A DNA stretch of 64,000 nt, from NCBI RefSeq assembly GCF_004331175.1, contig NZ_SJOD01000001.1, forward strand, positions 558,001 to 622,000, read 5' to 3'. Every line of letters begins with the position of its first letter. The stretch's first letter is position 1. The DNA is from Acinetobacter sp. ANC 4178 (GTDB taxonomy: Bacteria; Pseudomonadota; Gammaproteobacteria; Pseudomonadales; Moraxellaceae). The notes below the pieces were generated by a model. The model was not told the origin of the DNA. It saw only the letters and a list, made by a program, of their open reading frames with translations, and did no database searches. Positions 1 through 64,000 of this stretch are shown here, one piece after another. The translations under genes were made by a program, and so were the position numbers.

Positions 1-66
1 ATATTTCCTCTAGCTGAAGTCGCCATTTTAACTGAAGATGCGGCTAAATTAAAAAAAATCAACTAA
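1..66 (+). CDS. 3' end of an unidentified protein (partial)
   Basis: Frame 1 is open from the first base and stops with TAA at 64-66, giving a 21-residue C-terminal tail ending in KLKKIN. The start lies upstream of the window. The tail is too short to assign a family. It sits 74 bp upstream of the rhomboid gene on the same strand, so the two could share a transcript. Confidence 0.55.
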   Translation: MFPLAEVAILTEDAAKLKKIN

Positions 67-140
67 AATTGTCGGATTTATTCTAAAAGTCCTGTGCAAT
101 TAAACAATTAATGGCATTATTAAGGTTGAGTCATTAAAAA

Positions 141-773
141 TTGAACCTTTTCTATATGCTAAATCTGCCTTTCAACCATACTGTAGCGCTGATTATCATT
201 ACTGTGGTGGTTTCACTTCTGGCGTTTTCCAATCAGAAATTGATGAGTCGCTTGATCTTTTGGCCGCCAGCAATGCAAAAAGGACAATATGACCGTTTTA
301 TCACACACGGTTTTGTTCATGTGGATGGTGCTCATCTGTTGTTCAATATGATTACCCTGTTTTTTTTCGGGAGTATTATTGAAAGCTTTTATCGCCAGTA
401 CTTTTATGACCTTGGCTTTGCTCTGTTTTATTTGGGTGGGTTAATTTTTGCCATTTTACCTAGTTACTTAAAACACAAAAATGACTTTCAATGGGCCAGT
501 CTTGGCGCTTCAGGTGCCGTGTCTGCGGTTCTGTTTGCTTATATCCTGTTTGAACCATGGAAGCTGATTTTTGTATTCTTTATTCCTGTACCTGCCATTA
601 TTTTTGCGGTGCTTTATATCGCTTACAGCATTTGGTCAGGGAAACGAGGCAACTCACATATTAACCATAGTGCGCACTTGTGGGGGGCAGCATATGGCGT
701 GGTTGTAACCATTTTACTTGAACCTCGTTTAATTCCACACTTCTTCAATAAACTGACTCAACTGCCATTTTAA
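141..773 (+). CDS. Rhomboid family intramembrane serine protease
   Basis: Predicted inner-membrane protease that cleaves transmembrane substrates within the bilayer. The 210-residue protein is mostly hydrophobic helices. It carries the rhomboid nucleophile motif GASG (Ser about 124) and a catalytic His in HSAHLWG (about 179), plus the upstream conserved HVDGAHLLFNM segment (about 60-70) of the His/Asn oxyanion region. The length suits a compact six-helix bacterial rhomboid. The chosen start is TTG at 141, preceded by an AAGGTTGAG stretch. An ATG at 156 is possible but has no clear ribosome binding site. A hairpin follows at 806-838. The substrate is unknown. Confidence 0.88.
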   Translation: MNLFYMLNLPFNHTVALIIITVVVSLLAFSNQKLMSRLIFWPPAMQKGQYDRFITHGFVHVDGAHLLFNMITLFFFGSIIESFYRQYFYDLGFALFYLGGLIFAILPSYLKHKNDFQWASLGASGAVSAVLFAYILFEPWKLIFVFFIPVPAIIFAVLYIAYSIWSGKRGNSHINHSAHLWGAAYGVVVTILLEPRLIPHFFNKLTQLPF

Positions 774-805
774 ATATGTTGAATGCAGGCTTTATGTCAT
801 TAATA

Positions 806-838
806 AAGGGGCGAAGACCTTAACAGTCTCTGCCCCTT
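806..838 (+). terminator. Likely intrinsic terminator after rhomboid gene
   Basis: Arms AAGGGGC and GCCCCTT pair around a GA-rich loop. A pyrimidine-rich tract with several Ts follows. It lies 33 bp after the rhomboid stop. Confidence 0.5.
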
Positions 839-958
839 CTCTCTTCTTTTCTTAAATAAATTTTTATCTCATCTCAACTTTTACACAAAATAAATCGTAA
901 CAAGAAAGCGACTTCACTAAAATTAAGCTTAAAACAATAGAATACGGAGAATTAATAC

Positions 959-1132
959 ATGTATAAATTTCTCATGATTATTGCAACTTGTCTCAGCTTA
1001 AATACCCTAACGGCTTGTGCTGTACATACACGCGAAGGCAGTATTGTTGTTGATCCCAATGGAAACTTAGGCCACTACGAGCATGGTGGTGATTTCTGCC
1101 CACCTGGTCAAGCCAAGAAAGGCCGTTGCTAG
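959..1132 (+). CDS. Small putative lipoprotein (57 aa)
   Basis: ATG at 959-961 follows a GGAGA ribosome binding site at 946-950; TAG is at 1130-1132. The 57 residues begin with a short basic n-region and hydrophobic stretch (MYKFLMIIATCLSLNTLTAC). The end of this matches a lipobox (L-T-A-C), so Cys20 would be lipidated after signal peptidase II cleavage. The mature part is about 38 residues, Gly/His-rich with two further Cys (HYEHGGDFCPPGQAKKGRC). The spacing, ribosome binding site and signal peptide make it a credible gene. I do not recognise a family. It stands alone between the rhomboid terminator and the next gene. Confidence 0.7.
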   Translation: MYKFLMIIATCLSLNTLTACAVHTREGSIVVDPNGNLGHYEHGGDFCPPGQAKKGRC

Positions 1133-1380
1133 TCATACATTAAATTGATTTTTTCCTTTGGCTGTCAGCCGATTGCCAGACTGACAGCACCAAACAATCT
1201 CGACTCACTTCCCTCAACCTATGCAAATTAGTGAACACTCTTCCAAGCATTTCCCTGATGAGTTTAAAACTTTAGACGCTTGAGGCATAAATTGGTAGTT
1301 AATGCCACCCCAAACTTTAATTTGGCATAGATAATGAATACATCTGTATATTAATACTGTTATCAGACGAGATTTTTTGC

Positions 1381-2928
1381 ATGTCCAGCTCTTTAGAGGG
1401 TCTACAGTTCCCTGTTCAACCCGATACTCAAAAACCAAGTACAACACGCACAGGCAAGGAAATTATTGCTGAGGCATTATCGATTGTAGACAATCAATCT
1501 GCCCAGCAAGTGCTCAAAGAAAAGAAATGGCGTAAAAACTATCCAAAGTACTTTAAAGCCTTAGTCGAACATGGAATTCGCAATTGCAGCAATCCGATTA
1601 GCATTGCAAAACAAGGTCTGCATAAAGCTCAACATAGTTTTGAGTTTTACCGTAATGGTCAACGTTATTTATTAAAAGACATGATGGATGTGCCCTTAGC
1701 TCAGTTACATACTGTTCAACTCACAGGTGAAAGCCAAGCTGAGCCTGAATGGTATATTCCCTATCATGGTCAAAACCTCAAAGGCGAAGCTTTACTTGCG
1801 CAAGTTCAAAAATGGGAAGATGACGGCATTATTGAACCTTCTCATGCGGATGCCTTGCGTTTAGCCAATGCACACCCTGAATGGTTTGATCTTTCTGATC
1901 GTACTATGGTACTATTCGGTGCTGGTTCTGAAGCAGGTCCACTCACGTGGCTGTCCAAATGGAAAGCCAATATTGTGGCTGTGGATTTACCCAACAGCAA
2001 AGTTTGGCAAAAAATTCTGAATACCATTCAAAATGGTAATGCGACCTTGTATGCACCAAGTCAGACATCGCTTCCAGATCAAACACCAACTCGTGAACTC
2101 AGTGCCAAACTTGGGGCAAATTTACTGACTCAAACCCCTGAAATTGCACAATGGCTATTACAAAGCGAACATCAACTGGATTTGGCAGCAATTGCTTATC
2201 TTGATGGTGAAAAACATGTCCGTGTTGCAATGGCGATGGACAGTATTATGAAAGTCGTTAGTGAGCACAAAGCCGATACCAGCTTAATGTTTATGTGTAC
2301 GCCGACTGATGTCTATGCTGTACCCAAAGAGGTGGTTGAGTCTTCAGCAGACAAATTCCGTTATCGCTCGCAAATTCAGAAGTTGCTGACCAAGGGCGTG
2401 GCAACAGCATCGTTAAAGCATTTTTTCCAGAAAAACTTACATGACTTGATTACTTCTGACAATGGTCAAGCTTATGGAATTGCAGACTGCCTAGTGATTG
2501 AACAAGGTCCAAACTATGCGTTGGCGAAACGAATTCAGCAATGGCGTGCCACTTTAGCCCGCCATGAAGGTCAACGTGTGAGTATTAACATTGCACCATC
2601 GACCACTACGCACTCAGTGACCAAAAATCCGCTACTCAAAGCCGCATTTAATGGTGCAAGTTTATTTGATGTTGAAGCTTTTAAGCCCGAAACAACCAAT
2701 GCCATTATGGCGGCACTCTGGATTCATGATTTACGTAACCCTGAATCAGTCGCAAATCCAGAGACCGTTATGGATCATCCGTTAGAGTTGATGATGCAGG
2801 GTGCCAATCATGGTGGATTATGGCGTGTAGCTTACTTGGCACGAACTGCACTACCGTTTGCGGCAATTTATGGCTTTGCCACAGATAAACTGCCCCTTAA
2901 GAAAGCACTGGCGAAGTTAAAAAGCTAA
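1381..2928 (+). CDS. Conserved protein of unknown function with Rossmann-like motif
   Basis: A 515-residue soluble protein with no signal peptide or membrane segment. Around residues 174-200 it has a dinucleotide-binding-like strand-loop-helix: LSDRTMVLFGAGSEAGPLT followed by an acidic strand end (IVAVDLP). This resembles a Rossmann fold with GxGSxxG in place of the classical GxGxxG. The rest does not match a family I can name. No metal or acid-base motif is evident. The gene is transcribed alone, with a hairpin at 2973-2999 after it. An oxidoreductase or nucleotide-binding role is inference only. Confidence 0.8.
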   Translation: MSSSLEGLQFPVQPDTQKPSTTRTGKEIIAEALSIVDNQSAQQVLKEKKWRKNYPKYFKALVEHGIRNCSNPISIAKQGLHKAQHSFEFYRNGQRYLLKDMMDVPLAQLHTVQLTGESQAEPEWYIPYHGQNLKGEALLAQVQKWEDDGIIEPSHADALRLANAHPEWFDLSDRTMVLFGAGSEAGPLTWLSKWKANIVAVDLPNSKVWQKILNTIQNGNATLYAPSQTSLPDQTPTRELSAKLGANLLTQTPEIAQWLLQSEHQLDLAAIAYLDGEKHVRVAMAMDSIMKVVSEHKADTSLMFMCTPTDVYAVPKEVVESSADKFRYRSQIQKLLTKGVATASLKHFFQKNLHDLITSDNGQAYGIADCLVIEQGPNYALAKRIQQWRATLARHEGQRVSINIAPSTTTHSVTKNPLLKAAFNGASLFDVEAFKPETTNAIMAALWIHDLRNPESVANPETVMDHPLELMMQGANHGGLWRVAYLARTALPFAAIYGFATDKLPLKKALAKLKS

Positions 2929-2972
2929 GGATTTTCATATCTAGCTAAATCAAGCCGAATCACCTGAAATAG

Positions 2973-2999
2973 CAAGGGCGCCATACAATGGCGCCCTTG
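2973..2999. terminator. Strong hairpin between convergent genes
   Basis: A perfect 12-bp stem (CAAGGGCGCCAT with its complement) has a 3-nt loop. It sits between the 515-aa gene (+) and the DUF2505 gene (-). There is no long T-run on either side, so it may act as a bidirectional terminator or transcript-stabilising hairpin. Confidence 0.6.
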
Positions 3000-3024
3000 G
3001 CTTTCAGCTCAACTCAAAGTCAGC

Positions 3025-3522
3025 TTAAACGATTAAATTCTTTTTTAATTCATCTTCAACAATCGTCAATTCGATTTCACTGAACTTACGAATTTCACTC
3101 TCGGCGTGTTTTTCTAACAATCCACCGATTAAAGGGACTTTCACTTTAACCGTCCATTCCAATTGAAATTCAACATGCTGATCTGAGCCTTTGACTGAAC
3201 GATTGCAACTGGCATGTAAAGGTAAATTCGCACCTAAATCTACGGTAGAAGTCATCGCTTCGAGATTGCTAATATCTGTACGGTGTAAGCGGAATGCATC
3301 TTTTAATAGTTTTTTGGCAATGTCTGGAATATTTACATCTAAATTATAGGCACGTTTAAGGGTGTAAATGTCCCCTACTTTTCTTGATTCCAAAATTTCT
3401 AAATGTTCACCCGGAATTCGACGGCAAACTTGTTCATGCAGACTAATATCTGCGGCTAAACGTTTAAATTCTTCTAGAGATACACCCTGTATGGTTGCAT
3501 TGACAATAAACTGATGTGCCAT
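3025..3522 (-). CDS. DUF2505 domain-containing protein
   Basis: A 165-residue protein that looks like the DUF2505 family, small soluble proteins thought to adopt a START/SRPBCC-like fold. The sequence runs from MAHQFIVNATIQGVSLEEF through an alternating strand/helix pattern to a late amphipathic helix (LLEKHAESEIRKFSEIE). No signal peptide or transmembrane helix is present. The ATG is preceded by an AAGGAG-like sequence (minus strand of 3527-3535). It is monocistronic by position. The ligand and function are unknown, and the family call is from memory of the pattern. Confidence 0.72.
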   Translation of the reverse strand: MAHQFIVNATIQGVSLEEFKRLAADISLHEQVCRRIPGEHLEILESRKVGDIYTLKRAYNLDVNIPDIAKKLLKDAFRLHRTDISNLEAMTSTVDLGANLPLHASCNRSVKGSDQHVEFQLEWTVKVKVPLIGGLLEKHAESEIRKFSEIELTIVEDELKKNLIV

Positions 3523-3657
3523 GACGGCTCCTTCTTTTTTTGTTTTGTCCTGTTGGAAAGTGCAAGTATGTTATTACAAAACAACGTTCACTATACGTTG
3601 ATATCATGGCCAATTAAAGTCAATTCTGTTTAAGCTGTCATTGACCTATTTTTTGTT

Positions 3658-3933
3658 TTACCCATTCGAAATGCCAAAAGTTGCACTGATTTCTGATAAA
3701 CAATTAATCTTTAAAAAATGCTGTTGAAATTGAATGATGGCATAAAATTCAGTCGCACCATCATCTAAACCTGTTGCAGCCCAAGTTGTCCCTTGAGGAA
3801 AAAGGTCCAACCAAGTGGCTTGATAAAAGTCAGCAACTGAATCAAATTGTAAATATTGTTCTGGATTTTGAATAATCTTGTGGGCAAGTTCATCAAACTG
3901 CTGTAACTTGGCTTGATTAAAATGGATCAACAT
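3658..3933 (-). CDS. Small uncharacterised protein downstream of pnuC
   Basis: A 91-residue protein with ATG at 3933, 19 bp after the pnuC stop. The reading frame extends upstream into pnuC, but that start would overlap pnuC by 65 bp, so the ATG behind GAGG is preferred. The product (MLIHFNQAKLQQFDELAHKI...) has no signal peptide or membrane helix and no motif I recognise. Tight coupling to pnuC suggests co-expression with nicotinamide riboside or related vitamin uptake, but no function can be read from the sequence. Confidence 0.6.
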   Translation of the reverse strand: MLIHFNQAKLQQFDELAHKIIQNPEQYLQFDSVADFYQATWLDLFPQGTTWAATGLDDGATEFYAIIQFQQHFLKINCLSEISATFGISNG

Positions 3934-3952
3934 CCTCTTGCCCCCAACAGTG

Positions 3953-4540
3953 CTATGCAGATTTCGTGCCTGCCAATTGTTGTTTTTTCTGGACTTGAAT
4001 CCATTGCCACCAACCAAAAGCGGCTAAGCCAACAAAGGCTGCATATAAACCTGCAGTCAAGAACAAATCTTTATAAATAAACATCCCGACATATACAATA
4101 TCGACAAATACCCACAGCACCCATGTCGCAATATGCTTGCGACTGGTCCAATAGGTTGCCAATAAGCTAAATGCTGCCAATTGTGCATCTAACATCGGCA
4201 CCGCTGCATCTGTCCAGAATTTTAGACTTAAGCCAAAAGCCAATCCAGCCAGTGCAGCCAACAATATTTGCCAAATTACAGTGCTGAGTTTAATGGGTTC
4301 AATACGAATATCATGGTCTTGTTGCTTACCTTTAAACCAATGATAAAAACCGTAGAAATTCACCACCATAAAGAAAAACTGTAAAATCGTTTCCCCATAT
4401 AATTTAAAGGTATAAAACAAATAAGCGTATAAAACAAAGGCGAGAAAGTTAAACCACCAACACCACATGTTGCGTTTAATTGTTAACGCTACGCCAATCA
4501 CGCTGATGATGACAGCAAAAATTTCCAGTCCAGACATCAA
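3953..4540 (-). CDS. pnuC: PnuC family vitamin transporter (probable nicotinamide riboside)
   Basis: Predicted inner-membrane facilitator of the PnuC/SWEET-like family, which imports nicotinamide riboside for NAD synthesis (relatives carry thiamine or riboflavin). The 195 residues form about seven hydrophobic helices. They include the aromatic-rich segments RNMWCWWFNFLAFVLYAYLF (about 23-42) and NFYGFYHW typical of the family, and a late WVLWVFVDIVYVGMF helix. The C-terminus is basic and cytoplasmic. A small unknown gene follows 19 bp downstream, apparently in the same transcript. No riboswitch is apparent upstream, so the substrate rests on family default. Confidence 0.85.
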   Translation of the reverse strand: MMSGLEIFAVIISVIGVALTIKRNMWCWWFNFLAFVLYAYLFYTFKLYGETILQFFFMVVNFYGFYHWFKGKQQDHDIRIEPIKLSTVIWQILLAALAGLAFGLSLKFWTDAAVPMLDAQLAAFSLLATYWTSRKHIATWVLWVFVDIVYVGMFIYKDLFLTAGLYAAFVGLAAFGWWQWIQVQKKQQLAGTKSA

Positions 4541-4644
4541 TGATTCACTTTAAAAACCGATGGCACATTATGAGAAGTTTTTCGCAGAACGCAAGTTACA
4601 ATAAAATGAGTGAAGTGGGTCAGCTTTAAAACTTTTTCTGGTCT

Positions 4645-5133
4645 TTAGGAGACTAATTCTTTCGCTTCAGGGGTCATTTTAAACTCAGACTTATGTTCTG
4701 CCCCATTCCGATCAACATGGCTACAAAACACGCCATACTTTCCAACATAATATTCGAGTGACTGGTCATAGAAATTCCAATAAATCGACCACTCATTCAG
4801 ATCTAACTTGCGAATTTGGGTTAACGCTTTGGCAGGTAATTTTTTAAGTAGATTATGTTGAATTTCTTCCGCGGCTTGAATGTCACGAATATGGATATTT
4901 TGCTCAAAAAACAGTTGAACTGCATCATCAAAAAGAACCTGATCATAATATTCAATTTCGATGACCTTGCTTTTTGTGACTTTGGTTTCAATTCGCTCCG
5001 TTTGAGCATCTTCAGGGTGGGTTTTAGAAAAATAGCGAGCACGATACTTTTCAGTCACTTTGACTTTAATAAAAATCTGCCACGCTGCTGTCAGGACAAA
5101 GCCTAATAAACACAAAACAATAATTTTAAACAT
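4645..5133 (-). CDS. Membrane-anchored uncharacterised protein
   Basis: ATG at 5133 has a good ribosome binding site (AGGTGG, 5-nt spacing); a GTG nine bases upstream is less likely. The product is about 162 residues. One N-terminal transmembrane helix (MFKIIVLCLLGFVLTAAWQI) is followed by a charged soluble domain rich in Glu, Lys and Tyr. That domain contains WSIYWNFYDQSLEYYVGKYG, an aromatic stretch that may be a beta-sheet core. I do not recognise the family. It is monocistronic between pnuC and a divergent acetyltransferase gene. Confidence 0.68.
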   Translation of the reverse strand: MFKIIVLCLLGFVLTAAWQIFIKVKVTEKYRARYFSKTHPEDAQTERIETKVTKSKVIEIEYYDQVLFDDAVQLFFEQNIHIRDIQAAEEIQHNLLKKLPAKALTQIRKLDLNEWSIYWNFYDQSLEYYVGKYGVFCSHVDRNGAEHKSEFKMTPEAKELVS

Positions 5134-5396
5134 ATTGTCCACCTATTCAGGCATATTTTCAGCATTACGGTCACTTATATCATACGCTGTTTTATATTTT
5201 GGGCTAATCCAATTATCTTTAAAATCAGTTAAATGAATATACAGTTCATTCAAATTTGTGATTTATATCAAACTCCATAACTACTTTTTATTAAAAGACT
5301 CCCCCTAAAACACACAAAAAAAGCAACAAATCTCTACTGTTCCAATGTCATGAATTCACATGAAATAAGCCTGTTTTCAGGAAATAAGAACAAACA

Positions 5397-5840
5397 ATGA
5401 TTAGGGCAGCAAAAATTCAGGATATTCCTGAGATTCTTCATGTATTGCAGGAAAGTATTCGCTCCTGTGTACAAGATCATCAGCGTGTGGAAAGTAAAAT
5501 TCAGGCTTGGTTGGAAAATAAAACGCATAGTCATTTATTGTTATGGATGCATTATAACGACAGTTGGATTTATAGCATCAATCAACGGACTGTTGGCTTT
5601 ATTATGGTCAGTGACACTGGAAAAATATTGCTGAATTATACGCTACCAGAAATGCAGCATCAGGGGATTGGTTCTGCCTTGCTCAACAGCGCCATTTCCC
5701 ATTTAAAATTGAAAAACTTGCAACAAATTACCCTCGATAGTACCCAAACTGCGATATCGTTTTACCAAAAGCATGGTTTCCAAATCCGAGCTTATGCCAC
5801 TCCAGAGCAACACACCATCCCCATGATTAAATATATTTAG
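5397..5840 (+). CDS. GNAT family N-acetyltransferase
   Basis: A 147-residue acetyl-CoA-dependent N-acetyltransferase. It begins MIRAAKIQDIPEILHVLQ, the usual first strand and helix. The acetyl-CoA pyrophosphate-binding loop is visible as QHQGIGSALL (about 86-95), and the C-terminal FYQKHGF motif typical of GNAT proteins is present (about 122-128). The gene converges on the diguanylate cyclase gene with a 4-bp gap. The acceptor substrate cannot be deduced. Confidence 0.88.
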   Translation: MIRAAKIQDIPEILHVLQESIRSCVQDHQRVESKIQAWLENKTHSHLLLWMHYNDSWIYSINQRTVGFIMVSDTGKILLNYTLPEMQHQGIGSALLNSAISHLKLKNLQQITLDSTQTAISFYQKHGFQIRAYATPEQHTIPMIKYI

Positions 5841-5844
5841 TCCT

Positions 5845-7704
5845 TTACATTCTCAGTTGATCTCGCCCTGCATTCTTGGCGAGATAAAGCTGCTGATCTG
5901 CAACTTTCATGAGTTCATGAATATCATGATAAGGGCGATTTCGATCCATATAGGCAGCACCAATACTCACAGTGACGTATCGTTTATGATCCCCACGGCT
6001 CATATGCTCGAACTGATGCTGACGAATAATATAAAGCAAATGCTGTAATGATTTTTCCACCACCACCACAGGCATATTCCGTAATATGACTGCAAACTCC
6101 TCACCGCCGTAACGTGCTAAATAGGCGTGTTCGGGTAAATTATTTTGAATCACCTGCACCAATTTTTGCAGGATTTCATCGCCTTTGAGATGTCCGTAGT
6201 AATCATTATAAGTTTTAAAATAATCAACATCTAACATCGCAAATGCCAATACTGCATTATGCTGCTGAGCCGTTTCATTAAACTGACGCTGAATTTCTGA
6301 ATTCAAGGCACGGCGGTTAAAAGCTCCTGTTAGGGCATCTGTTTTCGCCTGTAATTCCAACCTTTCATTTAATTCACTAAGTTGTACAGTGCGTTCTTTT
6401 ACTTTTTGATCCAGTGAGGAATTCAGTTCCAATAAATTATTATTCAACTTCTCAATTCGATCGGAGTGATACGCATAATTCTTAGATTGTTGCACCATAA
6501 TTAAAAAGGCATAAAAGCTGGTCGAAGCGAAGGATAAATTAACCGAATCAATCCAATTTAAACTCAGTAAAAAATCATGCAGAAAAGTGACACACAACAA
6601 CACCACTGCCCATAAATTAATGGTGGAATATGGTTCATGCCTGTTGACGGTTTGATAGAACCCATACGCGAAGTTCAGCACCACAATAATTCCCAATAGA
6701 AAACTATAAAATGCTAATTTTTCAAAGACGTCAGGCATGGATAAACAGGTAATTACAATGTCAAAACTCAATACAAATACAGCTATGGTAAAAACAGTGG
6801 GATGCAAATAACGCTGATTGAGTAAAAACATATAATTGATAAAGAAAAATGCTGATAGATAGGTAAAAATATATTCGAGCCGTGTTCCCCATAACCAATC
6901 AATATTGGTGAACACCGTATAAACATAAGGTGCAGAAAATAAATTGTGTAAGGCTAAAAAAATAATAAAAATACCAAACACCAAAAAGCCTTGGCTTTGG
7001 CTATGTCTGACTCCGCGAAAAAAGGCAAATAATATGGTGAATACACCAACACCAATGACTGCACCGCATACGCCGGCAATGCTCATCATTAATTGTTGGA
7101 ACTGGCGGTTCACTGTTTTACTCAACCCAATTCGCATTGGATTTTCTAAACCGCCATGTAAACTCTGAAAACTCGACACCTGCATGGTGACAGTAAAATA
7201 TTCATTCTCGGCAATGAAATAAGCAAAGCGTGGTGCATTTTCAGTTTTATGGGTTTGGGTTGTAGTGCCAACCTCTCCGAGCCTTAAGAGAAAATCACCA
7301 TTTAAATACACACGGTAGGCACCGTATTGATTTGGAATCCAAATAGAAATACGTCGTCCGATAAATTCTTTCGGTATCTTAAAATGACCGACAAAAGTTC
7401 CATAAGTATTTTGCGGATAACCCATTTCTTTAAAAGAAATCGGTAAAATCACGGTTCTAGATGGACGGGTTGGCGTTGCTGTTTGCAACAATTGTTTTGG
7501 ATAATACTGCCATTGTCCTGACAAATACGTAGTCGTATTTTCTTCAAATGTGACCGAGTTAATATTCTTTTGATGCGCGTAATAAGACTTGGGAACTGGT
7601 TCATACAGTGCCCAACTGGATTGCTGTAAGAGCAACATGAAGCATGTCAGCGCATAAAGGATAAAATGTAATATCGCATATGGCTTAAATATTTTTATCT
7701 TCAA
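5845..7704 (-). CDS. Membrane diguanylate cyclase with 7TMR-DISM sensor
   Basis: Synthesises cyclic di-GMP from two GTP. The 619 residues comprise an N-terminal signal/anchor helix, a periplasmic beta-rich 7TMR-DISM-type sensor domain (about 40-190), a seven-helix membrane block (about 205-405), a coiled coil (about 410-450) and a C-terminal GGDEF domain (about 455-619). The active-site signature is GGEEF at 533-537. The RxxD inhibitory site normally five residues upstream is replaced by PEHA, so classical product inhibition at the I-site is probably lost. The gene is alone on its strand. The periplasmic signal is unknown. Confidence 0.92.
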   Translation of the reverse strand: MKIKIFKPYAILHFILYALTCFMLLLQQSSWALYEPVPKSYYAHQKNINSVTFEENTTTYLSGQWQYYPKQLLQTATPTRPSRTVILPISFKEMGYPQNTYGTFVGHFKIPKEFIGRRISIWIPNQYGAYRVYLNGDFLLRLGEVGTTTQTHKTENAPRFAYFIAENEYFTVTMQVSSFQSLHGGLENPMRIGLSKTVNRQFQQLMMSIAGVCGAVIGVGVFTILFAFFRGVRHSQSQGFLVFGIFIIFLALHNLFSAPYVYTVFTNIDWLWGTRLEYIFTYLSAFFFINYMFLLNQRYLHPTVFTIAVFVLSFDIVITCLSMPDVFEKLAFYSFLLGIIVVLNFAYGFYQTVNRHEPYSTINLWAVVLLCVTFLHDFLLSLNWIDSVNLSFASTSFYAFLIMVQQSKNYAYHSDRIEKLNNNLLELNSSLDQKVKERTVQLSELNERLELQAKTDALTGAFNRRALNSEIQRQFNETAQQHNAVLAFAMLDVDYFKTYNDYYGHLKGDEILQKLVQVIQNNLPEHAYLARYGGEEFAVILRNMPVVVVEKSLQHLLYIIRQHQFEHMSRGDHKRYVTVSIGAAYMDRNRPYHDIHELMKVADQQLYLAKNAGRDQLRM

Positions 7705-7788
7705 GTCGCGTTTATCCCTTATTCGCGAATTTGATTTTTAATATAAAATAGAATGCACTAAAAAACGTTTATTTTCAGTAGCAAGTTT

Positions 7789-7824
7789 AACCATAGCACG
7801 CTTTTTCCCAAACATGCTATGGTT
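7789..7824. terminator. Hairpin downstream of FKBP gene
   Basis: A 10-bp inverted repeat (AACCATAGCA/TGCTATGGTT) separated by 16 nt, between the FKBP gene and the diguanylate cyclase promoter. A T-rich tail exists only in the plus direction, so its role as a minus-strand terminator is uncertain. Confidence 0.35.
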
Positions 7825-7840
7825 TATTTTTCAAATATTA

Positions 7841-8179
7841 TTAGTCACGTGTTTTCACGTCATAGAGTTCAATTTCAAAAATTAAATTCGAGTTGGCTGG
7901 AATAACATTGCCCATTTTACGCTCACCATAGGCTAAATGCGCAGGTACAATCAGTTTACGTTTCCCGCCCACTTTCATACCCATAATACCTTGATCCCAG
8001 CCTTTAATCACACGGCCCGTACCAATCACACATTCAAAGTAGTTGCCACGGTCAAGTGAAGAATCGAATTTTGTTCCGTCTTCTAACCAACCCGTATAAT
8101 GCGTAGTAATTAATGCACCTTTCACTGCTTCTTTGCCTTCGCCTACCACTAAATCAATAATTTCTAATTCATTTGACAT
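7841..8179 (-). CDS. FKBP-type peptidyl-prolyl cis-trans isomerase
   Basis: A 112-residue cytoplasmic single-domain FKBP that catalyses prolyl isomerisation. Visible signatures are HYTGWLEDGTKFDSS (about 27-41), the VIKGWDQGIMGMKVGGKRKL core (about 57-76) and LAYGER, followed by PANSNLIFEIELYDV at the C-terminus. There is no signal peptide. The second of two in-frame ATGs (8179) is chosen because it has proper spacing from GAAGAGGA; the first (8185) lies too close. The yaeQ gene ends 29 bp upstream, suggesting co-transcription. Confidence 0.93.
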   Translation of the reverse strand: MSNELEIIDLVVGEGKEAVKGALITTHYTGWLEDGTKFDSSLDRGNYFECVIGTGRVIKGWDQGIMGMKVGGKRKLIVPAHLAYGERKMGNVIPANSNLIFEIELYDVKTRD

Positions 8180-8207
8180 GTTCATTCCTCTTCAAACAGA
8201 CTTATCT

Positions 8208-8738
8208 TTACTTTAACTGAATCCACTCAATTTGAGCTTGGGCAGTGTCACCAATCAATGTCCATTCGCCATCCATTACATTCAACTGCAAGTGCATGGT
8301 GCGTTCGCACAATTGCTGGATAGCTTCAGTGGTCGCTGGTGTTAACTGCCAAACTTCAACATTGCTGAGGGTTTTTAATTTGCTATTACGCTTATACCAT
8401 TCTTCCACAGCTGTACCATAAGTCACCACGGCAACCGACTTACAACGTGCGCTGGCTTTTTTGACTTTATCTTCATCAGGAGAGCCAACTTCAATCCAAT
8501 ATACCAACTGCCCTGTTAGGTCTTTTTCCCAGAGTGCAGGTTCATCAGTTTCAAATAGATCTTTGGTAAATTCCAACTGTTCGCTCGCGTAACGTGCAAA
8601 TGCCAAAATTCGAACCATCAAACGTTCAATCGTTTCGGATGGATGCAATGCCATGGTAAGTTGATAATCACCATATTGGTGAGTATCCATGTTGGCAATA
8701 TTTAAATCTGCCTTATAAATTGTTGCTTTTAGCGCCAT
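8208..8738 (-). CDS. yaeQ: YaeQ family protein
   Basis: A 176-residue homologue of YaeQ, a cytoplasmic protein with a PD-(D/E)XK-nuclease-like fold but unproven activity. Historically it was reported as a suppressor of rfaH defects. It starts MALKATIYKADLNIANMDTH and contains the family segments LTMALHPSETIERLMVRILA and WIEVGSPDEDKVKKAS. ATG at 8738 is preceded by GAGGA with 7-nt spacing; the 10 residues upstream in frame are unlikely to be translated. It lies between the CobW-type and FKBP genes in a probable three-gene unit. Confidence 0.9.
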   Translation of the reverse strand: MALKATIYKADLNIANMDTHQYGDYQLTMALHPSETIERLMVRILAFARYASEQLEFTKDLFETDEPALWEKDLTGQLVYWIEVGSPDEDKVKKASARCKSVAVVTYGTAVEEWYKRNSKLKTLSNVEVWQLTPATTEAIQQLCERTMHLQLNVMDGEWTLIGDTAQAQIEWIQLK

Positions 8739-8799
8739 GAAATGTTCCTCAAATTTGGCGCCTAGCATATAAGATTTAACACAGTTTTGCTGAACAGTT

Positions 8800-9810
8800 T
8801 TAATCCGTTTCCATATCTATACGACAGGCAAGTAACTGAGTTTCGAATAACGCCCAATCTCGTTCAGTTTGTACAATCACTTCAATACGGTTATCGACAT
8901 TTTCAGGTGCAGACTGATAATTAAATTGATTCGGATTGAAATTAAAACTTTTCCAGCCTTGATTGGTATTAAAAATACCTTTGATTCTAAGCCACTGCTG
9001 TTGTTCGCATAACAAGTCTAGTAAATCGTAGAAATCAAATTGCCAACGCTTGGAAAACTTCCACCCAGCAATACTATAACCCTGCGCAGTTTCTACATAA
9101 TGATAAGGTAATTGCTTAATTTCAGGTAATGCCGACTCATGACTGTACTGTTTCTGAATTTGAATTAATGGCTGGATTTTGCGTTGCACACCTTGATATG
9201 GCAAATCAATTTCTGCCAGTTGGAGTTGCGCCAATGCAGGTTTTAACCATGTCTGAGCATAAGCCAGATATTCCTGCTGCAACTGTTGTAAAGCCTGTTC
9301 ATCTGCCGCTTGCATCTGTTCAGTATGTGAAATCACCACAATTTGTGCGGCTTTCAACTGATCGGCATACAGGTTTTGTTTTACCCATTCTTTTTCATGC
9401 AAACGCGAACCATCCACCACCGTAACTAAAGCACGCATCTGAATTTGGCTTTGCCAATGCGGTTCGGTCAGTTGCTCTAACAGTTGAGCTGGATGCCCCA
9501 AACCTGTCGGTTCTATAAATAAACGATCAGGTTGAGTTTCAGACAATAACCGAGATAGCGCAATTTGCATGGGCAATTGACTGCTGCAACACAAACAACC
9601 ACCTAAAAGCTCCTTTACCGCATAACCTTCGGCTTGTGGAAGCAGGTTTTGATCCACCCCTATTTGACCAAACTCATTCATCAGCACAGCCCAGATTTCA
9701 CCTTCAGGCTTTTGCGCCAATAGGCTATTCAGTAATGTGGTTTTTCCTGCACCTAAAAATCCAGAAATAATGTGGGTAGGCACGGATTTTTGCGGGGTCA
9801 ACAGTTTCAA
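8800..9810 (-). CDS. CobW/COG0523 family metal-associated GTPase
   Basis: A P-loop G3E GTPase of the COG0523 family, proposed metallochaperones or insertases (often zinc). It has Walker A GFLGAGKTT, the invariant metal-binding motif GGCLCC, a Walker B-like LFIEPTGLGHP, and a C-terminal CobW_C domain (about 230-330). There is no ATG near the start. TTG at 9810 with an upstream GTGAG is preferred, giving 336 aa; TTG at 9831 would add seven residues. Neither a Zur box nor zinc transport genes are visible nearby, so the metal is unassigned. The next gene on the strand (yaeQ) begins 61 bp downstream. Confidence 0.88.
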   Translation of the reverse strand: MKLLTPQKSVPTHIISGFLGAGKTTLLNSLLAQKPEGEIWAVLMNEFGQIGVDQNLLPQAEGYAVKELLGGCLCCSSQLPMQIALSRLLSETQPDRLFIEPTGLGHPAQLLEQLTEPHWQSQIQMRALVTVVDGSRLHEKEWVKQNLYADQLKAAQIVVISHTEQMQAADEQALQQLQQEYLAYAQTWLKPALAQLQLAEIDLPYQGVQRKIQPLIQIQKQYSHESALPEIKQLPYHYVETAQGYSIAGWKFSKRWQFDFYDLLDLLCEQQQWLRIKGIFNTNQGWKSFNFNPNQFNYQSAPENVDNRIEVIVQTERDWALFETQLLACRIDMETD

Positions 9811-9945
9811 AATGAGATGCTCACAAGCCAAACGTAAGGTGAAGATGAATGTAATAGTATAACAAAATCTTCACCTTCGCTGCATGTCCATCTTACCAAC
9901 TTGTATGCGGTCGAATCTGTTTTTAAACTGATTTTGAATACGGCG

Positions 9946-10632
9946 TTAAATAAACTGGCTCGGATCCAACATGTGCAAAGTGATCTTTTTCACCTCATCT
10001 CGGCTTTGCTGAATATGGGTGGCAATTGCCGCGATTGCTTGTTCAGTTTTCTGCTCAAAAATCAGTTTTAAAATATGTTGATGTTCCTGATATGTGGCTT
10101 CAATACGATACTGTTTAGAAAAATCTAAACGGCGAATAATCCGTATTTTTTCACTCAAGTCGCGGTGAATCCGCACCATCTCATTATTGCCTGCTGCACG
10201 CACCAAAGCACAATGAAAATCTTCATCCAGTTGCGAGAGTTGCTTTATGTCATTCAAATAATCTTGCGGTTCCACCATCCAGATGGCTTTTAGTCTTGCC
10301 AATTCACTGGATTGCTCACAATCTTGCTGCGATAACTTATAAATGGCATCTTTTTCCAACACAATCCGCACATCATACAGCTCTTCATAATAGCGGAAGT
10401 TTAGTGGTCGGACTTGCCAACCACTACGGAAACTGACCTCGACATAGCCTTCTTGTTGTAAGCGATACAAGGCTTGCCGAATTGGCGTTCGGCTGACCTC
10501 ATAAGCTTGTGCAACTTCGGACTCAGTAAAACGCTCACCGGGCATTAATTTGAAATCAAAGATATCGTTCTTAATGCGTTGATACACCAGCGCGGACAAA
10601 TTGTCTGCGCTTTTACTTGTCGCGCTTTTCAT
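9946..10632 (-). CDS. GntR family (FadR/FCD) transcriptional regulator of the urea operon
   Basis: A 228-residue regulator. The N-terminal winged helix-turn-helix of GntR proteins (about 10-75) contains MPGERFTESEVAQAYEVSRT. The C-terminal all-helical FCD ligand domain (about 85-215) has the usual metal-site-like pattern DEDFHCALVRAAGN and EHQHIL. It is the last gene of atzF-uca-gntR, 15 bp after uca, so it probably autoregulates through the palindrome at 16111-16122. The effector (urea, allophanate or another nitrogen compound) is not deducible. Confidence 0.9.
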   Translation of the reverse strand: MKSATSKSADNLSALVYQRIKNDIFDFKLMPGERFTESEVAQAYEVSRTPIRQALYRLQQEGYVEVSFRSGWQVRPLNFRYYEELYDVRIVLEKDAIYKLSQQDCEQSSELARLKAIWMVEPQDYLNDIKQLSQLDEDFHCALVRAAGNNEMVRIHRDLSEKIRIIRRLDFSKQYRIEATYQEHQHILKLIFEQKTEQAIAAIATHIQQSRDEVKKITLHMLDPSQFI

Positions 10633-10647
10633 TTCCTATACTCAACT

Positions 10648-13600
10648 CTATTCCATATACACCAAAGGTTCTCCGCTGTGTACGGTTTGTCCCGCACGGC
10701 AAATGACCGCTTTGACAATGCCATCTTCCGTCGCGTACACCGGTAACTCCATTTTCATGGCTTCAATAATAGCAACAGTTTCACCTTTTTTAATCTCCTG
10801 ACCAGACTCAACAAAAATTTTCCAGATATTGCCTGTCATCGAAGCATTCACAGCCAAGAAATCACTAAAGTCGTCGAACTGTTGCTGAACAATTTCTTCG
10901 GGTTGCGTACTGTGTTCCTCTTTCCAACGCCCGACTTCGGCACCAAAAGCTTGCTGCTGCTGTTGCTTGAATGCTGCAATACTTTCTGCTTCGTCCTGTA
11001 AAAATTGGGTATAACTGGCAAAATCAAACTCAGTTTCTTCAATTTGAATCTGTGCCACACCATGTGCAAAGTCGGTCCGCCATTGATTCAATTCTGCTTC
11101 TGTCACAGGGAAGAATTTAATTTGATCGAAGAACTGTAAGAACCATTGTTTATCGCCAAATTGTTTGTTTTGTTTAAACTTATTCCAGATCGGCAAGGTA
11201 CGCCCCACCAATTGATAACCGCCCGGTGAGTCCATGCCATAAATACACATGTACATACCGCCAATACCCACCGTACCTTCCGCAGTAAAAGTACGCGCGG
11301 GGTTATATTTTGAACTGAGTAAACGATGGCGCGGATCAATTGGCACCGCACAAGGTGCAGTCAGATAGACATCGCCTAAGCCTAGTACCAAGTAATTGGC
11401 ATCGAAAATAATGTCGCGGACTTGTTCACGACTGTCTAAGCCATTAATCCGTTGAATAAAGTCGACATTGTTGGGCAACCACGGTGCTTTGGCACAAACA
11501 CTTTCCTGATAGCGTTCCACAGCACCCAAAGTCGCACTGTCCTCAAATGCCATCGGTAAATGCACAATCCGTGATGGAATTTTTAACTGGCTTAAATCTC
11601 CCATTGCAGATTCCAACTCCAGTAAATGTGCAATCAATTGCGGCTGTGAAATCACCAGACCATCATATTTAATTTGCAGTGAACGCACCCCAGGTGACAG
11701 TTCTAAAATGCCTGCTTGGTTCGCGCTACGAATCATTTGCATCAATTGGTGCACGCGTAAACGCAGCGCCAAATCTAATACATTTTCACCATATTCCAGC
11801 AGAATATAGCTGTCGCCTGCCTGTCGGTAGATTGCTTTTGGTGTAGTTGCTGTTTCCTCTCGTAAAGCCAGAATGGTGCTGCCAATTTCGACTGCTTCTG
11901 GAATTTCTGCAACCTTTTGTTCCACAGCAAAGTTTTCAATCTGTTCTATTTGCTGACGTTCTAAAGCATTGGCTTGTTCGACTGTCATCGGGTAAAAACT
12001 AATTTTATCATCAGCTTTTAATTGCCCCACTTTCCACAGCTCAGCTTTGGCAATCGTCACGGGGCAAACAAAACCACCCAGACTCGGACCATCTTTTGCC
12101 AAGATCACAGGAAAATCCCCCGTGAAGTTAATTGCCCCAATTGCATATTCACAGTCATGTACATTGGAGGGATGTAAGCCTGCTTCACCACCATTTTCAC
12201 GTGCCCAACTTGGTGTAGGACCCGATAGACGAACCCCTAAACGGTTCGAGTTAAAATGTACTGTCCATTCGGTTTGGAAAAACTCTTCAATATATTCTGC
12301 TTTAAAAAAATCAGGAGCGCCATGCGGACCGTAAAGCACACCAATTTTCCATTCACGTCCATAACTTGGAATTAAATCAAGTGCGAGATCTTGAGGCTCT
12401 GCTGCCGCCAAAGTTAACCCAGCATGTGGCATATCAGGATCAACCAGTTTAATCATATCTCCAGTACGTAATGTACGCCCTGCATGTCCGCCAAAGTTAC
12501 CTAAAGCAAAAGTTGCACGACTGCCCAAATATAGTGGGACATCCAAACCATGACGTACAGCCAAATACGTTCGACATCCCGACTCAACTTGACCCAGTTT
12601 AAGCACCTGCCCCGCCTTCACCTGAATCGCTGACCAAAATGCAACAGGCTGATCATCCAAAGTTACGGCACATGGTGCACCTGTTAAAGCGACTGTAGTT
12701 GCCGCATGGAACTTGAGTGTAGGTCCCAATAGAGTGAACTCAAATCCTGCTGCATTTTGTGGATTGCCGACAATCTTATTTCCTAATTGGAAAGCATAAT
12801 CATCCATTGGACCTGACGGGGGCACACCAATATCCCAATACCCTGTCCGTCCCGGATAATCTTGAATCGAGCTTAAAGTTCCCGGCTGCAAAACTTCAAT
12901 TACTTTTGGCACATAAGTAAAATCATCTAACATCCGTGTCCAAATGTTCATCTCGGCAAAACGCTTATCGGCAATGACTGCACGGGTATAATCCAAGTTG
13001 GTACTGATACCGTTAAGGCGTGTTTCACTCAGCACTTGCTGTAATTTTGCAATCGCTTGTTCACGGTCTTCCGCATGCACAATGATTTTGGCAATCATCG
13101 GGTCAAAGTATTGTGAAATTTCTGTGCCCGTCGCCACCCATGTATCTACACGAGCGTGTTCAGGAAAATAAACTTCAGTTAATACTCCCGGACTTGGCTG
13201 GAAATTTTTAACTGGGTCTTCAGCATAAATACGCACTTCAATCGCAGCACCTTGCGGCTGAATATTCTGCAATTTTTCCCAATCTAAACCATCTCCCGCA
13301 GCCACTTTGAGCATACATTCAATTAAATCCAGCCCTGTTACCATCTCTGTCACAGGATGTTCGACTTGTAGACGAGTATTGACTTCCAAGAAATAAAATT
13401 CATCACGCGCAGCATCATAAATAAACTCGACGGTGCCCGCGCTACGATAATTCACCGAAGCACCCAGTTCTACTGCCGCTTGATGCAACTTCTGACGCGT
13501 CGCTTCAGGCAATAATGCAGCGGGTGTTTCCTCCACCACTTTCTGGTTACGGCGCTGCAATGAGCAATCACGCTCACCTAATGCCACTACTTGACCCAAG

Positions 13601-14247
13601 CCATCGCCAAAAATCTGGACTTCAACGTGACGGGCTTTATCGACAAAACGTTCTAAAAACACGCCTGCATCTTTAAAAAATTGTTCACCTAAACGTTTGA
13701 CACTGGCATAAGCATCTTGCAGTGCTTCAGGCGTATCACAGCGGGTTAAACCAATGCCGCCGCCTCCTGCGGTGCTTTTCAGCATAATTGGATAACCAAT
13801 TTCTGCCGCAGCAATCAATGCTTCTTCTAAACTATTGAGCAAACCTGTCCCCGGTGTCATTGGGACATGTGCAGCAGCCGCCAATTCACGCGCACGATGT
13901 TTCAGACCAAATTCCAAAATCTGTTCGGCAGTTGGCCCCATAAAAGCAATATGGTTGGCTTCACAGGCTTGTGCAAATTCAGCACTTTCAGACAAAAAAC
14001 CATAGCCTGGGAAAATTGCTTCAGCACCTGTTTGTTTAGCAGCAGCAATTAATTTTTCAATCGATAAGTAGGTCTCAGCAGGTTTGGTTCCTTGTAAGTC
14101 CACTGCAAGATCGGCATCTTGAACGTGCTGCGCATAACGGTCACTGTCCGAATACACCGCCACACTGGTGATTCCTAATTTTTTTAAGGTACGTATTGCG
14201 CGTACAGCAATCTCACCACGGTTGGCAATTAATACAGTCTTAAACAT
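10648..14247 (-). CDS. uca: Urea carboxylase (biotin- and ATP-dependent)
   Basis: Carboxylates urea to allophanate using ATP, bicarbonate and biotin. The 1199 residues read as biotin carboxylase (about 1-450, beginning FKTVLIANRGEIAVRAIRTL), then KipA/AHS2-like and KipI/AHS1-like carboxyltransferase modules (about 460-1010), and a C-terminal biotinyl domain with the biotin attachment motif EAMKME. The length equals the usual bacterial enzyme. It follows atzF by 17 bp with a GGAAC ribosome binding site. Related enzymes are guanidine carboxylases, normally accompanied by two DUF1989 carboxyguanidine deiminase genes; none is here, which favours urea. Confidence 0.95.
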   Translation of the reverse strand: MFKTVLIANRGEIAVRAIRTLKKLGITSVAVYSDSDRYAQHVQDADLAVDLQGTKPAETYLSIEKLIAAAKQTGAEAIFPGYGFLSESAEFAQACEANHIAFMGPTAEQILEFGLKHRARELAAAAHVPMTPGTGLLNSLEEALIAAAEIGYPIMLKSTAGGGGIGLTRCDTPEALQDAYASVKRLGEQFFKDAGVFLERFVDKARHVEVQIFGDGLGQVVALGERDCSLQRRNQKVVEETPAALLPEATRQKLHQAAVELGASVNYRSAGTVEFIYDAARDEFYFLEVNTRLQVEHPVTEMVTGLDLIECMLKVAAGDGLDWEKLQNIQPQGAAIEVRIYAEDPVKNFQPSPGVLTEVYFPEHARVDTWVATGTEISQYFDPMIAKIIVHAEDREQAIAKLQQVLSETRLNGISTNLDYTRAVIADKRFAEMNIWTRMLDDFTYVPKVIEVLQPGTLSSIQDYPGRTGYWDIGVPPSGPMDDYAFQLGNKIVGNPQNAAGFEFTLLGPTLKFHAATTVALTGAPCAVTLDDQPVAFWSAIQVKAGQVLKLGQVESGCRTYLAVRHGLDVPLYLGSRATFALGNFGGHAGRTLRTGDMIKLVDPDMPHAGLTLAAAEPQDLALDLIPSYGREWKIGVLYGPHGAPDFFKAEYIEEFFQTEWTVHFNSNRLGVRLSGPTPSWARENGGEAGLHPSNVHDCEYAIGAINFTGDFPVILAKDGPSLGGFVCPVTIAKAELWKVGQLKADDKISFYPMTVEQANALERQQIEQIENFAVEQKVAEIPEAVEIGSTILALREETATTPKAIYRQAGDSYILLEYGENVLDLALRLRVHQLMQMIRSANQAGILELSPGVRSLQIKYDGLVISQPQLIAHLLELESAMGDLSQLKIPSRIVHLPMAFEDSATLGAVERYQESVCAKAPWLPNNVDFIQRINGLDSREQVRDIIFDANYLVLGLGDVYLTAPCAVPIDPRHRLLSSKYNPARTFTAEGTVGIGGMYMCIYGMDSPGGYQLVGRTLPIWNKFKQNKQFGDKQWFLQFFDQIKFFPVTEAELNQWRTDFAHGVAQIQIEETEFDFASYTQFLQDEAESIAAFKQQQQQAFGAEVGRWKEEHSTQPEEIVQQQFDDFSDFLAVNASMTGNIWKIFVESGQEIKKGETVAIIEAMKMELPVYATEDGIVKAVICRAGQTVHSGEPLVYME

Positions 14248-14264
14248 GAGCGTTCCTATTTTTT

Positions 14265-16097
14265 TTAATGTGTTGTTTGTAGTTGTTGTGCATTACGATG
14301 CTGAATATAGGCGCGCCAGCCCCCAAAGTGACTGATGTTTTCAGCATCGGCTAAACCATAAGGCTCGCAAATAAAACCCTTGACCCAACGCCCATCACTG
14401 AGCTCAACATTACCCATCCCCAATGGCGTTGGAATTTCAGCGACAAACTCACCAAATCGAGCTGTTGGCACATCCCAGAGTTCCACGATAATTTCCTGTC
14501 CATTACTTTGACGTGCCAAACCTGGTTTTGGCGGAATCGTGCCATTCAGTGCATATAAGGCATAATGTGCTGTGGTTTTAGTGGTTTCTACATGTACTGC
14601 TTGACGTGTGGTGAGTTGAAAATTCAACGGCATGCCCGTTAAATGTGCACCCACCACTGCCACACGAATATGCTGTGCAGATGGTGCAGAGATTGACTTT
14701 GCATTTTCAGGATAAGAACGTCCTGTCGCACCTAAAGGTAGTTGCACATGCGCTTGCCATTGACGACCAAAATCTGCCAAAGCACGGTCATGCCATGCAG
14801 GTGCAATCAGGCTAATACCAAACGGTAACCCATCACTACGGAATCCCGCAGGTAGTGCCAAAGCACTCAAATCGGCAAGATTGGTAAAGTTGGTATAAGT
14901 GCCAAAATGTGAGTTGTATTGAATCGGTTCCTGCTGCATTTCTGCAAGGGTATGAATGGTTGGCGATGTGGGTACAACCAAAGCATCAAACTCCGACAGC
15001 AACTCTTGAATCTGTCGCGCCAAATCGTTTTTGAGATATTCGGCTTTATAAGCATCGAGTGCCGTATAGTTTTTGCCTTGTTGAACAATCTCCAAGACGG
15101 TTGGATCAAATGCTTCTGGAGCTTGTTCGAGTAATGTTTCAACCGCTACCGTACGTTCTGCAACCCACGCACCTTGATAAAGCTGTGTGGCTAATTGTTC
15201 AAAAATTGAAAAATCAATTTCAGTCAACGTGACATTCATTTGCTTTAGTTGTGCAATCGCTTGCTGAAAAGCTTGTTCTGCTTGTACATCACCAAAGAAT
15301 TGCAAAGTTTTTGGAATCGCAAAATGCAGGGCCGAAGATAATTTTGCGGGTGCCGTTTTAGGGTTATGCCGTGAATAACTATCACGCACATCAAACTGTT
15401 CCAACACGTGTGCCACAACGTCTGCATCATCTACCGTCAAGGCAAATATGGAAATGCAGTCGATACTTTTACAAGCTGGCATCAAGCCATAATTAGAAAA
15501 ACGCCCTTTGGTTGGCTTTAAACCAACAATATTGTTAAAAGCCGCAGGTACGCGCCCTGAGCCTGCGGTATCTGTGCCTAATGCAAATGTAACCAGACCA
15601 CGTGCCACTACACTGGCAGAACCTGAACTTGAACCGCCACTGACATACTTAGGGTTAAAACTATTGGGAACAGCACCAAATGGAGAGCGCGTACCCACCA
15701 AGCCTGTAGCAAATTGATCAAGGTTGGTTTTGCCCACTACAATTGCCCCAGCTTGTTTAAGCAATCGCACTGTTTCGGCATCTTCCTGCGCCATATCATG
15801 CAAAACTTTACAACCCGCTGTTGTGACAAAGCCAACAACATCAATATTGTCTTTTACTGCAAATGGAATCCCATAAAGTGGGAACTGTTCGAATAATGCG
15901 GTGCTTTCTGCACTGAGTTGTTTTAATTCATCAATCTGTTGTTGCAGAATATTCGGCGTTGCTATTGAAATCCATGCTGTATCTTCTGTATCAAAAGCCT
16001 GAACCCAAGCGATTATATCCGTTAATTCAATTTGTTGTGTTTTGTAGGCATTTTGCCATTCTGCGATGGTCCAGCCGAGAGATTGAAGTATGCTCAC
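14265..16097 (-). CDS. atzF: Allophanate hydrolase
   Basis: Hydrolyses allophanate to ammonia and CO2, completing urea breakdown without nickel urease. The 610 residues have an amidase-signature domain (about 1-450) with catalytic Lys in GKTNLDQF and the Ser-rich loop GGSSSGSASVVARG. The nucleophilic Ser is in GTDTAGSGRVPA. A C-terminal domain (about 475-600) resembles the AtzF gamma-glutamylcyclotransferase-like module. The start is GTG at 16097, preceded by TAGGAT at good spacing. It is the first gene of the operon, with a perfect palindrome 13 bp upstream of the start. Confidence 0.94.
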   Translation of the reverse strand: MSILQSLGWTIAEWQNAYKTQQIELTDIIAWVQAFDTEDTAWISIATPNILQQQIDELKQLSAESTALFEQFPLYGIPFAVKDNIDVVGFVTTAGCKVLHDMAQEDAETVRLLKQAGAIVVGKTNLDQFATGLVGTRSPFGAVPNSFNPKYVSGGSSSGSASVVARGLVTFALGTDTAGSGRVPAAFNNIVGLKPTKGRFSNYGLMPACKSIDCISIFALTVDDADVVAHVLEQFDVRDSYSRHNPKTAPAKLSSALHFAIPKTLQFFGDVQAEQAFQQAIAQLKQMNVTLTEIDFSIFEQLATQLYQGAWVAERTVAVETLLEQAPEAFDPTVLEIVQQGKNYTALDAYKAEYLKNDLARQIQELLSEFDALVVPTSPTIHTLAEMQQEPIQYNSHFGTYTNFTNLADLSALALPAGFRSDGLPFGISLIAPAWHDRALADFGRQWQAHVQLPLGATGRSYPENAKSISAPSAQHIRVAVVGAHLTGMPLNFQLTTRQAVHVETTKTTAHYALYALNGTIPPKPGLARQSNGQEIIVELWDVPTARFGEFVAEIPTPLGMGNVELSDGRWVKGFICEPYGLADAENISHFGGWRAYIQHRNAQQLQTTH

Positions 16098-16110
16098 TTT
16101 TGCATCCTAT

Positions 16111-16122
16111 CTTGTATACAAG
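16111..16122. promoter_or_regulatory. Candidate operator of the urea operon
   Basis: CTTGTATACAAG is a perfect 12-bp palindrome directly upstream of the atzF ribosome binding site. Its TTGTATACAA core resembles operators of FadR-subfamily GntR regulators, and the operon ends with such a regulator gene. The assignment is inference from form and context. Confidence 0.6.
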
Positions 16123-16352
16123 TTAAGATTCATATAGCGAATTTTATGCCAATATTTATTTATTATTAAAAATCAATATTTTAAATTAAAAATATACATT
16201 CATTTAAACTAAATTTAATTCCTAAGAATTTGAAGATGCATTTTTTTAGCACAGTAAAAGCACATATAGACTCAAGATGCTGCATTTTAAATCATGAAAA
16301 AACAGTATCAGGTTTGAATAAAAGAGGATTAGAAATGAATTTGAAAGACTAT

Positions 16353-16390
16353 AAAAAAAATTCCCTTCCCCCATTTTCAGGGAGAAGGAA
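16353..16390 (-). terminator. Intrinsic terminator of the FadL-type gene
   Basis: Read on the minus strand, TTCCTTCTCCCTG pairs with a GGGGAAGGGAA arm, followed by a run of eight Ts. It lies 31 bp past the stop of the outer-membrane protein gene. Confidence 0.75.
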
Positions 16391-16420
16391 GGACCTAAAC
16401 TGGTTAAAAATTAAATATTA

Positions 16421-17593
16421 TTATTTAGAACGGTAAGAAAGTTTCATACCCACAACGTAACCATTGTTGTCTTGGAATTCACCAACAGCCTTACCACTCG
16501 CAAGTTCACCCGTAGCATCACCAAACCACATGTAACGACCACCCAAGCTAAATGCAACATTTTGGTTAAAGTTATACTTAGCCGCTAAACCCACACCCCA
16601 GTAACCTTCAACAGGACCTAAAGTTGGTGCAGGGTTACCCGCACCTGTGTCGTATAAGCCAGAAACTGAAAGCGCAAGCATTGGCGTAACTTTTTTACCG
16701 ATACCAATTTCAACTGCAGTTGAGTCATCATGATAATTTAATAAAGGAATACTTTTACCTACTGCAGTTTTTGTTACTTGTGCAAGTGCTGGTGGTGCAT
16801 AGACAAAATCACCCCACGGCACCCAACGCACTTTAGCAAATAACGCTGTGGTTGAATTTAAACCAGTTTGTAAGTTTAAATTCACAGACTCAGGTGTGGT
16901 AAGAGTTCCTTTATTGTTATGAGAGTAGTCTATACCGAACAAATCACCCAATGGTACATCTTCAGTCATTGTAGTTTTATGTTCAATTTCAGAACGATAT
17001 GTTAATGATGCAAGAATACCCAATTCTGGCTTAGCATAGCTCGCACCTGCAACCCAACCAAACGCGATATCATCAAGACTGTCGTTATAACCGCTATTTA
17101 CGCCATAAGTTTTGCCACGCAAATGCACATCGCCTTTTAGCTCTTGAATAGCTGGGCCACCGTACACCATGAAGTTTTTATTTAGGTTATAGCCCAATAA
17201 AGTGGTCACATTTTTTGATCGAACTTCAACACGCGTCTGAGCGTCATCAGCCGGTAAATTAGTCGCGATAAAGTCGTTATTGCCACTAAACTTAACTTTT
17301 GCACCATACGGCTCATCATAAATGACAGCTAAACGTAGACTTGGGGTTAAGTCTGTTTTCACTGCGTAGTTCATTGACTGGTAATCTGATGCTAAATCAG
17401 ATACATGATTACCACTAAGATCAGTACCCTGTACATCTGGAGAAATGTAGGTATAACCGATGTCCGCATACGTACCACGCTCAAATAAAGCATCAATTTG
17501 TTGTGGTGAACGCTCTAAGCCCCCCGCAAATGTGTGACCTGTAACTACTGATAGTATTGCAACACTCAGGTACTTTTTCTTATTCAATTTCAT
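16421..17593 (-). CDS. FadL/OmpP1 family outer-membrane transporter
   Basis: A 390-residue outer-membrane beta-barrel of the FadL family, which passes long-chain fatty acids and other hydrophobic compounds. A signal peptide (MKLNKKKYLSVAILSVVTGHTFA) is followed by GGLERSPQQIDALFERGTYA, the N-terminal hatch-like segment seen in OmpP1 proteins. Alternating strands such as NFMVYGGPAIQ and SFSLGGRYMWFGDA follow. The end MKLSYRSK fits a barrel. It is somewhat shorter than E. coli FadL (about 446). It is monocistronic with its own terminator. The ligand is unknown. Confidence 0.88.
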   Translation of the reverse strand: MKLNKKKYLSVAILSVVTGHTFAGGLERSPQQIDALFERGTYADIGYTYISPDVQGTDLSGNHVSDLASDYQSMNYAVKTDLTPSLRLAVIYDEPYGAKVKFSGNNDFIATNLPADDAQTRVEVRSKNVTTLLGYNLNKNFMVYGGPAIQELKGDVHLRGKTYGVNSGYNDSLDDIAFGWVAGASYAKPELGILASLTYRSEIEHKTTMTEDVPLGDLFGIDYSHNNKGTLTTPESVNLNLQTGLNSTTALFAKVRWVPWGDFVYAPPALAQVTKTAVGKSIPLLNYHDDSTAVEIGIGKKVTPMLALSVSGLYDTGAGNPAPTLGPVEGYWGVGLAAKYNFNQNVAFSLGGRYMWFGDATGELASGKAVGEFQDNNGYVVGMKLSYRSK

Positions 17594-18510
17594 CTCTATC
17601 CCTTTAGTTAAAATTTAAACAAGTAAATGTATTTCAATCCTATAAATACATTCACTTATTAAAGATTAAATAGCGAGCCATTCAATCTTGGCGGTTACCC
17701 GACATGGGCAATTCAGATATGTTTAGTTCAATACATTGAGTTGAATTTTTTAAACAGTTGAGGCTAATCTAGAAATAGTGCTCACCATTCAGTTGTCTGA
17801 TTCAATCCACTTGATTTAAATCCATTCAACTGCACTCAATATGGAAATGAGTAGGATGACTTTAGCTTTATCGGATCCTAGGTTTAAATGTGTGCAAAGA
17901 CGTTCGTGTTAAAATTGCGAAGCGGCGCAATTTTTTGCTCTAGAATGAGTTGATTATCATTAACCATCATGGTTCCAAATCCTTTTTAACAGCACGCTCT
18001 TACTTTCCTGCAAGAGTGAATATCTTTGTTATTTTCGAATTCAATCTGGACTTCTTTCATCCGATTTCACATCGATACTTCCAAATAAGTTAAATGCTTT
18101 TAAGGAGTCCATAGTCTTCCCTTCTTATGGTTACCTCAAAAACATTACTAACAGCTCCCTCTCATTACTGAGATTCTGTTTGCTCTCGCAGATTAACAGC
18201 CTTCTAGCATGGAAAAACCATTCAAAAGAATGGTTACTGAATGGTTTTGTTCGTGAGGAGTTTAAAAACAGACTTTATAGATCACAGCAGATACTTATTT
18301 TTTATTCATAACGCGAATTATTCAAATTAAAATCATTTAAAGACTTTTTGCTCTACCGTTTTATAAGCAACCTTAAATTTTCAATATCTAACTAAGCTCG
18401 TACCAATTCTTGATTTTTAGTCAATAATATTTTGCAGATTCATCGATTTTTCAGCATCAAAGACTTAATTATACTCTTGCCCAATTCAAAAAATTTGGTT
18501 GATTTATTCA
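17594..18510. other. 917-bp gene-poor region
   Basis: No convincing protein gene is seen on either strand. The right part contains the promoter of the mdaB pair and the left part that of the FadL-type gene. Two hairpins stand out: a terminator-like one at 17911-17936 and an AACCATTC/GAATGGTT inverted repeat with a 4-nt loop near 18216-18235. It may hold a small RNA or the remains of a deleted gene. Confidence 0.5.
17911..17936 (+). terminator. Orphan terminator-like hairpin
   Basis: AAAATTGCG pairs with CGCAATTTT across a 6-nt loop and is followed by further Ts on the plus strand. No annotated gene ends here, so it could terminate an unannotated small transcript. Confidence 0.45.
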
Positions 18511-19095
18511 ATGAAAAACATTCTGATTGTCAACGGTGCAAAACAATTCGCGCATTCAAATGGTGAACTTAACGACACATTAACCGATTTTGCCAATACC
18601 CATTTAAGCCAACTAGGATGTCACGTTCGAATCACAAGAACAGACGCTGAATATGACATTCAGCAAGAAATTGAAAACTATGTTTGGGCAGATGTGATTA
18701 TTTATCAAATGCCGGGCTGGTGGATGGGCGCGCCATGGACTATGAAAAAATATATCGATGATGTATTTACCATAGGCCATGGTACGTTGTATGCCAATGA
18801 TGGCCGTTCACGTAGTGACGCAACCAAGAAATATGGATCAGGTGGGCTAATTCACGACAAAAAATATATGCTCTCTCTCACGTGGAATGCCCCAATGGAT
18901 GCATTTGAAGATCAAGAACAGTTCTTTGAAGGAGTTGGGGTCGATGGTGTCTATCTACCCTTTCACAAAGCAAATCAATTTTTAGGTATGCAAGGTTTAG
19001 AAACTTTTATTGTCAATGACGTGATTAAAGCACCAGATATCCCGCAATATTTAGAAGCTTATCGCAGCCACTTAAATAGCATTTTTAATAGTTAA
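18511..19095 (+). CDS. mdaB: MdaB-type NAD(P)H:quinone oxidoreductase
   Basis: A 194-residue flavodoxin-fold oxidoreductase that reduces quinones by two electrons with FAD and NADPH. The N-terminal MKNILIVNGAKQFAHSNGELN is the phosphate-binding segment of the MdaB/NQO family. YQMPGWWMGAPWTMKKYID (about 71-89) is the highly conserved catalytic region, followed by the YGSGGLI and YMLSLTWNAP blocks. ATG at 18511 is used; an upstream in-frame TTG adds only four residues. The monooxygenase-like gene starts 10 bp downstream, matching the E. coli mdaB-ygiN arrangement. Confidence 0.92.
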   Translation: MKNILIVNGAKQFAHSNGELNDTLTDFANTHLSQLGCHVRITRTDAEYDIQQEIENYVWADVIIYQMPGWWMGAPWTMKKYIDDVFTIGHGTLYANDGRSRSDATKKYGSGGLIHDKKYMLSLTWNAPMDAFEDQEQFFEGVGVDGVYLPFHKANQFLGMQGLETFIVNDVIKAPDIPQYLEAYRSHLNSIFNS

Positions 19096-19105
19096 AGGAA
19101 TCGGT

Positions 19106-19429
19106 ATGCTAACTGTTATTGCAGAAATTCAAATGCACGAAGGTGTAACACATTTTGAAACTGTCTTAAATGCATTTAAAGAAGTGACCCCTTTGGTGCT
19201 ACAGGAAACAGGGTGTTTCGGTTATGAGCTTTATATCGATCAAGCCACCCATGCCAGTTTCCAACACCCCTTATCCAATTCGATTATTATGTTTGAAAAA
19301 TGGCAATCTTTAGCGGATTTGGAGCAGCATCTGAATACAGCACATATGCAGGATTTTCAAAATAAAGTGAAAGATGCGGTGAAAGAAACAAAAATTCGGA
19401 TTATGCATTTGGGTTTGAACAGCAATTAA
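19106..19429 (+). CDS. Antibiotic biosynthesis monooxygenase domain protein (YgiN-like)
   Basis: A 107-residue ABM-fold protein of the YgiN type, proposed to act on quinols in a redox cycle with MdaB. It starts MLTVIAEIQMHEG behind an AAAGGAATC ribosome binding site. It has the family pattern of a ferredoxin-like fold, with LQETGCFGYELYIDQA in the centre and FEKWQSLADLEQHLNTAHMQ toward the end. The close coupling to mdaB supports the assignment. A terminator follows at 19492-19516. The true substrate is unproven. Confidence 0.86.
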   Translation: MLTVIAEIQMHEGVTHFETVLNAFKEVTPLVLQETGCFGYELYIDQATHASFQHPLSNSIIMFEKWQSLADLEQHLNTAHMQDFQNKVKDAVKETKIRIMHLGLNSN

Positions 19430-19491
19430 ATCCCTCGTAGCATGATGATTGTGTATGAAATTATCACAAGACTGTTAAAAACTGATAAAGT

Positions 19492-19516
19492 AGCCTGCGC
19501 TTAGCAGGCTTTTTTA
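19492..19516 (+). terminator. Intrinsic terminator after the mdaB pair
   Basis: AGCCTGC and GCAGGCT pair across a 5-nt loop and are followed by a T-run. It separates the mdaB transcript from trpGDC. Confidence 0.75.
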
Positions 19517-19617
19517 TGCTCCCTCGCCATGGTACTCATTTTTAAATGGGTAACTAGATGGGCAAGGATAAAAGCACAAAGCGATAAAATTATGCAACTC
19601 AAGAGGTTACATCTGAA

Positions 19618-20202
19618 ATGCTTCTCATGATCGACAATTATGACTCCTTTACTTACAACATCGTGCAATATTTTGGCGAGTTGAACCAAGAAGTGAACGT
19701 AGTCCGTAATGATGCCGTGACTTTGGAAGACATTGAACGATGGCAACCGAAGTATTTGGTCATTGGTCCGGGACCTTGCTCACCTACTGAAGCTGGTATT
19801 TCTATCCCAGCCATTCAACATTTTGCTGGAAAAATTCCATTGTTGGGTGTGTGCTTAGGTCATCAAAGTATCGGACAAGCTTTTGGCGGTAATATCGTTC
19901 GCGCCAAAACCATCATGCATGGTCGTTTATCGGACATGTATCACAGTGACAAGGGCATTTTTAGCAATCTACCTTCACCATTCTCTGCAACCCGCTATCA
20001 CTCTTTGGTGATTGATCAAGCGAGCTTGCCAGATTGTTTAGAAGTTACTTGCTGGACCCAAGAAGCTGATGGCTCAATGGAAGAAATTATGGGCGTAAAA
20101 CATAAGACACTGCCTGTCGAAGGTGTGCAGTTCCACCCAGAATCGATCCTCAGCCAACACGGTCACCAAATCTTCAAAAACTTTTTAGAGATTTATGCAT
20201 AA
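19618..20202 (+). CDS. trpG: Anthranilate synthase component II (glutamine amidotransferase)
   Basis: Supplies ammonia from glutamine to TrpE for anthranilate synthesis, and in many species also serves PabB for p-aminobenzoate. The 194-residue class I amidotransferase has the nucleophile elbow [17 protein letters not shown] (Cys about 79) and the His-Glu pair in VQFHPESI. It begins [20 protein letters not shown]. trpE is not in the window, as expected for Acinetobacter where trpGDC is a separate cluster. trpD starts immediately at the next base after the stop. Confidence 0.96.
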
Positions 20203-21249
20203 ATGAATATTCAACAAGCTTTAAATCATATTACCAAAAATATCCATCTTACCCAGACTCAAATGGAAGAGGTCATGCGCACCATCATGAGTGGTGAAGC
20301 CACTGATGCACAGATTGGTGCATTAATGATGGGGCTACGCTTAAAGGGCGAAAGCATTGATGAAATTACGGCTGCTGCACGCGTGATGCGTGAATTTGCC
20401 ACAAAAATTGATGTGAGTGATGTACCAAATCTAATTGATATTGTCGGTACAGGTGGTGATGGACAAAACTTATTTAACGTTTCTACCGCTTCAGCCTTTG
20501 TGATTGCTGCGGCTGGTGCCACTATTGCCAAACATGGTAACCGCGGTGTTTCAACCAAGTCAGGTTCATCAGATTTATTAGAGCAAGCCGGCATTCAGCT
20601 TGATTTGAATATGCAACAAACTGAACGTTGTATTCGTGAAGTTGGCGTCGGTTTCCTGTTTGCACCCAACCATCATAAAGCCATGAAATATGCAGTGGGT
20701 CCACGTAAGGAACTCGGTATCCGTAGCATCTTCAACTTACTCGGCCCGCTTACGAATCCGGCTGGAGTAAAACGTCTGGTGATTGGTGTGTTCTCGAATG
20801 AATTGTGTCGCCCAATTGCAGAAGTGATGAAACAATTGGGCGCTGAACACGTGATGGTGGTGCATTCTAAAGACGGACTAGATGAAATTAGCCTCGCATC
20901 ATCAACTTATGTTGCTGAACTGAAAGATGGTGAAGTCACTGAATGGATCATTAACCCAGAAGATGTCGGGATTGAATCGCAAACCCTCACAGGTTTAATC
21001 ATTGATGATTCTGCTGAAAGTTTGGCACTGATTAAAGATGCACTCGGTCGAAAAAAATCTGATCGTGGCGCCAAAGCCGCAGACATGATTGCTTTAAATG
21101 CAGGTGCAGGTATTTATGTCTCTGGTTTAGCCAAAAGCTATAAACAAGGCGTAGCATTAGCGCATGACATTATCTACGGTGGGCAGGCTTTAGAAAAAAT
21201 GAGTGTGCTATCTGAATTTACTAAAACACTCAAACAATACGAAGCTTAA
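20203..21249 (+). CDS. trpD: Anthranilate phosphoribosyltransferase
   Basis: Transfers the phosphoribosyl group of PRPP to anthranilate, the second committed step of tryptophan synthesis. The 348-residue protein has the glycine-rich PRPP loop [17 protein letters not shown] (about 80-96) and the conserved [18 protein letters not shown] and [10 protein letters not shown] segments. The start is ATG directly abutting the trpG stop (TAA-ATG), indicating translational coupling. trpC follows after 14 bp. Confidence 0.97.
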
Positions 21250-21263
21250 GGAAGAATGCTCAC

Positions 21264-22070
21264 ATGGTTGATATCGCAAATACAATTTTAGGCAAAATTG
21301 TTGATCGTAAACATGAAGAACTGGCAGCGCGCCTCAAGCAACGTAGCCTGCATGATGTAGAACAATGGGCGCAAGAAGCAACACCCGTGCGTGGTTTTGC
21401 TCAAGCCTTAAGCCACAAACGCCCAGGCGTGATTGCTGAAATCAAAAAAGCATCACCTTCAAAAGGGATTATTCGTGAAAACTTTAATCCTGCGGAAATT
21501 GCAGCTCAATATGAACAAGCAGGTGCAGCGTGTTTGTCTGTATTGACCGATGTCGATTTTTTCCAAGGTGCGGATGAAAATATTCAAATCGCACGTACGC
21601 ACTGTGCTTTGCCAGCACTACGTAAAGATTTTTTAGTCGACCCATACAATGTCATTGAAGCACGTGCCTTACACGCGGACTGTATTTTACTGATTGTAGC
21701 TTGCTTGTCAGACCAACAATTAGAAGAAATGTCGAAAACAGCGTTTGAGCATAATTTAGATGTTTTAGTTGAAGTACACGACGAGGAAGAACTTGAACGT
21801 GCATTACAACTTTCTGAGCGCTGCTTATTAGGGGTGAATAACCGCAACCTTAAAACTTTTGATGTGGATTTAAATACATCAATTCGTTTAAAGAAACTCC
21901 TTGATCCTTCTCGCTTACTTATTACTGAAAGTGGGATTGCAACCCCAGAAGATGTTCGTATGATGCAAGAGTATGATATTCATAGCTTCTTGGTGGGTGA
22001 AAGCTTCATGAAGCAACCACGTCCAGATCATGCCTTCACCGCATTATTTGGTCAGCCTGAAGAGGTTTGA
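21264..22070 (+). CDS. trpC: Indole-3-glycerol phosphate synthase
   Basis: Closes the indole ring from CdRP with loss of CO2. A 268-residue TIM barrel with the catalytic segment VIAEIKKASPSKG (about 56-68), LRKDFLVDPY (about 115-124), LLGVNNRNLKTF and the phosphate site ITESGI. It is monofunctional, not fused to TrpF as in enteric bacteria. It is the last gene of trpGDC; a strong terminator follows at 22078-22108. Confidence 0.97.
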   Translation: MVDIANTILGKIVDRKHEELAARLKQRSLHDVEQWAQEATPVRGFAQALSHKRPGVIAEIKKASPSKGIIRENFNPAEIAAQYEQAGAACLSVLTDVDFFQGADENIQIARTHCALPALRKDFLVDPYNVIEARALHADCILLIVACLSDQQLEEMSKTAFEHNLDVLVEVHDEEELERALQLSERCLLGVNNRNLKTFDVDLNTSIRLKKLLDPSRLLITESGIATPEDVRMMQEYDIHSFLVGESFMKQPRPDHAFTALFGQPEEV

Positions 22071-22077
22071 GCTTACG

Positions 22078-22108
22078 AGATGCAGCCAATATCTTATTGG
22101 CTGCATCT
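22078..22108. terminator. Terminator of trpGDC
   Basis: A 14-bp stem (AGATGCAGCCAATA with its complement) has a 3-nt loop and is followed by TTAAAATT. It lies between convergent trpC and the DUF262 gene and may serve both. Confidence 0.75.
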
Positions 22109-22113
22109 TAAAA

Positions 22114-23826
22114 TTAAATGCTGAAGTTTTTTAATTTCAGCTGTAATAATTTTTTCCTCTCACAAATAAAATTAATAAACTTATTAAAACTATAAGATTC
22201 TATTTCAGGAATAAAATGACGTTTTTTAAAGTTAGTATCTCTTGATTTTAACCATTTATCAAAATCTTCTGCATTCTTTTCCTTATTTTCAGACTCGGTT
22301 AAAAGCTCTAAATTTAAAATAGAATTAAAATTTTTCTGATACTCTATAATTAAATCACTTGAGTACCCTCTTTGCTTTAGTTTTGAATTTGTGAACTCTG
22401 ATTTAGGGTAAATATGATCCTCATTGAAAATTTTATCCTTCCAATCCCTATCTGGATAGAGTAAAGATAAGATCAGATAACTATATTTTGTAGAATAATG
22501 TACAGACAATAAATTCTCAATTTCATTATCACTAAATGAATCTTCAATATTGAGTTTTTTATTTAAAAGCTGATATGGGAATCGACTAACATCCTCTATA
22601 TTAGCAATTACTTCCTGTAAGTTTCTTAGTGTGGTATCAGAAGAACCGCCAAAACTATTTTTTAAAAGTACAAGTGTCAACCACTTTTGTATAAAAATCT
22701 GATTTTCAACATCACTCTTATCTGTAGAATCAACAAAATTTTTCCTATTCAACTTTTTCAAATATAAAGCTACAGGTAAAATAGACATTTTAGCAACTAA
22801 GTTTTTATCATTAAAACCAAACTTATTAACGAGTTTTACTGCATCTTCTATATTTATCTTAATATTTTCCCAATTTTCTTCAATTTTTTCTAGATTTTCT
22901 TTATTAAAATTTTTAACTTTATACTGAATAGGTAAGTTATCTGTTAAATATAAACACCCTTTAAGTACAAAATCTTTTTCGAAAGAATAACCATTTCCAA
23001 TTGTATTAATATTATCCGTGAAATTATAAATTTCCTCTCTAGCATTCAAAGTATTCCATTTTGCAGTGGCTGTTGAAAGCAGGATATCACTATACTCTAA
23101 TTTCTTTCCGCCTGTATTTGCACGAATAAAAGCTTCTACAACTTTGTCATAATCTTGAGACTTTTCCTCATAATAATTGAGTAATCGTAATGTATGGATA
23201 CGGGAATGTAGTCGACCAATATGTGTATTAGCAATATCTCTTTCCTCATCGCTAAAGTCTTTGAGGTTTTGCTTCATATCTTTCTTAGCATCTTCAGCAT
23301 CAATAAAGTTTAAAATATCGCCAACAAGATACCAACATTGTGAGTTCGGATCTTTATTGTTTGGTATACCGCTTTCTCTAAACTCGAATTGATAAACCAA
23401 TTCTTCAGGATCATCACTCTTAATAGCAGGTTTAAGAATATTCAAATATAATCTTTTCTTCTTCCAATTATAGTAAAAGTAACGATATGACCCTCTTAAA
23501 CCAATTAGTAATGACGTTAATCGTTGCTGACCGTCTAGTACTAAATAAATATCTTGATTGATCCCATTAAGATTTGCTTCTTGATTGTGGGGTTGTTCTT
23601 TATCAAAATCTCTTATAAAATCATAAGCGATCCATTGATTCTTATTTTCTTCTCTTATTTTCCAAAACAAAAAAGTGCTAATTGGATAATCTCCCATAAT
23701 AGAATCAAATAGTTTCTCAATTCCATAAGTATCCCATACATATTCTCGCTGAATGGCGGGAAGATATGTTGTTCTATTTAAATATTCTGTTACAACCTCA
23801 CTGATTGTTTTGGCTATATAACTCAT
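22114..23826 (-). CDS. DUF262/DUF1524 protein, GmrSD-like putative defence nuclease
   Basis: A 570-residue protein. The N-terminal DUF262 domain (about 1-230) has IQREYVWD and the ParB/Srx-like NTPase motif DGQQR (98-102). The C-terminal DUF1524 domain (about 440-545) has an HNH-type motif DHIYPKSEF and NLELLTESENKEKN. GmrSD enzymes combine these two domains and restrict DNA carrying glucosylated hydroxymethylcytosine. ATG at 23826 follows GAGAAG. The coding sequence is very A+T-rich and Asn/Lys/Ile-rich, unlike trpC and the smr gene. It is a lone gene inserted between housekeeping genes, suggesting horizontal gain. The exact target is unknown. Confidence 0.85.
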   Translation of the reverse strand: MSYIAKTISEVVTEYLNRTTYLPAIQREYVWDTYGIEKLFDSIMGDYPISTFLFWKIREENKNQWIAYDFIRDFDKEQPHNQEANLNGINQDIYLVLDGQQRLTSLLIGLRGSYRYFYYNWKKKRLYLNILKPAIKSDDPEELVYQFEFRESGIPNNKDPNSQCWYLVGDILNFIDAEDAKKDMKQNLKDFSDEERDIANTHIGRLHSRIHTLRLLNYYEEKSQDYDKVVEAFIRANTGGKKLEYSDILLSTATAKWNTLNAREEIYNFTDNINTIGNGYSFEKDFVLKGCLYLTDNLPIQYKVKNFNKENLEKIEENWENIKINIEDAVKLVNKFGFNDKNLVAKMSILPVALYLKKLNRKNFVDSTDKSDVENQIFIQKWLTLVLLKNSFGGSSDTTLRNLQEVIANIEDVSRFPYQLLNKKLNIEDSFSDNEIENLLSVHYSTKYSYLILSLLYPDRDWKDKIFNEDHIYPKSEFTNSKLKQRGYSSDLIIEYQKNFNSILNLELLTESENKEKNAEDFDKWLKSRDTNFKKRHFIPEIESYSFNKFINFICERKKLLQLKLKNFSI

Positions 23827-23985
23827 TATCAACTTCTCAAAATCTTAAAAATAATCATTTATAAATAAAGTAACTTTTTAAAAAAACTTCATGCAACTTG
23901 AATGCGATACAATGCAGTTCAAATTGCAAACGAATAATACTATAATTATTAGATTAACCCTATCTTGCAGTTATTTCTGGACATT

Positions 23986-24672
23986 ATGAGCAAACATGAT
24001 TCATCGCTTTCTAAAGATCAGTACAACTTACTGAAAGCCTTTAAGAAGCAAATTAATCATCCCCATTCAGCAGCTGCTGAACAGCAAGTTGAAACGAAAA
24101 AGCAAGCCGTAGTTGCTGAACCCGATGAAGCCGAATTATTTCTAAAATCCATGCAAGGTGTACAAAAAATGGCTGCTGGCAATATTGCACAGCTTGCCAA
24201 AACTCCCAAAAAGAAATTAGATGCTCAAATGTTGGCAAAACGCGCATCAGCAGAAGGTTCCATCCAGTCCGAAATGGCTGAACTTTCCGATACACAAGCC
24301 ATGCTCAACCCTGTGGCTAGCCAAGCGAATTTGAGTTATCGCATTGCAACGTTGCAACATAAAGTCTTCGAAGATTTAAAAGCAGGAAAAATACGTTGGT
24401 TTGAAGCTGTAGATTTACATGGCTGTACCGTAGAGCAAGCCCGTGCCGCCGTATTGCAAATTATTCAAATGGCAAAAGATGAAAATCAAAATGTCATTAA
24501 AATTGTCCATGGCAAAGGGCCTGAAGCAATTTTAAAAACCTATGTAAACGGCTGGTTACGCCAGCATCGTGACGTACTGGCTTTTGTCAGTGCACCTGAT
24601 AATCAGGGCGGTACGGGTGCTGTTTTAGTTTTACTCAAACGTTCAGAAAAAAATCCAAAGCACAAACAGTAA
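23986..24672 (+). CDS. Smr domain protein
   Basis: A 228-residue protein with a C-terminal Smr domain (about 140-220), related to the MutS2 C-terminus and the SmrA/SmrB nucleases. The signature is VDLHGCTVEQARAAVLQII followed by KIVHGKG and a GGTGAVLVLLK ending. The N-terminal half is charged and Ala/Gln-rich, probably flexible or helical. ATG at 23986 is preferred to the TTG at 23965. SmrB-type proteins cleave mRNA at collided ribosomes; whether this one acts on RNA or DNA cannot be told. folE follows 87 bp downstream. Confidence 0.9.
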   Translation: MSKHDSSLSKDQYNLLKAFKKQINHPHSAAAEQQVETKKQAVVAEPDEAELFLKSMQGVQKMAAGNIAQLAKTPKKKLDAQMLAKRASAEGSIQSEMAELSDTQAMLNPVASQANLSYRIATLQHKVFEDLKAGKIRWFEAVDLHGCTVEQARAAVLQIIQMAKDENQNVIKIVHGKGPEAILKTYVNGWLRQHRDVLAFVSAPDNQGGTGAVLVLLKRSEKNPKHKQ

Positions 24673-24759
24673 TCGGATTTTGATATTAAACACGGCATTG
24701 TTTCGGTTTTCTGGTACAATGCCGTCCTTGTTCAATATAAGAGTAAGTGAAAACGTCTT

Positions 24760-25314
24760 ATGTCTATGCAGCAATCCTACGCAAATATTTTAACTGCCGT
24801 TGGTGAAGACCTGAATCGTCCAGGTTTACTTGATACACCTGTGCGTGCTGCTAAAGCGTTTTCGTATTTAACGTCTGGTTATAGTAAGACGCTAGAAGAA
24901 GTGACCAATAAAGCGGTGTTCCCATCGGACAACCGAGAAATGGTTTTGGTGAAAAATATTGAATTTTATTCGCTTTGCGAACACCATCTCCTCCCTTTCT
25001 ATGGTCGTGTACATATTGCGTATTTACCAGAAGGTCATGTACTTGGCTTGTCTAAATTTGCACGTATTACTGAAATGTTTGCGCGTCGTTTACAAATTCA
25101 AGAAAACTTGACTCAACAAATTGCTGAAGCTGTTGCTGAAGTAACGCAAGCGCGTGGTGTTGCCGTGGTTATTGATTCTGCACATATGTGCATGATGATG
25201 CGTGGTGTGGGTAAACAAGAGTCGACAACACGTACCGTTTCATTTGTTGGTGAATTTAAAACAGATAAAGAATCACGTCGTGAATTCCTCAGTGCTGTGC
25301 CTGAAAGTTACTGA
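24760..25314 (+). CDS. folE: GTP cyclohydrolase I
   Basis: Converts GTP to 7,8-dihydroneopterin triphosphate, the first step of tetrahydrofolate (and queuosine precursor) synthesis. The 184-residue type I enzyme has the zinc ligands in [20 protein letters not shown] (Cys and His) and HMCMMMRGV (second Cys). It also has the substrate-binding [10 protein letters not shown] segment. The N-terminal helix is short, as in compact bacterial forms. It has its own promoter region and a clear terminator at 25335-25365. Confidence 0.97.
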
Positions 25315-25334
25315 TTCATCTCAAATGAATTAAA

Positions 25335-25365
25335 AAATAAACCCCGAATGTTTCGGGGTTTATTT
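25335..25365. terminator. Terminator between folE and arsH
   Basis: AAATAAACCCCGAA pairs with TTCGGGGTTTATTT across a 3-nt loop and is followed by Ts on the plus strand. The A-run on the other side also suits minus-strand termination of the ars genes. Confidence 0.85.
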
Positions 25366-25370
25366 TTATC

Positions 25371-26075
25371 TTATTGTGAACGCTGATTCACGCGTTTTGA
25401 CAACTGCTCAGCCGTTTCGACACGTTCAGAATAACGATCCGTTAAATACGCCGATTGTCCACGAGTTAATAAAGTAAATTTGTACAACTCTTCCATCACA
25501 TCCACAATACGATTGTAATATGACGATGGCTTCATCGACCCATCTTCTTCAAATTCCAAGAATGCCTTAGGAATAGAGGATTGATTTGGAATGGTGATCA
25601 TCCGCATCCATCGTCCTAAAATACGCATTTGGTTGAGCGCATTAAACGATTGCGAACCACCACAAACTTGCATCAACGCCAGTGTTTTACCTTGTGTGGC
25701 ACGAATTGCTCCCGCTGCTAGCGGAATCCAATCTATCTGTGCTTTTAAAATAGAACTCATAGCGCCATGCCGTTCTGGTGAACACCAAACCATGCCTTCT
25801 GACCACAGTAATAACTCATGCAGTTCTTTGACTTTTGCATGTTCTTGATCCGCATCTTCGGGTAAAGGTAGACCTTTAGGATGGAAAATTCTGACTTCAG
25901 CACCGAAATATTGCAAAATTCGTCCCGCTTCTTGTACTGCCAAACGACTATAAGATCGATCACGGTTTGAACCATATAACAGTAAAATGCGTGGCGGATG
26001 CTCAACAGTTTTCGCTTGTACCTGCGCTAGTGTCGGTTTTGGCAATAAATCTAAATCAATATTTGCAAAACTCAT
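25371..26075 (-). CDS. arsH: ArsH NADPH-dependent FMN reductase
   Basis: A 234-residue flavodoxin-like protein. ArsH enzymes use NADPH and FMN and oxidise trivalent methyl- or aromatic arsenicals to less toxic pentavalent forms. The FMN phosphate loop is [15 protein letters not shown] (about 29-43). The family-typical segment [20 protein letters not shown] follows (about 97-116), then [14 protein letters not shown]. It overlaps the end of acr3 by 4 bp (ATGA), so the two are translationally coupled in the arsenic operon. Confidence 0.95.
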
Positions 26076-27121
26076 CCCAACACCTCAGTTTTAAAATATT
26101 TTTTGCCTAACCATAAAGACACACTAACCAGTGCAATTAACACAGGAACTTCTACCAATGGGCCAATGACGGTGGTAAATGCAACTGGAGAAGCCAAACC
26201 AAAGGTTGCTATCGCAACAGCCAATGCCAGTTCAAAGTTATTGCCCGCAGCCGTAAATGAAATCGCAGTGGTACGCGCGTAGTTATTGCCCATCCATTTA
26301 CTCATAAAGAAGCTGATAAAAAACATCACAACAAAATAAATGGTCAATGGAATCGCAATACGCAATACATCCATCGGCAGGCTGACCACTTCTCCACCTT
26401 TAAGGCTAAACATCGCCACAATGGTGAACAGCAATGCCATTAAACTGAGTGGACCTATTTTTGGCAGGAAATGGCTTTGATACCACGCCAAGCCTTTTTG
26501 TTTAACTAAAATCAAACGAGTTAAAAAGCCCAATAAAAATGGAATGCCTAAATAGATCAGTACCGCTTGGGTAATCATCCAGAAACTAACTTGAATGACT
26601 TGTGCCTCAACCCCGAAATATGGCGGCAAGAAACTCAGGAATAGCCATGCATAACTGCTGAAGAATAAAATCTGGAAAATACTGTTAAATGCAACTAATG
26701 CTGCAACATATTGATTATCACCACATGCCAGATCATTCCAAACCAAAACCATGGCAATACAACGTGCCAGCCCAATTAAGATCAGTCCTGTCATGTATTC
26801 GGGATAAGATTGTAAAAATATGATTGCCAAAATAAACATCAGACACGGTGCAATCAACCAGTTTTGTACCAGTGAAAGCGTCAAAGTGCGTTTATCTTTA
26901 AAGACTTCTGGTAAAGCTGCATAGTCGACCTTTGCCAATGGTGGATACATCATCACAATAAGACCGATGGCAATTGGAATATTAATACTTCCGATATGCA
27001 TTTGGTTTAAAGCCGCAGATGCTTGTGGAAAAAACACCCCGATTGCCACCCCAAGTGCCATCGCGATAAATATCCACAAAGTTAAATTGCGGTCTAAAAA
27101 AGAAAGTCTAGAAGTCGACAT
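26072..27121 (-). CDS. acr3: Acr3 family arsenite efflux transporter
   Basis: An inner-membrane carrier that expels arsenite using the proton motive force. The 349 residues form ten hydrophobic helices. The conserved Acr3 segment [19 protein letters not shown] (about 130) contains the essential Cys, and [19 protein letters not shown] lies in a later helix. ATG at 27121 is chosen; nine upstream in-frame codons lack support. An inverted repeat at 27146-27162 lies just upstream and may be an ArsR site. It is the middle gene of arsR-acr3-arsH. Confidence 0.95.
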
Positions 27122-27145
27122 GTGTTTTCTCAAGCAGGGAGATTT

Positions 27146-27162
27146 CATTCATCGAATGAATG
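27146..27162. promoter_or_regulatory. Candidate ArsR operator upstream of acr3
   Basis: CATTCAT-CGA-ATGAATG is a perfect 7-bp inverted repeat with a 3-nt centre, 24 bp before the acr3 start. ArsR repressors bind short inverted repeats of this size. The assignment is positional inference. Confidence 0.45.
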
Positions 27163-27328
27163 ACATTCGATATGTTTTATAATCAGCTTACAACAAACGG
27201 ACATCTAGCTTTCAAGATAGGAAATACATACGATTCTGACTACATTCTAGCAGTACTGAACTCAACCCCATCATTCAACGCCTTAAGTTAACCAACCCTT
27301 GGACAATAAGCTTGCTGAATGATGTGAT

Positions 27329-27652
27329 TTAATCACAATAAATATTCACCGAAGTATTCAAATAAGAGGTTTGTCTGTCTGTTTGCGCTGACTGAGCAAT
27401 GATCTTTAACACCGCATTCGCCCATTCAGGTAAATCAGGATTCACACGGTAATAGACCCACTGCCCTTGGCGCTGATCCAATAGAACTGATAAATTTCTT
27501 AACAATGCCAAATGCCGTGAAATTTTAGGCTGACTTAATTGCAGTAATTCCGTCAGTTCACACACACAGACATTTTCTCGTGCCATGACCCACTTAATAA
27601 TGTCCAAGCGAGTGGGGTCAGAGAGACATTTAAAAAAATCAGTTTGATCCAT
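27329..27652 (-). CDS. arsR: ArsR family arsenic-responsive repressor
   Basis: A 107-residue SmtB/ArsR winged-helix repressor. The metalloid-binding motif ENVCVCELTELL (Cys-x-Cys in the alpha-3 helix) is followed by the recognition helix LSQPKISRHLALLRN and the wing QGQWVYYRVNPDLP. ATG at 27652 is used rather than a TTG four codons upstream. The gene heads the minus-strand ars genes and is divergent from arsC, so the 89-bp gap between them should carry a shared regulatory region. Confidence 0.94.
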   Translation of the reverse strand: MDQTDFFKCLSDPTRLDIIKWVMARENVCVCELTELLQLSQPKISRHLALLRNLSVLLDQRQGQWVYYRVNPDLPEWANAVLKIIAQSAQTDRQTSYLNTSVNIYCD

Positions 27653-27741
27653 TTTACAGCCCAAAAATTAATAATTGCAAATATACGCATATCCATATAT
27701 AAATGCAATAAAGTTTATTTAACGAAAGAAGATGTCTAAAA

Positions 27742-28164
27742 ATGATTAAGATTTATCATAACCCAGCTTGTGGTACGTCCAGAAATACCCTTGCCCTCAT
27801 ACAAAATACAGGACAAGAACCAGAAATTATCGAATATCTTAAAACCCCACCTAATAAACAGGAATTAACCGATTTAATCAAGCATTCAGGTTTATCGGTA
27901 CGTGAAGTTCTGCGCAAAAATGTTCCCCCTTATGAAGAGTTGCAACTCGATCAGTCAGCACATAGTGATGAACAACTCATTGATTTTATGTTGCAATATC
28001 CAATTTTAATCAATCGACCTTTTGTGGTAACAGAACTCGGTGTGAGATTATGTCGTCCTTCTGAGGTCGTTCTGGAAATTCTTGCAGAGCCGCAACGCGG
28101 TAGTTTTAGCAAAGAAGATGGTGAACTCTTAATCGATGAACAGGGTAACTTGATTCAAAAGTAA
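27742..28164 (+). CDS. arsC: Arsenate reductase (glutaredoxin-dependent)
   Basis: Reduces arsenate to arsenite using glutathione and glutaredoxin, feeding the Acr3 exporter. A 140-residue protein of the E. coli R773 ArsC type, with the active-site Cys in NPACGTSRNT (Cys10). Conserved basic residues are present in LREVLRKN-like (SVREVLRKN) and INRPFVV...RLCRPSE segments. It is transcribed away from arsR, and a hairpin terminator lies at 28177-28206. Confidence 0.96.
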   Translation: MIKIYHNPACGTSRNTLALIQNTGQEPEIIEYLKTPPNKQELTDLIKHSGLSVREVLRKNVPPYEELQLDQSAHSDEQLIDFMLQYPILINRPFVVTELGVRLCRPSEVVLEILAEPQRGSFSKEDGELLIDEQGNLIQK

Positions 28165-28176
28165 AACGTGCACAAG

Positions 28177-28206
28177 AAAAAAGGCGCTTTCGATGCACCT
28201 TTTTTC
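28177..28206. terminator. Bidirectional terminator between arsC and the DUF4105 gene
   Basis: AAAAAAGG and CCTTTTTT arms enclose an extended stem with one mismatch. The A-run and T-run on either side suit termination in both directions. Confidence 0.7.
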
Positions 28207-28217
28207 TAAGCATTAGT

Positions 28218-30101
28218 TCAGAAGAATCGAACATAACCCAAGCTCAGCTTGTTCCAATCTTTTTCATCTTGATATTGATACTCCCACCCCACGCGTAATG
28301 CATTCTGCGCATTCAATGCATACTGCATTTGCGAATTCAATCTGATTTGCCATTGATTCGAATCTTCCCAATATGGCAACTCAACTTGCACGATAGAATT
28401 AATATGATCTGTCCAAATATTCTGGCAACCTACTGTTGGTCCCATCCCCAATCGCCAACCTTTCTCTAACGATTTTCCACCTTGAAGATAGGTTTGCATT
28501 TGCGCATAACATAGATTCTCTCGTTTTGAATCTGCATAGCTATAACCCATCTGCATTTTTAAACTAGCAACACCATGTTGATTCTGCTCGCTAAAATGCC
28601 CTGAAGAATCCGTTGCTTCTTGTTGCCAACCTAGATTGAACCCCCATGTTAACGGCGTTTTAAATGCTGTAATCGGGTTATAAGAATTTACCGTCAGAAA
28701 GTCAAAATGTTCTAACTTTAATTCATCCTCACGGAATTGAAGAGAACCATCCCAGAATAGCAATTGTGTTCCAACACGGTATCCACCTTGTGGATCAATC
28801 AAATCATGATAGGCTTGACGGTGTCCCAACTCAATAAATTCATCGCCTTGAACAGTTCCCGCTTTTACCGAAAAATTTCGAGCATCATGAGATTGTGTCG
28901 GATCAATACGTGGTCGTTCAGGTTCTTTACGTTGCCTCTCTAAATCGATTGTACTGCGTAAAATGAGTAATTCACGAAGATTAGGCTGTGCAAAGGCAAC
29001 ATCCACTTTACGTGCGACCAATTGCAAATACAGATCGTCATAGGCCATTTCTAAAATTTTGGCACGATCTTCCGCAGAATAAGCCGCCAAAATTTCCAGT
29101 CTTTGTTTTTGCTCGGCAAAGGCAACCTGATGTGCTGTTTTGGCCAAACTTTGCCCATGCTGTTTGGCTTGTGCCAATAATTGGGTTTCTAAAGCTGGAC
29201 GATAAACTGTTTCACGAACAATCCCTTGTTGATCAATGGCCTTAATGGTCTGCATTGGAATGGCAGCCACTTTAAACTGTTGACTTAAATTGAGTTCGGG
29301 ACGGACTAAATCAATTAATCCTAATAGGCGATAAGCACAGTTATCACTGACAAAATAATAGGGAAAAGTCACATGTTGCATTTCCCAGATATGCTGAACC
29401 AAAAAGCGAGTTTCTTCTGGGTTTAAATTGAGTTCATATTCCCACAAGTCTCGACTTTCTAAGTCACCATATTCTTTTACCTTACGATAATATGGCATTA
29501 AAGAGTATTCGCCAGGATATTGTCCTGTTAAACCTTTCCAAGCAAAAGACCAACCATCAGCGCTTGCGACCGTGGCTGCATAGTTCACCGCATAGGAAAC
29601 CAAGTTTAATTGCTTCTGATCTTTGGGGTCTAAACGCAATAGAGTATGCCCAAACATCGAACTCGGATTCCCCATAAAGTCCGTTGCATAAATTAAAGTG
29701 GCTTTATAGGGTTTGATTTCACCAAGCCATTTGTCTAATTCAGGGCATTCAACGTGTGGTAAATCTGCCGTGGCAATATTCAGTTGCTGAATTAACCATT
29801 GGCTACGTGCTGGAAATCGGCAGCGAACGGATTGATTCGGAGCTGCGGATAAGAACAATGCTTCGATATTGGCATTTAATTCATTTTGTAAATGTGTACG
29901 TCCTTCTGGGCTAAGAAAATAGCCTGTATAGTGAACTGCACTCTGCCCTTTGGAGTCGGCATACATTAATCGTTGCCAGGTTGTCTCTTGCACAAGGTGT
30001 TTCTGAGTTGCCATTTGAACATAGTGCATGGACGTTGTTGGTTCAGCGGCATACGCCAAACTAGAACCGAATAAAGCTGTAAATAATGCAATCTTTTTCA
30101 T
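28218..30101 (-). CDS. DUF4105 (Lnb N-terminal-like) protein with C-terminal barrel-like region
   Basis: A 627-residue exported protein with signal peptide MKKIALFTALFGSSLAYA. The DUF4105 domain, related to the periplasmic domain of lipoprotein N-acyltransferase Lnb, lies at about 130-290 and contains the FMGNPSSMFGHTLLRLD and FVSDNCAYRLL segments (His and Cys that could form a thiol active site). A helical linker follows. The last 250 residues are alternating strands ending in YVRFF, a terminal Phe as in outer-membrane barrels. Function in lipoprotein or envelope modification is inference. A DUF3015 gene lies upstream, with a terminator between. Confidence 0.82.
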   Translation of the reverse strand: MKKIALFTALFGSSLAYAAEPTTSMHYVQMATQKHLVQETTWQRLMYADSKGQSAVHYTGYFLSPEGRTHLQNELNANIEALFLSAAPNQSVRCRFPARSQWLIQQLNIATADLPHVECPELDKWLGEIKPYKATLIYATDFMGNPSSMFGHTLLRLDPKDQKQLNLVSYAVNYAATVASADGWSFAWKGLTGQYPGEYSLMPYYRKVKEYGDLESRDLWEYELNLNPEETRFLVQHIWEMQHVTFPYYFVSDNCAYRLLGLIDLVRPELNLSQQFKVAAIPMQTIKAIDQQGIVRETVYRPALETQLLAQAKQHGQSLAKTAHQVAFAEQKQRLEILAAYSAEDRAKILEMAYDDLYLQLVARKVDVAFAQPNLRELLILRSTIDLERQRKEPERPRIDPTQSHDARNFSVKAGTVQGDEFIELGHRQAYHDLIDPQGGYRVGTQLLFWDGSLQFREDELKLEHFDFLTVNSYNPITAFKTPLTWGFNLGWQQEATDSSGHFSEQNQHGVASLKMQMGYSYADSKRENLCYAQMQTYLQGGKSLEKGWRLGMGPTVGCQNIWTDHINSIVQVELPYWEDSNQWQIRLNSQMQYALNAQNALRVGWEYQYQDEKDWNKLSLGYVRFF

Positions 30102-30125
30102 TAAAGTTTAATTTTTTAGATATAA

Positions 30126-30150
30126 AAAACCCTGTCATTGACAGGGTTTT
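30126..30150 (-). terminator. Terminator after the DUF3015 gene
   Basis: AAAACCCTGTCA and TGACAGGGTTTT form a perfect stem with almost no loop. It lies between the DUF3015 stop and the DUF4105 start on the same strand and may attenuate read-through. Confidence 0.75.
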
Positions 30151-30161
30151 ACAACAATCAA

Positions 30162-30632
30162 TTAGACGTAAGCTTTGAGAACTGCGTCTTTTGCCATTAC
30201 AGCTTGTAGAGAGCTTAGAACCTTGTAGGAATCTTTGTTCTCTGTAGAATAAATTTCAGCAAAGTTTTGCTTAGATACGGCAAAGAAACGTGCTTTATCT
30301 TGTGCTTTGATATTCAGCAATTCAGCCAAAACATTCAAACTTTCACCTTGACCCACCGCCATATCACGCGCCAATGCTTCTGCATTTTCATTGGTAAAAG
30401 TGACAGCTTGTGCAGTGACTGTACCCGAACCACTACAACCGAGAGTACCAAAGGTGATACCAAATAATTGGTTGGCAAATAAACCATTTGTTGTAGCGGC
30501 AAGTAACTTCGGCACTTTACCTGATTGACCCGCCCAAATCTCAGAACCAATACCACAACCTGCATCGCTATCTGCAAATGCTGCTGTAGAACCTATTGCC
30601 AATACTGCTGCTAACGCTACTTTTTTTAACAT
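30162..30632 (-). CDS. DUF3015 family exported protein
   Basis: A 156-residue protein with a clear signal peptide (MLKKVALAAVLAIGSTAAFA). The mature DUF3015 region has CGIGSEIWAGQSGKVPKLLA and TFGTLGCSG (two Cys that may form a disulphide). An Ala/Gln-rich helical C-terminus follows. The protein is likely periplasmic or outer-membrane associated. The DUF4105 gene follows on the same strand, and the pairing suggests a shared envelope role. The function is unknown. Confidence 0.85.
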   Translation of the reverse strand: MLKKVALAAVLAIGSTAAFADSDAGCGIGSEIWAGQSGKVPKLLAATTNGLFANQLFGITFGTLGCSGSGTVTAQAVTFTNENAEALARDMAVGQGESLNVLAELLNIKAQDKARFFAVSKQNFAEIYSTENKDSYKVLSSLQAVMAKDAVLKAYV

Positions 30633-30774
30633 CGCACTTCTCCAGAATTATTCTCTGAGTGTTCTAATTATTCACATGTAATGATGGATTACACAAACTT
30701 AGATTATCCGCATATCCCTAATAACGCAAAACAATTTATACTAAAGTTAAAAAATGCAAACTAAACTGTTCATA

Positions 30775-31578
30775 TTAATCATTATTTAGATGCCAATCGC
30801 CATTTGAGCTGCGTATTCCAAGAATTTTCAAGACTAAAACTAAACTTAATAATAACAACAGATACCACGAACCTAACTTCCCCCAACCCACCATATGCCA
30901 AGCTTCGACCTGACTTGGATAAAGCCAAATTTTGTAAAATGTACTCACGTTTTCTGCAAGCCAAATAATAAAAGCCAAGACCGATAAAATGGGCAACATC
31001 GGTAATTGAATGGTGTGATGTTGTAACTCAAAACGAATCTTGGTTTTCCAAAACATCACAATACTCCAGCCAAACAATACATAGCGAATATCTGGAATAA
31101 AGAATTTGCTCATAAAATTCAAATAAGACAACACCGCCAAGGTCAACATATGACTAAATTTGGGCAAAGCCTTAAAAGACACGGTATAAAGCCGTAAAGA
31201 GCGAGCAAAAAAACTTCCCACTGCTGAATACATAAACCCAGCAAATAAAGGAACAGTCCACAGTTTAAAAATTGCAGGTTGTGGATATTGCCATGAAGCA
31301 ATTGCAGGATGCGTAAGAAAAATTTCCATCCCCATTGCCATAATGTGAAATAGGGCAATGACTCGCGCTTCTGCCCAAGATTCTAATTTTAAATATAATA
31401 AGCCGCATTGAATCATTAAGGCATAAAACAACAGGTAGTCATAACGATAAAAACCATAATGTTGTTCATAACCTAATGGAGCTGTAACCACAAAAGCCAA
31501 TAATAAAAGTATTCCAAATAAGGCAGCCGAAGCTGCCTTATAAGAAAACTCAACACAAGATTGAGCAACACGCAACAC
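30775..31578 (-). CDS. DUF817 family integral membrane protein
   Basis: A 267-residue inner-membrane protein with about seven to eight hydrophobic helices. Characteristic polar/aromatic segments are HYGFYRYDYLLFYALMIQ (about 40-57), FHIMAMGMEIFLTHPAIASW and WLAENVSTFYKIWLYPSQ. These match DUF817, a family without assigned activity. It starts 20 bp after the hemE stop on the same strand, so hemE and this gene are probably co-transcribed. A role linked to haem is speculative. Confidence 0.82.
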   Translation of the reverse strand: MLRVAQSCVEFSYKAASAALFGILLLLAFVVTAPLGYEQHYGFYRYDYLLFYALMIQCGLLYLKLESWAEARVIALFHIMAMGMEIFLTHPAIASWQYPQPAIFKLWTVPLFAGFMYSAVGSFFARSLRLYTVSFKALPKFSHMLTLAVLSYLNFMSKFFIPDIRYVLFGWSIVMFWKTKIRFELQHHTIQLPMLPILSVLAFIIWLAENVSTFYKIWLYPSQVEAWHMVGWGKLGSWYLLLLLSLVLVLKILGIRSSNGDWHLNND

Positions 31579-31598
31579 AATAAATACTCAACCTAAAT

Positions 31599-32669
31599 TT
31601 ATAGATATTTGGCGCTATATTCATGTACGGTATCAATGAACACTTTTGGATGATCAGGATTCACCCATTGGGTAATACCATGACCCAAATTCGCAATATA
31701 TCCCGTTTTTTCACCATTGGCATAAGCGTCATCCAACATGGCTTGAGTCGCTTTTTGAATCGTTTGTGAAGAACCATATAATGTTGCTGGATCTAAATTA
31801 CCCTGTAATGCTACGCGACCATTCACGACTTTACGTGCTACAGACAGTGGCGTCGTCCAGTCTAATCCCAGTGCATCTGCACCAGTTGCGACCATTGGTT
31901 CTAACCATTGACCACCACCTTTGGTGAATAAAATCACTGGAATTTTTCGTCCATCTTTTTCACGCTTTAAACCACAAACAATTTTATGCATGTAATTTAA
32001 TGAAAATTCGATGTATTCACGATGCGCTAATGCACCACCCCAACTGTCAAAAATTTGAACAGCTTGTGCACCCGCATCAATTTGCGCATTTAAATAGTCA
32101 ATAACTGCAATAGCTAAACGGTCAAGTAAAGCATGTAAGACTTCTGGCTGCGCGTACATCATGTGCTTGGTATAACGGAAGTCTTTACTAGAACCACCCT
32201 CAACCATATATGTCGCTAACGTCCAAGGGCTTCCAGAAAAACCAATCAGTGGCACTTGACCACCTAAAGCAGAATGAATGGTCGATACCGCATTCATGAC
32301 ATAATCTAAATCAGACTTTGCATTGAATTTCGGCAAATTCATGACATCTTGCTCGGTACGCACAGTTTTATGAAACTTTGGACCTTCGCCTGCTTCAAAA
32401 TACAGGCCTAAACCTAAGGCATCTGGAACGGTCAAAATGTCCGAAAATAAAATTGCAGCATCTAAGTCATAACGACGTAAAGGTTGTAAGGTCACTTCAC
32501 ATGCAAACTCAGTATTTTTACATAAAGAAAGGAAATCACCTGCCTTTGCACGTGTTTCACGATACTCAGGTAAATAGCGCCCTGCCTGACGCATCATCCA
32601 TACAGGTGTAGTATCAACAGGCTCACGCAATAAAGCACGCAGAAAACGATCATTTTTTAAGGTCGCCAT
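31599..32669 (-). CDS. hemE: Uroporphyrinogen decarboxylase
   Basis: Removes four carboxyl groups from uroporphyrinogen III to give coproporphyrinogen III in haem synthesis. A 356-residue TIM-barrel enzyme. It has the N-terminal substrate-binding motif [16 protein letters not shown] (about 22-37), the acidic [12 protein letters not shown] loop with its catalytic Asp, and the [17 protein letters not shown] segment. The length is normal. It is divergent from the L,D-transpeptidase gene, with about 200 bp of promoter region between them. Confidence 0.97.
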
Positions 32670-32871
32670 TGACTTTCCTAACTTAATTTAATCTTTGCAG
32701 CATCATAACAAAAAGGACTAAATTTTAATAACTTCTCACACGATTAAAATTTAATGTTCTTGTTCGACAAACGTCTATTTACACAAAACAAATACTGCAT
32801 CTGCCATTTTTTTCTGCAATACTTGTGTAGTTTGTCACTTAGTAAATGAATAATTCTTAAGGTTGAATTAC

Positions 32872-34110
32872 ATGTTCGTTCGCACAATACTCGCAATGAG
32901 TTTAGGCTGCCTTTTTGCTGGCACAGCTTTTGCCACAGCTACTACTGCTGAACAACCATTAAAGCCCAAAGTCGTTACCAATACTGCCGTAGAAGACCCA
33001 ATTAATCCTCTTGCTGTAGGCGCAGCATCTTCAGCACAAGATGCACAAATTACGCCTCAAGAACAGCAAGACTTAAATAAAGCGTCACAGACTTTACAAA
33101 ATCTTCAACAATCTGAAGATAACACAGCAGATATTGGAACTGCTCCAGCTAGCGCGGCTGTAGCAACGAGTTCAGCAACAGCACCGACCTCTCCTGCTGC
33201 AAAAGCCTCTTGGACACTTGATGGTCTGAATAATGCATCTTGGTTTGACAATATTGGTAAAGGTCAATTCCCTGTATATGCACGAACTCAAGTCATGTTG
33301 AATAACGCACATGCTTCGCCTGGGGCTATTGATGGTGCTAGCGGTAAAAATACGTTAAAAGCACTGGCTACTTTTCAGCAAATGAATGGTTTGCAGCCTA
33401 CAGGGACTTTAACCAAAGAAACTTGGGATGCATTGATCGCGAAGCAAAGCAACCGACCAGCATTTGTAGAATACACCATTACTGATGCCGATCTTCAAGG
33501 TCCATACGCAGCTTCAATTCCCCACGACTATGCATTACAAGCCAAAATGAAAGGTTTGTACTACACACGTGTGACTGAAATGTTGGGTGAAAAGTTCCAT
33601 ATGGACGAAGATTTCTTAAAGAAACTTAATCCAAAAGCAACATTCAAGAAAGCTGGCGAAAAGATTATTGTGACCAATATTCGCAATGAACTGCCAGAAG
33701 ACATTCATTTAATTGTCGCGCATAAAGGTGCAAAACAACTGTATCTATTCAATAGCCGCAACCAAATGATTGCTTCTTTCCCTGCGACCATTGGTAGCGC
33801 GGATACCCCATCCCCTGAAGGGACTTATAAAGTAACTGGTGTAGCGCAAAATCCTTGGTATAGCTACTCACCAAGCAACTTTATTCAAGGTAAAAATTTA
33901 AAGCCACTTTCTTTGCCACCTGGTCCAAACGCTCCAGTCGGTAACATTTGGATTGGTTTAAGCAAAAAATCATTTGGTATTCACGGCACACCAAATCCAT
34001 CTGCAATTTCAAAAACTGCATCACATGGCTGTATCCGTTTAACCAACTGGGATGCCAACGACCTCGGTAAAAAAGTTCGTTCTGGCGTGACTGTAAAATT
34101 CCTGAATTAA
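32872..34110 (+). CDS. L,D-transpeptidase (YkuD) with peptidoglycan-binding domain
   Basis: A 412-residue periplasmic enzyme that forms 3-3 peptide cross-links or edits peptidoglycan stems. A signal peptide (MFVRTILAMSLGCLFAGTAFA) is followed by a low-complexity Ala/Thr/Ser/Gln region. A PG_binding_1 domain (about 140-185) and a YkuD catalytic domain (about 280-412) come next. The active-site signature is FGIHGTPNPSAI then SHGCIRLTN, with Cys nucleophile. ATG at 32872 with AAGGTTG upstream is preferred over the in-frame TTG at 32863. It resembles the Acinetobacter LdtJ type, but I do not assign the symbol. Confidence 0.92.
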   Translation: MFVRTILAMSLGCLFAGTAFATATTAEQPLKPKVVTNTAVEDPINPLAVGAASSAQDAQITPQEQQDLNKASQTLQNLQQSEDNTADIGTAPASAAVATSSATAPTSPAAKASWTLDGLNNASWFDNIGKGQFPVYARTQVMLNNAHASPGAIDGASGKNTLKALATFQQMNGLQPTGTLTKETWDALIAKQSNRPAFVEYTITDADLQGPYAASIPHDYALQAKMKGLYYTRVTEMLGEKFHMDEDFLKKLNPKATFKKAGEKIIVTNIRNELPEDIHLIVAHKGAKQLYLFNSRNQMIASFPATIGSADTPSPEGTYKVTGVAQNPWYSYSPSNFIQGKNLKPLSLPPGPNAPVGNIWIGLSKKSFGIHGTPNPSAISKTASHGCIRLTNWDANDLGKKVRSGVTVKFLN

Positions 34111-34127
34111 TTCTTGCAATTAGCCCG

Positions 34128-34157
34128 AAATAGCCTGCACTTGCAGGCTATTTTTTT
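34128..34157 (+). terminator. Terminator of the L,D-transpeptidase gene
   Basis: AAATAGCCTGCA pairs with TGCAGGCTATTT and is followed by a run of Ts. The stem core is the same as in the terminator at 19492. Confidence 0.85.
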
Positions 34158-34282
34158 AAGTTGAAGTTCTAATGGTATTTTTGTTGCAAAAATAGAATGA
34201 ACTGTCGCTTATATAAGATTTAAACCACATAATCGAAACGCTATGATGAGTCCATGAACAAATTAAAAATAGGATAACGATT

Positions 34283-34972
34283 ATGCAAAGTTATTTACAT
34301 CGTAGTGAAAATCGCGGTCACGTCAAAGCAGGATGGCTCGAATCAAAACATAGTTTTTCTTTTGGCAGTTGGTATGATCCTAAATATATGGGAGTAAGCG
34401 TATTACGTGTCATTAACGATGACATCATTGCTGCCCATAATGGTTTTGGCACACACCCACACGACAATATGGAAATTTTGACCTGTGTACTTGAAGGGAC
34501 TATTTCTCATAAAGACAGCATGGGCAATGGGCGCCATATCTCTGCGGGTGAATGGCAGCTCATGAGTGCAGGTACAGGTGTGCAACATATCGAAATGAAT
34601 CAGGGTGATGTTCCTGTACATCTACTGCAAATTTGGATCCATCCTAATGTACGTGATGCTGAACCTAATTATCAACAAATTCAATGTGATCCAAAATTAC
34701 AGCCGAATCAATGGCATGTCATTGCAGGCCCAAATAGTGATGCTGCTATGCAGATCCGCCAGCAGGCCGAGGTCAAAACGGCCTTTATACAAGCAGCGCA
34801 TAATTTAGTCGTCAAAACGACGCAGAAACTCAATTATGTTCATGTGATTTCTGGCGAGCTTGAAATTGCGGGTGAGAAATTGAAAGCTGGTGATGCATTA
34901 GCATTTGCTGAAGAAGCTGAAATTAAAGCTTTGACAGACAGTCAATTGATTTGGTTTGATTTACCAGTTTAA
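34283..34972 (+). CDS. Pirin family protein
   Basis: A 229-residue bicupin. The N-terminal cupin carries the metal ligands in GFGTHPHDNMEILTCVLEG (His, His, Glu) and the later MSAGTGVQHIEMN (His). The family opening FGSWYDPKYMGVSVLRVINDD is present. Bacterial pirins of this group, such as E. coli YhhW, oxidise quercetin in vitro or have regulatory roles. The ATG lies 9 nt after AGGATAACG. It is monocistronic and ends near the 46-bp palindrome at 35058-35103. Confidence 0.93.
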   Translation: MQSYLHRSENRGHVKAGWLESKHSFSFGSWYDPKYMGVSVLRVINDDIIAAHNGFGTHPHDNMEILTCVLEGTISHKDSMGNGRHISAGEWQLMSAGTGVQHIEMNQGDVPVHLLQIWIHPNVRDAEPNYQQIQCDPKLQPNQWHVIAGPNSDAAMQIRQQAEVKTAFIQAAHNLVVKTTQKLNYVHVISGELEIAGEKLKAGDALAFAEEAEIKALTDSQLIWFDLPV

Positions 34973-35057
34973 TCAGTACATCCAATCTAAGCATTGAATT
35001 TACTTAGCCATGTATTTGCATGTTCTGACCTTGTCACATGCAACGTATATTGATAGT

Positions 35058-35103
35058 AAGAGCATAAAAAAACCTCACAATTGTGAGGTTTTTTTATGCT
35101 CTT
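35058..35103. terminator. 46-bp perfect palindrome, bidirectional terminator
   Basis: Two 23-bp arms (left arm begins AAGAGCATAAAAAAACCTC) are exact reverse complements with no spacer at all. Each strand presents a GC-containing stem followed by seven Ts. It sits between the convergent pirin and Wzi-family genes, only 6 bp from the latter's stop. Confidence 0.9.
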
Positions 35104-35109
35104 CGGAAA

Positions 35110-36552
35110 TTAATAGCCCCATGCTTTCGGATCTAATGGCAAATCCACAGCGACTGAAAGCCCTGTATCATTACCATGCACATCTGAATCACTCACCCAA
35201 CCATTTAATTTCAAAGGAACATCTGGGCGTAGATAATGTGACCATGTTAAATCGAATGCTTTCACTTCATCTTTTTCTGGGAATGCCTGATTAATATCCA
35301 GATTAGACTGATTCACTTTAGCCACTAAAACACGTCCAGAAACACGGTTCATCGGGTCAAGACGAATATTACCGCCGACTGAATACATTTCACCATCACC
35401 GCCCATTGCATGGCCTAATGGGAAACCATGTTGGTAATAACCATCTTTATATACATAGTGATTATATGAAATACCTTTCACATCACCATTGGTACGGGTG
35501 TCCGCCCACTCTGTATACAATTGGAATGGCATATTTTTAACGCTTGAAGAGTAATCTACACCAGCTAAATACATTTTTTTAGATGGAAGCAACCCAGCCT
35601 CATCTTCACCCACATACTGACCATAAACGCTCAGTGGTGTATTCAACCATTGGTTTAGATTTAAACGCGCATCAAAACCCGCAAGTTGGTTTGACTTATC
35701 ATCATCCGAGTTATAGAAATTATCATTCCCTTTAATCGCATTCCATAATGAATCCCAACTTTCCGAACGCCCATCACCACCCCATTGAATCATGCGTGAC
35801 GCACCCAATTCCAAATACGGTAAAGGCTGAGCAGTTAAACGTAAGCCAATCAGTTTGGTGTCTGGAATAGCATCATAATCTGCGAGTTGACCTGCAAAGG
35901 CTTGATATTGCCAAGGTCCAATCCATGATAACCATTTCGTTTCAAATGCACTTTGGTCAGCACGCTGCATAGTCAAACCATAAACTGGACGGCTTGCATC
36001 ACCACGGATTAAGCTACCATCATGTCCTGGCCCCCAATACGTTGGCATTTGACCAGCAATCAACCACTGGTTCCACAGTTTACCCGCCAAATATGATCCT
36101 TCAACATTTACATATTCCCCGTTATCGATCATCGGGTCATGTTCAACATTTATTTTTAATTTGGCATCCCAATTTTCGCTGCCTGCATTTAATTCTAATG
36201 CGCCCACATATTGAGATTTGTTGCTTTCAGCGAAGGCCTGTGGAAATTGTTTTTCATCAGTTGCAGCGTAAAGACTCACTTTCGCCATCTGATTGTCCGC
36301 TTTAAGACTGGCTAGAACAGAGTCAACTACTTTTTGTTGTTCTGGTTGACTGATGCGTGCTTTGGATAACGCACGTTGAATTTCATCCCCACTCATTGGC
36401 CATGTTGATGTACTGATTTGAATGACGCCTTGTTGATTTAACCAATTCAAATCCGAACGTAAATCTTGATTATTCACGACAATCCCTTGCGCAAAACCCG
36501 ATGACACTGACACCACCAACAACGCCGAAACTAAAGATCTTTTTAAAAACAT
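35110..36552 (-). CDS. Capsule assembly Wzi family outer-membrane protein
   Basis: A 480-residue protein with signal peptide MFLKRSLVSALLVVSVSSGFA. An N-terminal helical region (LRSDLNWLNQQGVIQISTSTWPMSGDEIQRAL) is followed by a large beta-barrel with aromatic-rich strands. Landmarks include AGQMPTYWGPGHDGSLI and LTWSHYLRPDVPLKLNGW. Wzi proteins anchor capsular polysaccharide to the outer membrane, and relatives occur in strains without a neighbouring capsule locus, as here. No other capsule gene is adjacent. The exact ligand is unproven. Confidence 0.88.
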   Translation of the reverse strand: MFLKRSLVSALLVVSVSSGFAQGIVVNNQDLRSDLNWLNQQGVIQISTSTWPMSGDEIQRALSKARISQPEQQKVVDSVLASLKADNQMAKVSLYAATDEKQFPQAFAESNKSQYVGALELNAGSENWDAKLKINVEHDPMIDNGEYVNVEGSYLAGKLWNQWLIAGQMPTYWGPGHDGSLIRGDASRPVYGLTMQRADQSAFETKWLSWIGPWQYQAFAGQLADYDAIPDTKLIGLRLTAQPLPYLELGASRMIQWGGDGRSESWDSLWNAIKGNDNFYNSDDDKSNQLAGFDARLNLNQWLNTPLSVYGQYVGEDEAGLLPSKKMYLAGVDYSSSVKNMPFQLYTEWADTRTNGDVKGISYNHYVYKDGYYQHGFPLGHAMGGDGEMYSVGGNIRLDPMNRVSGRVLVAKVNQSNLDINQAFPEKDEVKAFDLTWSHYLRPDVPLKLNGWVSDSDVHGNDTGLSVAVDLPLDPKAWGY

Positions 36553-36650
36553 TATCGTGACTTTCTCGTTACTTAATTCTGCCGACTACCATATTTTCTT
36601 TGATTAGAGATTGCAACCTGAGTATTGATTTTTGTTGTAAATCAGCAACA

Positions 36651-36678
36651 AAAAAACCCGCCGAAGCGGGTTTTTTTT
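36651..36678. terminator. Terminator of lysS
   Basis: AAAAAACCCGC and GCGGGTTTTTT pair across a 4-nt loop. It lies between the lysS stop and the Wzi-family promoter, both on the minus strand. Confidence 0.85.
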
Positions 36679-36692
36679 ATTGCATACAAACC

Positions 36693-38219
36693 TTAGTCTT
36701 TACGGCGCATGTGTGGGAATAAAATCACATCACGGATACTTGGCGCATCAGCAAAGAGCATAACTAAACGGTCAATACCAATACCTTCACCCGCAGTTGG
36801 AGGTAAACCATATTCAAGTGCTTCAACAAACTCAGCATCATAGTGCATTGCTTCGTCATCACCCGCATCTTTCTCTGCAACTTGTGCTTGGAAACGTTCA
36901 GCTTGATCAATTGGGTCATTTAACTCAGAGAAACCATTTGCCAATTCACGACCACCGATAAAGAATTCGAAACGGTCAGTAATATGCGGATTATCATCAT
37001 TACGACGTGCTAATGGTGAAGTTTCAGCAGGATATTCAGTAATAAAGGTTGGTTGACGTAATTTAGTTTCAACCGTTTCTTCAAACACGATCGTTTGAAG
37101 CTTACCCAAACCAAAACCTGGCTTCACTTGTTCCTTTAACACTTCTTTGGTGAACTTTGCCAAAAACTCACGGTCATTGACATTTTCAGGGGTAAAGTCT
37201 GGGTTGTTTTCCAAGATCGCATCAAACATTGAAATTTTCTTGAACGGCCCTTTGAAGCTAAACACTTCGCCTTGGTAAGGCACATCTGTGCTGCCCAAAA
37301 TATCCAAAGCTAATTTTTCCAGCATATTTTCAGTCAAAGCCATTAAATCTTTGTAATCTGCATAGGCTTGGTAGAATTCAATCATGGTAAATTCAGGGTT
37401 ATGACGTGTTGATACCCCTTCATTACGGAAGTTACGGTTAATCTCAAACACTCGTTCAAAACCACCAACCACCAAACGTTTTAAATAAAGTTCAGGCGCA
37501 ATACGCAAGAACAAAGGCATATCTAAAGCATTATGATGCGTTTCAAATGGACGCGCAGATGCACCACCTGGAATTACATGCATCATTGGTGTTTCAACTT
37601 CCATGAAACGTTCGTTGTTCAAGAATGCACGGATTCCTGCAACAACTTTGGCACGAATTTCAAACGTCTTACGTGTTTCTTCATTTACAATCAGGTCAAG
37701 ATAACGCTTACGGTATTTCGCTTCCGTATCGGTTAAACCATGAAATTTATCTGGAAGTGGGCGAAGTGATTTAGTTAAAAGCTCAAAATGTTCGATGTGA
37801 ACATATAAATCGCCTTTACCCGAACGACCGATATAACCTTCTACCGCAATAATATCGCCAAGATCTAAGCTCTTGATGGTTTCTAAAGTTTCAGGTGTTA
37901 ATTCCTTACGCGCAACATAAAGCTGAATACGGCCTGTCATATCTTGAATCACAATGAATGATCCACGATTTAACATGACACGACCCGCAACTTTCACATA
38001 AACGTGTTCAGCCGCTTCAATCTGCTCTTTCGATTGATCTTGAAATTGTTCTTGTAAATCTTGTGCATAATGTTCGCGCTTGAATGAGTTCGGCCATGGG
38101 CTAACGCCCGTTTGTTTGGCTTGCTCTTCAATTTGCTTCAACTTGGCATGACGCTGTGCAATTAAATCGTTTTCGGAAATAGGTTGTTCAGAAGTCGATT
38201 GAGCGTTGTTTTGCGTCAT
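36693..38219 (-). CDS. lysS: Lysyl-tRNA synthetase, class II
   Basis: Charges tRNA-Lys. A 508-residue class II synthetase with an N-terminal OB-fold anticodon-binding domain (about 65-170, [18 protein letters not shown]). Motif 2 is [20 protein letters not shown] and motif 3 is [13 protein letters not shown], ending in [13 protein letters not shown]. The first 40 residues are charged and helical. The gene is monocistronic with its own terminator. The length is typical (E. coli 505). Confidence 0.98.
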
Positions 38220-38347
38220 CTCTGCCTCGTAAAAATACTAAAAAATGAAGTGCTATAGCATAGCAGATTCCTTCATGATTTCGTATGATTTCTCTTAAAC
38301 AAAATAATGACTTTGAATTTAACTTTCTTTTCTACAACTTTATTATT

Positions 38348-38788
38348 CTACTGTTCTGCTAATTCTTGAACACGCTGCAATCCTTGTTCAAAAGCTTGCT
38401 CCATCATGTATTTATAATCCTCCATTGTTTCCAGTTCGACACTCAGTACAGTTTTTCCATCAACTTCCTCCAAAGAATATTGCTCGAGTAATCCTTGCCA
38501 TTGCTGAACTTCGGGGCTGGTTAAATCCTCCACTCCACCTTGCAATAGACCTTGATATTGAAAAATAACTGAACAATTCGGTAGATAAACTAAAATCGTT
38601 GCAATCAAACCATCGCCATTGCTGTCTATAAATAAAGTTCTTCCACCCACTGTCCAGTCAGACTGTATTTTTGATCCTTCCGTAAAGAATTTGGTCCATT
38701 CAGTATAGGTATCTGGTGACCAAAGAATATTCCATATTTTTTCAGGGCTTGCATCTATATCGATACTAAAGCGAAGATGTTCCATCAT
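38348..38788 (-). CDS. SRPBCC (AHSA1-like) domain protein
   Basis: A 146-residue single-domain START/SRPBCC protein. It opens with FSIDIDASPEKIWNILWSPDTYTEWTKFF, the standard first strand and helix pair of AHSA1 proteins, and continues with the beta grasp (WTVGGRTLFIDSNGDG) and a long C-terminal helix. Such proteins bind hydrophobic ligands; the ligand here is unknown. Two consecutive ATGs exist (38788 and 38785), and the first is better spaced from TTGAG. Confidence 0.85.
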   Translation of the reverse strand: MMEHLRFSIDIDASPEKIWNILWSPDTYTEWTKFFTEGSKIQSDWTVGGRTLFIDSNGDGLIATILVYLPNCSVIFQYQGLLQGGVEDLTSPEVQQWQGLLEQYSLEEVDGKTVLSVELETMEDYKYMMEQAFEQGLQRVQELAEQ

Positions 38789-39073
38789 TTTTTTTACTCA
38801 AGCGGCTGGCTTCTCTCCAAACTACTGAATAATTCAACTAAACAGTAAAATAAATCGTTAAAAAATATTTATCAACTTGGCCAATTCCACTGGAAACACG
38901 ATATATCTCTCTGTTTTATTTATTATTAAAAACTACGTCACTATATGACGCATTATCTCCTTAGACCAAATGCTAAGATCAATGCCAACTGAAGATTCGT
39001 AAAATAAACTCAATTTTAAAAGTTGAAAAGTGAACGTTTATTATTCCGTTCTATCTTTGCAAAAAGAGAGCCT

Positions 39074-39592
39074 ATGAATGCGATAACAATCAATATAGAC
39101 CAATCGAAAATTCTTTTTTTTCATGGATTAGACTCATCTAAAGAATCGACCAAATTCCATGCAATTGACTCTGCCAAAAAATATTGTATAGATGTCGATT
39201 ACAGAAATTTAAACTATTCCACTGTTGCCGAATTTTATCAAAATGCGTTAACAACTATTAAACCTGACTTATTAATAGGCCACTGTTTAGGTGGATATTG
39301 GGCACTCAAAATGTCCTTACAGCACCGAATTCCCTGCATTGTAGCCAATCCCACTTTAACTCCAGATTTCCGTGCTGATTATCCTGCAATTACTGAATTC
39401 GATTTAGAACATGATATTCCTCAAATTGCCTATGTTGAACTGGGTGATGAGGTTTTAGATATGTATGCAACGACGGCTTTTTTAGAACCTTATATGCAAG
39501 TCGATGCAGTTGAAGGTGGGCACCACCGACTGGCTGCTCCAGAACGCATCAACCAACTGATTGATTATATGGAACAAACCTTTATCTTTTAG
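39074..39592 (+). CDS. YqiA-like alpha/beta hydrolase with Cys at the nucleophile
   Basis: A 172-residue small alpha/beta-hydrolase of the YqiA/YcfP esterase type. ILFFHGLDSS (about 13-22) gives the oxyanion region, GHCLGGYWA (69-77) is the nucleophile elbow, ELGDEVLDM supplies the acid, and GGHHRL carries the catalytic His. The elbow has Cys71 where the usual motif has Ser, as in dienelactone hydrolases. ATG at 39074 follows AGAGAG; 17 upstream in-frame codons are unlikely to be translated. It converges on apt with a shared terminator. Confidence 0.85.
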   Translation: MNAITINIDQSKILFFHGLDSSKESTKFHAIDSAKKYCIDVDYRNLNYSTVAEFYQNALTTIKPDLLIGHCLGGYWALKMSLQHRIPCIVANPTLTPDFRADYPAITEFDLEHDIPQIAYVELGDEVLDMYATTAFLEPYMQVDAVEGGHHRLAAPERINQLIDYMEQTFIF

Positions 39593-39599
39593 CGCAATA

Positions 39600-39633
39600 A
39601 AAAAGCCAATCAAACGCATTTGATTGGCTTTTT
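39600..39633. terminator. Bidirectional terminator between hydrolase gene and apt
   Basis: AAAAAGCCAATCAAA and TTTGATTGGCTTTTT form a perfect 15-bp stem with a 4-nt loop. A-run and T-run flanks serve both convergent genes. Confidence 0.88.
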
Positions 39634-39650
39634 CTACAGCTATTGCGTGC

Positions 39651-40196
39651 TTAAGCGACAGCAGCTTCTAATGGTTTTGAGTTTTCTTCCAATACAGTCC
39701 ACACTTTAAAACCTAAATCTTGATGCAAAGTCGGCAAATCTAAGAAAATGCTCGCACCCAATACTTGATGCTGACATTTATCCATTAATTGTTTCACTGC
39801 TTTTAATGTGCCGCCTGTCGCAAGTACATCATCGACAATAATGACTTTTTGTGGCTGAATATTGGCTGCAATTTCTAAACGATCGACACCATATTCAAGG
39901 CTATATCCCACTCCAATCACTGGAGGTGGTAATTTCCCCGCTTTACGAACCAATAAAAGACCTTTGTTTAAGCGTTGTGCCAATAGGCTCGCAAGTACAA
40001 AACCACGTGCTTCAACCGCCACGAAGCTCTCAACTTCTGCCAACTGTTCTTCTGGAATACTTGCAATAAGAGCATCGGTTAATGGCGCAATATTACTCAT
40101 AAACAATGGGGTCAAATCGTAGAAGCAAATCCCTGGTTTTGGGAAATCTTGGACAGTACGAATGTGCGACCACAATACAGCAGACAAATTTTTCAT
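39651..40196 (-). CDS. apt: Adenine phosphoribosyltransferase
   Basis: Salvages adenine to AMP with PRPP. The 181-residue type I phosphoribosyltransferase has the PRPP motif VIIVDDVLATGGTLKA (about 124-139). It also has the N-terminal RTVQDFPKPGICFYDLTPL and the VAVEARGFVLASLLAQRL substrate segment. The length and motifs are standard. It is monocistronic, divergent from the rubA promoter region. Confidence 0.97.
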   Translation of the reverse strand: MKNLSAVLWSHIRTVQDFPKPGICFYDLTPLFMSNIAPLTDALIASIPEEQLAEVESFVAVEARGFVLASLLAQRLNKGLLLVRKAGKLPPPVIGVGYSLEYGVDRLEIAANIQPQKVIIVDDVLATGGTLKAVKQLMDKCQHQVLGASIFLDLPTLHQDLGFKVWTVLEENSKPLEAAVA

Positions 40197-40674
40197 GGGA
40201 GAGAATTTAAAACGAAAGGAATAGGTGAATTTTAACGCTTATTCAACTTTCAGGATAGATAATAACCCGATTTTGAAGCTTAGGTATTTTGAGATCGTTT
40301 TTGCAAGAAATTGAATTATATAAATAATTTTTATAATAAATATTAACTATAGACTTGTATGATTATAATATAACTGTTTTATACTTTTAAATCTGCTCGA
40401 CCTTAGTCTGATAATCCCCAATCAAGCTCGTTGCCATGAATCCATTCTCAATTGTCTAACAAAAATACACAGCAGTGTTTGAATTGATAAGTTTTGTCCT
40501 ACTCAGCCATTCAGATTTAGGATTCTCCAATTAAAATCCGATATTTGCTTTACATTCGTCCTAGAACTGCGTAAAAATTTAGGCGAAAATAGCGCTAGCA
40601 ATTAGATCATTAGAGCCATGCGGTATATGAGTTATTGCTGATCTAAATTGACCCGATCAGAATTGGAGAATCAG
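40197..40674. other. Intergenic region apt / rubA
   Basis: 478 bp with no credible open frame. It carries the divergent promoters of apt and of the rub genes. Very A+T-rich tracts occur around 40315-40390. No specific operator or structured RNA could be identified by eye. Confidence 0.55.
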
Positions 40675-40839
40675 ATGAAAAAGTATCAATGCATCGTTTG
40701 TGGATGGATTTACGACGAAGCAGAAGGCTGGCCGCAAGATGGTATTGTTGCAGGCACTAAATGGGACGATATTCCAGATGACTGGACTTGCCCAGATTGT
40801 GGTGTTTCTAAAGCCGACTTTGAAATGATTGAAATTTAA
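40675..40839 (+). CDS. rubA: Rubredoxin
   Basis: A 54-residue iron electron carrier that passes electrons from RubB to AlkM-type alkane monooxygenase. The four Cys ligands lie in CIVCG (N-terminal) and CPDCG (C-terminal). Between them is the aromatic core [23 protein letters not shown] at 40675 has GGAGA at 6-nt spacing; nine upstream in-frame codons are not expected to be translated. A terminator-like hairpin separates it from rubB. The order rubA-rubB-estB-oxyR matches that published for A. baylyi ADP1. Confidence 0.96.
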
Positions 40840-40847
40840 TAATAACT

Positions 40848-40871
40848 AAAAGACCCTTCTAGTGGTCTTTT
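40848..40871 (+). terminator. Attenuating hairpin between rubA and rubB
   Basis: AAAAGACC and GGTCTTTT pair across an 8-nt loop, with a further T-run. It lies inside a known operon, so it probably reduces expression of rubB relative to rubA rather than stopping all transcripts. Confidence 0.65.
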
Positions 40872-40897
40872 TTTACACCTTATTCTTGGAGAAAAAA

Positions 40898-42076
40898 ATG
40901 CAGCCTATCGTTATCATTGGTTCAGGCATGGCTGGCTATACCGTGGCACGTGAGTTTCGTAAACTCAATGCGGAACAAGAACTTATTATGATTACCGCAG
41001 ATGATGCCAGCAATTATGCGAAGCCAACCTTATCTAATGCATTAGCAGGCAAAAAATCTCCTGAACAAATCGCCTTGGGCGATGCTGAAAAAATGAGTTC
41101 ACAACTCAATATGCGCATCGAAACCCATACCTGGGTTAAAGAAATCCGTAGCGAGCAACATCAACTCATCTTAGAAAAAGATGGACAATCGAGTACGTTG
41201 GACTATGCAAAACTGATTCTTGCGGTAGGTGCAAACCCAATCCGTCTCGCCATTGCTGGAAATGGTAGTGACGATATTCATGTGGTCAACTCCCTTAATG
41301 ACTACAAAGCATTCCGTGCAAGCCTTGATCAATGCCAAGATCAACGTGTGGTGATTTTAGGTGCAGGATTAATTGGCTGCGAGTTCGCCAATGATCTACA
41401 AAATACAGGGCATCATGCCACAGTCATTGATTTAGCAGCACAACCTTTAGGTCGCCTACTGCCTGCGCACATTGCTTCGGCGTTCCAAGAAAATCTGGAA
41501 GAAACAGGCATCCATTTTGTTTTAGGCACAACGGTTGAGAAAGTATCTAAGGTCGAAAATGGTGATTATCTTGTCACTTTGGCCAATGGACAATCTGTAA
41601 TCGCTGATATAGTGCTTTCAGCAATTGGTTTACAGCCGAATATTAGTTTAGCTAAAACAGGCAATATTCAGACCAGCCGCGGCATATTAACCAATAGCCA
41701 TCTAGAAACAAATTTATCCAATATTTATGCCGTAGGTGACTGTGCAGAAGTAAATGGAACGTTATTGCCTTATGTCATGCCAATTATGCAGCAAGCACGC
41801 GCACTGGCAAAAACCTTAAATGGTGAGCATACCGCAGTACATTATCCTGCGATGCCTGTAGCCGTCAAAACGCCTGCGGCACCACTCACGGTTCTACCTG
41901 CACCAATTGATGCTGACGTGAATTGGGAAACTGAAGAGTTTGATGATGGCATGTTAGCCAAAGCACTTGATAGTTCAGGAACTTTACGCGGTTTTGTCCT
42001 GTTAGGTGCAACTGCAGCGAAACAACGTTTGGCACTCACAAAGTTAGTTCCAGACTTGATTCCTGTATCAGTTTAA
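40898..42076 (+). CDS. rubB: Rubredoxin-NAD(+) reductase
   Basis: A 392-residue FAD flavoprotein that transfers electrons from NADH to rubredoxin. The N-terminal FAD-binding motif is IVIIGSGMAGYTVAREF, and a second Rossmann motif VVILGAGLIGCEFANDL (about 148-164) binds NADH. The FAD ribityl motif is NIYAVGDCAE (about 277-286). A C-terminal rubredoxin-binding region follows. ATG at 40898 has a good GGAG ribosome binding site. estB follows after 57 bp. Confidence 0.95.
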   Translation: MQPIVIIGSGMAGYTVAREFRKLNAEQELIMITADDASNYAKPTLSNALAGKKSPEQIALGDAEKMSSQLNMRIETHTWVKEIRSEQHQLILEKDGQSSTLDYAKLILAVGANPIRLAIAGNGSDDIHVVNSLNDYKAFRASLDQCQDQRVVILGAGLIGCEFANDLQNTGHHATVIDLAAQPLGRLLPAHIASAFQENLEETGIHFVLGTTVEKVSKVENGDYLVTLANGQSVIADIVLSAIGLQPNISLAKTGNIQTSRGILTNSHLETNLSNIYAVGDCAEVNGTLLPYVMPIMQQARALAKTLNGEHTAVHYPAMPVAVKTPAAPLTVLPAPIDADVNWETEEFDDGMLAKALDSSGTLRGFVLLGATAAKQRLALTKLVPDLIPVSV

Positions 42077-42133
42077 GTTCAAAATATAGGGGACGTTCAC
42101 ATTTTGAATGTCCTCTTTAGGGGAGAAAGAAGA

Positions 42134-43072
42134 ATGAATAGCGTATTACAATTCAAAAATTCACCTTATACCCCGTTTATGCATGAAACCAAGGTAAACT
42201 TGGGGAATGGAATTGAATTACACGTCGAAGTTGGCGGTCAACCTGACCATCCAACCATTTTACTGATTATGGGTTTGGGCGCTCAATTATTATTCTGGCC
42301 CGATTTCTTTTGTAAAACACTGATTGATCATGGCTATCGGGTCGTTCGTTACGATAACCGTGATATTGGCTTGTCTTCTAAAATACGCCATCAGGGACCA
42401 CGTCTAAATACAATTAAATTAATGGGGCGTTTTGCACTGGGTTTAGAAAACCAAGGTGCGCCTTATAATTTACATGATATGGCTGATGATGCCGCCTTGC
42501 TCATTGAGCGGATGGGACTGGAAAACGTCTTTGTACTGGGTGCATCCATGGGTGGGATGATCGCGCAGATTTTGGCCGCAAAAAATCCAGATAAAGTCAG
42601 TAAATTAGGACTGGTGTTTACCAGCAACAATCAACCCTTACTCCCACCTCCTTTTCCAAAGCAATTGTTCAGTCTTATTGGCCGACCAGAATCGAATGAT
42701 GAGGAAGGGATTATTAACCACAGCTTAAAAGTCTTTAATATTATTGGTTCACCTGGTTATATCAATCAGCTTGAAACCATGCAAACCGCTCGTAAATTAT
42801 ATCAACGAAGTTATTACCCAGCGGGTGTACTTCAACAGTTTTTAGCAATATTATGTACAGGCTCCTTGCTACAACTGGATAAGCAGATTCAACAACCGAC
42901 CCTTGTGGTTCATGGTTCACGTGATCGCTTGCTCCCGCCTAGTCATGGTAAAGCTGTTGCAAAAGCAATTACAGGCGCTAAATTTGAATTAATTGATGGA
43001 ATGGGGCATGATATCCCTCCGCATTTCATTCCTCATCTTAGCGGATTATTTGCTCATCATTTTAAATCTTAA
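42134..43072 (+). CDS. estB: Alpha/beta hydrolase, EstB-type esterase
   Basis: A 312-residue alpha/beta-hydrolase. The oxyanion segment is PTILLIMGLGAQLLFWP, and the nucleophile elbow is VLGASMGGMIAQ (Ser about 133). The acid is in VVHGSRDRLLPP and the catalytic His in DGMGHDIPP. In ADP1 the third gene of the rub operon, estB, encodes an esterase, and position and length agree. ATG at 42134 follows GGGGAGAAAG. A GGACGTTCA/TGAATGTCC hairpin lies just upstream, between rubB and this gene. Confidence 0.9.
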   Translation: MNSVLQFKNSPYTPFMHETKVNLGNGIELHVEVGGQPDHPTILLIMGLGAQLLFWPDFFCKTLIDHGYRVVRYDNRDIGLSSKIRHQGPRLNTIKLMGRFALGLENQGAPYNLHDMADDAALLIERMGLENVFVLGASMGGMIAQILAAKNPDKVSKLGLVFTSNNQPLLPPPFPKQLFSLIGRPESNDEEGIINHSLKVFNIIGSPGYINQLETMQTARKLYQRSYYPAGVLQQFLAILCTGSLLQLDKQIQQPTLVVHGSRDRLLPPSHGKAVAKAITGAKFELIDGMGHDIPPHFIPHLSGLFAHHFKS

Positions 43073-43084
43073 AATTAGGACACT

Positions 43085-43978
43085 ATGGCTGCATTACCAT
43101 CCCTGAGACAGCTGTCATACCTTGTAACACTGTCTGAAACGCTGCACTTTACTGAAGCGGCGCGTCGTTCGTTCGTGACCCAATCTACTCTTTCAGGTGG
43201 GATCATGGAACTTGAACGCTTACTGGGTGGCGTCCTCGTTGAACGCGATCGCCAAAATGTACGTTTAACCCCGCTTGGCGAACAAGTTGTCGCCCGAGCC
43301 CGTGTTCTACTTGCTGATGCTCAAGACTTGATGCGTTTAAGTCGTGAAATGAGTGAGCCTTTGACTGGTGATCTACATTTAGGTGTTATTCCAACGATTG
43401 CGCCTTTTATTCTGTCGCAATTACTTGATGAAGTGCATAAGCAACTGCCTAAAATTCAGTTGCATTTGCATGAAGCACAAAGCGAAAAAATTGTTGAAAA
43501 ACTTGAACATGGTAATTTAGACATGGTGTTGTTGGCGCTGCCATTTGACACGCGTGGACTTAAAGTTGCTGAAATTGCAAAAGAAGACTTGTTCTTGGTG
43601 TGCCACAAATCTGACCAACGCTCGACGCAAGCGGTAACGCTGGAAGATTTAGATTTATCACGTTTAATGTTGTTGGAAGAAGGACATTGCTTACGTGATC
43701 ATGCTTTAAGTGCTTGCCCAATTGGCGAACGTAAAAATGATCATCGTTTAAAGGCAAGTTCATTACCCACTTTAATTGAAATGGTCTCTGCGAACTTGGG
43801 CTTTACTTTATTGCCTGAAATTGCATTGCATACCAATATGATTAAAGCCAACTCAGACTTGATTGTAAAACCTATTCAAGATGCACCAAGTCGTACATTG
43901 GCATTAATTACCCGTAAGAGCACACCCTTGCAAAGCGAATTTGATGTGCTCTTGCAAATCTTACAGAAAATTACCTAA
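43085..43978 (+). CDS. oxyR: OxyR hydrogen peroxide-sensing LysR-type regulator
   Basis: A 297-residue LysR-type regulator of peroxide defence genes. The N-terminal winged HTH (about 5-65) reads LRQLSYLVTLSETLHFTEAA. The redox-active Cys pair lies in GHCLRDHALSAC (Cys202 and Cys211), nine residues apart as in E. coli Cys199/Cys208. It follows estB by 12 bp and ends the rub operon, as in ADP1. A terminator follows at 44001-44030. Confidence 0.94.
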   Translation: MAALPSLRQLSYLVTLSETLHFTEAARRSFVTQSTLSGGIMELERLLGGVLVERDRQNVRLTPLGEQVVARARVLLADAQDLMRLSREMSEPLTGDLHLGVIPTIAPFILSQLLDEVHKQLPKIQLHLHEAQSEKIVEKLEHGNLDMVLLALPFDTRGLKVAEIAKEDLFLVCHKSDQRSTQAVTLEDLDLSRLMLLEEGHCLRDHALSACPIGERKNDHRLKASSLPTLIEMVSANLGFTLLPEIALHTNMIKANSDLIVKPIQDAPSRTLALITRKSTPLQSEFDVLLQILQKIT

Positions 43979-44000
43979 GAACGCATATTCAAGTTCAATT

Positions 44001-44030
44001 AAAAACCCCGGTGTTAGCACTGGGTTTTTT
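44001..44030 (+). terminator. Terminator of the rub-oxyR operon
   Basis: AAAACCCCGGTG pairs (one G-T and one bulge) with CACTGGGTTTT, followed by Ts, 23 bp after the oxyR stop. Confidence 0.7.
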
Positions 44031-44278
44031 ATTTCCACACGAATAACCTTCTTACAATTACTCGACATAATCCCATCCCAATGCAATAAATCTGCAATGA
44101 ATTGTTTTTATTCTGTATCAGCTCTTTTAAAAATGCATTTTTTAAGAAAATTTTCAGGTTCAGAATTTATAAATGCGCAATGAACAAAAGACCTTAGTCG
44201 ACTCTCAAAAATAAGAACAATGTTGAGTTTTTGTGATCGCTAATCTCCCGTACTAAAAGTTTTTTAGAAGATATTGCT

Positions 44279-46273
44279 ATGCCAGCTCGCTTTTTATCTC
44301 CTTGGTTTCCCCTTTCGCTAGGATTATTGTGTTCGCTCAGCGCATCATTCAGTATGGCCGCCGAGCCACTCAAGGTTGACCCCTCTACTCTGACCATTAT
44401 TGGTTATCATGAAATTACCGATCAAAAAAATGCCCTTATTCCTGACTATGCAGTAACACCACAACAGTTTAGTCAGCACCTTGACTGGCTACAAAACAAT
44501 GGTTTTCACTTTGTCAATGTCAACCAATTGATTCAAGCTCACCAAGGCAAATACCGTTTGCCAAGTAAACCCGTGTTATTGACGGTAGATGATGGTTATC
44601 AATCATTCTACACTCATGCCTACCCTATCCTAAAAGCTAAACATATTCCTGTAGTTCTTGCTGTTGTTGGTTCATGGCTCACTCCTAAGGCCAATCAACC
44701 TGTACATTTTGGCGATGACGTTATCTCACGCGACAAAATTCTGACTTGGGCTGAACTGAAAGAAATGCAAGACAGTGGTTTGGTCGAAATTGGGAATCAC
44801 AGTTTTAATTTACATCGTGGCATTAATGCCAATCCGCAAGGTAACTCTGAACCTGCGGCTATTACACGTGAATATGATGCAAAACACCAACGCTATGAAA
44901 ATGATCAGCAATATACCACCCGTATTACACAAGACTTAAAACACAACAATGAGCTACTCCAAGCTCACGGTTTAAAAGCACCACGTGTCATGGTTTGGCC
45001 CTATGGTCGCTATAACATGCAGGATGTGAATATTGCAAAACAGTTAGGTATGCCAATTACCATCACTCTGGATGATGGCCCCGATCATGTGCATGGTTCT
45101 TTGCAAACGCTGAACCGTATTTTGGTTGAAGGCAATATGAGCACAGCCGATCTGGCACAAGAAATCAAAAATCGTGAAATGAATTTGGGCGATAACAACC
45201 GCCCACAAAAAATCATGCATATCGATTTAGACTATGTTTATGACCCTAATCCTAAACAACAAGAACGCAATCTGGGCATTTTGCTCGATCGCATTCGTGC
45301 TATGGGGGTCAATACCGTCTATCTACAAGCATTTTCAGATTCTGATGGCGATGGTTCTGCCAATATGGTGTATTTCCCAAATCGTCATTTACCTATGCGT
45401 GCCGATCTATTTAATCATGTGGCTTGGCAAATTCAGACTCGAACCCAAGTCAGCCGTATTTATGCTTGGATGCCACTTTTGGCATGGGAACTCCCTCAAA
45501 CCGATCCTGTCAGCAAAGATGTGGTTGAGACCCAACAAGTCAGCCAAGATCATTTAAACATGGGTTATTTACGTTTATCGCCTTATTCTCCACGCGCACG
45601 CCAAACCATCAGTGAGATCTATCAAGATTTAGCAAAATCTACACCGTTTAATGGCATTCTGTTCCATGACGATACCACCTTATCCGATTATGAAGATGCC
45701 AGCCCAAATGCTTTAACGGCCTATGCAGCACAAGGTTTACCGACTGATTTAGCGAAAATTCGTGCCGATGATGCATTACTGCAAAAGTGGACAGCATATA
45801 AAACCAAAACCATTGATGACTTTGCCATGCAACTTGCTGGCCAAGTCCGTCAGTACGAACCCTTCCTGCTTACTGCACGTAATTTATATGCGCAAGTGGC
45901 ATTAAAACCTTATGCGGAAAACTGGTATTCACAGTCACTTGAAGAGTCCTTAAAACGTTACGACTTCACTGCGATTATGGCAATGCCTTATATGGAACAA
46001 GCACCTGATGCAGATCAGTTTTATCGTGACATCGTACAACGAGTTAAATCTTTCCCGAATGGCATGAAAAAAACAGTCTTTGAATTGCAAGCTACCAACT
46101 GGCGTAACAATCAGAAAATTCCTTCACAGGAACTGGCAAGCACAATTCAGTCCTTATATACCCAAGGGGTTATGCATGTTGCCTATTACCCTGACGACCC
46201 AATTCAAGGACATCCAGACCCAAAAGTCATGCATGATGTTTTTGCAACCAAATCTTCTCAATTAATTCCATAA
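44279..46273 (+). CDS. pgaB: Poly-beta-1,6-N-acetylglucosamine N-deacetylase
   Basis: Deacetylates the biofilm polysaccharide PNAG in the periplasm before export. The 664 residues have an N-terminal polysaccharide deacetylase domain (about 35-290) with TVDDGYQSF (Asp104, Asp105) and GNHSFNLHRG (His174, His179), the metal and catalytic residues. A C-terminal glycoside hydrolase-like domain (about 310-650) has IMHIDLDYVYD and ILFHDDTTLSDYEDAS. The signal peptide ends SFSMAAEP and has no lipobox, unlike E. coli PgaB. It begins the pga genes here; pgaA is absent upstream. Confidence 0.95.
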   Translation: MPARFLSPWFPLSLGLLCSLSASFSMAAEPLKVDPSTLTIIGYHEITDQKNALIPDYAVTPQQFSQHLDWLQNNGFHFVNVNQLIQAHQGKYRLPSKPVLLTVDDGYQSFYTHAYPILKAKHIPVVLAVVGSWLTPKANQPVHFGDDVISRDKILTWAELKEMQDSGLVEIGNHSFNLHRGINANPQGNSEPAAITREYDAKHQRYENDQQYTTRITQDLKHNNELLQAHGLKAPRVMVWPYGRYNMQDVNIAKQLGMPITITLDDGPDHVHGSLQTLNRILVEGNMSTADLAQEIKNREMNLGDNNRPQKIMHIDLDYVYDPNPKQQERNLGILLDRIRAMGVNTVYLQAFSDSDGDGSANMVYFPNRHLPMRADLFNHVAWQIQTRTQVSRIYAWMPLLAWELPQTDPVSKDVVETQQVSQDHLNMGYLRLSPYSPRARQTISEIYQDLAKSTPFNGILFHDDTTLSDYEDASPNALTAYAAQGLPTDLAKIRADDALLQKWTAYKTKTIDDFAMQLAGQVRQYEPFLLTARNLYAQVALKPYAENWYSQSLEESLKRYDFTAIMAMPYMEQAPDADQFYRDIVQRVKSFPNGMKKTVFELQATNWRNNQKIPSQELASTIQSLYTQGVMHVAYYPDDPIQGHPDPKVMHDVFATKSSQLIP

Positions 46274-46285
46274 AGGGAGTTGAGC

Positions 46286-47548
46286 ATGTTCCCTCATTTC
46301 AATCTTTGGCTGCATCACGCACTCAACTTTGTATTTTATTACCCCTTGTTTATGTCTTACTTGTGGATGTTAGGTGCACTAATTTTCTATCGTAAAGAAC
46401 GCAAACAACCTGCCTATCAACAACCTGAGGCTCTACCGCATTACCCATTGGTTGCGGTATTAATTCCTTGTTTTAATGAGGGGGACAATGCAGAAGAAAC
46501 CATTAGCCATGCCTTAAAACTCGACTATCCGAATTTTGAAGTCATTGCGATTAATGATGGTAGTTCGGACAACACCGCTGAAGTATTGAACCGATTGGCA
46601 CATCAACATGAACGTTTACGTGTGGTACATCTTGCGCAAAACCAAGGCAAAGCCATGGCTTTGCAAGCAGGTAGCCTTGTAACAGAAGCAGAATTTCTAT
46701 TAGGGATAGATGGCGATGCCCTACTCGACCCGCATGCTGCAACATGGATGATGCAACACTTCATTGCAAATCCAAAAATTGCAGCGGTGACAGGCAATCC
46801 AAGGATTCGTACCCGCTCAACACTCTTGGGACGAATTCAGGTGGGTGAGTTTTCTTCAATTGTGGGGATGATCAAACGTGCACAGCGTACCTTCGGACGG
46901 CTATTTACGGTATCGGGAGTGATTACTGCATTTCGTAAAAGTGCCGTACATCAAGTGGGATATTGGTCGCCAAACATGCTCACCGAAGACATCGACATCA
47001 CTTGGAAATTGCAGCGTGCGGGTTGGGACATCCAGTTTGAACCAAACGCTCTGGTGTGGATTTTAATGCCTGAAACGCTTTCTGGGCTTTGGAAACAACG
47101 TCTACGTTGGGCAATGGGTGGCGCTCAGGTCTTAATCAAAAATTTGGATGTATTCATTCAACCGAAGTTAAATTTCTTATGGCCACTCATGTTAGAACTT
47201 TGTCTAACGCTGGTTTGGTCCTATTTAATGTTATTATTGGCCATTTTGTGGCTTGTGCATTTTATTTTCCCAATAGCTGCATTGAGTAGTATTAGCTCTC
47301 CATTCTTACCTTATGGCAGTGGTGTATTACTGGGAGCGACCTGTCTTATTCAGTTTGCTTTAAGCAAATGGATGGATAGTAGATATGAACCGAATTTAGG
47401 CAAAAACTACTTCTGGATGATTTGGTATCCATTTGTATTCTGGCTCATTACCCTTGGGGCCACCATTATGGCTTTTCCAAAAGTGTTGTTACGTGGTGAA
47501 GATAAACGCGCGCGCTGGGTAAGCCCAGACCGTGGTGTTCGTTTATAA
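46286..47548 (+). CDS. pgaC: PNAG synthase catalytic subunit (family 2 glycosyltransferase)
   Basis: An inner-membrane processive enzyme polymerising UDP-GlcNAc to PNAG. The 420 residues have an N-terminal membrane helix and a GT2 domain (about 50-300). Catalytic motifs are NDGSSDN, GIDGDALLDP (DxD), TEDIDITWKLQ and the processivity motif QRLRWAMGG (Q/RxxRW). Three C-terminal helices follow (about 300-400). ATG at 46286 follows AGGGAGTT. PgaD is needed for activity in other species and is encoded next. Confidence 0.96.
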   Translation: MFPHFNLWLHHALNFVFYYPLFMSYLWMLGALIFYRKERKQPAYQQPEALPHYPLVAVLIPCFNEGDNAEETISHALKLDYPNFEVIAINDGSSDNTAEVLNRLAHQHERLRVVHLAQNQGKAMALQAGSLVTEAEFLLGIDGDALLDPHAATWMMQHFIANPKIAAVTGNPRIRTRSTLLGRIQVGEFSSIVGMIKRAQRTFGRLFTVSGVITAFRKSAVHQVGYWSPNMLTEDIDITWKLQRAGWDIQFEPNALVWILMPETLSGLWKQRLRWAMGGAQVLIKNLDVFIQPKLNFLWPLMLELCLTLVWSYLMLLLAILWLVHFIFPIAALSSISSPFLPYGSGVLLGATCLIQFALSKWMDSRYEPNLGKNYFWMIWYPFVFWLITLGATIMAFPKVLLRGEDKRARWVSPDRGVRL

Positions 47549-47575
47549 CACTCAACACGATTAGAGTATCTCAAA

Positions 47576-47998
47576 ATGAAATCTCAACATGATTTAGTGA
47601 TTGATTTGCGTCATCTACTGCCTTGGCATAAACGCTATATGTCCAACACCACTACGGCATTAATGTGGGGTGCATGGTTTATGCTTTGGCGTCCCTTCTT
47701 GCTGGTCTGGATTCTTATACAATTACAGAAAAGTGTAGCGGTGCATCATCTCTTAAATGCACTGAGTATAAGCCTTGAATATGGTGGCATAGAACTGCTG
47801 CTCTGTAGTGCTGTTTTATTGCTCTGGAACCGATTTATACCTTCTGCAAGTGTTAAAATAGAGTCAGAACAGTCTTTAACTACACAGCAGTATGCCGATT
47901 ATTTCGAGCTCAGCAACCAAAAAATTGAACAATCTCGACAGCATAAAATCACTGTGGTTCATCATAACGATCAAGGACAAATCGTTGATCTGGAATAA
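47576..47998 (+). CDS. pgaD: PNAG synthase accessory subunit PgaD
   Basis: A 140-residue membrane protein with two hydrophobic segments (TTALMWGAWFMLWRPFLLVWILI about 24-46, GGIELLLCSAVLLLWNRFI about 69-87) and a charged cytoplasmic tail. In E. coli PgaD partners PgaC and both bind cyclic di-GMP. The position after pgaC and the topology support the call. It ends the pga genes, with a terminator at 48035-48062. Confidence 0.9.
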   Translation: MKSQHDLVIDLRHLLPWHKRYMSNTTTALMWGAWFMLWRPFLLVWILIQLQKSVAVHHLLNALSISLEYGGIELLLCSAVLLLWNRFIPSASVKIESEQSLTTQQYADYFELSNQKIEQSRQHKITVVHHNDQGQIVDLE

Positions 47999-48034
47999 TC
48001 AAATATAGACAACCACCATTCTTTTTAAAAAATT

Positions 48035-48062
48035 AACCTCAAGATTTCTTGAGGTTTTTTTA
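48035..48062 (+). terminator. Terminator of pgaBCD
   Basis: AACCTCAAG and CTTGAGGTT pair across a 4-nt loop and are followed by eight Ts. Confidence 0.85.
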
Positions 48063-48334
48063 TTTCTACTCGATTAATAGTTCAAACAAACTATTTCACA
48101 TGCTTGGTCTGTACTCAGTTAAATCCAAAACATTAAATTTCATTCATCTTGCTATACCAATCTTATGCCTATTCAATTCATAAGCTTCAATCACGCTCAA
48201 TTTCCGAGTAACTAACACAATCAATCTCCGCTTACTCCATTTCCAGATCTATAGCTATTGACCCAACACTAGTGCTTACAGATGCATAATTATTTTCAAC
48301 CCAATGTACCCACTAAACAATCCAACAGGCACAA

Positions 48335-48362
48335 AAAAAGCGCTGACGATGCAGCGCTTTTA
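48335..48362 (-). terminator. Terminator of the phosphate transporter gene
   Basis: AAAAGCGCTG and CAGCGCTTTT pair across a 6-nt loop, with an A-run that becomes a T-run on the minus strand. Confidence 0.8.
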
Positions 48363-48380
48363 TTTCGTATCTTAAAGACT

Positions 48381-50003
48381 TTAAGAGACGAACTGGAGGA
48401 AAATCCAGTATAAACCACCAGATAAACAAATGGTGGCAGGAAGTGTAAAAATCCATGCCGAAAGAATTGTTTTGACAGTAGCAAAATTCAAGCCTGACTT
48501 GTTCGCAACCATTGTCCCTGCAACCGCACTGTTTAATACGTGTGTTGTAGACACTGGCATACCAAAACCATCCGCTGCTGCAATAGTTGACATTGCCACA
48601 AGTTCAGCAGACATGCCCTGACCATAAGTCATGTGATGTTTACCAATACGCTCACCAACAGTCACCACAATACGCTTCCAGCCCACCATTGTCCCTAGAC
48701 CTAAAGCCAAAGCTACTGCAACTTTTACCCAAGTTGGAATGTACTGTAAGAAGCTATCTAAATGACTACGGTACTCTTTTACCACCTTTTTCTCAGCTTC
48801 GGGCATAGCAGGTAACTGGTCTGCTTTATCCAAACGCTTGAACGCAGTTGTGCTCAAATACATATCATTGCGGATAGATGAAATTGCACCTTCAGGAATA
48901 TTTTTCAAGTCTCCATATTGAGCAACACGGTCACCCAAATGGTCGGTCAAACTTGCCAAAGCAGGTACGACTTCTGGGGTCATTTCTTTGGTTTGAATAT
49001 AAGTCGTAATGGTTTGACGCGCCTGCTCGTCTGAAATATCTGCATGTGCAGGATATATAGCAACCGCAGCTTGCGATGACAATTTCTCAAATGACTGGAT
49101 ATGTGCTGAGTCTAAATTCTTGTTCAGTGAATAAGCCAATGGTACCAAACCAATCAAAATTAACATGATTAAGCCCATGCCTTTTTGACCGTCATTTGAA
49201 CCATGTGCAAAGCTTACACCTGTACAGGTAAAAATGAGAATGGCACGAATCAGTGGCGGTGGTGGTTTATTGCCTTCAGGTGGTTGAAATAATTCGAGCT
49301 GACGCTTGAAAACTTTTTTCACCAATAAGAAAACAACAGCCGCAAATGCAAAACCAATTAAAGGAGAAAACAGTAATGCTTTACCCACTTTCATCACTTG
49401 GTCCATATCGACGCCACTGGCACCACTACCCGAGTGTAATAGGTAGTTCATAATCCCTACACCCAAAATAGAACCAATTAAAGTGTGCGAGCTTGATGCA
49501 GGAATACCCAAGAACCAAGTGCCTAAATTCCACAGAATGGCAGCAATCAGCATGGCAAAGACCATAGCGAAGCCTGCCCCTGAACTCACATTCATAATCA
49601 GTTCAACTGGCAGTAAAGCGATAATGCCGTAAGCAACCGCACCACTCGCAACCATAACCCCAAGGAAATTACAAAAACCAGCCCACATTACTGCAACAGG
49701 TGCAGAAAGAGCATTGGTATAAATCACTGTTGCAACTGCATTGGCTGTGTCATGGAAACCATTCACAAACTCAAAGCCTAGTGCAATCAATAATGCCGTC
49801 GCTAAAAGAATAACAGAATACAAACTTAATGGTGGTACATGCGACAAGTCCGCAGATACCTGAAACCCAATATAAATGAGGGTCGCAATAATGACCGTAA
49901 AAAACACCGGCATAAAAAACTTCGGTGTTGGAACATGCACATTCGTCGACTTGTTCGATGCTGAATGCATACGATCTTGGACGGGAGGAGTTTTTGAATT
50001 CAT
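48381..50003 (-). CDS. pit: Inorganic phosphate transporter, PiT family
   Basis: A low-affinity phosphate (metal-phosphate):proton symporter in the inner membrane. The 540 residues carry the duplicated PiT signature GFEFVNGFHDTANAVATVIYT (about 77-97) and GMPVSTTHVLNSAVAGTM near the C-terminus. About ten to twelve helices are interrupted by a soluble loop (about 300-420). The N-terminal 30 residues are polar. The gene is monocistronic with its own terminator. A 440-bp gap separates it from divergent metH. Confidence 0.92.
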   Translation of the reverse strand: MNSKTPPVQDRMHSASNKSTNVHVPTPKFFMPVFFTVIIATLIYIGFQVSADLSHVPPLSLYSVILLATALLIALGFEFVNGFHDTANAVATVIYTNALSAPVAVMWAGFCNFLGVMVASGAVAYGIIALLPVELIMNVSSGAGFAMVFAMLIAAILWNLGTWFLGIPASSSHTLIGSILGVGIMNYLLHSGSGASGVDMDQVMKVGKALLFSPLIGFAFAAVVFLLVKKVFKRQLELFQPPEGNKPPPPLIRAILIFTCTGVSFAHGSNDGQKGMGLIMLILIGLVPLAYSLNKNLDSAHIQSFEKLSSQAAVAIYPAHADISDEQARQTITTYIQTKEMTPEVVPALASLTDHLGDRVAQYGDLKNIPEGAISSIRNDMYLSTTAFKRLDKADQLPAMPEAEKKVVKEYRSHLDSFLQYIPTWVKVAVALALGLGTMVGWKRIVVTVGERIGKHHMTYGQGMSAELVAMSTIAAADGFGMPVSTTHVLNSAVAGTMVANKSGLNFATVKTILSAWIFTLPATICLSGGLYWIFLQFVS

Positions 50004-50443
50004 GCAGACGGTTAAGAGGATAATAAAATCCCCTTATTGTTAAATTAAATTGTGACAATTATATGACAAACAGGTGTCATATAAAGCCAAATTTTTAACA
50101 ATTGACCTGTTTTAAATCACTCCGCGCTACGATGGGGAGGATTTTTGGCTTTAAATCTGTTTTTTTCAAATACTTATAACAAAAAAATATTTCATGCAAA
50201 AAAGTAGTTGATTTTCAGAATTGTAAAAAAAATTATCATTCTCTGATGCGCTTTCACCTTGAAATTGAAACCGATTCATCATGCCTATGTAATATTGCAT
50301 TTCAATGAAATCGCCAAATAACTCTGATTTCTTACATGAATATGGCTAACTTGACAGTCAAAAAGCTGAATTAAAATAAAATTAGGCCTGAGTTCTGCTA
50401 AAATATGCCCCATTTCAAGACTTGCCGTGTATTGGGGTTATTT
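50004..50443. other. Intergenic region pit / metH
   Basis: 440 bp, A+T-rich, with divergent promoters. A TTGACA hexamer at 50351-50356 lies about 90 bp before metH, with TAAAAT-like sequences 15-20 bp downstream; this could be a metH promoter with imperfect spacing. No cobalamin riboswitch core (GCCACTG box) is visible. Confidence 0.5.
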
Positions 50444-53400
50444 ATGTCCACGCTTACCACCCTTAAAAAACTTCTCGCTGAGCGTATATTAATCATTGAT
50501 GGTGCGATGGGCACCATGATTCAGCGCCATAAGCTCGAAGAAGAAGATTATCGTGGTGAACGTTTTGCAGATTGGGCGCATGACCTCAAAGGTAACAATG
50601 ACCTTTTAGTGCTGACACAGCCACAAATTATCCAAGGTATTCATGAAGCTTACCTCGATGCGGGTGCAGACATTATTGAAACCAACAGCTTTAACGGCAC
50701 CCGTGTTTCAATGTCTGACTACCACATGGAAGATTTGGTTCCTGAAATTAACCGTGAAGCCGCACGTTTAGCCAAAGCAGCTTGTGAAAAATATTCAACT
50801 CCAGACAAGCCTCGTTTTGTTGCAGGCGTACTTGGCCCAACCTCACGTACCTGTTCGATTTCACCCAATGTCAACGACCCTGCATTTCGTAACATTACCT
50901 TTGATGAGCTCAAAGAAAACTATATTGAAGCAACTCATGCGCTGATCGAAGGTGGTGCAGACATTATCTTGATCGAAACTGTGTTCGATACTTTAAACTG
51001 TAAAGCCGCAATCTTTGCGGTGAAGGAAGTGTTTAAACAACTTGGTCGTGAACTTCCACTCATGATCTCGGGCACCATTACCGATGCTTCAGGTCGTACC
51101 TTAACAGGTCAAACGGCAGAAGCGTTCTGGAACTCGGTGCGTCACGGTGATTTACTTTCGATTGGTTTTAACTGTGCCTTGGGTGCAGATGCCATGCGCC
51201 CACACGTCAAAACCATTGCCGATGTTGCAGATACCTTTGTTTCAGCGCATCCAAATGCAGGTTTACCCAACGCTTTTGGTGAATATGATGAAACACCTGA
51301 ACAAACTGCAGCGTTCATCAAGGAATTTGCTGAAAGTGGTTTGATCAATATTACAGGCGGTTGCTGTGGTACCACACCAGACCATATTCGTGCCATTTAT
51401 AATGCAGTGAAAGACATTCAGCCACGCCAAGTTCCTGAAACAAAGCCTGCCTGTCGTTTGAGTGGTTTAGAGCCATTTAACATTTATGATGACTCATTAT
51501 TCGTTAACGTGGGTGAGCGTACCAACGTTACAGGTTCAAAAAAATTCTTACGCTTAATTCGTGAAGAAAACTTTGCCGAAGCTTTAGAAGTTGCACAGCA
51601 ACAAGTTGAAGCTGGTGCACAAATTATTGATATCAACATGGATGAAGGGATGCTCGATTCGCAAAATGCGATGGTACATTTCCTCAATCTAGTGGCATCT
51701 GAGCCTGATATTTCTCGTGTGCCAATCATGATTGACTCATCAAAATGGGAAATCATTGAAGCAGGCTTAAAATGTGTACAAGGTAAACCTGTTGTTAACT
51801 CGATTTCCTTGAAAGAAGGTTATGACGAGTTTGTTGAAAAAGCTCGCCTATGCCGTCAGTACGGTGCTGCGATTATTGTAATGGCTTTTGATGAAACAGG
51901 TCAGGCAGACACCGCTGCACGTAAGCGCGAAATCTGTAAACGTTCTTATGATGTTCTAGTCAATGAAGTGGGCTTCCCTGCTGAAGATATTATTTTTGAC
52001 CCGAACGTGTTTGCCGTTGCAACAGGGATTGAAGAACACAATAACTATGGCGTCGATTTTATTGAAGCCACAGGTTGGATCAAACAAAACCTACCACATG
52101 CCATGATTTCAGGCGGTGTATCCAACGTATCGTTCTCATTCCGTGGTAATGAACCTGTGCGTGAAGCGATTCACTCTGTGTTCCTTTACCATGCCATCAA
52201 ACAAGGCATGACCATGGGGATCGTGAATGCTGGTCAAATGGCGATTTACGACGATATTCCAAAAGAACTGAAAGATGCGGTTGAAGATGTTGTTCTGAAT
52301 CAGAACCAAGGAGAATCAGGTCAAAACGCCACAGAGAAACTGCTTGAAGTCGCAGAAAAATTCCGTGGTCATACTGGCGCTCAGCGTGAAGCTGAAAACC
52401 TTGAATGGCGCAATGAATCTGTTGAAAAACGCCTTGAATATGCATTGGTCAAAGGCATCACCACTTATATTGATGAAGATACTGAAGAAGCCCGTTTAAA
52501 AGCCAAACGTCCACTGGATGTGATTGAAGGCGCATTGATGGATGGTATGAACGTGGTCGGCGACCTGTTCGGTTCAGGCAAAATGTTCCTACCTCAAGTG
52601 GTTAAATCTGCGCGTGTGATGAAACAAGCTGTGGCTTGGCTTAACCCGTACATCGAAGCCGAAAAAGGCAATGCACAATCTAAAGGCCGTGTGTTGATGG
52701 CAACGGTAAAAGGCGACGTTCATGATATTGGTAAGAATATTGTTGGCGTGGTTTTAGGCTGTAACGGTTATGACATTGTCGATTTGGGCGTGATGGTGCC
52801 TGCGGAAAAAATCTTGCAAACCGCGATTGATGAAAAGTGTGACATCATCGGTTTATCAGGTTTAATCACCCCATCTTTAGATGAAATGGTGTTTGTTGCG
52901 AAAGAAATGCAACGTAAAGGTTTTGACATTCCGTTATTGATTGGCGGTGCAACCACTTCGAAAGCACATACCGCAGTGAAGATTGATCCGCAATATTCAA
53001 ATGATGCAGTGATCTATGTTGCCGATGCTTCTCGTGCTGTGGGTGTGGCAACGACCCTGTTATCAAAAGAAATGCGTGGCAACTTTATTGCCGAGCATCG
53101 CGCTGAATATGCCAAGATTCGTGAACGCTTAGCCAACAAACAACCGAAAGCAGCCAAACTGAGTTATGCCGAATCGATTGAAAATGGCTTTAAAGTGGAT
53201 GCGAACTATGTGCCACCGATTCCAAATACTCTAGGCACACAAGTCATTACCAACTATCCGTTGACAACGTTGGTGGAGTATTTCGACTGGACACCATTCT
53301 TTATTTCTTGGAGTTTGGCGGGTAAATTCCCGAAAATCTTAGAAGATGAAGTAGTCGGTGAAGCTGCAACAGATTTGTACAACCAAGCGCAAGCAATGCT

Positions 53401-54130
53401 TAAGGACATCATCGAGAATAATCGTTTCGATGCCCGTGCCGTGTTTGGTTTATACCCTGCACAACGTACGGGTGCGGATACAGTCAGTGTATTTGATGAA
53501 GCGGGTCAAAACGTTACGCATACCTTTGAGCATATTCGTCAGCAATCTGACAAAGTCACAGGCAAACCAAACTTATCTTTAGCGGACTTTATTAGCACTT
53601 CTAAAGACAATACCGATTATCTTGGTGGTTTCACGGTATCAATCTTTGGTGCAGAGGAATTGGCGAATGAATATAAAGCCAAAGGTGATGATTACTCTGC
53701 AATCTTGGTTCAGTCTTTAGCGGATCGTTTTGCCGAAGCCTTTGCAGAACATTTGCATGAGCGTATCCGTAAAGAGTTCTGGGGCTATAAAGCCGATGAG
53801 ACTTTGAGCAATGAAGAACTGATTAAAGAGAAGTATGTCGGTATTCGCCCTGCACCAGGTTACCCTGCTTGCCCAGAACATTCTGAAAAAGCGGTGTTGT
53901 TTGATTGGTTAGGTTCTGAAGAAAAGATTGGTACCAAGTTGACTGAACACTTTGCGATGATGCCACCTTCTTCTGTGAGTGGTTTCTATTATTCGCACCC
54001 ACAAAGTGAATACTTTAACGTGGGCAAAATCTCTCAAGACCAACTTGAAGATTATGCAAAGCGTAAAGGTTGGTCACTGGATGTAGCGAAGCGCTGGTTA
54101 GCGCCGAATTTGGATGATTCAATTGCATAA
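50444..54130 (+). CDS. metH: Cobalamin-dependent methionine synthase
   Basis: Transfers a methyl group from methyltetrahydrofolate to homocysteine through methylcobalamin. The 1228 residues carry all four modules in order. The homocysteine domain has the zinc Cys pair in GGCCGTTP (about 300), and the pterin domain has [14 protein letters not shown] (about 360). The cobalamin domain has VHDIGKNI with the cobalt-ligating His (about 755). The C-terminal S-adenosylmethionine activation domain includes [17 protein letters not shown] at 50444 fits the E. coli start; 13 upstream in-frame codons are excluded. It is monocistronic with a terminator. Confidence 0.98.
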
Positions 54131-54140
54131 TTTAAAATAA

Positions 54141-54168
54141 AAAATCCCCTCTAGTGAGGGGATTTTTT
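54141..54168 (+). terminator. Terminator of metH
   Basis: AAAATCCCCTC and GAGGGGATTTT pair across a 4-nt loop and are followed by Ts, 10 bp after the metH stop. Confidence 0.85.
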
Positions 54169-54175
54169 AAAAATT

Positions 54176-54276
54176 AATCTCCCCTAACCCCTCTTTTAAA
54201 AAGAGGGGGACTTTCGCGTATCACTTGAATTACGTGACAGCTCCTCCCTTTTTTAAAGGGAGGTTGGGAGGGATTT
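54176..54276. repeat. Double-hairpin repeat, left copy
   Basis: About 101 bp made of two palindromic hairpins: CCCCTCTTTTAAAAAGAGGGG near 54188-54208 and CCTCCC-T/A-GGGAGG near 54243-54263. The spacer is more variable. The last 36 bp (54241-54276) match the inverted copy at 55863-55898 with one difference. Its right edge forms part of the stop codon of the SIR2 gene. It looks like a dispersed MITE- or REP-like element. Confidence 0.88.
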
Positions 54277-55786
54277 ATAAAGTCTCATATTTTTTAAAAT
54301 CATAAAGACATAATAATTTTTTATAATTTGAATCTAAATCACCATCAATTTTTACTAGATAATTTTTTAAATCATCAGGCGAAAGTGAATTATTAAAAAC
54401 TTTATAAAATATATAATCAATTTTATAGCTTTCAGGAATATTTTTAGTAGACAAAATATCATCAATATTATTTAAGCTGTGAACATCAAATCTACTTAAA
54501 CTAGTTTTCAGATTATTTGTAAGCTTTAATTTTTGCTGAACTTTTAGAATCTCTGCTTTTTGCAAATCAGGAACTAGATGTACAAACCCAAAGATAGGAA
54601 ACCAATGTGATTTAGCTATTGGGAACTCATCGATCAACTTTATCAAATTTTCACTTTCATTTGCAATAATATCAAAATAATCAATTATTAACTGCGATGA
54701 ATCCGTATATGTATATTCAATAGTAGATTTAGACTTTGGAGAAATAGCCAATATTCTTTCTGAATTTTTTAATTGATCAATATCCTCTGCAATACTAACT
54801 TTTATGGTTCCACCTGAAGTTATATCCTTAACATTATCTAATACACGTCTAATTTCATAAGTTGATACTGGTAAGCTTAATGACTCTAATGCACGGTATA
54901 ATTCAATATAGTTATCTGTTTTAAGTTTATTTATTCGTAAAGGATAACCATGTACATCAATATCATGATCTAATATTTCTAAAGAATCTGATCCCTCTTG
55001 GTATTCTACAAGTAAAAAATTATTTCTTATTAATTCTGCTTGTTCTGAATTAAATTGTACATATTTAAAAATAGTACTTAGAATTTTTTTTATATTTGTA
55101 TCATTAACACTGTAACCTAAAAATACTATTGGATTATGAACAAATAGAGAAATTAATTGTGCTCGAATTAAATCATATCTCTGATCAAAATCTGCATAGT
55201 CTTCTGTCGTAAAAACTAATTCTTCTGGATTATCAACACTTCCATGAATTTTATATACCGAACCATAGGGATTACTTAATAATATATTATTTCCAACTAA
55301 CGGTTCAAAATCTGTAACATCTTCTATTAATTTATCATAATTTGTTGTGATTATTGATGATATGTTTTTGGACAACAAATTAAATACTTCCAACTCATCG
55401 CTCTTTCCATTTCTTTTATCTAAATTTTTTAATAATGAAGCTATATAAATTTTAAATTTATCAGAAGTAATGCCTTCACCACTTTTACGATAATATTCAT
55501 CATTTATATCTTTGAACTTTCCATTACGATCTTCAGAAACTTGACGATTAAATTCCTCCTGTAAAAAAGAAGCTAATTGCATGAAATCATAGTTTCCTGA
55601 TTTTCTGTCGTAAACTCGTCCTTTTAGATCATAAAAAAACTCATTGTTTCCTTTTAATTCAAATGCAATTTGTTTTAGAAGCCCTTCCCATGAGTATGAA
55701 TTTTCAAGATAACGTAAACTAAAACCTGTACCAATAAAGAGTACAGGATGGTTTTTATAATTATTAATAAAATCAAATATATCCAT
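54275..55786 (-). CDS. SIR2-like domain protein, putative NAD-depleting defence effector
   Basis: A 503-residue protein. The N-terminal SIR2-like domain (about 10-285) has NAD-binding GTGFS (19-23), ITTNYDKLIED (TTNYD 147-151), the catalytic-type His in KIHGS (181-183) and FLGYSVND (223-229). The C-terminal 210 residues are helical without recognised motifs. SIR2 domains of this type in Thoeris, DSR and SIR2-HerA systems degrade NAD during phage infection; that this protein does so is inference. The gene is very A+T-rich. It is flanked on both sides by inverted copies of a palindromic repeat, and no HerA, Argonaute or TIR partner is adjacent. Confidence 0.85.
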   Translation of the reverse strand: MDIFDFINNYKNHPVLFIGTGFSLRYLENSYSWEGLLKQIAFELKGNNEFFYDLKGRVYDRKSGNYDFMQLASFLQEEFNRQVSEDRNGKFKDINDEYYRKSGEGITSDKFKIYIASLLKNLDKRNGKSDELEVFNLLSKNISSIITTNYDKLIEDVTDFEPLVGNNILLSNPYGSVYKIHGSVDNPEELVFTTEDYADFDQRYDLIRAQLISLFVHNPIVFLGYSVNDTNIKKILSTIFKYVQFNSEQAELIRNNFLLVEYQEGSDSLEILDHDIDVHGYPLRINKLKTDNYIELYRALESLSLPVSTYEIRRVLDNVKDITSGGTIKVSIAEDIDQLKNSERILAISPKSKSTIEYTYTDSSQLIIDYFDIIANESENLIKLIDEFPIAKSHWFPIFGFVHLVPDLQKAEILKVQQKLKLTNNLKTSLSRFDVHSLNNIDDILSTKNIPESYKIDYIFYKVFNNSLSPDDLKNYLVKIDGDLDSNYKKLLCLYDFKKYETL

Positions 55787-55862
55787 AATTTTCTACATAG
55801 CAATGCTTGTTGTATTGCTGATTTATAACATTAAAAAAAAAGAACTTCCATTATTTAAACTC

Positions 55863-55969
55863 AAATCCCTCCCAACCTCCCTTTAGAAAAGGGAGGAGCC
55901 TCACGAATCAAAAACCATCATCAAATTCACGTGAAGTCCCTCTTTTTTAAAGAGGGATTTAGGGAGATT
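55863..55969. repeat. Double-hairpin repeat, right copy (inverted)
   Basis: About 107 bp, reverse complement of the left copy at 54176-54276. The inner 36 bp (55863-55898) differ from it at one position. The outer hairpin (55934-55969) matches with a few changes and indels, and the 35-bp spacer has diverged. Its outer edge overlaps the end of the DUF559 coding sequence and supplies the stop codon. Confidence 0.88.
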
Positions 55970-56321
55970 CTTTCAAACAATATAAATAAATCTGTTCCAC
56001 CACAGCATCAGTTTCAGTCAAAATCTGCCTGTTACTAAACCTCACCACCACAAGCCCCAACTCACTTAAAGCCTCATCTCTTGCCTGATCAGCCTCCAAT
56101 CCATCTTCTGTGTAATGCTGCCCGCCATCACACTCAATGACCAAATTCACTGTTGGACAGTAAAAGTCCACGATAAAGTTAAGAATTGGCTTCTGCCGAT
56201 AAAACTGCAATCCTAAAATCTGTTTACGCCTTAACCTCTGCCATAGCAGTTGTTCCGCATCGGTCATATTGTTGCGTAAATCACGCGATGGAAGTTTTAA
56301 GTTCTTGTTATAAGGTTGCAT
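55959..56321 (-). CDS. DUF559 endonuclease-like protein
   Basis: A 120-residue protein of the DUF559 family, related to Vsr and other PD-(D/E)XK nucleases. It begins MQPYNKNLKLPSRDLRNNMT, with the typical TDAEQLLWQRLRRKQILGLQF segment. The probable nuclease core is FIVDFYCPTVNLVIECDGGQHY (Asp, then Glu-x-Asp-Gly-x-x-His). The C-terminus ends FSNRQILTETDAVVEQI. ATG at 56321 is used; a GTG one codon upstream is possible. The last codons and stop lie inside the repeat copy at 55863-55969. Its natural substrate is unknown. Confidence 0.88.
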   Translation of the reverse strand: MQPYNKNLKLPSRDLRNNMTDAEQLLWQRLRRKQILGLQFYRQKPILNFIVDFYCPTVNLVIECDGGQHYTEDGLEADQARDEALSELGLVVVRFSNRQILTETDAVVEQIYLYCLKESP

Positions 56322-56402
56322 CACGACGCTCTTTTTTTAAATATTCTTTTAAGAATCTTGGCATAATATCCACCAGAGAATAACAATGCACGAAACATCA
56401 TC

Positions 56403-56606
56403 ATGAACACAACCCAACTTTTTCTCGGTGTTATCTTTAGCTCAATTGGTTTAGGCTATTTTTTGTATGGAAAAAAGCAAAAAATGACTGTGCCCTTTGT
56501 AGTCGGTCTGGTTCTCATGGTTTTTCCTTATTTTATTGAAAGCAATTTCCTACTGAGTGGCATTGGTATTGTATTATCAGTTATTCCTTATTTTTTACGT
56601 TTTTAA
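56403..56606 (+). CDS. Small membrane protein (67 aa)
   Basis: A 67-residue protein with two or three hydrophobic segments (LFLGVIFSSIGLGYFLYG about 6-23; VPFVVGLVLMVFPYFI about 30-45; LLSGIGIVLSVIPYFL about 50-65). They are separated by a short KKQK loop and a second short linker. There is no signal peptide cleavage site and no assigned family function. It is divergent from the DUF559 gene, and its stop overlaps that of the next gene (minus strand) by 4 bp. Confidence 0.72.
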   Translation: MNTTQLFLGVIFSSIGLGYFLYGKKQKMTVPFVVGLVLMVFPYFIESNFLLSGIGIVLSVIPYFLRF

Positions 56607-57070
56607 TTCGATTTAACAGTTTCAAGCGATTCGCACTGGATGTTTAACACATTCCAGTGATGCATCATCTCGCGTAAAAATACAAAGTAAACCAAACTAA
56701 AAATACCCTGTTCTGCCACTTTACACACATAATATTCACGACGCGTAATGAACTCATTAAAGCCACTTTCAAGCTGTATACGGTCTATGCTGTGCTGATT
56801 TGGAAAAAATAAAGTCAGAACTTCCTGAAATAAAGCATCTGCACTGATTGCACTTTTAGGCTGCGCATAATGAATAGGAACCGATTCTAATAGTTCTTCA
56901 ATCACATAAATCATTAATTCGATAGCAAGTTCATCCAGTACTTCATGACGCATACTATTCGATTGTATGAATCGTAAGCCTTTATCAATCTGAAAGTGCT
57001 GCCCATCAAGCTCAAAACTCAGTTGCTCCAAGCCTAAGGAAAATTTTATTACTGCATTGGAAGTAGTCAT
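56603..57070 (-). CDS. Uncharacterised 155-aa protein
   Basis: Soluble and acidic, with no signal peptide. A short N-terminal beta region (KFSLGLEQLSFELDGQHFQI) is followed by mainly helical sequence (DELAIELMIYVIEELLESVP and FSLVYFVFLREMMHHW). I do not recognise a family. The ATG at 57070 is behind GAGGATCAATG. It is monocistronic, converging on the small membrane protein gene. Confidence 0.7.
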   Translation of the reverse strand: MTTSNAVIKFSLGLEQLSFELDGQHFQIDKGLRFIQSNSMRHEVLDELAIELMIYVIEELLESVPIHYAQPKSAISADALFQEVLTLFFPNQHSIDRIQLESGFNEFITRREYYVCKVAEQGIFSLVYFVFLREMMHHWNVLNIQCESLETVKSN

Positions 57071-57148
57071 GGCATTGATCCTCCAAAATCAAAGCACACA
57101 AAGATTGAGTGCATCGAGAATTTAATGACAACCCCTACCCAAATACAA

Positions 57149-57183
57149 ACGCGCCATCCTATTCTTCCTACAAGATAGCGCGT
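57149..57183. terminator. Possible terminator hairpin after fsr
   Basis: ACGCGC...ATC and GAT...GCGCGT arms pair with one unpaired base on each side. The T-rich tail on the minus strand is weak. Confidence 0.4.
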
Positions 57184-57211
57184 CTAAACCTAAAGTTCTG
57201 CGGTATTCGGT

Positions 57212-58432
57212 TTAGTTTGCTTTGGTCTTCGGTAAAAATGCAGTGGCAAAGCCCAATAATGGTAACAATGAACACACAGCAAACACCCACTCAATGCCTT
57301 TTACATCGGCTAAATATCCTAACCCTGCTGCTGCAATGCCACTCACGCCAAACATTAAGCCGAACATTAAGCCTGCAATCATGCCGACCCGTCCAGGCAC
57401 AGCTTCTTGCGCATAGACCACCATGGCAGCAAAGGCAGAAGACAGTACTAAACCTGTTATGACTGACAATACTGTGGTCCAAAATAAATTGGCAAAAGGC
57501 ATCATTAAAGCAAACGGTGCCATGCCAACAAAGGACACCCAAATCACTGCTTTACGACCAATCTTGTCGCCAATTGGCCCACCTGCAAATGTACCCAGTG
57601 CCACCGCAGCCAAGAAGGCAAATAAATGCAACTGAGCACTTTGCAAACTGATATGGAATTTATGCATCAAGTAAAAGGTAAAGTAATTACTGATACTGGC
57701 GATATAAGTGAATTTAGCAAACATCAACACACAAATGGTCGACAGCGCAATAACCAATTGACGTCCATGTAATTTGCTTTGAACTTGCTGAGCCTTGGCA
57801 GCCAACTGTTTTTTACTGTGGCTGATGCTCCAACAACTCACACCAAACAATACCCAAATGGCCAGCAGCGCAAATACAATCAATAAGGCCACGGCATGTT
57901 GTCCAAATGGCACAATAATCAACGCCGCCAATAAAGGTCCAATCGCTGTACCCGTATTACCACCTACCTGAAAAGTCGATTGTGCTGTACCAAAACGCCC
58001 ACCCGATGCCATACGCGCCACGCGGGAAGCTTCAGGATGAAAGGTGGATGACCCCACCCCAATCAGAGCAGACCCGATAAGTAATACCGTAAAACTAGGT
58101 GAAAATGCCAACAATAAAATACCACTTAAGGTCACTAACATACCCAGTGGCAACAAATATGGTTTAGGTTTTTTGTCGGTATAAAGACCAATCCAAGGTT
58201 GCAGCAATGACCCAGTTATTTGATAAACCAATGAAATCAGTCCAACTTGCGCAAAGCTCAGCGAGAAATTGGTTTTCAGCATCGGATAAATTGCAGGGAG
58301 AACGGCTTGAATCAAGTCATTCAGTAGATGTGCGACTGCCACAGCACCCACAATTTTTACAATCATTCCTTGTGGCTGAAGATTTGCCACAGCTTCATCC
58401 ATGCTTTCCTTCGCCTGTATTGAAGACGTCAT
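57212..58432 (-). CDS. fsr: MFS exporter, fosmidomycin resistance protein Fsr type
   Basis: A 406-residue major facilitator with twelve helices, the same length as E. coli Fsr, which exports fosmidomycin. Family markers are AHLLNDLIQAVLPAIYPMLK (about 35-54), GVGSSTFHPEASRVARMASG and FQVGGNTGTAIGPLLAAL. The N-terminus (about 25 residues) is polar. It is divergent from an AraC-type regulator gene 44 bp away, which may control it. The natural substrate in this organism is unproven. Confidence 0.9.
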   Translation of the reverse strand: MTSSIQAKESMDEAVANLQPQGMIVKIVGAVAVAHLLNDLIQAVLPAIYPMLKTNFSLSFAQVGLISLVYQITGSLLQPWIGLYTDKKPKPYLLPLGMLVTLSGILLLAFSPSFTVLLIGSALIGVGSSTFHPEASRVARMASGGRFGTAQSTFQVGGNTGTAIGPLLAALIIVPFGQHAVALLIVFALLAIWVLFGVSCWSISHSKKQLAAKAQQVQSKLHGRQLVIALSTICVLMFAKFTYIASISNYFTFYLMHKFHISLQSAQLHLFAFLAAVALGTFAGGPIGDKIGRKAVIWVSFVGMAPFALMMPFANLFWTTVLSVITGLVLSSAFAAMVVYAQEAVPGRVGMIAGLMFGLMFGVSGIAAAGLGYLADVKGIEWVFAVCSLLPLLGFATAFLPKTKAN

Positions 58433-58476
58433 AGCTGAAAAACTCCAATCATTGATATTTCAACAAATATTGTAAA

Positions 58477-59319
58477 ATGTCATTCAGGAGCTTATCTTCC
58501 AATAATCCACGCCTAAGTGACAAATTGCAGATTGATATGTCGAATTTATTAATTGAAACGGAAATGTCCGAATTGGTGATAGGGCTATCCTCTGAACATA
58601 CTTACCGAGAAATAACCCCTGCACATAGCCATTCACGAGCGCAGTTTTTGTACGCCTCGACCGGAATTATTCAAGTGTTTACCCCAAATCATGTTTGGTT
58701 GATTCCACCCATGTGTGCGTTATGGATTCCTGCACATATTGAACATAGTGTGATTTCTTTAAGTCGGGTTAAAATGAATACTGCACTGATAGAAGCGCAA
58801 GCCGCATCGGTATTGGGTCAACAGTGCTTTATTATTCGGGTCAGTAAGTTATTGCATGAATTATTGATTCGTTTAAATGCGATTGAACATATTGCTGTGT
58901 CTGAATTACTCAGTTCAAGAGAACTTTCCCGTGCATTACAAATCCTGATTTTTGATGAAATTCAGAAAGCCAATTCTTTATCGATTCAAATTCCATGGCC
59001 GCAAGACAAACGGCTATTAAGTATCTGTCAGGCGCTCTTACACGAACCTCAACACCATAAAGACTTAAGCACATGGGCAGATGAGATAGGCACCAGTGCC
59101 AGAACGCTCATGCGGATGTTCCAAAAGGAAACTGGACTGTCCTATCGGGCATGGTTGCAGCGAATGCATATTGCGCAAGCCTTAAGTAAAATTGCGAACG
59201 GAGAGTCCGTTGCACAAATTTCAAGAGCACTTGGATACAGCAATCCAAGCGCATTTAGTGCCATGTTTAAACGGCATTTAGGGCAAACACCGCAGCAATT
59301 TAAATATAAAGATGAATAG
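58477..59319 (+). CDS. AraC family transcriptional regulator
   Basis: A 280-residue regulator with an N-terminal cupin-like sensing domain (about 45-120, ITPAHSHSRAQFLYASTGIIQ). The C-terminal double helix-turn-helix of AraC/XylS (about 180-278) shows EIGTSARTLMRMFQKETGLS and ALGYSNPSAFSAMFKRHLGQTP. The start is uncertain: ATG at 58477 has a weak ribosome binding site, and ATG at 58537 would remove 20 residues. It is divergent from fsr, a likely target. The effector is unknown. Confidence 0.9.
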   Translation: MSFRSLSSNNPRLSDKLQIDMSNLLIETEMSELVIGLSSEHTYREITPAHSHSRAQFLYASTGIIQVFTPNHVWLIPPMCALWIPAHIEHSVISLSRVKMNTALIEAQAASVLGQQCFIIRVSKLLHELLIRLNAIEHIAVSELLSSRELSRALQILIFDEIQKANSLSIQIPWPQDKRLLSICQALLHEPQHHKDLSTWADEIGTSARTLMRMFQKETGLSYRAWLQRMHIAQALSKIANGESVAQISRALGYSNPSAFSAMFKRHLGQTPQQFKYKDE

Positions 59320-59337
59320 AACGGTGACCAATATTGC

Positions 59338-59823
59338 TTAGGCTGTCACTCGGTCTACAAATAAAATACCGTTGAGGTGATCTACTTCATGTTGCACGAT
59401 ACGTGCTGGAAAGCCTTCAAAAGTCGTTTCCATAACATCCCCTTCCAAGGTGTGATAAAGCACTCGAATGGCTTGTGCACGCTCAACCTGCGCACGTTGA
59501 TTGGGCACACTTAAACAACCTTCTTCACCCAAACTAGTCACTTCAGAAAACTCTAAAATTTGTGGATTAATCATGACCACAGGCTGCATCTCAGACGCAT
59601 CGGGATAACGAGGATTCGGACGCGAAGCAACAATAATCACTTGTTTAGAAATATACAATTGAGGTGCTGCAATACCGACACCATTACGCTCCAACATGGT
59701 TGCGTGCATAGCAGACGCCAATTGCATTAGCCATTCACTATTAAATTCTGCCTCAGCAACTGGTGCTGCTTTCAGTTTTAATATGTCTTCTCCGCGTTGG
59801 GCAACGGGTAAAATCACACTCAT
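59338..59823 (-). CDS. def: Peptide deformylase
   Basis: Removes the formyl group from nascent N-terminal Met. The 161-residue metalloenzyme has the three signatures GVGIAAPQL (motif 1), EEGCLSVP (motif 2, metal Cys) and QHEVDHLNGILF (motif 3, two His ligands and Glu). It is not next to fmt, so it is probably an additional paralogue, since the essential copy usually pairs with fmt. It converges on the AraC gene with an 18-bp gap. Confidence 0.96.
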   Translation of the reverse strand: MSVILPVAQRGEDILKLKAAPVAEAEFNSEWLMQLASAMHATMLERNGVGIAAPQLYISKQVIIVASRPNPRYPDASEMQPVVMINPQILEFSEVTSLGEEGCLSVPNQRAQVERAQAIRVLYHTLEGDVMETTFEGFPARIVQHEVDHLNGILFVDRVTA

Positions 59824-60158
59824 ACACTGTTCCTAAGATCAAGACTCAACGATTGGTTTCCATCTATTCTGAACCAGTTATCCATAAATTGAAATTGGTA
59901 GTTTCATGATGAATTTCTAGCCTTTATGTATTCTTGTGCAACTCTTGGCAGTTCAAATGGGCTTTTACCAAACTGTTTTGCCAAGTACAGGCTAAAATAA
60001 ATATAAGCTTAAAAATGTTTATCGCCCATCCTTTTGAGATGAGCGATAAATCGAGTTCCTTACGACACGTCATACATGCTGTCATGAAATTTTAATGTAG
60101 ACTCTTTCACCCCATCTCGGTCGTGATCAGAGCAGCCTTTCACCTGATTCCCTGCTAT
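59824..60158. other. Intergenic region def / hutH
   Basis: 335 bp. It contains the def promoter side and a strong interrupted hairpin at 60018-60050 that probably ends the hutH transcript. Typical further hut genes (hutU, hutI, hutG) are not here. Confidence 0.6.
60018..60050 (-). terminator. Probable hutH terminator hairpin
   Basis: TTTATCGC-CATC and GATG-GCGATAAA pair around a 7-nt loop with one unpaired base on each side. On the minus strand the stem is followed by CATTTTTAA. Confidence 0.6.
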
Positions 60159-61688
60159 TTATAAACTTGGCAATAAACGAGAAAGCAGCAATTCATTTAA
60201 ACAACCGCTTGCCAGTAATTCACTTGCCTGCTCAATATCAGGGGCAAAGAAACGGTCTTCACTGTAGTAAGGAACTTGGTCGCGCAAGATTTTACGGGCT
60301 TGTTCCAATTTAGGCGAGCTTTTTAAGCCTTCTCGGAAGTCTAATCCCTGACAAGCGCCTAACCATTCGACAGCTAGAATGCCACGAACGTTATCAGCCA
60401 TGTACCACAGTCGTTTTCCTGCATTCGGCGCCATTGATACATGGTCTTCTTGGTTCGCTGAAGTTGGCAAACTATCAACACTCGCAGGATGTGCAAGTGC
60501 TTTGTTATCACTGGCTAAAGCTGCTGCAGTCACTTGAGCAATCATAAAGCCTGAGTTAACCCCACCATTGGCCACCAAAAACGGTGGAAGCTGTGACATA
60601 TGACGGTCCATCATCATCGAAATACGACGTTCTGACAGTGAACCAATTTCTGCAATTGCCAATGCTAGATTATCTGCCGCCATGGCTACAGGTTCTGCAT
60701 GGAAGTTACCACCTGAAATCACGTCACCTTGTTCTGCAAAAACCAGTGGGTTATCCGATACGGCATTGGCTTCAATTTCTAAAACTTCTGCCGCCTGACG
60801 GATTTGGGTTAAACAGGCACCCATCACCTGTGGTTGGCAACGTAAAGAGTACGGATCTTGTACTTTGCTACAGCCTTCGTGTGAATGGGCAATTTCACTT
60901 GATTCTGTTAAGAGGTCGCGATACGCCGCCGCTACATCAATTTGACCACGTTGGCCACGCACTTCGTGAACTCGGGCATCGAACGGTGAGCGTGAACCCA
61001 GCATTGCTTCAACACTTAAGCCACCACAAACTGTTGCAGCCGCAAATAAGTCTTCCGCTTCAAATAAGCCGCGTAAAGCGTAAGCGGTCGAAACTTGTGT
61101 ACCATTTAAAAGGGCTAAACCTTCTTTTGCTGCTAATGAAATGGGTTCTAAGCCTGCAATTTTGAGTGCTTCAACTGCCGGTAACCATTCACCTTTATAG
61201 CGTGCTTTGCTTTCACCCAATAAGATTAATGACATATGCGCCAGTGGTGCCAAGTCACCTGAAGCACCTACTGAACCTTTTAAAGGAATGTGTGGATAAA
61301 CTTCAGCATTAATTAAAGCCAACAACGCATCAATGACTTTACGGCGAATCCCTGAAAAGCCACGTGCCAAGCTATTGGCTTTCAATAGCATAATTAAGCG
61401 AACCATGGCATCGTCCAGTGGCTCACCCACACCTGCGGCATGCGAAAGAACTAACGAACGCTGTAATTGTTCTAAATCTTCTCGTTCAATTTTAGTCGAT
61501 GCCAATAGGCCAAAACCTGTGTTAATGCCGTAAGCGGTGCGCCCTTCATTTACAATCTGTTCTACACAAGCCACGCTTGCATTAATGGCTGGGGCAGCAC
61601 TTTCATCTAATTTAACTTGAATCGGGTTGAGGTAGGCTTGGCGAAGGTCTGCAAGTGTAAGTTGACCAGGTTGAAGTAAGAGTTCCAT
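60159..61688 (-). CDS. hutH: Histidine ammonia-lyase
   Basis: Deaminates histidine to urocanate, the first step of histidine use. The 509-residue enzyme has the MIO-forming Ala-Ser-Gly at 142-144 in [17 protein letters not shown], equivalent to Ser143 of the Pseudomonas enzyme. YGINTGFG (about 53-60) and the later QPQVMGACL and NQEDHVSM segments are also present. ATG at 61688 is preceded by AAAGGACAAAG; 22 upstream in-frame codons are excluded. A HutC-type palindrome lies about 150 bp upstream. No other histidine-degradation enzyme gene is in the window. Confidence 0.97.
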
Positions 61689-61839
61689 CTTTGTCCTTTG
61701 CTTCACGATATTGTTCAATCTCAATGCATGTTTATCCATAAAACAGCATTGCATTTACTTCTATCTATTTGTTATTGCATCATCATTATCAGATTCAGGA
61801 AGATAGCATCAACCCAATCTGTATATCAATGTATTAGCT

Positions 61840-61849
61840 TGTATATACA
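61840..61849. promoter_or_regulatory. HutC-type operator upstream of hutH
   Basis: TGTATATACA is a perfect 10-bp palindrome within CTTGTATATACATTT, matching the TGTATA/TACA core described for HutC operators. A related imperfect copy (TGTATATCA) lies 20 bp to the left. It sits in the 296-bp hutD-hutH gap. Confidence 0.6.
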
Positions 61850-61984
61850 TTTCTTTATTACATAAAGCAGCTTCGTTGAAAAGCTGATTTTGGGGATTTT
61901 TTTAAAAGCGCAAGATTAACTATTTATCCTCAGATACTTGAATCAAAAAAGTCTGGTCTTTGGCTGAATGTCCATTTGATTCCA

Positions 61985-62566
61985 TTAAATTTTACTTAAT
62001 TCAATCACGCAGCACTGCCGTACAGCGGATGCAGAAAAAATAAGATGTTTCTCATTGGGATTGGAATGTAGATAGATGCTCTGGTGTTGCTCAAGCTTAA
62101 ATGGTTGACCATCCACAGACAGCTCTAGTGCCAAAATGCTTTGATTAAAAATAAAGACGACATCTGCTGAAGAGAAAAACTCAAGAGCTGATGAATCTTC
62201 TATCCATTGGTAGCGAGCAGTATAATGCTGTGGTGAATAAATTAAATTAAAATCACGGATTGGCCCCGCCAATAGATTACAACTGACCAGACGATCCCCA
62301 CTAAATTGGATCGACTGCAACGTCTGTAAAGTGTGGGTTGCTCCATCAATATTTAATGCAATACCCGTTCCCTCTAATACCGTCAAAAAACGTTGCATTC
62401 CCATAAACTGAGAAAAAGTCCCTGAAGTCGTGACATCTGCCATTGAAATGCGCCAATCAAACTCGGTCAAATCCTCTCCTGCACTACGTGCCAGTTCTAA
62501 GGTATAGCCTGCGCCATTTTTCCAAGGCATTTTTTTATAGTGCTTCGCTGTAAGTAACTCAATCAT
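61985..62566 (-). CDS. hutD: HutD family protein
   Basis: A 193-residue bicupin-like protein of the HutD (Ves) family, proposed to moderate induction of histidine utilisation. The signature KKMPWKNGAGYTLELARS (about 11-28) is intact, as are WRISMADVTTSGTFSQF and LTVLEGTGIAL. ATG at 62566 overlaps the remains of hutC by 4 bp (ATGA), the ancestral operon junction. Molecular function is not established in the family. Confidence 0.92.
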   Translation of the reverse strand: MIELLTAKHYKKMPWKNGAGYTLELARSAGEDLTEFDWRISMADVTTSGTFSQFMGMQRFLTVLEGTGIALNIDGATHTLQTLQSIQFSGDRLVSCNLLAGPIRDFNLIYSPQHYTARYQWIEDSSALEFFSSADVVFIFNQSILALELSVDGQPFKLEQHQSIYLHSNPNEKHLIFSASAVRQCCVIELSKI

Positions 62567-62820
62567 AGCGTAAATTTACCTTCTAAATAATCACGGCTGT
62601 CTGGGTCAATCAGTCGTACACTTGAAATAAGCTGTTGGTTTACCCTTGTACGATGGCAAATCCATAAACAGGCTGATTTTTTAATTTTTAACCCGTTACA
62701 TGCTTGAGCTAACGCTTGAATAGTCGCGACAATATGCTCATCTTCAGTGATTTATACTCTCGACATTAAATACGTCTTCGAGGCAATTTGACTAAAAGCT
62801 TGGTTTAAATCATGCTCGAA
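62563..62820 (-). pseudogene. hutC: hutC remnant (C-terminal UTRA region)
   Basis: Minus-strand frame ending at TGA 62565-62563 reads ...ACLWICHRTRVNQQLISSV then RLIDPDSRDYLEGKFTL. It is preceded by ITEDEHIVATIQALAQA, which fits the end of a HutC UTRA ligand domain. An in-frame TAA lies at 62752-62754, with further stops upstream. The N-terminal winged helix is not found in any frame, so roughly the first two thirds are deleted. The stop overlaps the hutD start, as in intact hutC-hutD operons. Confidence 0.75.
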
Positions 62821-62883
62821 TCTGTGCATTTGCTAAGCTCGTAGCAAATCATCAAATTCATCTTAACGTATTGCCCATATATT

Positions 62884-62893
62884 TGTATATACA
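62884..62893. promoter_or_regulatory. Second HutC-type operator
   Basis: Another perfect TGTATATACA lies upstream of the hutC remnant, within a region containing a further TATACATT half-site. This position fits the ancestral autoregulated hutC promoter. Confidence 0.55.
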
Positions 62894-62972
62894 GGACTAT
62901 ACATTAAAATATATTCTGATTAGACCGCCGTTGTCTCACTCAATGCTCTAAGATCTTTGTTGTTGGTAAAAA

Positions 62973-63002
62973 AGAAAAGCCATGTAGATACATGGCTTTT
63001 CT
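62973..63002 (-). terminator. Terminator of aguA
   Basis: AGAAAAGCCATGTA and TACATGGCTTTTCT form a perfect 14-bp stem with a 2-nt loop, 22 bp after the aguA stop. The left flank is an A-run that becomes a T-run on the minus strand. Confidence 0.8.
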
Positions 63003-63024
63003 CTGATTCATTTGGGGTTCAACA

Positions 63025-64000
63025 TTAAGCTGGAATTTGTTGAGTAATACAGTGAATATTGCCACCACCCAACAGAATTTCACGTGCAGGCACACCTGTA
63101 ATTAGGTAATCAGGATACATTTGCTGGAACAATGCTTTAGCTTGCTCATCTGTACTTTCATCAAATAATGGGAAAATAATATGCTGGTTACTAATTAAGT
63201 AATTCACATAAGAACCCGCCAAACGATTGCCTTCAACACGCTCAATTGCATTGCCTTTTTCGACATCGTTAATTTCATTTTCACGCGCAAAAAGTGGCCC
63301 TGGTGCTGGCAATTTCCACACTTTTAATTTACGCCCTTGAGCATCCAGACTATTTTCCAACACCTTGAGTGCTGCGACAGAGCGTGGATATTGCGGATCA
63401 GTTTCATCGTCGGTCCAGTGCAATGCCACTTCACCTGGGCGAACAAAACAGCACATGTTATCTACATGACCATCCGTTTCATCGTTAAATACCCCCTCAG
63501 GTAACCAGATAAAATTTGTGACCCCTAAACATTCTTGCAGAATTTCTTCAATTTCATCCTGTGTTAAATCTGGGTTACGGTTTGGATTCAGCAAGCATTC
63601 TGCTGTGGTTAATAATGTGCCTTCACCATCCACATGAATTGAACCCCCTTCAAGCACCAATGGCGTTGCGAAAGTTTCTAGCTCATGCATGGCAGTAATG
63701 TGTTTTGGAATGAGTTGATCTTGGTCCCATGGGAAATATAAGCCACCATTTTCTCCGCCCCAAGCATTAAATACCCAATCAATTCCCAAACGTTCACCTT
63801 GTGCATTTTTCACAATGGTTGGGCCTGTATCACGCGTCCAAGCATCGTCACTTTCCATTTCATACAAAGTCACTTCTGCTGGCATGGTTTGACGTGCCTT
63901 TTCCATTTCTGAAACTGGAACTGCCATAAATACAGGGGTCTTTTTCGAAATAGCAGCGGCAACCTGAGCAAAAGCTTGTTGTGCAGGTTGCGCATTGTTG
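63025..64000 (-). CDS. aguA: Agmatine deiminase (5' end outside window)
   Basis: Hydrolyses agmatine to N-carbamoylputrescine and ammonia in putrescine synthesis or arginine use. About 324 residues are visible; the frame stays open to the window edge ([19 protein letters not shown]), so the ATG at 63927 is internal. Conserved features are [39 protein letters not shown] and the catalytic Cys in [12 protein letters not shown]. Typical length is about 365, so roughly 40 residues are missing. It has its own terminator. Confidence 0.95.

Follow-up and report, generated by a model that had tools for sequence, protein, structure and literature searches.

DUF559 genes and their adjoining tail-and-hairpin repeats: a likely nuclease partner for a REP-like repeat class

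DUF559 genes usually adjoin short repeat units composed of a C-rich tail and a hairpin, and the clade of a DUF559 protein predicts which type of unit lies beside its gene. The sequence evidence for this pairing is strong; an enzymatic role for the protein is likely, and is inferred in the absence of biochemistry. In the reading we prefer, and consider probable, DUF559 is the cognate nuclease of a REP/REPIN-like class of repeats, analogous to RAYT/REPIN systems and unrelated to them in sequence, with recognition, cutting and copying of the repeat all being inferred.

The units in our starting sequence belong to the published BoxC / PIT / intrastrand-triplex (TM) class, repeats which have been published from hundreds of genomes and whose source is unexplained. 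DUF559, a widespread and little-studied family, tracks these repeats in position, type and presence, and the origin of BoxC/PIT/TM thus becomes directly testable in E. coli K-12 through one gene, ycjD. If our reading is true, it suggests a function for DUF559, as a family which makes or maintains a common repeat class. RAYT/REPIN would also gain a second counterpart, based on an unrelated enzyme whose fold is mostly known from restriction, mismatch repair and homing.

DUF559 genes usually adjoin tail-and-hairpin units

The starting point was a stretch of 64,000 nucleotides from Acinetobacter sp. ANC 4178, referred to here as the window. Its relevant features are as follows.

55959..56324, minus strand: DUF559 (PF04480) gene, 121 aa (ORF call; PF04480 E 3.3e-34)
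55936..55969, minus strand: right repeat unit, C-rich tail then hairpin (TCCCTCTTT/AAAGAGGGA) (reading and pattern search)
55863..55896, plus strand: left repeat unit, inverted partner of the right, with tail CCCTCCCAA and hairpin CCTCCCTTT/AAAGGGAGG (pattern search and finder)
55863..55969, no strand: inverted pair formed by these units, REPIN/BIME-like, ~107 bp, 'tail-hairpin ... hairpin-tail'
54176..54276: a further inverted pair of this repeat type, comprising units 54176-54209 (plus) and 54243-54276 (minus)
54275..55786, minus strand: SIR2-domain gene (PADLOC candidate defence PDC-S25, E 1.4e-142)

On the minus strand the DUF559 gene ends GAA TCT CCC TAA (E-S-P-stop, 55970-55959) and the right unit reads AATCTCCCTAAATCCCTCTTT-AAAAAAGAGGGAC. 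By these coordinates, 11 nt of the unit's outer tail lie within the gene, which runs into the unit. The original prediction, that the stop and last codons lie in the outer edge of the right repeat with the gene directed into it, therefore held. As a BLAST query against its own 3.39 Mb genome, the window pair matched 15 places at E<0.02, which include both halves of certain pairs, and the repeat is thus more than a chance arrangement; 14 of the 15 places do not adjoin any DUF559 gene. The same genome contains two strong PF04480 genes and one weak match (L003, E 1.8e-8), which has no adjoining unit. The second strong gene (L001) has, both upstream and downstream, another repeat with CCCTCTCC-type stems, similarly built but distinct from that of the window. 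The two DUF559 genes of this genome belong to different clades, and each adjoins its own repeat type. We refer to the window kind, whose stem ends CTTT, as type I and to the kind beside L001 as type II; clade I denotes the proteins of the genus which are close to the window protein.

Units were sought elsewhere with a finder whose pattern, 'pyrimidine-rich tail + pyrimidine/purine hairpin', uses the letters of neither type. It misses the window's own right unit, the inner stem of which is AT-rich and which was seen by reading and pattern search. Among 80 named loci from many phyla, 75 had a unit within 300 bp of the DUF559 gene, the exceptions being L182, L193, L216, L220 and L239. Dinucleotide shuffles of the same loci, with the gene body excluded, yielded a mean of 1.2/80 and a maximum of 4 over 20 rounds. 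Far windows of 600 bp held a unit in 24/593 cases, and unit density was 2.52 per kb near the gene vs 0.092 far from it. Units were found in Pseudomonadota, Thermodesulfobacteriota, Chlorobiota and Bacteroidota, as well as in Bacillota, Chloroflexota, Nitrospirota and Cyanobacteriota. These loci were the best 80 of 568 confirmed and are biased toward window-like proteins.

Within the phylum of the window, a unit occurred within 300 bp at 26 of the 30 best-scoring loci. As these were top-scoring matches, 20 lower-scoring loci were added, of which 17 had a unit (43/50 in all); none was found at the remaining 4/30 and 3/20. The added set held one locus per genome, and one of its genomes, G229, was also represented among the first 30 loci. 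Flanks of 1,500 bases were assumed for the first 30 loci; the contig of L102 begins near the gene, and its unit lies 12 bp behind the true gene end. In the genus of the window, 66 of 72 DUF559 loci (71 fetched plus the window) had a unit in their flanks, as did 23 of 31 extra genus loci, most of them broken. Units on both sides of the gene were present at many loci.

Control loci carrying Vsr (PF03852) had units in 0/30 and 0/20 cases (0/50 in all), and in the first 30 no unit was found anywhere in the examined sequence. The possibility that such repeats are an ordinary feature of any gene end is ruled out by this control together with the far windows. Absence of enrichment near DUF559 genes would have refuted the original prediction, and was not observed (75/80, 26/30, 17/20 and 66/72 vs 0/50 for Vsr). 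Units adjoin most DUF559 loci across phyla, and the window is a single instance of this broad pattern.

Four records outside these counts were also inspected. In Neisseria gonorrhoeae, the organism of the solved structure 3HRL, units start 190 bp downstream of the DUF559 gene, and at this locus (L304, 2005-2699) they recur threefold, once every 281 bp. An Azospirillum DUF559 gene has finder-flagged units upstream. The finder flags no unit at Picosynechococcus and phage DUF559 loci. Near the Picosynechococcus gene (L305, plasmid pAQ6), several short-stem, C-rich, hairpin-like stretches missed by the finder can be read on both sides, and it is possible that cyanobacteria have a variant unit type. 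Relatives of the window protein proved rare by tblastn, in 4/50,697 phage records and 46/72,556 plasmid records, using a single query which misses distant DUF559.

Protein clade, unit type, and copy number

The correspondence between protein and repeat was complete among the typed loci of the genus: clade I occurred with type I in 30/30 and clade II with type II in 35/35. Seven of the 72 loci were untyped, no majority label crossed, and one locus (L064) had a single unit labelled II amid type I units. Beyond the genus, a tree of 117 proteins (108 labelled and 9 unlabelled rows, with L102 dropped as an empty row) required 5 changes of the I/II label vs 32.5 for shuffled labels, and 0/500 shuffles were as low. 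Two of the odd labels on the tree are artefacts of the type rule, which misreads L105 and L171. Many branches of the tree remain open because only 115 columns were kept. An alternative within the original prediction, that the repeat had merely inserted at the gene end, fails to explain why clade predicts repeat type across phyla. Its other suggestion, that DUF559 may recognise or process the repeat, is supported by adjacency and by the match of clade and type, with processing being inferred rather than shown.

Among the extra genus loci, script labels matched the clade in 18 of the 23 with a unit; the type rule also misreads L287, whose mismatch is a label artefact. In the true mismatches, L276 and L277 and, separately, L282, a clade I gene is broken at its 5' end and a type II pair sits at that end, an arrangement suggestive of one repeat system having inactivated the other's nuclease. 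A further locus, L270 (1949-2050), pairs a third DUF559 clade of the genus with a third unit type, which has a CTCCCCTTA stem.

The phase of the overlap is also conserved. In 27 of the 72 genus loci, from both clades, the start of the unit precedes the final stop-codon base by exactly 8 nt, and with its start fixed at this point the repeat supplies S-P-stop; by the finder, the stop codon falls within a unit in 29/72. E. coli YcjD has the C-terminus RRSPSP-stop, encoded within the stretch CACCCTCTCCCTGAAAGAGCGAGGGGG, which we read as a degenerate unit which the finder does not flag. The only finder-flagged unit at ycjD lies 168 bp downstream of the stop.

Gene presence and repeat abundance were compared in 119 genomes of the genus, in which DUF559 was full in 60, partial in 11 and absent in 48 (E 1e-10). 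Both repeat types were at zero in 0/71 genomes with DUF559 vs 27/48 without (Mann-Whitney p 1.7e-12), and the 71 DUF559-bearing genomes held 961 of 1,124 pattern matches. Among the 22 genomes with clade I only, none lacked type I and 6 lacked type II; among the 18 with clade II only, 2 lacked type I and none lacked type II. The difference of type I minus type II separates these two groups (p 0.014). Type II outnumbers type I in 6/22 clade I-only genomes, type I outnumbers type II in 5/18 clade II-only genomes, and each clade, where present, shows an association with the other repeat type as well (p 2e-4 and 2.7e-5). Given this loose match in copy number, clade is a much better guide to the local unit type than to genome-wide numbers.

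A second family, centred on G397 and comprising 198 genomes, was examined using the published E. coli TM pattern. The pattern was present in 21/26 genomes with DUF559 vs 14/172 without (p 9e-15), or 21/26 vs 14/98 when genomes <3 Mb were left out (p 2.5e-10), and 1396 of 1529 TM copies were in DUF559-bearing genomes. In genera represented by a single DUF559-bearing and a single DUF559-lacking genome, the comparison gave 169 vs 71 (remnant), 5 vs 1, 17 vs 9 and 77 vs 6 copies, and two further pairs gave 0 vs 0 each. Equal abundance in genomes lacking DUF559, the other outcome which would have refuted the original prediction, was thus found in neither the genus nor the second family.

Repeats did occur without a DUF559 match at E<=1e-10, in 21/48 genomes of the genus and 14/172 of the second family. 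Among the latter 14, G553 (71 copies) and G451 (2) have short, weak, remnant-like DUF559 matches; G317 has 21 TM copies and no match. Conversely, five DUF559-bearing genomes lacked the TM pattern, the loci L294, L295 and L298 having another unit type next to the gene and L296 and L297 none. Presence counts in the genus and in the second family exclude weak matches, of E about 1e-10 and above, by a cut of our own choosing, and the copy-number counts are uncorrected for host phylogeny.

In E. coli, a place covering >=80% of the unit plus ycjD was found in 3,364/5,426 genomes. A sample of 60 rows, with one 231-kb record (H160) left out of the ycjD-minus group, gave 14-29 places in records with ycjD (n=37) and 1-15 in those without (n=22; p 3.8e-10). 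According to PMC12817139, ycjD is conserved in phylogroups A, B1 and C, and also in ST69 and ST182, with the eef operon in its place in other lineages. Because ycjD follows phylogroups, the E. coli contrast does not constitute independent evidence.

Repeat class, enzyme, and related systems

According to the TM survey of Holder 2015 (PMC4666352), 262 proteobacterial genomes contain 3,610 copies; inverted A+B pairs occur in E. coli, where numbers differ strongly between strains (29 copies in E. coli 55989, 1 in IHE3034). In vitro the units fold into triplexes, and they mark loci that are unstable; their origin was considered unclear, and no mobility gene had been found adjoining TM in E. coli. 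The main text of that study contains neither 'DUF559' nor 'ycjD' (supplements were outside our scope). Full-text searches of open-access PMC found no paper connecting DUF559 to repeats of this kind, preprints and most subscription journals being outside their scope; in the literature consulted, no enzyme had been assigned to BoxC/PIT/TM.

A feature of PIT/TM/BoxC, a hairpin with a third arm mirroring a hairpin arm, is borne out overall by the 139 units near the 80 named loci. The best mirror match of tail to arm averaged 7.07/9 vs 5.41 for shuffled tails, reached >=7 in 100 of the 139 units, and compares with 6.60 for direct matches. Such symmetry fits either triplex formation or a tail which reads the arm, with triplex folding in the cell being an inference. 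The DUF559-associated units share the architecture of BoxC/PIT/TM (TMECO), and inverted pairs are described for both. In its letters, the published TM pattern CCCTCNCCC-N3-6-GGGNGAGGG-N3-GGGNGAGGG fits the type II-kind units of the second family; the type I stem of the window, ending CTTT, departs from it.

The enzyme side is consistent with a nuclease. The predicted model of the window protein (pLDDT 90.7) has a Vsr-like nuclease fold, and its closest solved relatives are NGO0050 (3HRL, E 7.9e-8) and the homing endonuclease I-Bth0305I (3r3p, 7.2e-4), with weaker matches to Vsr (1cw0, 0.037; 1vsr, 0.048). Fifteen PDB sequence matches with E 0.29-0.94 were taken as chance. Invariant residues of the DUF559 alignment include E24, D53, E64, D66, H70 and D79. 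The features of the Vsr-like DUF559 family (a PF04480 match with conserved acidic and histidine residues) are present, nuclease activity itself being inferred. A Pfam scan of the window protein returned only DUF559 and a below-cut-off MTES_1575 match, with no match to a RAYT, that is, to a tyrosine HUH (IS200-like) transposase. YcjD belongs to the same Pfam family and has been related to Vsr by Feder and Bujnicki 2005 (PMC1189080); Vsr and I-Bth0305I have the same fold. Vsr acts in mismatch repair and I-Bth0305I has its home in an intron. Vsr genes differ from DUF559 genes in having no such adjoining units (0/50).

Comparison with RAYT/REPIN, already drawn in the original prediction, holds as an analogy. 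Both have a nuclease gene with short palindromic units on its flanks and dispersed inverted pairs elsewhere, and in both the clade of the enzyme matches the repeat type. They differ in that DUF559 is a Vsr-like nuclease without a RAYT transposase match and that its units have a C-rich tail tending to mirror the hairpin arm; the GTAG tag next to the hairpin is absent, by reading, from all four window units. The RAYT (TnpA-REP) side of this comparison is largely general background, and comes in part from PMC3733652. CGTC-tagged REPs, which are palindromic, often paired and without a known dedicated enzyme (PMC3733652), resemble the DUF559 units in being palindromic and paired and differ from them in tag and stem.

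Mobility, mechanism, and rival explanations

The units are dispersed, often as inverted pairs, and some E. coli strains carry elements of about 90-125 bp at sites where other strains have none. The pstA-pstB sites differ by one unit (92 bp) bordered by an 8-bp direct repeat; at hrpB-mrcB a pair of about 115 bp stands where the site without it has 13 bp; at phnP-yjdP the sites differ by a pair, 124 bp in length, with an overlap of 3 bp, and in strain AF60 the middle of this pair has apparently been lost. No constant target duplication was found over these three loci, and direction remains unsettled at the polymorphic sites, which may reflect insertion or deletion, the latter not being excluded. 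A candidate fourth site, yhjG-yhjE, proved to be a replacement of the whole region, and no empty site was found among the aaeR-tldD rows. The DUF559 gene, for its part, is often stationary at one locus within the genus: 32/37 clade II loci have a common upstream context and 18/37 a common downstream one, and the largest context clusters of clade I comprise 16/34 loci upstream and 19/34 downstream.

We propose that DUF559, with its Vsr/EDxHD fold, would recognise the tail and hairpin of its own repeat type, either as an extruded hairpin or as an intrastrand triplex, and would nick or cut at the recognised unit. Copies of the element may then arise at other sites through repair or replication, accompanied by short duplications or by small losses of target sequence. 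The gene and its flanking units would represent a mostly stationary master locus and the dispersed pairs non-autonomous copies, as in RAYT/REPIN systems, with an unrelated nuclease. Each step is inferred: recognition from the match of DUF559 clade and unit type, cutting from the Vsr-like fold, and copying from dispersal, copy number and polymorphic sites. A bolder version, toward which we remain slightly sceptical, would posit a separate class of mobile DNA in which restriction-fold (PD-(D/E)XK / EDxHD) nucleases recognise and disseminate an intrastrand triplex or a tail-guided hairpin in many bacterial phyla, and which is the source of BoxC/PIT/TM, including, via YcjD, that of E. coli K-12.

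Other explanations deserve consideration. DUF559 may be a homing-like selfish nuclease which cuts sites without (or with) a unit, recombination then copying the flanking units or the whole cassette; the repeats would be marks of cleavage or protection rather than transposed elements. The closest solved relatives, NGO0050 (3HRL) and the homing endonuclease I-Bth0305I, favour this reading, as do a Thermosynechococcus intein DUF559 gene classed in the EDxHD homing family (PMC9403480), the three copies of a transposase + DUF559 segment which are recombination hotspots in Legionella (PMC12308824), the units flanking the gene on both sides at many loci, and the alternation of ycjD with the eef efflux operon between fabI and sapF in E. 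coli. We nevertheless regard it as unlikely, as 14 of the 15 repeat places in the window's own genome are away from DUF559, the gene often stays at one locus within the genus, and dispersed pairs at unrelated sites are better explained by copying-out.

A host-serving role, in which DUF559 resolves the hairpins or triplexes of the repeats or repairs lesions within them, would mean that repeat-rich genomes need the enzyme and that adjacency reflects self-regulation or neutral accumulation. The Vsr-like fold is compatible with such a role, as are the in vitro triplexes and unstable loci of TM (Holder 2015, PMC4666352), the repair-like action of the Caulobacter DUF559 protein VsrA, read in an in vivo study as mismatch repair tied to a methyltransferase, and the inclusion of a Deinococcus DUF559 gene in a table of expression changes without a cytosine methyltransferase. 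However, neither the same-phase gene end inside the unit in both clades nor the prediction of repeat type by clade in unrelated hosts is explained, and we consider this reading very improbable. Coincidence, with another enzyme spreading repeats which collect at gene ends including those of DUF559, could draw on the position of the examined E. coli units between many unrelated genes and on the genomes which hold repeats without DUF559. It is all but excluded by the Vsr control (0/50), the far windows (24/593 vs 75/80) and the match of clade and type. The preferred reading, of a nuclease paired with its own repeat, accordingly remains the one we favour.

Two loci offer further minor observations. 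Between fabI and sapF in E. coli (L241, L242, L243), either ycjD and a unit or the eef RND efflux operon is present, according to lineage, and a half-unit-like stretch is readable near fabI in L242. In the window, the SIR2-domain gene sits between both repeat pairs, and its stop codon touches the outer edge of a unit. We regard this gene, which lies next to DUF559, as a neighbour, its membership in the repeat/nuclease system being unproven. It was found in only 2/34 other clade I loci (tblastn, about 3.4 kb each), and the slot between the repeat pairs may thus hold changing cargo.
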